DNA from: Chromatiales bacterium
Lineage (GTDB): Bacteria > Pseudomonadota > Gammaproteobacteria > JACCYU01
NCBI GenBank assembly: GCA_031177845.1
Contig: JAPSGG010000009.1
Coordinates: forward strand, 1-12,719
Reading direction: 5' to 3'
DNA length: 12,719 nt
Shown: positions 1 to 12,719 of the stretch, piece by piece
How the letters are laid out: each line of letters opens with the position of its first letter
Numbering within the stretch: position 1 is the stretch's first letter
Notes under the pieces: model-generated
Database searches by the model: none
The model's input: the letters and a program-made list of their open reading frames with translations, nothing else
Told to the model about the DNA's origin: nothing
Position numbers and translations under genes: made by a program

Positions 1-277
1 CGATAGCCGCTATAGGACCGAGGAGGCGGAGGCCAAGGGGGGCAGAGAAAACGTGTAACATAGTGTTTGTTATCGACTGGGCGGGTGCGAACTAGGCGAT
101 CGATGCTCGCCGCGGAAGAGGTTCTTGGTGCAGGAATGGTGCGGCAGGAATCCATAGGGATAACGAAGGACGCGATTCATGACCTGAGCTTAGCCTTGAT
201 TTCAGATGCGCCGTGACATTAATGAATCGGCGTTGTCACATCGATAACGCAATTAGAGATGTTGACTGAAATCCGCG
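1..277. other. left-edge intergenic region, no gene seen
   Basis: I see no convincing coding frame, tRNA or rRNA here. The only structure is a split inverted repeat, GTGACA at 213-218 and TGTCAC at 234-239, lying 39 to 65 bp ahead of the lipoprotein start. It could be an operator for that gene, but six-base arms are too short to be sure. I find no clear -35/-10 pair; TTGTCA at 233-238 lacks a good -10 partner at 16 to 18 bp. Confidence 0.4.
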
Positions 278-799
278 ATGAAATACCGATTTTTCTATCT
301 TTGCCTCTCTGTTGCTCTGATGGCTGGAGGTTGTGCCACTTTTAGGCCCACGCCCTATCAACCGGCAGTAGACGGCGGCTACGGCTACACTGACGAGCAG
401 CTCGGTGCCGGGGAATACCGCATCTCGGTGTCAGGCAATGCGGCGACTTCCGCGGAGATGTTGTGGAACCATTTGCTGTTTCGTGCGGCGGAGATCACGC
501 TGGAAAGTGGGCACGACTACTTTGCCTTGGTGCCGGTCGCGGAGGGTAAGCTCGTACATATCGAGCCTGCGTTTCTGATGCCCCAATTCGGGATAGGCCC
601 GGGTGCGATTCGGGGCGTGCCCATGCCGCTGTTCAGATATGAGGGCTTACCCGTTGGCGTGGAGCCTTCGCCCCAGTTAATCGCGACCGCGACAATAGCC
701 TTCACGGAAGGCAAGCAGAGCGGTGCCGAGAATGTTTTTAACGCCGTAGAGGTCAGAGAAAGGCTAAGAACTAAGATCGCGATGCCGACAGCGATCTAA
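278..799 (+). CDS. small outer-membrane-type lipoprotein, CC0125/CC1285-like
   Basis: This is a 173-residue protein with a lipoprotein signal peptide: a basic start (MKYR), a hydrophobic stretch, and a lipobox-like AGGC with the lipidated Cys at residue 19. The mature part begins CATFRPTPYQPA, then has GYGYTDEQL, YRISVSGN and LLFRAAEITLESGHDYF. From memory this order fits the CC0125/CC1285 lipoproteins of proteobacteria, whose function is not established. No Asp follows the Cys, so outer-membrane sorting is likely if the cell has Lol. The Shine-Dalgarno before the ATG is weak. The gene stands alone: 159 bp separate it from the regulator downstream, and nothing links their functions. It may belong to a different transcription unit. 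Confidence 0.75.
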   Translation: MKYRFFYLCLSVALMAGGCATFRPTPYQPAVDGGYGYTDEQLGAGEYRISVSGNAATSAEMLWNHLLFRAAEITLESGHDYFALVPVAEGKLVHIEPAFLMPQFGIGPGAIRGVPMPLFRYEGLPVGVEPSPQLIATATIAFTEGKQSGAENVFNAVEVRERLRTKIAMPTAI

Positions 800-833
800 C
801 ATCCGCAATCTACCCGTCAGCATTGCCTCCAGC

Positions 834-859
834 CTAGTCAATCCGTAGGGCCGCATGCG
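834..859 (+). repeat. 26-bp direct repeat, copy 1 (upstream of regulator)
   Basis: This segment beginning CTAGTCAATCCGTAGGGCC matches 4261-4286 at 22 of 26 positions by eye, and all four differences are transitions. Both copies are preceded within about 30 bp by GCATT and lie upstream of a transcription unit. The two copies flank the large regulator gene. They could be a shared cis-element, or scars of a duplication or insertion. Confidence 0.6.
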
Positions 860-932
860 ACCGCCGTTTTTTGGTGAGGACCGGTAATTATTCACAGCCT
901 CACAGCAACGCCTATGGGCTAAAATCAAGGGA

Positions 933-948
933 GAATTCTTGAGAATTC
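933..948. promoter_or_regulatory. 16-bp palindrome just ahead of the regulator start
   Basis: GAATTCTTGAGAATTC has perfect 7-bp arms around a 2-base centre. It lies between an AAGGGAG stretch (927-933) and the TTG start at 959. TAAAAT at 920-925 could be a -10 element, which would place the palindrome at the start of transcription. That position suits an operator for autoregulation or for another repressor. This is inference from position and symmetry only. Confidence 0.4.
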
Positions 949-958
949 GGGGGCTCCC

Positions 959-3900
959 TTGTCTGCCACAGCTACCGCGGTGCGGCGGACCGCGGCCAAG
1001 ATCACCCAGCCGCGGCTCGCCCGGCCGCTCACCCGCCAGCGCCTGCACGACGTGCTCGAAGGCATGCTCACCGAGCATGCCGTTGTGTGGATTGCCGCAC
1101 CGCCCGGGTTCGGCAAGACCTTTCTGGTCTCGAGTTACCTGGAGAGCCGCGGCCGGCCCGTGCTGTGGTATCAGGTGGACGAGCGGGATGAGGACATCGC
1201 TAGCTGGTTTCATTATTTGACCTTGGCGGCCCTGCGGTTCGACTCTGCCGAATCTCCAGATCTGCCCAGCTACAGCCCCGAGTACGCCAGAGGGCTGACG
1301 GCCTTCGCCCGCAGCTTCTTCGGCCAGTTCTACGCAGGCCTGCCGGAACGCACTGTGCTGGTGTTCGACAACTACCAGGAGGCGCCGGAGGATGCCTCCC
1401 TGCACCAGGTCATGCAGGTCGCCGTGGACGAGTTGCCGGGCGATTGTCAGATGATCATCATCAGTCGCCATCTGCCGCCAGCGGCTTACATGCGCCAACA
1501 GGCCAACCAGCGGCTCGCGGTCCTGGACCGGATCCAGCTTGGCTTCAATGACGATGAGGCGCTCGCCTTGCTGAGCCTGCGTGGTCACGACGTGAGTCAC
1601 GCCACAGAGCTCAAGAGCTGGCTGGCGATCAATCGGGGCTGGGCCGCGGGGCTGGTGTTGTATTCGGAATGGTCTCGGCTAGTCCACGCGGAGCTCGGGC
1701 GACTGGAACCCTTGGGAATTGAGGCGGTGTTCGATTATTTCGCGGGCGAGATCCAGTCGAGGATCGCCGAGCAGGAGGCCCGCTTCCTGGCGCAGAGCGC
1801 CCTGTTGCCCGTGATGAAACCGGCGCTGGCAGCCGAACTCACTGGCTATGCGGCCGCACGTGAACTGTTAGGTCGTCTGCACCGGCGAAATAGCTTTACC
1901 ACCCGGCATGACGAACCCTCCGTTGCCTACGAGTTCCATCCGCTGTTCCGTGAATACCTGCTGAAGGAGCTGGAGCGGACATATGACCAGGCAGCCCTAG
2001 GCGAACTCCACGCGAAAGCGGCGAACCTGCTCGCGCGGGACGGCCAGATAGAGGCGGCGATGGACCTGCTGGCGAAAGCGCAGCGCTGGCCGCAAATGGC
2101 AGCGCTCCTACGCGAGCATGCCGCCGAGTTGATCAATCACGGCCGCCACCGACTGATAGAGCAGTGGCTTGCGCAGTTTCCGGACGAGCTGTTCGATCAG
2201 GACCCGTGGCTCGCCTATTGGCGGGGTGCCTGCAGGATATTGGATTCAGCTCCGGAGAGTCGGCTGTGGATGGAACGGGCGTTCGACGGCTTTGAGGCAA
2301 CCAAGCAGATCGAAGATCTTTATCGGGCCTGGTGCGGGGTGTGTCGCGCGATCCGCTTCACTTGGGGCGACTACAGCCAGTACGACCGCTGGATGGACAA
2401 ACTGGAGGCTCTATTTGAAGACTATCCTCAATTTCCGAGCGCAGTATTCGAATGTGAGGTGCTGCTGCACGCTCTAGGCGCGCTTCATTGGCGCAATCCT
2501 ATCCATCCCAGAAGGCGGGAGTGGACTACCAAAGCATTGGCACTGGCCGACACCTCAGGCGACCGGCGTCTTCAGGTGGACGCACAGACGTGGGCGGCAT
2601 TCTCTGAGTTGATCTACGACGAGGTGCCGAAGGCGACCGCACGGATCCGGCAGCTGGAAGCCCAGCTTTCTACTCCAGTCGATGATCCTTTCGTCGACAT
2701 CTTCGCGCACTTCGTTGTCGGCGTGCACGCGTATGCAGTCGGGGATTCTTTGCGGGCGGCTGCTATCTTTCAAAATCAGATCGAGCACGCCCACGCGCTG
2801 GGACTCTTTACATGGGATATGGTCCTATATGTGTGGTACGGCTTCGCCCGGCTCGCGCAGGGCGACATCGATGGCGCCGTGGAGGCGCGGAGCAGGCTCG
2901 AGAATCATCCCGCGATCCAAGGCGCCTTTGGGGCCCACTTTTACCATCAACTCTGCGCTGCCGTCGGACTGGAGCGGGGGGACGCCGAGCAGGCCCTGCA
3001 TCACGCGCAGGAGATGTTAGCCGCGGCCGGGCGGGCCGGGAGCCCATTCATGCAGGCCTGGGCGCTCGCCACCCTATCGGGGGTGAAGGTCTTAACTGGA
3101 GACGATCACTCTAGAGACGATCTGGATGCGGCACTCAAGGCCAGCCGTCGGCTCGGCTCCCACTGGCCGGAGGCTAGCGGGCTGATCAGCCGGGCACTAT
3201 ATGCCTGCCAACATGAAGCCCCGGAGCACGCCAGGCGCGTGCTCGAGGAGGCTATGAAATTAATGCGTGCCCAAACGCTCCTGCACATGGGCTTTGCCCC
3301 CGAGATGGTGCGTCTGTTTGCGACTCGGGCGCTGGAATATGGGGTAGACGCAGACTACGCCCGCAAGCTCCTGATGGCCAATCCGGGCGTCGCAGAGCGC
3401 ACGCCGCCAGTTCATCTAGAGGCCTGGCCTTGGGCAATGAAGGTCTACACGTTGGGACCATTTCGGCTCGTGAGGCACGGTCAACCCGTCACCTTCGGGC
3501 GCAAGCCGCCCCGCCGGCCGCTGGAGGTGTTAAAAGCCATCATCGCGATGGGTGGTCGAGAAGTGCCGGAGCATCGCATCATCGACGCCTTATGGCCGGA
3601 CGACGAAGCCGATGCCGCTAAGAACGCATTCTCCACGGCACTCAATCGCTTACGCAAGATCGCAGGCCGCGATCTGATTCGGCTCGAGGGCGGTAAACTC
3701 AGCCTGGATGCGAACCACTGCTGGGTCGACGCGTGGGCCTTCGAGAGCTTGCTCAAGCGGGCCGACCCGGGCGCGCTGCGACAAGCCGTGGAGCTGTACC
3801 AAGGCAAGTTTCTTGCGCAGGACGCCGAGGCGCCGTGGGCTATGCAACTGCGCGACCGCCTGCAGGGCCGCTATGCCGAAGCGGTTGTACGCCTCGCAGA

Positions 3901-4141
3901 GACCTACCAGAAGGCCGGCGATCATGAAGAGGCCGCAGCTTTGTACCAGCGAGGGCTGAAGATGGACGACCTGCGCGAGGACTTCTACCAGGGCGTGATG
4001 CGCAGCTACCTGGAACTCAATAGACCTGAGGATGCTCGGCAGGCCTTCGAGTTCTGTAAGCGCAGGCTCGGCATCCGCCTGAATCGCAAGCCCTCAGCCG
4101 CGACCGTGGCCTTGTTTGAATCCATTGAAAGACGGGGATAG
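959..4141 (+). CDS. STAND NTPase / BTAD transcriptional activator (MalT-SARP hybrid)
   Basis: This is a 1060-residue cytoplasmic regulator. Residues about 20-300 form a MalT-like STAND NTPase with a Walker A (APPGFGKT, 47-54) and a Walker B (VLVFD, 133-137). Residues about 340-820 are helical, TPR-like repeats of the kind that bind inducers or proteins. From residue 827 (MKVYTLGPFRL) runs an OmpR/SARP winged helix including RPLEVLKAIIA and ALNRLRK, followed by a BTAD to the end. AfsR places its DNA-binding part at the N-terminus; here it is C-terminal. The LuxR helix-turn-helix of MalT is absent. The start is TTG with GGGGG 5 bp upstream; the frame closes at TAA 920-922, so only short alternatives exist (ATT 935, GTG 980). 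The gene is intact, unlike its paralogous remnant at 7242-7590, and it probably activates the two promoters at 4403-4443 and 5438-5479. Confidence 0.88.
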   Translation: MSATATAVRRTAAKITQPRLARPLTRQRLHDVLEGMLTEHAVVWIAAPPGFGKTFLVSSYLESRGRPVLWYQVDERDEDIASWFHYLTLAALRFDSAESPDLPSYSPEYARGLTAFARSFFGQFYAGLPERTVLVFDNYQEAPEDASLHQVMQVAVDELPGDCQMIIISRHLPPAAYMRQQANQRLAVLDRIQLGFNDDEALALLSLRGHDVSHATELKSWLAINRGWAAGLVLYSEWSRLVHAELGRLEPLGIEAVFDYFAGEIQSRIAEQEARFLAQSALLPVMKPALAAELTGYAAARELLGRLHRRNSFTTRHDEPSVAYEFHPLFREYLLKELERTYDQAALGELHAKAANLLARDGQIEAAMDLLAKAQRWPQMAALLREHAAELINHGRHRLIEQWLAQFPDELFDQDPWLAYWRGACRILDSAPESRLWMERAFDGFEATKQIEDLYRAWCGVCRAIRFTWGDYSQYDRWMDKLEALFEDYPQFPSAVFECEVLLHALGALHWRNPIHPRRREWTTKALALADTSGDRRLQVDAQTWAAFSELIYDEVPKATARIRQLEAQLSTPVDDPFVDIFAHFVVGVHAYAVGDSLRAAAIFQNQIEHAHALGLFTWDMVLYVWYGFARLAQGDIDGAVEARSRLENHPAIQGAFGAHFYHQLCAAVGLERGDAEQALHHAQEMLAAAGRAGSPFMQAWALATLSGVKVLTGDDHSRDDLDAALKASRRLGSHWPEASGLISRALYACQHEAPEHARRVLEEAMKLMRAQTLLHMGFAPEMVRLFATRALEYGVDADYARKLLMANPGVAERTPPVHLEAWPWAMKVYTLGPFRLVRHGQPVTFGRKPPRRPLEVLKAIIAMGGREVPEHRIIDALWPDDEADAAKNAFSTALNRLRKIAGRDLIRLEGGKLSLDANHCWVDAWAFESLLKRADPGALRQAVELYQGKFLAQDAEAPWAMQLRDRLQGRYAEAVVRLAETYQKAGDHEEAAALYQRGLKMDDLREDFYQGVMRSYLELNRPEDARQAFEFCKRRLGIRLNRKPSAATVALFESIERRG

Positions 4142-4209
4142 CGCGGCTCTGGGATGCGAGCGGCTTGACCGACTTCGGTTTCAGGAAAGTCGTCCCTAAC
4201 CCACCCGTG

Positions 4210-4238
4210 GCCGACGGCGCGCGCCAAGCGCCGTTGGC
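4210..4238 (+). terminator. hairpin downstream of the regulator
   Basis: An 11-bp stem (GCCGACGGCGC with GCGCCGTTGGC, one G-U pair) encloses a 7-base loop, 69 bp after the regulator stop. It is GC-rich and strong but lacks a following T-run, so it is at best an atypical intrinsic terminator. It could also be a processing or pausing site. Confidence 0.4.
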
Positions 4239-4260
4239 ATTACGCTGGCAGCTGCTGGTG

Positions 4261-4286
4261 CTAGCCAATCCGTAAGGCCACACGCG
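4261..4286 (+). repeat. 26-bp direct repeat, copy 2
   Basis: This is the partner of 834-859, beginning CTAGCCAATCCGTAAGGCC, with 22 of 26 matches. It sits in the 360-bp gap between the regulator and the next gene, upstream of the inverted half-site at 4333. Confidence 0.6.
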
Positions 4287-4332
4287 CGGGCCGTCCTGGC
4301 AGCCGAGCCCGCATCCATCCCCGCGTGTGAGC

Positions 4333-4343
4333 GGTTACCGATT
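4333..4343 (+). promoter_or_regulatory. distal inverted half-site of promoter module 1
   Basis: GGTTACCGATT is the reverse complement of the core of the heptamer site at 4421-4427 (GGTAACC). It starts 77 bp before the first heptamer of the proximal pair. The second module has the same sequence (GTTACCGATT, 5372-5381) at an almost equal distance. The conserved position suggests a second binding site used for looping or cooperative binding; this is inferred. Confidence 0.5.
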
Positions 4344-4402
4344 CCCGTCGGTTCTCTCACTTCGCTCAATGACTCAATTACTTAGAAGCTGCGCTCCAAT
4401 CT

Positions 4403-4443
4403 TGGTATCGGTGACCTAACGGTAACCAGTGTCCCCTTAGTAT
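4403..4443 (+). promoter_or_regulatory. SARP-like promoter module 1
   Basis: Two heptamers, GGTGACC (4410-4416) and GGTAACC (4421-4427), start 11 bp apart. A -10-like TAGTAT (4438-4443) lies 10 bp downstream. SARP activators are known to bind direct heptamer repeats of 11-bp period close to the -35 region, so the layout fits the winged-helix/BTAD regulator encoded upstream. The sequence from 4403 aligns without gaps to 5438-5486. Transcription would start near 4450, giving an approximately 50-base leader before the ATG at 4502. Confidence 0.65.
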
Positions 4444-4449
4444 GGCCCC

Positions 4450-4470
4450 ATCGAGCAGCTGCTGCTCGAT
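4450..4470 (+). other. perfect palindrome at the start of leader 1
   Basis: ATCGAGCAGC and GCTGCTCGAT flank a single T. As RNA it folds as an 8-bp stem with a 5-base loop, right at the predicted 5' end of the message. It may stabilise the transcript or be bound as DNA. The second promoter module has no equivalent. Confidence 0.45.
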
Positions 4471-4501
4471 ATCTTGTTTAACCCTACTGAGGAGAAAGAC
4501 C

Positions 4502-4855
4502 ATGAACACCAACACCACCCGCAAGTCATCGACGCTGGCCGTGACCTTAGGCTTGCTGGCCCTGAGCGGCCCACTCAGCGCCGGCCAGGAAACCCCCGGG
4601 CTCTGGGGAGAGCAGTTCCAGAACGCCTATAACGGGGTGTCCGCGCAGGCGTCGACCGGCCCCGGCCCGAGCAGCCTACCGATCTGGGCCGGCCACTTTG
4701 AGGATGGATACCTGCCACCCACGGAGCAGAGTGCGTTTGCTCGCTTTGCGGCCCTTGGCGAGGTGACGGTGGGCGAGGCGACTACTCGTCCCCAGGGCAA
4801 TCACGTGATCGACCATCTGCTGTGGAGATCCCAGTATCCAGACTATCCGCGCTAG
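4502..4855 (+). CDS. small exported protein of unknown function (117 aa)
   Basis: I do not recognise this family. The ATG at 4502 was chosen because GAGGAG (4490-4495) lies 6 bp before it; the in-frame ATG at 4442 lies inside the predicted promoter and leader. The protein has a classic Sec signal peptide: MNTNTTRKSS, then a hydrophobic TLAVTLGLLALSG core, with likely cleavage after LSA or SAG near residue 28. No lipobox Cys is present. The mature part is about 90 residues, with no cysteine, and is rich in Gly, Pro and aromatics (LWGEQFQNAYNG, IWAGHFEDGYLPP, LLWRSQYPDYPR). The two WxxxFxxxY-like stretches, WGEQFQNAYNG and WAGHFEDGYLP, look like a degenerate internal repeat. It is the first gene under promoter module 1, so it is a likely target of the BTAD regulator. 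Confidence 0.65.
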   Translation: MNTNTTRKSSTLAVTLGLLALSGPLSAGQETPGLWGEQFQNAYNGVSAQASTGPGPSSLPIWAGHFEDGYLPPTEQSAFARFAALGEVTVGEATTRPQGNHVIDHLLWRSQYPDYPR

Positions 4856-4873
4856 ACGCGGCGGGTCAGCCAG

Positions 4874-4904
4874 GGTCTGTGCCGGCAGCCGGCCGGCACA
4901 GGCC
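4874..4904 (+). terminator. strong GC hairpin after the exported-protein gene
   Basis: CTGTGCCGGC and GCCGGCACAG form a perfect 10-bp stem, extended by one G-U and two G-C pairs to 13 bp, around the loop AGCCG. It starts 19 bp after the stop codon. No T-run follows, so termination may be partial or the hairpin may protect the 3' end of the message. Confidence 0.5.
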
Positions 4905-5020
4905 AACCGCTGATCGACAGTATGGTCGAGCCAGTCACGGACGCCGCCAGCATTGCGAGATGGTTGCAATCTTTGAAACACCCTTCTAATAACGGCGTGC
5001 GAAAGCCCGGATGAAGTGCC

Positions 5021-5278
5021 ATGCACACGAACACCCTTGGAGCCTCAACGAACGCGGCACGTGGGGTTAGCCCTGCCCAGGCAGATCCAACCTCGGCTGC
5101 GGTCCACTTGCCCACGTTCATGGCCCGCGACCTGCGCGCCCAGGTCCAATGGCTGGCGTCTCGGGCGCAGGCGTATGGGTATGCCGATGTGGACGAGCTG
5201 TTTGGCCGGGCACCGGCGGTGTACACGCAGCTCGCCGTACAGTGGCGCCAGACCCATCCGCTCCCCGCCATGGCATAG
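5021..5278 (+). CDS. hypothetical protein (85 aa)
   Basis: I do not recognise this protein. It has no signal peptide or membrane segment. Residues 1-30 are polar and low in structure; residues about 30-80 look helical and amphipathic (FMARDLRAQVQWLASRAQAYGY, VDELFGRAPAVYTQLAVQW). The ribosome-binding signal is poor (GGATGA 6 bp upstream). A 30-codon frame starting MVEPVTDAASIARW (4922-5014) ends 6 bp before this ATG and could be a leader or chance. The gene lies between the two SARP-like promoter modules and may be read through from module 1. It may be a real small gene or a remnant; the moderate confidence reflects its plausible composition only. Confidence 0.45.
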   Translation: MHTNTLGASTNAARGVSPAQADPTSAAVHLPTFMARDLRAQVQWLASRAQAYGYADVDELFGRAPAVYTQLAVQWRQTHPLPAMA

Positions 5279-5371
5279 ATGGAAGGATCGGGATGCCGTG
5301 ACTCCTGATGCCTATGCTCTAACCGATTCGAAGGTCAGATACCAGCCATGCGCTAGCTAACGTGCGGATCC

Positions 5372-5381
5372 GTTACCGATT
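5372..5381 (+). promoter_or_regulatory. distal inverted half-site of promoter module 2
   Basis: GTTACCGATT is identical to the site at 4334-4343. Its heptamer CGTTACC starts 75 bp before the first heptamer of module 2, against 77 bp in module 1. A GGTATTA (5382-5388) starts 11 bp after it, so this copy may itself be part of a direct-repeat pair. Confidence 0.45.
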
Positions 5382-5437
5382 GGTATTAGCTTGCCTCATG
5401 GACTTTAATTCAAGCGTTCAAGAGCGGCAGTTCAGTA

Positions 5438-5479
5438 TTGCAATCGGCTACCTATCGGTAACCTTCTTGCCCATAGTAT
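5438..5479 (+). promoter_or_regulatory. SARP-like promoter module 2
   Basis: GGCTACC (5446-5452) and GGTAACC (5457-5463) start 11 bp apart, and TAGTAT (5474-5479) lies 10 bp downstream, exactly as in module 1. The distance from TAGTAT to the start codon is also alike (54 versus 58 bp). It precedes the broken monooxygenase gene, so the regulatory input has outlived its target operon. Confidence 0.62.
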
Positions 5480-5533
5480 GACCTCGTCGAACCCAATAGT
5501 GGCTCCGCAAAGCAGGAGAGAACGGAAAAAGCC

Positions 5534-5768
5534 ATGCAAACGCAACAATTCGATGTGGTCGTGGTCGGTGCCAGCGTTGCCGGCTTGTACGGCGGACACT
5601 CTGTTCGCTCGCCGAGGCCTGAACGCAGCGCTGGTGGCGCGCAGTGCGGACTTCAAGGCCTACAAGCGAGTGTGCACTCACTTCATCCAAGCCTCGGCCG
5701 TGCCCGCAGGCAAGCGGCTGCCGCCGTCCATCTACACTGACGAGGACAACGACCATGAATATTCCTAA
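5534..5768 (+). pseudogene. FAD-dependent monooxygenase, N-terminal remnant
   Basis: The start MQTQQFDVVVVGASVAG is the beta-alpha-beta FAD-binding fold with a GxxxxG-type loop, typical of aromatic or polyketide flavin monooxygenases. The frame then breaks: one extra T in TT at 5585-5586 diverts the reading. In the +1 frame the family sequence resumes (CTADTLFARRGLNAALVARS, then DFKAYKRVCTHFIQASAVPAGKRL). After about 65 restored residues the homology stops, whereas the family is about 400 residues long. The remaining codons (PPSIYTDEDNDHEYS) run into the next gene's ribosome site. So there is both a frameshift and a large 3' deletion, and no functional enzyme is possible. The gene lies under promoter module 2, with a purine-rich AGGAGAG upstream. 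Confidence 0.75.
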
Positions 5769-6632
5769 GGCAGCACAAGATTACTTCGACTCCTGGAACC
5801 GCCACGATGCCGCCGGCCTCGTCGCCTGTTTCACCAGCCGCGGCACCTACTCCGATCCTACCGCCGGCCAGAATCTACAGGGCGAGGCGATCGCCGCGTA
5901 TGCAAGGGGACTGTGGGCGGCATTCTCCCGATCTCCGATTCGAGATCGGGAGAATGGCGGCAACTGCTGACGGAGCCCTCGCCGCGGAGTGGCGCATGTG
6001 GGGCACCAGCACGGGCTCCTGCCGGGCATTGCCGCCGACAGGCCGGGCCGTGGACCTGCCGGGCGTAGATATCATCGAGCTGGGCGGCGGGAAGCTCGCC
6101 TCGGTGATCGGCTATTTTGACTCGCGCACCGTGCCCGAACAGCTGGGGCTCCAGGTGGTGGTCCAGCCTCAATCCATCGGCCCCTTTTCATTCGGGATCA
6201 GCACCTCGCCGCAGACGGGTAAAACAGTCAAACCGGGCGCCTTCAGCGTCACGAAGCTCGAGGCGCGTTCGGACGAGGAAGTCCAGCAGGATTAGAGAGC
6301 TTGCCCGGCAAACCGCGACTGAAATGTTGCAGATGGAGGGATTCGTCAGCCTGATGAGTATGACAGTCGGTCGCCGTATGATGACCTTTGCGGCCTGGGA
6401 ATCGCCGGAGAACCCACGACAATTGGCGCGCGGGGGCACGCATGAACAGGCGATGAGAAAATTCTTCGGTCCGGAGCTGGCGGCCGGAGGCTGGACCGGC
6501 GTCTGGATACCGGAGCGCATCAATGCCACCTGGGCGCGCTACCCAGCCTGCGCGCGGATGCTCAGTGTCGACAAGGCTGAAGACCGGTATTCCTGCGGCA
6601 CGGCATTACCGGAGCCGGTGCCTTATTGGTAA
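5755..6632 (+). pseudogene. SnoaL/NTF2-like plus ABM-like fusion protein, two frameshifts
   Basis: The gene starts at ATG 5755 with GAGGA 8 bp upstream. Residues 1-57 (MNIPKAAQDYFDSWNRHDAA, then TYSDPTAG) open a SnoaL-like NTF2 fold, as in polyketide cyclases and small hydrolases. An extra C in CCC at 5927-5929 breaks the frame. The next frame continues with DLRFEIGRMAATADG, AAEWRMWGTSTG and VIGYFDSRTVPEQLGL. An extra G at 6289-6290 creates the TAG at 6293. The last frame completes a second domain resembling a dimeric alpha/beta-barrel (ABM-type) fold: AFSVTKLEARSDEEVQ, then FVSLMSMTVGRRMMTFAAWE. Restored length is about 291 residues, ending PEPVPYW at 6632. In life it probably worked with the adjacent flavin monooxygenase on a ring-type substrate (inference). 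It cannot make full-length protein as it stands unless the indels are sequencing errors. Confidence 0.75.
5921..5956. repeat. perfect 15-bp inverted repeat at a frameshift site
   Basis: CATTCTCCCGATCTC (5921-5935) and GAGATCGGGAGAATG (5942-5956) are perfect reverse complements around a 6-base loop, CGATTC. They lie inside the SnoaL-like gene. The C that breaks the reading frame is part of the left arm: without it the arms would pair with one bulge. Confidence 0.85.
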
Positions 6633-6725
6633 GGTGCGGGTGAACCCCCAATAAGAACCCAGGGATGAGCCATGGGTCGCCCCAGCCACGCTGCCACTAG
6701 CAAAAATAGGACTGAGGAGCATGTG

Positions 6726-7241
6726 ATGAGCTCGCATCAGCAAGTGCCAGCCGGTGGGTCGCTGCGTTACGCGTGGCTGGTGGTCGGCCTGCTGACGGTG
6801 GCGTATGTATTCTCGTTCGTCGATCGCCAGATCCTGACCCTCATGGTAGGGCCGATCCGCCAGGATCTAAGCATCAGCGATACCCAGATGAGCCTCCTGA
6901 TGGGGTTCTCCTTTGCCCTGTTCTACACCATCTGCGGCATTCCCCTGGGACGCCTTGCCGACCGCGGCAGCCGGCGCGCGCTGGTCTGGTCGGGGGTTGG
7001 TGTTCTGGAGCGTGATGACCGCCGCGTGCGGGCTGGCGCAGCGATACTGGCATTTGTTCGTGGCGCGGATCGGGTAGGGGTTGGCGAAGCGGCTCTCTCG
7101 CCAGCCGCTTACTCGATGATCGCGGACTACTTTTCACGCGAGCAACGGGCGACTGCGATCAGCGTCTACTCGATGGGCATTTACGTTCGGTCCGGGCTAG
7201 CGTTTCTTATTAGCGGGCAGGTTGTTAAGTTCGCCGAGGTC
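6726..7241 (+). pseudogene. MFS transporter, N-terminal half (truncated, frameshifted)
   Basis: The start is ATG 6726, with GAGGAG at 6714-6719; an upstream in-frame ATG at 6672 lacks such a signal. The start of a 12-helix major facilitator is clear: helix 1 (YAWLVVGLLTVAYVFSFVDR), helix 2 near residues 54-72, and motif A GRLADRGSRR at 75-84. Near 6999-7004 one extra base shifts the frame, and a missing G at GGG 7072-7074 restores it. The codons between encode junk (LERDDRRVRAG), while the +1 frame reads FWSVMTAACGLAQRYWHLFV, the expected helix 3-4. Afterwards VGVGEAALSPAAYSMIADYF and a helix-5 segment follow. Homology ends at about 7241, after roughly 170 of about 430 residues, where it runs in frame into a regulator tail. 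It would have exported or imported the substrate of the neighbouring enzymes (inference). Confidence 0.8.
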
Positions 7242-7590
7242 CATGGCCCCTTGCTGCTGCCGTTGCTGGGCGAGGGCGAGGCACCTTTGGCTCTGTCCGT
7301 GCGAGACCGTTTGCAAGAGCACTACTGCGAGGCCGTAGCGCGTCTCACTGGGGCCTATCAGCGGGACGGAGATCATGAGAGCTCCGTGGGATTATTCAGG
7401 CAGGGACTCTCGATGGACGAGTTGCATAAGGATTCCTATCAGGGCCTCATGCATGGTTACTTGGCACTGAACAGACCCCGCTGATGCCCGGCAGATCTTC
7501 GAGTCCTGCAAGCGCCGGCTCGGCATCCGCCTAAACCGCAAGCCCTCGGCCACGACGGTCGCGTTGTTTGAATCGGTCCAGGGTGCGTGA
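7242..7590 (+). pseudogene. C-terminal BTAD remnant of a second SARP/STAND regulator
   Basis: Starting near HGPLLLP, this stretch aligns with the last ~110 residues of the intact regulator at 959-4141. Shared segments include RDRLQ, GDHE, YQG, LNRP and CKRRLGIRLNRKPSA. By hand count about 62 of 97 positions are identical. An extra C in CCCC at 7476-7479 creates the TGA at 7482; in the shifted frame it continues as ADARQIFESCKRRLG to a TGA at 7588-7590. The NTPase, helical middle and winged helix are all missing. Because it joins the MFS fragment in frame, a deletion between a transporter gene and a downstream second regulator gene explains it best. The residual protein has no DNA-binding domain. 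Confidence 0.82.
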
Positions 7591-7598
7591 AAGAAGGT

Positions 7599-7627
7599 GT
7601 CAGTCAGGTGGCCTGGCGGCAACTGAC
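7599..7627. terminator. possible bidirectional terminator between convergent genes
   Basis: GTCAGT (7599-7604) and ACTGAC (7622-7627) can pair across a short inner CAGG/CCTG stem. The site lies in the 52-bp gap between the rightward pseudogene and leftward mtdB, where a shared terminator is expected. There is no T-run on either side, so this is weak. Confidence 0.25.
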
Positions 7628-7642
7628 TACGCACGCTAATGT

Positions 7643-8506
7643 CTACTCCGCGGCCATTTCTTTCGCGATTGCGTAGATCTCCTCGGCGTCTATGATCTGA
7701 TCGTTGCGGTCGAACAATTGCGCGATGCACGTACGATGGACCTTGAGTTTCAGCGCACCCAGTCCAATCGCACCAATAGCCTTCTTGCCGTGGCGCTCCT
7801 TGATCTTGTCCATCATGTCCACGCCTTCAAGCCCAAGTGGCGGTGTCGCATTGGTGTCGGCCATGGCTTCGATCGTGGGGTTGTCGCGCCAGTGTTCCTC
7901 GTTCAAGATCTGCACGCCACCTGCACCTGCGCCGAATACAATCTGAGCGCCCTTCAACGCCTTGGCTCGAGATGCTTCATCGGCCGCTGCGGCAGGTTTG
8001 ATCTCAACGTCGAAACGCTCCCGAATCAGTTTGCACGCAGCTTGCGAGCGCTTCATATCGCGTGAAGTGATGGTCACCTCCGCGCCTTCCTTCGCGAGCA
8101 GCGCCGCGGCGCGTTGGCCCACCGGGCCCGTGCCAGCAAGCACGACTGCGCGTTTGCCAGCAAGTGGAATGGCAGTGCTAAGCAGCGCGACGCCGGCTGC
8201 GGCAGTCGTGTTGCTGCCGTTGCTGTCGAACATGACCGATACCCGGAAGTCGGCGAAAAATTTCTTGCGCACGGCCTTGAGCAGATTCTGGCCGGCTTCC
8301 ATGTTGCTGCCGCCGATGAATAGTGCAGTAAACTTCTTCTCCTTCGGTGAGCGCGTGAAAATTGCGCCATCGATTAGCGGCCCGACGTTATTGGGGTTCA
8401 GCCCACCGTAGGTCTTCACGTGGTCGGCACCGCCATCGTAAGCGACGACGGTGTCGAATACGCTGGGAATGGGGTCGGTGTCGAGTTGAAACAGCAATTT
8501 CTTCAT
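7643..8506 (-). CDS. mtdB: methylene-tetrahydromethanopterin dehydrogenase MtdB
   Basis: This 287-residue cytoplasmic enzyme oxidises methylene-H4MPT to methenyl-H4MPT with NAD(P)+, a step in formaldehyde oxidation to formate in methylotrophs. Recognition rests on near family-wide segments: MKKLLFQLDTDPIPSVFDTV, YDGGADHV, VMFDSNGSNTTAAA (91-104), a GTGPVG nucleotide loop (125-130), and the C-terminal LKLKVHRTCIAQLF. Length matches the family. The frame stays open 45 codons further upstream, but those codons come from the palindromic repeat at 8531-8605 (VIPAQAEIQ), so the ATG at 8504-8506 is the start. MtdA is the alternative, but the opening FQLDTDPIPSVFDTVVAYDGGAD favours MtdB. It is the last of three leftward one-carbon genes; the repeat separates it from ppc. 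Confidence 0.92.
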   Translation of the reverse strand: MKKLLFQLDTDPIPSVFDTVVAYDGGADHVKTYGGLNPNNVGPLIDGAIFTRSPKEKKFTALFIGGSNMEAGQNLLKAVRKKFFADFRVSVMFDSNGSNTTAAAGVALLSTAIPLAGKRAVVLAGTGPVGQRAAALLAKEGAEVTITSRDMKRSQAACKLIRERFDVEIKPAAAADEASRAKALKGAQIVFGAGAGGVQILNEEHWRDNPTIEAMADTNATPPLGLEGVDMMDKIKERHGKKAIGAIGLGALKLKVHRTCIAQLFDRNDQIIDAEEIYAIAKEMAAE

Positions 8507-8530
8507 AAGGCACTCGCGGCTCTCCCGAGC

Positions 8531-8605
8531 GTCATTCTGGCCAGGGATTGGCCAGAACCCAGTACCAGGGATGGAATTCTGGATTTCGGCTTGCGCCGGA
8601 ATGAC
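8531..8605. repeat. REP/MITE-like palindromic intergenic repeat
   Basis: This is a 75-bp element bounded by GTCATTC and GAATGAC. It holds a perfect hairpin (TTCTGGCCA / TGGCCAGAA, 8535-8557) and a second imperfect one (TTCGGC / GCCGGAA, 8585-8600). Translated leftwards it gives VIPAQAEIQ, the tell-tale peptide of a repeat family scattered widely in proteobacterial genomes. It lies between ppc and mtdB, where it may act in mRNA 3'-end stability or attenuation. Confidence 0.8.
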
Positions 8606-8660
8606 AACGGGGTTACACCCTTGATTACTGAACCAGCACACCAGCCCTGCTGCATTTTAC

Positions 8661-11444
8661 TTATCCCGTCCACCCCAGGCCGGAGGCTACGCAGTTGATC
8701 GAAAGCAGCAACGAGATCAGATATTCCTGCCGACGTGGATCGCTCCTATCGGTGCTGCGGAAGCGCTTGATCAGTGTGACCTGCTCGTGTCCCACGTGGT
8801 TGAGGGTGGAAAGTCGCCTTCCGATGCGCTCGCGGTATTGCGGGAAGCGTGCGCAGATCTCTTCCGTGCCGTTGACCGCGAGCACCGTATTGACCGTGCG
8901 GTGATACTCGTCTTCCACCAGCTTGAAGATTCGATCGCGCAGTTCGCGATCCGGCACGAGCTCGGCGTACGCGCAGGCGATGTCGAGATCGACCAGTGGA
9001 AGTGTCTTCTCCACTTCATCGATGATCAGCCTGAACAGGCGCGACTCATTGAACATGCGCCGTAACAGGTTTTCGCCCGATTCGCCGCGCACCGCAACGA
9101 TCTGCTCCAGCGCGGTGCCTACCCCGTACCATCCGGGGATCACCATGCGGTTTTGGCTCCACGCGAAGACCCAAGGGATCGCGCGCAGATCTGCCAGAGT
9201 CGTGGCCCCGGTGCGTCGGGCCGGTCGCGAGCCAATATTGAGTCTCGCGAGCTCGTCCACCGGACTTGCTGCCTGGTAGAAGTCGACCAGGCCGGGTTGT
9301 TCGATCAGGTTTCGGTAGGCAGTAAAGGAAAGACCCGACAGGGCCTCCATGACTTCGTCGAAATCCGGATTTGTCTGTAACTCTTGCTCGCGCCCCGACA
9401 TCAGGCTGTGTTCCAGGACGCTGGCGCATAGTAGTTCCATCTGATATTGCGCCACGCCCCGATTCGCGTATTTGCCCGATACCACCTCGCCCTGTTCGGT
9501 GACGCGCATGCGGCCGTGGATCGTGCCTGGCGGCTGCGCGGCGATTGCCCGGCCGGTGGGTGCGCCGCCGCGTCCCACCGATCCGCCGCGGCCGTGGAAG
9601 AAGGAGATCGGCAGACCGCGTTCTTCGCCGACTTTCTTTAATCGTGTCTGCGCCTTGGAGACTTCCCAGATAGAGCACAGGAATCCACCGTCCTTATTAG
9701 AGTCGGAATAGCCGACCATCACCTCCTGCACGCCGCCAAGCTCGCGCAGCAGAGTGCGCCTCACCACCGGCACGCCGAGGAGCTCACGCATGATGGAGGG
9801 CCCGTTGCGCAGATCCTCGATGGTCTCGAGCAGCGGGATCACCATCAATTCACAGCTCTCGACGTTATCGCGGTCGGAAAATAGGCCTGCGTACTTGGCC
9901 ATTAGATAAATGCCAAGGACATCCGCGACGGTGCGGGTCATGCTCAACACGAAGCCGCCAAACGCCTGCCGGTCGACACGATCCCGAGTTTCTCGCACCA
10001 GCTTCAGCATTCCTAGCGTCGATTCCGTGGGTTCGGGAAGTCCGAAGGACGGCAGCTCTTCCAATGGGCGCACCAGCTCTGCCAGCAGCCACTGTTTCCA
10101 CTCCTCCGAATCGGGTTTGGGCGGCTCCCGCCCCCCGTTGATCTGCTTGTAAATGTCGGCTAGCGCCGCATTCGTCTTGCCGGTATTCTCGCGCAGGTCC
10201 ATACTGAAGGTGCGAAACCGGAACGCTTCGACTTGCCGCCGCAGGGGCGTGACGATGTCGCGTGCAATGCCTTCACAGCGCGCCCCAGCCAGTCCAACCT
10301 CTAAAGTGCGGAGATCCTCAATCATTTCGTCCGCCGTCGCGTACCGATTCGGGGGCGCGGTTTCGGTGCCGTCTCTATCGGCGGCGGTCGTTGCATCCAG
10401 CTTGCGCAGTATGCAGGTCGTGAACTGCCGAAATACCTCACCCGGATTGCGGGCCGCGATCTGCTCGCCCGCCCCGGAGGCGGCCAGCAGTTTGCTCAAC
10501 GCCTCGCGAAAGCTCTCCGGCACCTCCACCGCGTGTTGTGCCACGCTCAGCTTGTGGCCCACGCGGTGTAACTCCTGCTGGTATCGCGCGATGGACGCTT
10601 GCCGGTACAGGAACAGGATTTCACGCGTGATGTCATTGGTCACAAACGGGTTGCCGTCGCGATCGCCCCCGATCCAGGTGCCGAACTGAAAAATGGATGG
10701 AACGTCAAATTTTTGGTGTGGATAAGTCTCTGTCAGCACCTCATCCAGTCGCGCATGCAGATGAGCCATGCCCTCGAACAGGGCATCGTTGAAGAAGTGC
10801 AGACCCCATTCCGCCTCCTGCCGCACGGTGGGTTTTTCCAGTCGGATCTCGCCGGTCAACCATAGTAGGTCGATCTCGGTGCGCAGATCATCGATCAGCG
10901 CCTTGCGCTCGCGCGGGGTCCAACGGGTCAACTCAATCTCGCGCAGCAGCAAGAAGATCCGCCGATGGATCTCGAGCACAGTGATGCGCTTGGCCTCAGT
11001 AGGATGGGCCGTGATCACCGGGCGGATCTGCGCCGAACCTAGCAGCGCCCGAATTTCTTCAACGGGCGTGCCAGCCTTGATGGCTTCGGAGAATGCATGG
11101 GCGAAGGTGCCGGGGACGTGCTCCGGCCCGCGCTCGGTCTCCGTGCGCCGGAGGTTGCGCATAGCCAGGTTCTGTTCGGCGATCGAGAGCAGCCGAAACC
11201 AGATGCCGTGCGCCTGCAGGGTGCGCAGCAGCAGGGCTTGGTTGCCTTCCGGGATCGGTTTGTTCCCTTTGACGATGGGCTCGATCTCAGGGTTACGCGC
11301 GCGGATGACATCGGCGAATAAGCCGGCTAACAGATCGACGACCTGCTCAGCGTAGTCCGAGTCACCGACGCCTAGCGGCGCACCGGAGTATTCGGCGATA
11401 TTACCTACTGCTTTTCGCTTCATCGATGCGCTGTGCTTCGCCAT
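8661..11444 (-). CDS. ppc: phosphoenolpyruvate carboxylase
   Basis: This enzyme carboxylates phosphoenolpyruvate with bicarbonate to oxaloacetate; in the serine cycle it supplies the second carbon-fixing step. With the start at 11444 (MAKHSASMKR) it has 927 residues, normal for bacterial PPC. The key motifs are present: TAHPTEAKR with catalytic His147, GGDRDGNPFVT (259-269), YSDSNKDGG with Lys584, and the glycine loop FHGRGGSVGRGG (616-627). The frame is open 15 codons further up, but these lie partly in the inverted repeat at 11465-11557; ATG 11421-11423 is another possible start. The C-terminus is GLGWTG, whereas the E. coli enzyme ends RNTG, where the Asn binds the inhibitor aspartate; Trp here suggests weaker aspartate control (inference). 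It lies between mtdB and the hydroxyacid dehydrogenase, all leftward. Confidence 0.96.
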   Translation of the reverse strand: MAKHSASMKRKAVGNIAEYSGAPLGVGDSDYAEQVVDLLAGLFADVIRARNPEIEPIVKGNKPIPEGNQALLLRTLQAHGIWFRLLSIAEQNLAMRNLRRTETERGPEHVPGTFAHAFSEAIKAGTPVEEIRALLGSAQIRPVITAHPTEAKRITVLEIHRRIFLLLREIELTRWTPRERKALIDDLRTEIDLLWLTGEIRLEKPTVRQEAEWGLHFFNDALFEGMAHLHARLDEVLTETYPHQKFDVPSIFQFGTWIGGDRDGNPFVTNDITREILFLYRQASIARYQQELHRVGHKLSVAQHAVEVPESFREALSKLLAASGAGEQIAARNPGEVFRQFTTCILRKLDATTAADRDGTETAPPNRYATADEMIEDLRTLEVGLAGARCEGIARDIVTPLRRQVEAFRFRTFSMDLRENTGKTNAALADIYKQINGGREPPKPDSEEWKQWLLAELVRPLEELPSFGLPEPTESTLGMLKLVRETRDRVDRQAFGGFVLSMTRTVADVLGIYLMAKYAGLFSDRDNVESCELMVIPLLETIEDLRNGPSIMRELLGVPVVRRTLLRELGGVQEVMVGYSDSNKDGGFLCSIWEVSKAQTRLKKVGEERGLPISFFHGRGGSVGRGGAPTGRAIAAQPPGTIHGRMRVTEQGEVVSGKYANRGVAQYQMELLCASVLEHSLMSGREQELQTNPDFDEVMEALSGLSFTAYRNLIEQPGLVDFYQAASPVDELARLNIGSRPARRTGATTLADLRAIPWVFAWSQNRMVIPGWYGVGTALEQIVAVRGESGENLLRRMFNESRLFRLIIDEVEKTLPLVDLDIACAYAELVPDRELRDRIFKLVEDEYHRTVNTVLAVNGTEEICARFPQYRERIGRRLSTLNHVGHEQVTLIKRFRSTDRSDPRRQEYLISLLLSINCVASGLGWTG

Positions 11445-11464
11445 GCTTTTTTGCCCGAGCGTGC

Positions 11465-11557
11465 CTCGCGCAAAGGCGCAAGGACGCAAAGTAGCTTAAT
11501 GCCAAGATCGGTCGGTCGTATTCTCACAACCTTGGCGTCTTAGCGCCTGGGCGCGAG
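11465..11557. repeat. 93-bp element with 27-bp imperfect inverted ends
   Basis: The arms 11465-11491 (beginning CTCGCGCAAAGGCGC) and 11531-11557 are reverse complements at 22 of 27 positions, with about 39 bp between them. The sequence resembles the GCGTCTTGGCGTCTTTGCG-type palindromes seen in many bacterial intergenic regions. It fills the gap between the dehydrogenase gene and ppc. It could fold into a cruciform or a long RNA hairpin and separate expression of the two genes. Confidence 0.7.
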
Positions 11558-11594
11558 AGATCTTGGGCCTATCCCCATCCATAGTAGTTCGATG

Positions 11595-12566
11595 TCAGGC
11601 CACCCGGTCGGGCGGTTCTTGGCCTGCGAAGAAGGCGTCCAGATTCTTGAGGACGCGCTCGCCCATGGCGATGCGGGTCTCGCGAGTGGCGCTGCCGAGA
11701 TGCGGCAGGATGACGACGTTTTCCATCTTCAGCAGGTCCGCGGTGATCTTGGGCTCCTGCTCATAGACGTCCAGTGCTGCCCCCGCGATCTCGCCCGCCT
11801 TCAATGCATCGACGAGGGCCTTTTCATCGACCACATCGCCTCGAGCGCTGTTGATGAGAAACGCATGCGGCTTCATCATGCTCAGACGCTCGGCGTTGAG
11901 CAAATGGTGCGTCGAGGCCCCGCCGGGGCAATGGATGGAGACGAAATCGGATTCCTTTAAGACATCCTCGACGCTGTCACGGCTTTCCGCGCCCAATGCC
12001 TTAGCAATCTCGGGCTCGGGTGGAAAGGGATCGTGAAAGATCACCTGCATGCCGAAGCCGTGATGTGCGCGCTTCGCCACCGCGCGCGCGATGCGGCCCA
12101 TACCGATCAGCCCGAGGGTCTTGCCCGTGACGTGCGCGCCCATCATGTGCGTCGGCCGCCAGCCGGTCCAGTGACCGCCGCGCATATGCCGCTCGCCCTC
12201 GCCCGCGCGCCGCGCGACCATCAGCAGCAGCGTCATCGCGAGATCGGCAGTGGCGTCGGTGAGCACCTCGGGCGTATTGGTGACGATCACATCGTGCGAC
12301 TTGGCGGCTTCTACGTCGATATTGTTGAAGCCGACGCCGAAGTTGCCGAGCATCTTCGCGCGGCGCTTATCGATCCCGATGATCTCAGCGGTCATCTTGT
12401 CAGTCACGGTGGGGCAGACCGCATCGGCGGTCTGCAAAGCCTCTTTGAGCTGTGCGTCGCTCATGGGCTTATCGGTCTCGTTCAGTTTGACATCAAAGCG
12501 CTCTTTGAGCTGCAGCTCCACGGGTTTCGGCCACTTGCGCGTAACGATGACTTTGGGCTTTGCCAT
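11595..12566 (-). CDS. hprA: D-2-hydroxyacid dehydrogenase (hydroxypyruvate/glyoxylate reductase)
   Basis: This 323-residue cytoplasmic enzyme starts at MAKPKVIVTR; AGGAG lies 8 bp before ATG 12566, and the longer open frame lacks such a site. It belongs to the D-isomer-specific 2-hydroxyacid dehydrogenases. It has a substrate part with NFGVGFNNIDVEAA (75-88) and a Rossmann part with GLIGMGRIA (152-160). Asp179 at the end of the second strand (IFHDP) points to NADH. Catalytic Arg242 (SARGD), Glu271 (EQEP) and His289 (PHLGSA) are all present. In the serine cycle this reaction turns hydroxypyruvate into D-glycerate, and the neighbouring ppc and mtdB support that role. The symbol rests on that context: a glyoxylate reductase of the GyaR type cannot be excluded from sequence alone. 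Confidence 0.85.
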   Translation of the reverse strand: MAKPKVIVTRKWPKPVELQLKERFDVKLNETDKPMSDAQLKEALQTADAVCPTVTDKMTAEIIGIDKRRAKMLGNFGVGFNNIDVEAAKSHDVIVTNTPEVLTDATADLAMTLLLMVARRAGEGERHMRGGHWTGWRPTHMMGAHVTGKTLGLIGMGRIARAVAKRAHHGFGMQVIFHDPFPPEPEIAKALGAESRDSVEDVLKESDFVSIHCPGGASTHHLLNAERLSMMKPHAFLINSARGDVVDEKALVDALKAGEIAGAALDVYEQEPKITADLLKMENVVILPHLGSATRETRIAMGERVLKNLDAFFAGQEPPDRVA

Positions 12567-12609
12567 ATTTTTGCTCCTGCTTTTTCTAATCGCGACGTAG
12601 GAGAGATCT

Positions 12610-12684
12610 TCAGATCGCAATTACCTGACCGAAGATCGTGACCCAGCTGTTTGCCCCTACGCGCTTCTCGATAATCAAGCTCAT
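12610..12684 (-). CDS. possible 24-residue ORF coupled to the upstream gene
   Basis: On the minus strand an ATG at 12682-12684 overlaps the TGA of the preceding frame (ATGA), and reads MSLIIEKRVGANSWVTIFGQ plus four residues to TGA. The overlap is typical of translational coupling. It could be a small real peptide, a remnant of a longer gene, or chance. It ends 44 bp before the dehydrogenase start. Confidence 0.3.
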   Translation of the reverse strand: MSLIIEKRVGANSWVTIFGQVIAI

Positions 12685-12719
12685 GCGACCTTGGCTAGGA
12701 CTTCCTTCGCGGTCTTTCC
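12681..12719 (-). CDS. 3' end of an upstream gene (partial, unidentified)
   Basis: Twelve residues, GKTAKEVLAKVA, followed by TGA, read leftward from the window edge. The composition suits the C-terminal helix of an enzyme, and the position makes it the gene before the dehydrogenase in the same leftward cluster. In other serine-cycle methylotrophs, genes such as sga, mtkA or mtkB lie here, but twelve residues do not allow a choice. Confidence 0.4.
   Translation of the reverse strand, partial: GKTAKEVLAKVA

Follow-up and report, generated by a model that had tools for sequence, protein, structure and literature searches.

The window (the whole stretch of 12,719 nucleotides analysed here) carries on its forward strand the gene of a 1060-residue regulator (959..4141), two short promoter modules, P1 (4406-4443) and P2 (5442-5479), and coding sequence behind each of them. 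The gene behind P1 (4502..4855, +) encodes a 117-aa protein with a hydrophobic N terminus that looks, by eye, like a signal peptide; two relatives, with 69% and 63% identity, are found among ~5.8 billion proteins. An ORF of 85 residues lies between this gene and P2 (5021-5278, +). It has no Pfam or NCBIfam match, and its start, MHTNT, resembles the MNTNT of the 117-residue protein. P2 precedes an operon (5534..7240, +) that begins with an oxidoreductase-like stretch (FAD type, by eye) and continues with a SnoaL-like gene and an MFS transporter (matches to PF07366 and PF07690), its stop-free pieces being spread over three frames. Since the frame of the adjacent PEP carboxylase is open across 942 codons, these frame breaks are read as decay and not as sequencing error. 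A perfect inverted repeat (5921-5956; 15-bp arms at 5921-5935 and 5942-5956, 6-bp loop) is located where the SnoaL-like gene shifts frame. The operon is followed by the C-terminal remnant of a second regulator of the same type, in two frames (7269..7581, +; 53% identity over residues 954-1025 and 81% over residues 1022-1057). P2 is probably the surviving promoter of a dying second cassette. The minus-strand genes at 7643-12620 form a serine-cycle cluster (methylene-H4MPT dehydrogenase-like, PEP carboxylase and 2-hydroxyacid dehydrogenase), from which the host is probably a serine-cycle methylotroph.

The regulator consists of a MalT-type NTPase, a TPR region and a C-terminal winged helix with a BTAD domain. 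Residues 14-419 match the MalT model NF003420 (E 8.4e-51; 173 bits, below the curated equivalog cut-off of 537 bits) and residues 939-1056 match BTAD (PF03704, E 1.2e-15). A profile built from 14 family members, the window's regulator included (A1), matches MalT (8bob, E 7.4e-67) and the MalT TPR domain (1hz4, E 3.5e-9); its positions ~818-1058 match AfsR (8jke, E 1.1e-17) and EmbR (2fez). A winged-helix profile compared with AfsR gives E 4.5e-5. The SARP domain is therefore C-terminal (residues ~820-1058 of 1060), behind the MalT-type part, in the order NTPase-TPR-SARP. A Pfam search of the regulator for the LuxR-type C-terminal helix-turn-helix (GerE) gave no match, BTAD occupying that place. 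By homology, the protein is a STAND ATPase of MalT type in which a SARP domain has taken the place of the DNA-binding part, with the modules of AfsR in reverse order. The preliminary description had seen in this gene a SARP-type winged helix plus BTAD, which AfsR homology and PF03704 bear out; the SARP module is, however, not a stand-alone regulator but the C-terminal part of a MalT-type STAND protein. We refer to such proteins as MalT-SARP regulators.

Alignment to AfsR (8k60, MAFFT columns) places the recognition helix at S892-K900 (AfsR 87-95; S-T-A-L-N-R-L-R-K; 3632..3658, +). Twelve DNA-contact residues are named for AfsR (S46, Q48, W74, P79, S80, Q81, R87, T88, S91, R92, R94 and K95; PMC10936776), T88 and R92 being those that touch bases (PMC10936776). 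The window's protein retains five of the 12, namely the two that touch bases, T88 and R92 (T893 and R897 here), and three of the other ten (W74, R94 and K95). The differences include Q48 and P79, residue 48 being P here and Q in 60 of the 82 family members. Across the family, W74 (82/82 proteins), R92 (81/82) and R94 (81/82) are strongly conserved, conservation being weaker at T88 (T in 57/82) and K95 (K in 42/82).

Both modules have the same layout. In P1, unit 1 (TATCGGTGACC, 4406..4416, +) and unit 2 (TAACGGTAACC, 4417..4427, +) are followed after 10 bp by the -10 element TAGTAT (4438..4443, +); in P2, unit 1 (AATCGGCTACC, 5442..5452, +) and unit 2 (TATCGGTAACC, 5453..5463, +) are followed, also after 10 bp, by TAGTAT (5474..5479, +). 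When both strands of the whole window are scored, the P1 site ranks first and the P2 site second. The heptamer pairs GGTGACC-TAAC-GGTAACC (4410-4427) and GGCTACC-TATC-GGTAACC (5446-5463), with the 11-bp periodicity and the TAGTAT 10 bp further on that had been reported for them, are present at both modules, and the start codons lie 58 bp (P1, start at 4502) and 54 bp (P2, start at 5534) beyond TAGTAT, within the 54 to 58 bp given earlier. The repeat unit is better drawn as an 11-bp NATC[GTC]GTAACC, present as two head-to-tail copies with TAGTAT 10 bp behind the second; unit 1 of P2 (GGCTACC) lacks the near-invariant T of heptamer position 3. The gapless alignment of about 48 bp proposed in the preliminary description is recovered as 36 identical positions out of 50 between 4406-4455 and 5442-5491, and is confined to this core: comparison of the flanks just beyond the ~50 bp showed no comparable similarity.

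A single inverted copy of the operator unit lies upstream of each module, AATCGGTAACC on the minus strand at 4333..4343, 73 bp 5' of P1 unit 1, and AATCGGTAACG on the minus strand at 5371..5381, 71 bp 5' of P2 unit 1. A third, inverted upstream unit was rejected as a general feature, since an upstream match occurs in 7 of 57 sites compared to 3.9 expected from shuffles; five of the seven are inverted, two of those being the window's P1 and P2. In 40 sites a weak, T-rich third repeat (A-T--TGTA-CC-like) is visible in columns -10 to -1 before unit 1 and recalls three-heptamer SARP sites. Autoregulation of the window's regulator through an upstream operator was also rejected: a search of 501-958, upstream of its gene, found no good operator site, the best score being just 12.0.

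In the host genome (2.1 Mb in 408 contigs, 78.5% complete), the pattern GGNNACC-N4-GGTAACC has exactly two matches, P1 and P2, and the reversed-pattern control has none. The genome scan that had been suggested as a check thus finds the motif not to be common at other positions. Similarly, GGTAACC-N10-TAGTAT matches exactly at P1 and P2 only, the next best matches carrying two mismatches; at three mismatches this pattern is uninformative (141 matches vs 346 in the reversed control). Over 94 genomes, GGNNACC-N4-GGTAACC gives 29 matches in 22 genomes vs 26 in 23 for the reversed control, and none of 24 stretches around matches outside the window (up to 1.5 kb per side) encodes a relative of the regulator. 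The scan being at control level, with no regulator relatives beside the matches, the window's heptamer differs from the consensus of the family. The family pattern itself, at three mismatches in the host genome, exceeds its control by little (20 matches vs 12), so only matches with one or two mismatches were used. One such match (C70:2236, two mismatches) was discarded as chance, having no -10 at the right gap. The best match of the genome to the family pattern (one mismatch, the pattern having been drawn up afterwards) belongs to the regulator's own-genome paralogue (contig C207, 38% identity), where AATCCGTACCC-AATCGGAACCC-N10-TAGTCT stands upstream of a SnoaL-like gene.

The architecture was compared across 80 named loci, taken as the best of 234 that one collection scan confirmed; some are near duplicates (L111/L134, L148/L168), so that counts are not fully independent. 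A model-free test was applied to loci with at least 100 bp of downstream sequence, N runs being masked. A lag-11 repeat (8-of-9) is found within 300 bp past the regulator stop in 31 of 75 loci from the best 80 of 234, and 29 other lags between 4 and 33 give 0-9 of 75 loci in the identical 300-bp region of this same best-80 set. Lag-11 controls, again among the best 80 of 234, give 3/71 at 300-600 bp, 5/80 in the last 900 bp of the gene, 1/51 at 3 kb distance and 8/78 in the upstream 300 bp. A model-based scan of these best 80 of 234 loci places 36 of 51 period-11 sites with a score of at least 17 in the 2 kb downstream of the regulator on the same strand; periods 9, 10, 12 and 13 yield 0, 0, 2 and 1 sites. 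Its unit model was drawn up after some matches had been seen, and the model-free lag test is therefore the cleaner of the two.

The -10 element recurs at the same distance. Above the score cut, 40 sites were retained from the 80 loci (best 80 of 234, some being too short downstream); although picked by their repeats alone, 21 of the 40 have TANNNT at a gap of exactly 10, the 17 other gaps between 3 and 20 giving 0-2 each. A second score counts the -10 but ignores which bases occupy heptamer positions 4-7; it reaches at least 14 in 56 of 81 regulator flanks vs 9 of 122 far stretches, and at least 17 in 28 of 81 vs 0 of 122. Within the window's own class, a downstream site scoring at least 14.5 is present for only 7 of 22 regulators. 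The operator architecture recurs beside diverged homologues (~30% identity) in other phyla. As far as these sequences indicate, the operator is in most cases placed directly behind the MalT-SARP gene and would serve the adjacent, otherwise unrelated gene. The earlier suggestion that the promoter sequence is under selection agrees with this recurrence of repeats, N10 and -10 beside homologous regulators, the own-genome paralogue included. That of a small dedicated regulon outside actinobacteria is supported, the host being gammaproteobacterial by kinship; the system is a member of a widespread family, and its second operon has decayed.

The family pattern was also searched, at up to two mismatches, in 14 genomes picked via 16 of the loci. 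It gave 49 matches vs 14 in the reversed control, 16 of the 49 being the sites used to pick the genomes. At up to one mismatch, six further loci (7 sites) were found, three of which adjoin another family regulator (L203, L207, L223); the other three have no family regulator within about 5.7-9.4 kb, one search being limited by contig ends. A stretch of 18 kb (L220) contains two strong operator sites 196 bp apart (about 8551 and 8747, -) and no family regulator.

The genes behind the sites are diverse. Thirty first genes, hand-picked and with start codons set by a crude rule, were scanned: 17 have a Pfam family above the curated cut-off (L120 and L136 doubtful) and 13 have none. The families include acetoacetate decarboxylase, NosD/beta-helix, a PEP-CTERM protein, a TpsB-type secretion protein, YadA adhesin, PPIase, NrfD, KAS III and MFS. 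The genes behind P1 and P2 had been noted as unrelated, and first genes in the relatives likewise fall in many different families. A small protein family of ~75-86 residues recurs downstream in eight loci (L090, L097, L099, L103, L107, L128, L136 and L161). Its L161 member starts with an MQSYIVRIYR-like sequence, a similar ORF is seen by eye in L022, and a Pfam scan of the L107 ORF gave no match. The targets in L203, L223 and L097 are small and apparently exported, with a GTGKYAGI/GTGKFKGI-like or DVKG-DNLESK-like stretch by eye, and possibly form one family.

Covariation between regulator and operator was measured as mutual information (MI) over 42 regulator-operator pairs and 1173 combinations of winged-helix residue and operator column, against shuffles that ignore kinship. 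The first rank pairs residue 87 with heptamer position 6 of unit 1 (z 8.6), and the unit 2 equivalent holds rank 4 (z 6.3); residue 88 with position 5 of unit 2 is fifth (z 6.2) and residue 91 with position 4 of unit 2 sixth (z 5.2). Ranks 2 and 3 fall to residues 32 (z 7.2) and 55 (z 6.7), which lie outside the recognition helix, so that z alone is no proof. At a cut of 14 (56 regulators), heptamer position 6 of unit 1 is G for 13 of 13 regulators with E87 vs 9 of 43 with other residues, and that of unit 2 for 13 of 13 vs 7 of 43; in unit 1 the association is also seen at a cut of 11 (14/15 vs 15/65) and of 17 (10/10 vs 1/18). Where residue 91 is H, position 4 of unit 1 is A in 29 of 32 cases vs 9 of 24 for the rest (cut 14); where it is N, position 4 is G in 5 of 5 in unit 1, the window's P1 (GGTGACC) included, and 3 of 5 in unit 2. 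In trees that leave out the DNA-binding domain, the supported branches provide three independent contrasts for residue 87 and seven for residue 91, and significance is not reached. Of the three E87-G contrasts, an average of 1.8 have G moving in the same direction and none in the opposite one, which is not significant either; no contrast on the trees runs opposite to the E87 or residue 91 associations. Recognition-helix residues covary with operator bases, few of the changes being independent on the tree.

If the -10 hexamer is assumed to start at -12, the units, read from [TGC]GT..., occupy -40 to -30 and -29 to -19. The afs box occupies that same -40 to -19 place (PMC10936776). The AfsR structure shows R92 touching the T of unit position 3, and T88 the base pair of position 5 (PMC10936776); in the MalT-SARP family, unit position 3 is almost always T (39/40 and 36/40 sites in the two units).

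Architecture, homology, recurrence, spacing and covariation are thus established at the level of the sequence. The modules are very probably SARP-type activator operators fused to -10 elements and read by the regulator at 959-4141 or a close paralogue. Binding, dimer formation, activation and control by ATP and ligand are proposed here by analogy with AfsR and MalT. The ATPase/TPR part would sense a ligand and, with ATP, free or assemble the SARP domain, and two SARP domains would bind side by side as a dimer on the two 11-bp repeats. With the repeats in the -35 place, the bound dimer would recruit RNA polymerase to a promoter that has a -10 and no recognisable -35. P1 would drive the gene of the 117-aa protein, and P2 would formerly have driven the operon now decayed.

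Since the repeats overlap the -35 position, a protein bound there could also block the polymerase, and the regulator might repress P1 and P2. We consider this unlikely, as a promoter with no recognisable -35 would have weak basal activity and the BTAD domain and the register match those of the AfsR box, on which the SARP dimer, once bound, touches both RNA polymerase and sigma region 4 (PMC10936776). The modules could also be true conserved promoters read by another protein, such as an unrelated response regulator or an ECF sigma factor whose -35 resembles GGTAACC, the nearness of the MalT-SARP gene being incidental; the three extra high-scoring loci that have no such gene nearby would fit this. 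It is a shade less probable again, because sites concentrate right behind MalT-SARP genes in many genera, MI rank 1 and ranks 4 to 6 fall on recognition-helix residues of the MalT-SARP protein, and the 10-bp gap is unlike sigma -35/-10 spacing, the 17-bp position (CCTAAC, CCTATC) falling inside the repeats. That the likeness of P1 and P2 reflects local duplication only, of a site without selection, is scarcely credible: the remnant at 7269-7581 does suggest that the locus once held a second copy of the regulator, but the similarity is limited to ~50 bp around the repeats and the -10, and the same architecture stands beside ~30%-identity homologues in other phyla.

Read as activator operators, the promoters and their regulator belong, on sequence grounds, to a family of cassettes in Proteobacteria, Nitrospirae and others that appear to drive unrelated genes. 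We lean, with some reserve, towards a broader proposal, in which MalT-SARP proteins constitute a large undescribed class of self-contained regulator-promoter cassettes (Proteobacteria, Nitrospirae and a few other phyla). Each would have, next to it, an afs-box-like promoter of its own serving an unrelated gene, with surface or exported proteins as the products in several cases, and a readable code would relate helix positions 87, 88 and 91 to heptamer positions 6, 5 and 4. The SARP operator plan, with its register to the -10 retained, goes together with a MalT-type sensor across many Gram-negative lineages (234 loci confirmed by one collection scan). The operator sequence allows the target genes of hundreds of uncharacterised regulators to be predicted, and the family offers a natural series of protein-operator pairs for testing DNA reading by a winged helix.

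What is known of SARP activators comes mainly from the antibiotic switches of actinobacteria. Outside that phylum, HilA of Salmonella combines an OmpR-type winged helix with a BTAD and is said to bind direct repeats near -35; it is a virulence island activator with no ATPase and a different operator. MalT and the LuxR-type large ATP-binding regulators share the NTPase and the TPR region with the window's regulator (14-419 against NF003420, TPR against 1hz4), which has a SARP domain instead of a C-terminal LuxR helix-turn-helix recognisable by Pfam. In PimR-type SARP-LAL regulators the SARP domain is N-terminal. These also join a SARP domain to a LuxR-large-ATPase-type region and use heptamer repeats with 4-bp spacers, but are known from Streptomyces (PMC10972967). 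Among the literature matches listed, a set in which subscription papers are mostly outside the scope, none describes the MalT-SARP class, its operator or how widely it occurs. In one survey, proteobacterial matches are judged to be mostly lacking the helix-turn-helix or the BTAD domain (PMC7040171). SARP-type operators are already known in Streptomyces, as is a SARP-type regulator in Geobacter sulfurreducens, GSU1771, which has the winged helix and activator domain outside actinobacteria but an N-terminal receiver domain and not a MalT ATPase (PMC10599522). Gel shifts on promoters were carried out for it, and the term 'direct repeat' has 0 occurrences in the main text of that paper (PMC10599522).

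A close parallel is AfsR of Streptomyces coelicolor, a large SARP, with its afs box. Both proteins have a homologous winged helix and BTAD, with T88 and R92 kept, and combine STAND ATPase and TPR parts with the SARP domain in one polypeptide; both operators consist of two 11-bp direct repeats in the -35 place, ending shortly before the -10. The order is SARP-NOD-TPR in AfsR, whereas here the SARP domain is C-terminal and the ATPase/TPR part is of MalT type. The afs box unit is CGTTYATCGNN, that of the MalT-SARP family NATC[TGC]GTANCC and, unlike AfsR, the MalT-SARP regulators have hosts that are not actinobacteria and predicted targets that are adjacent, unrelated genes.
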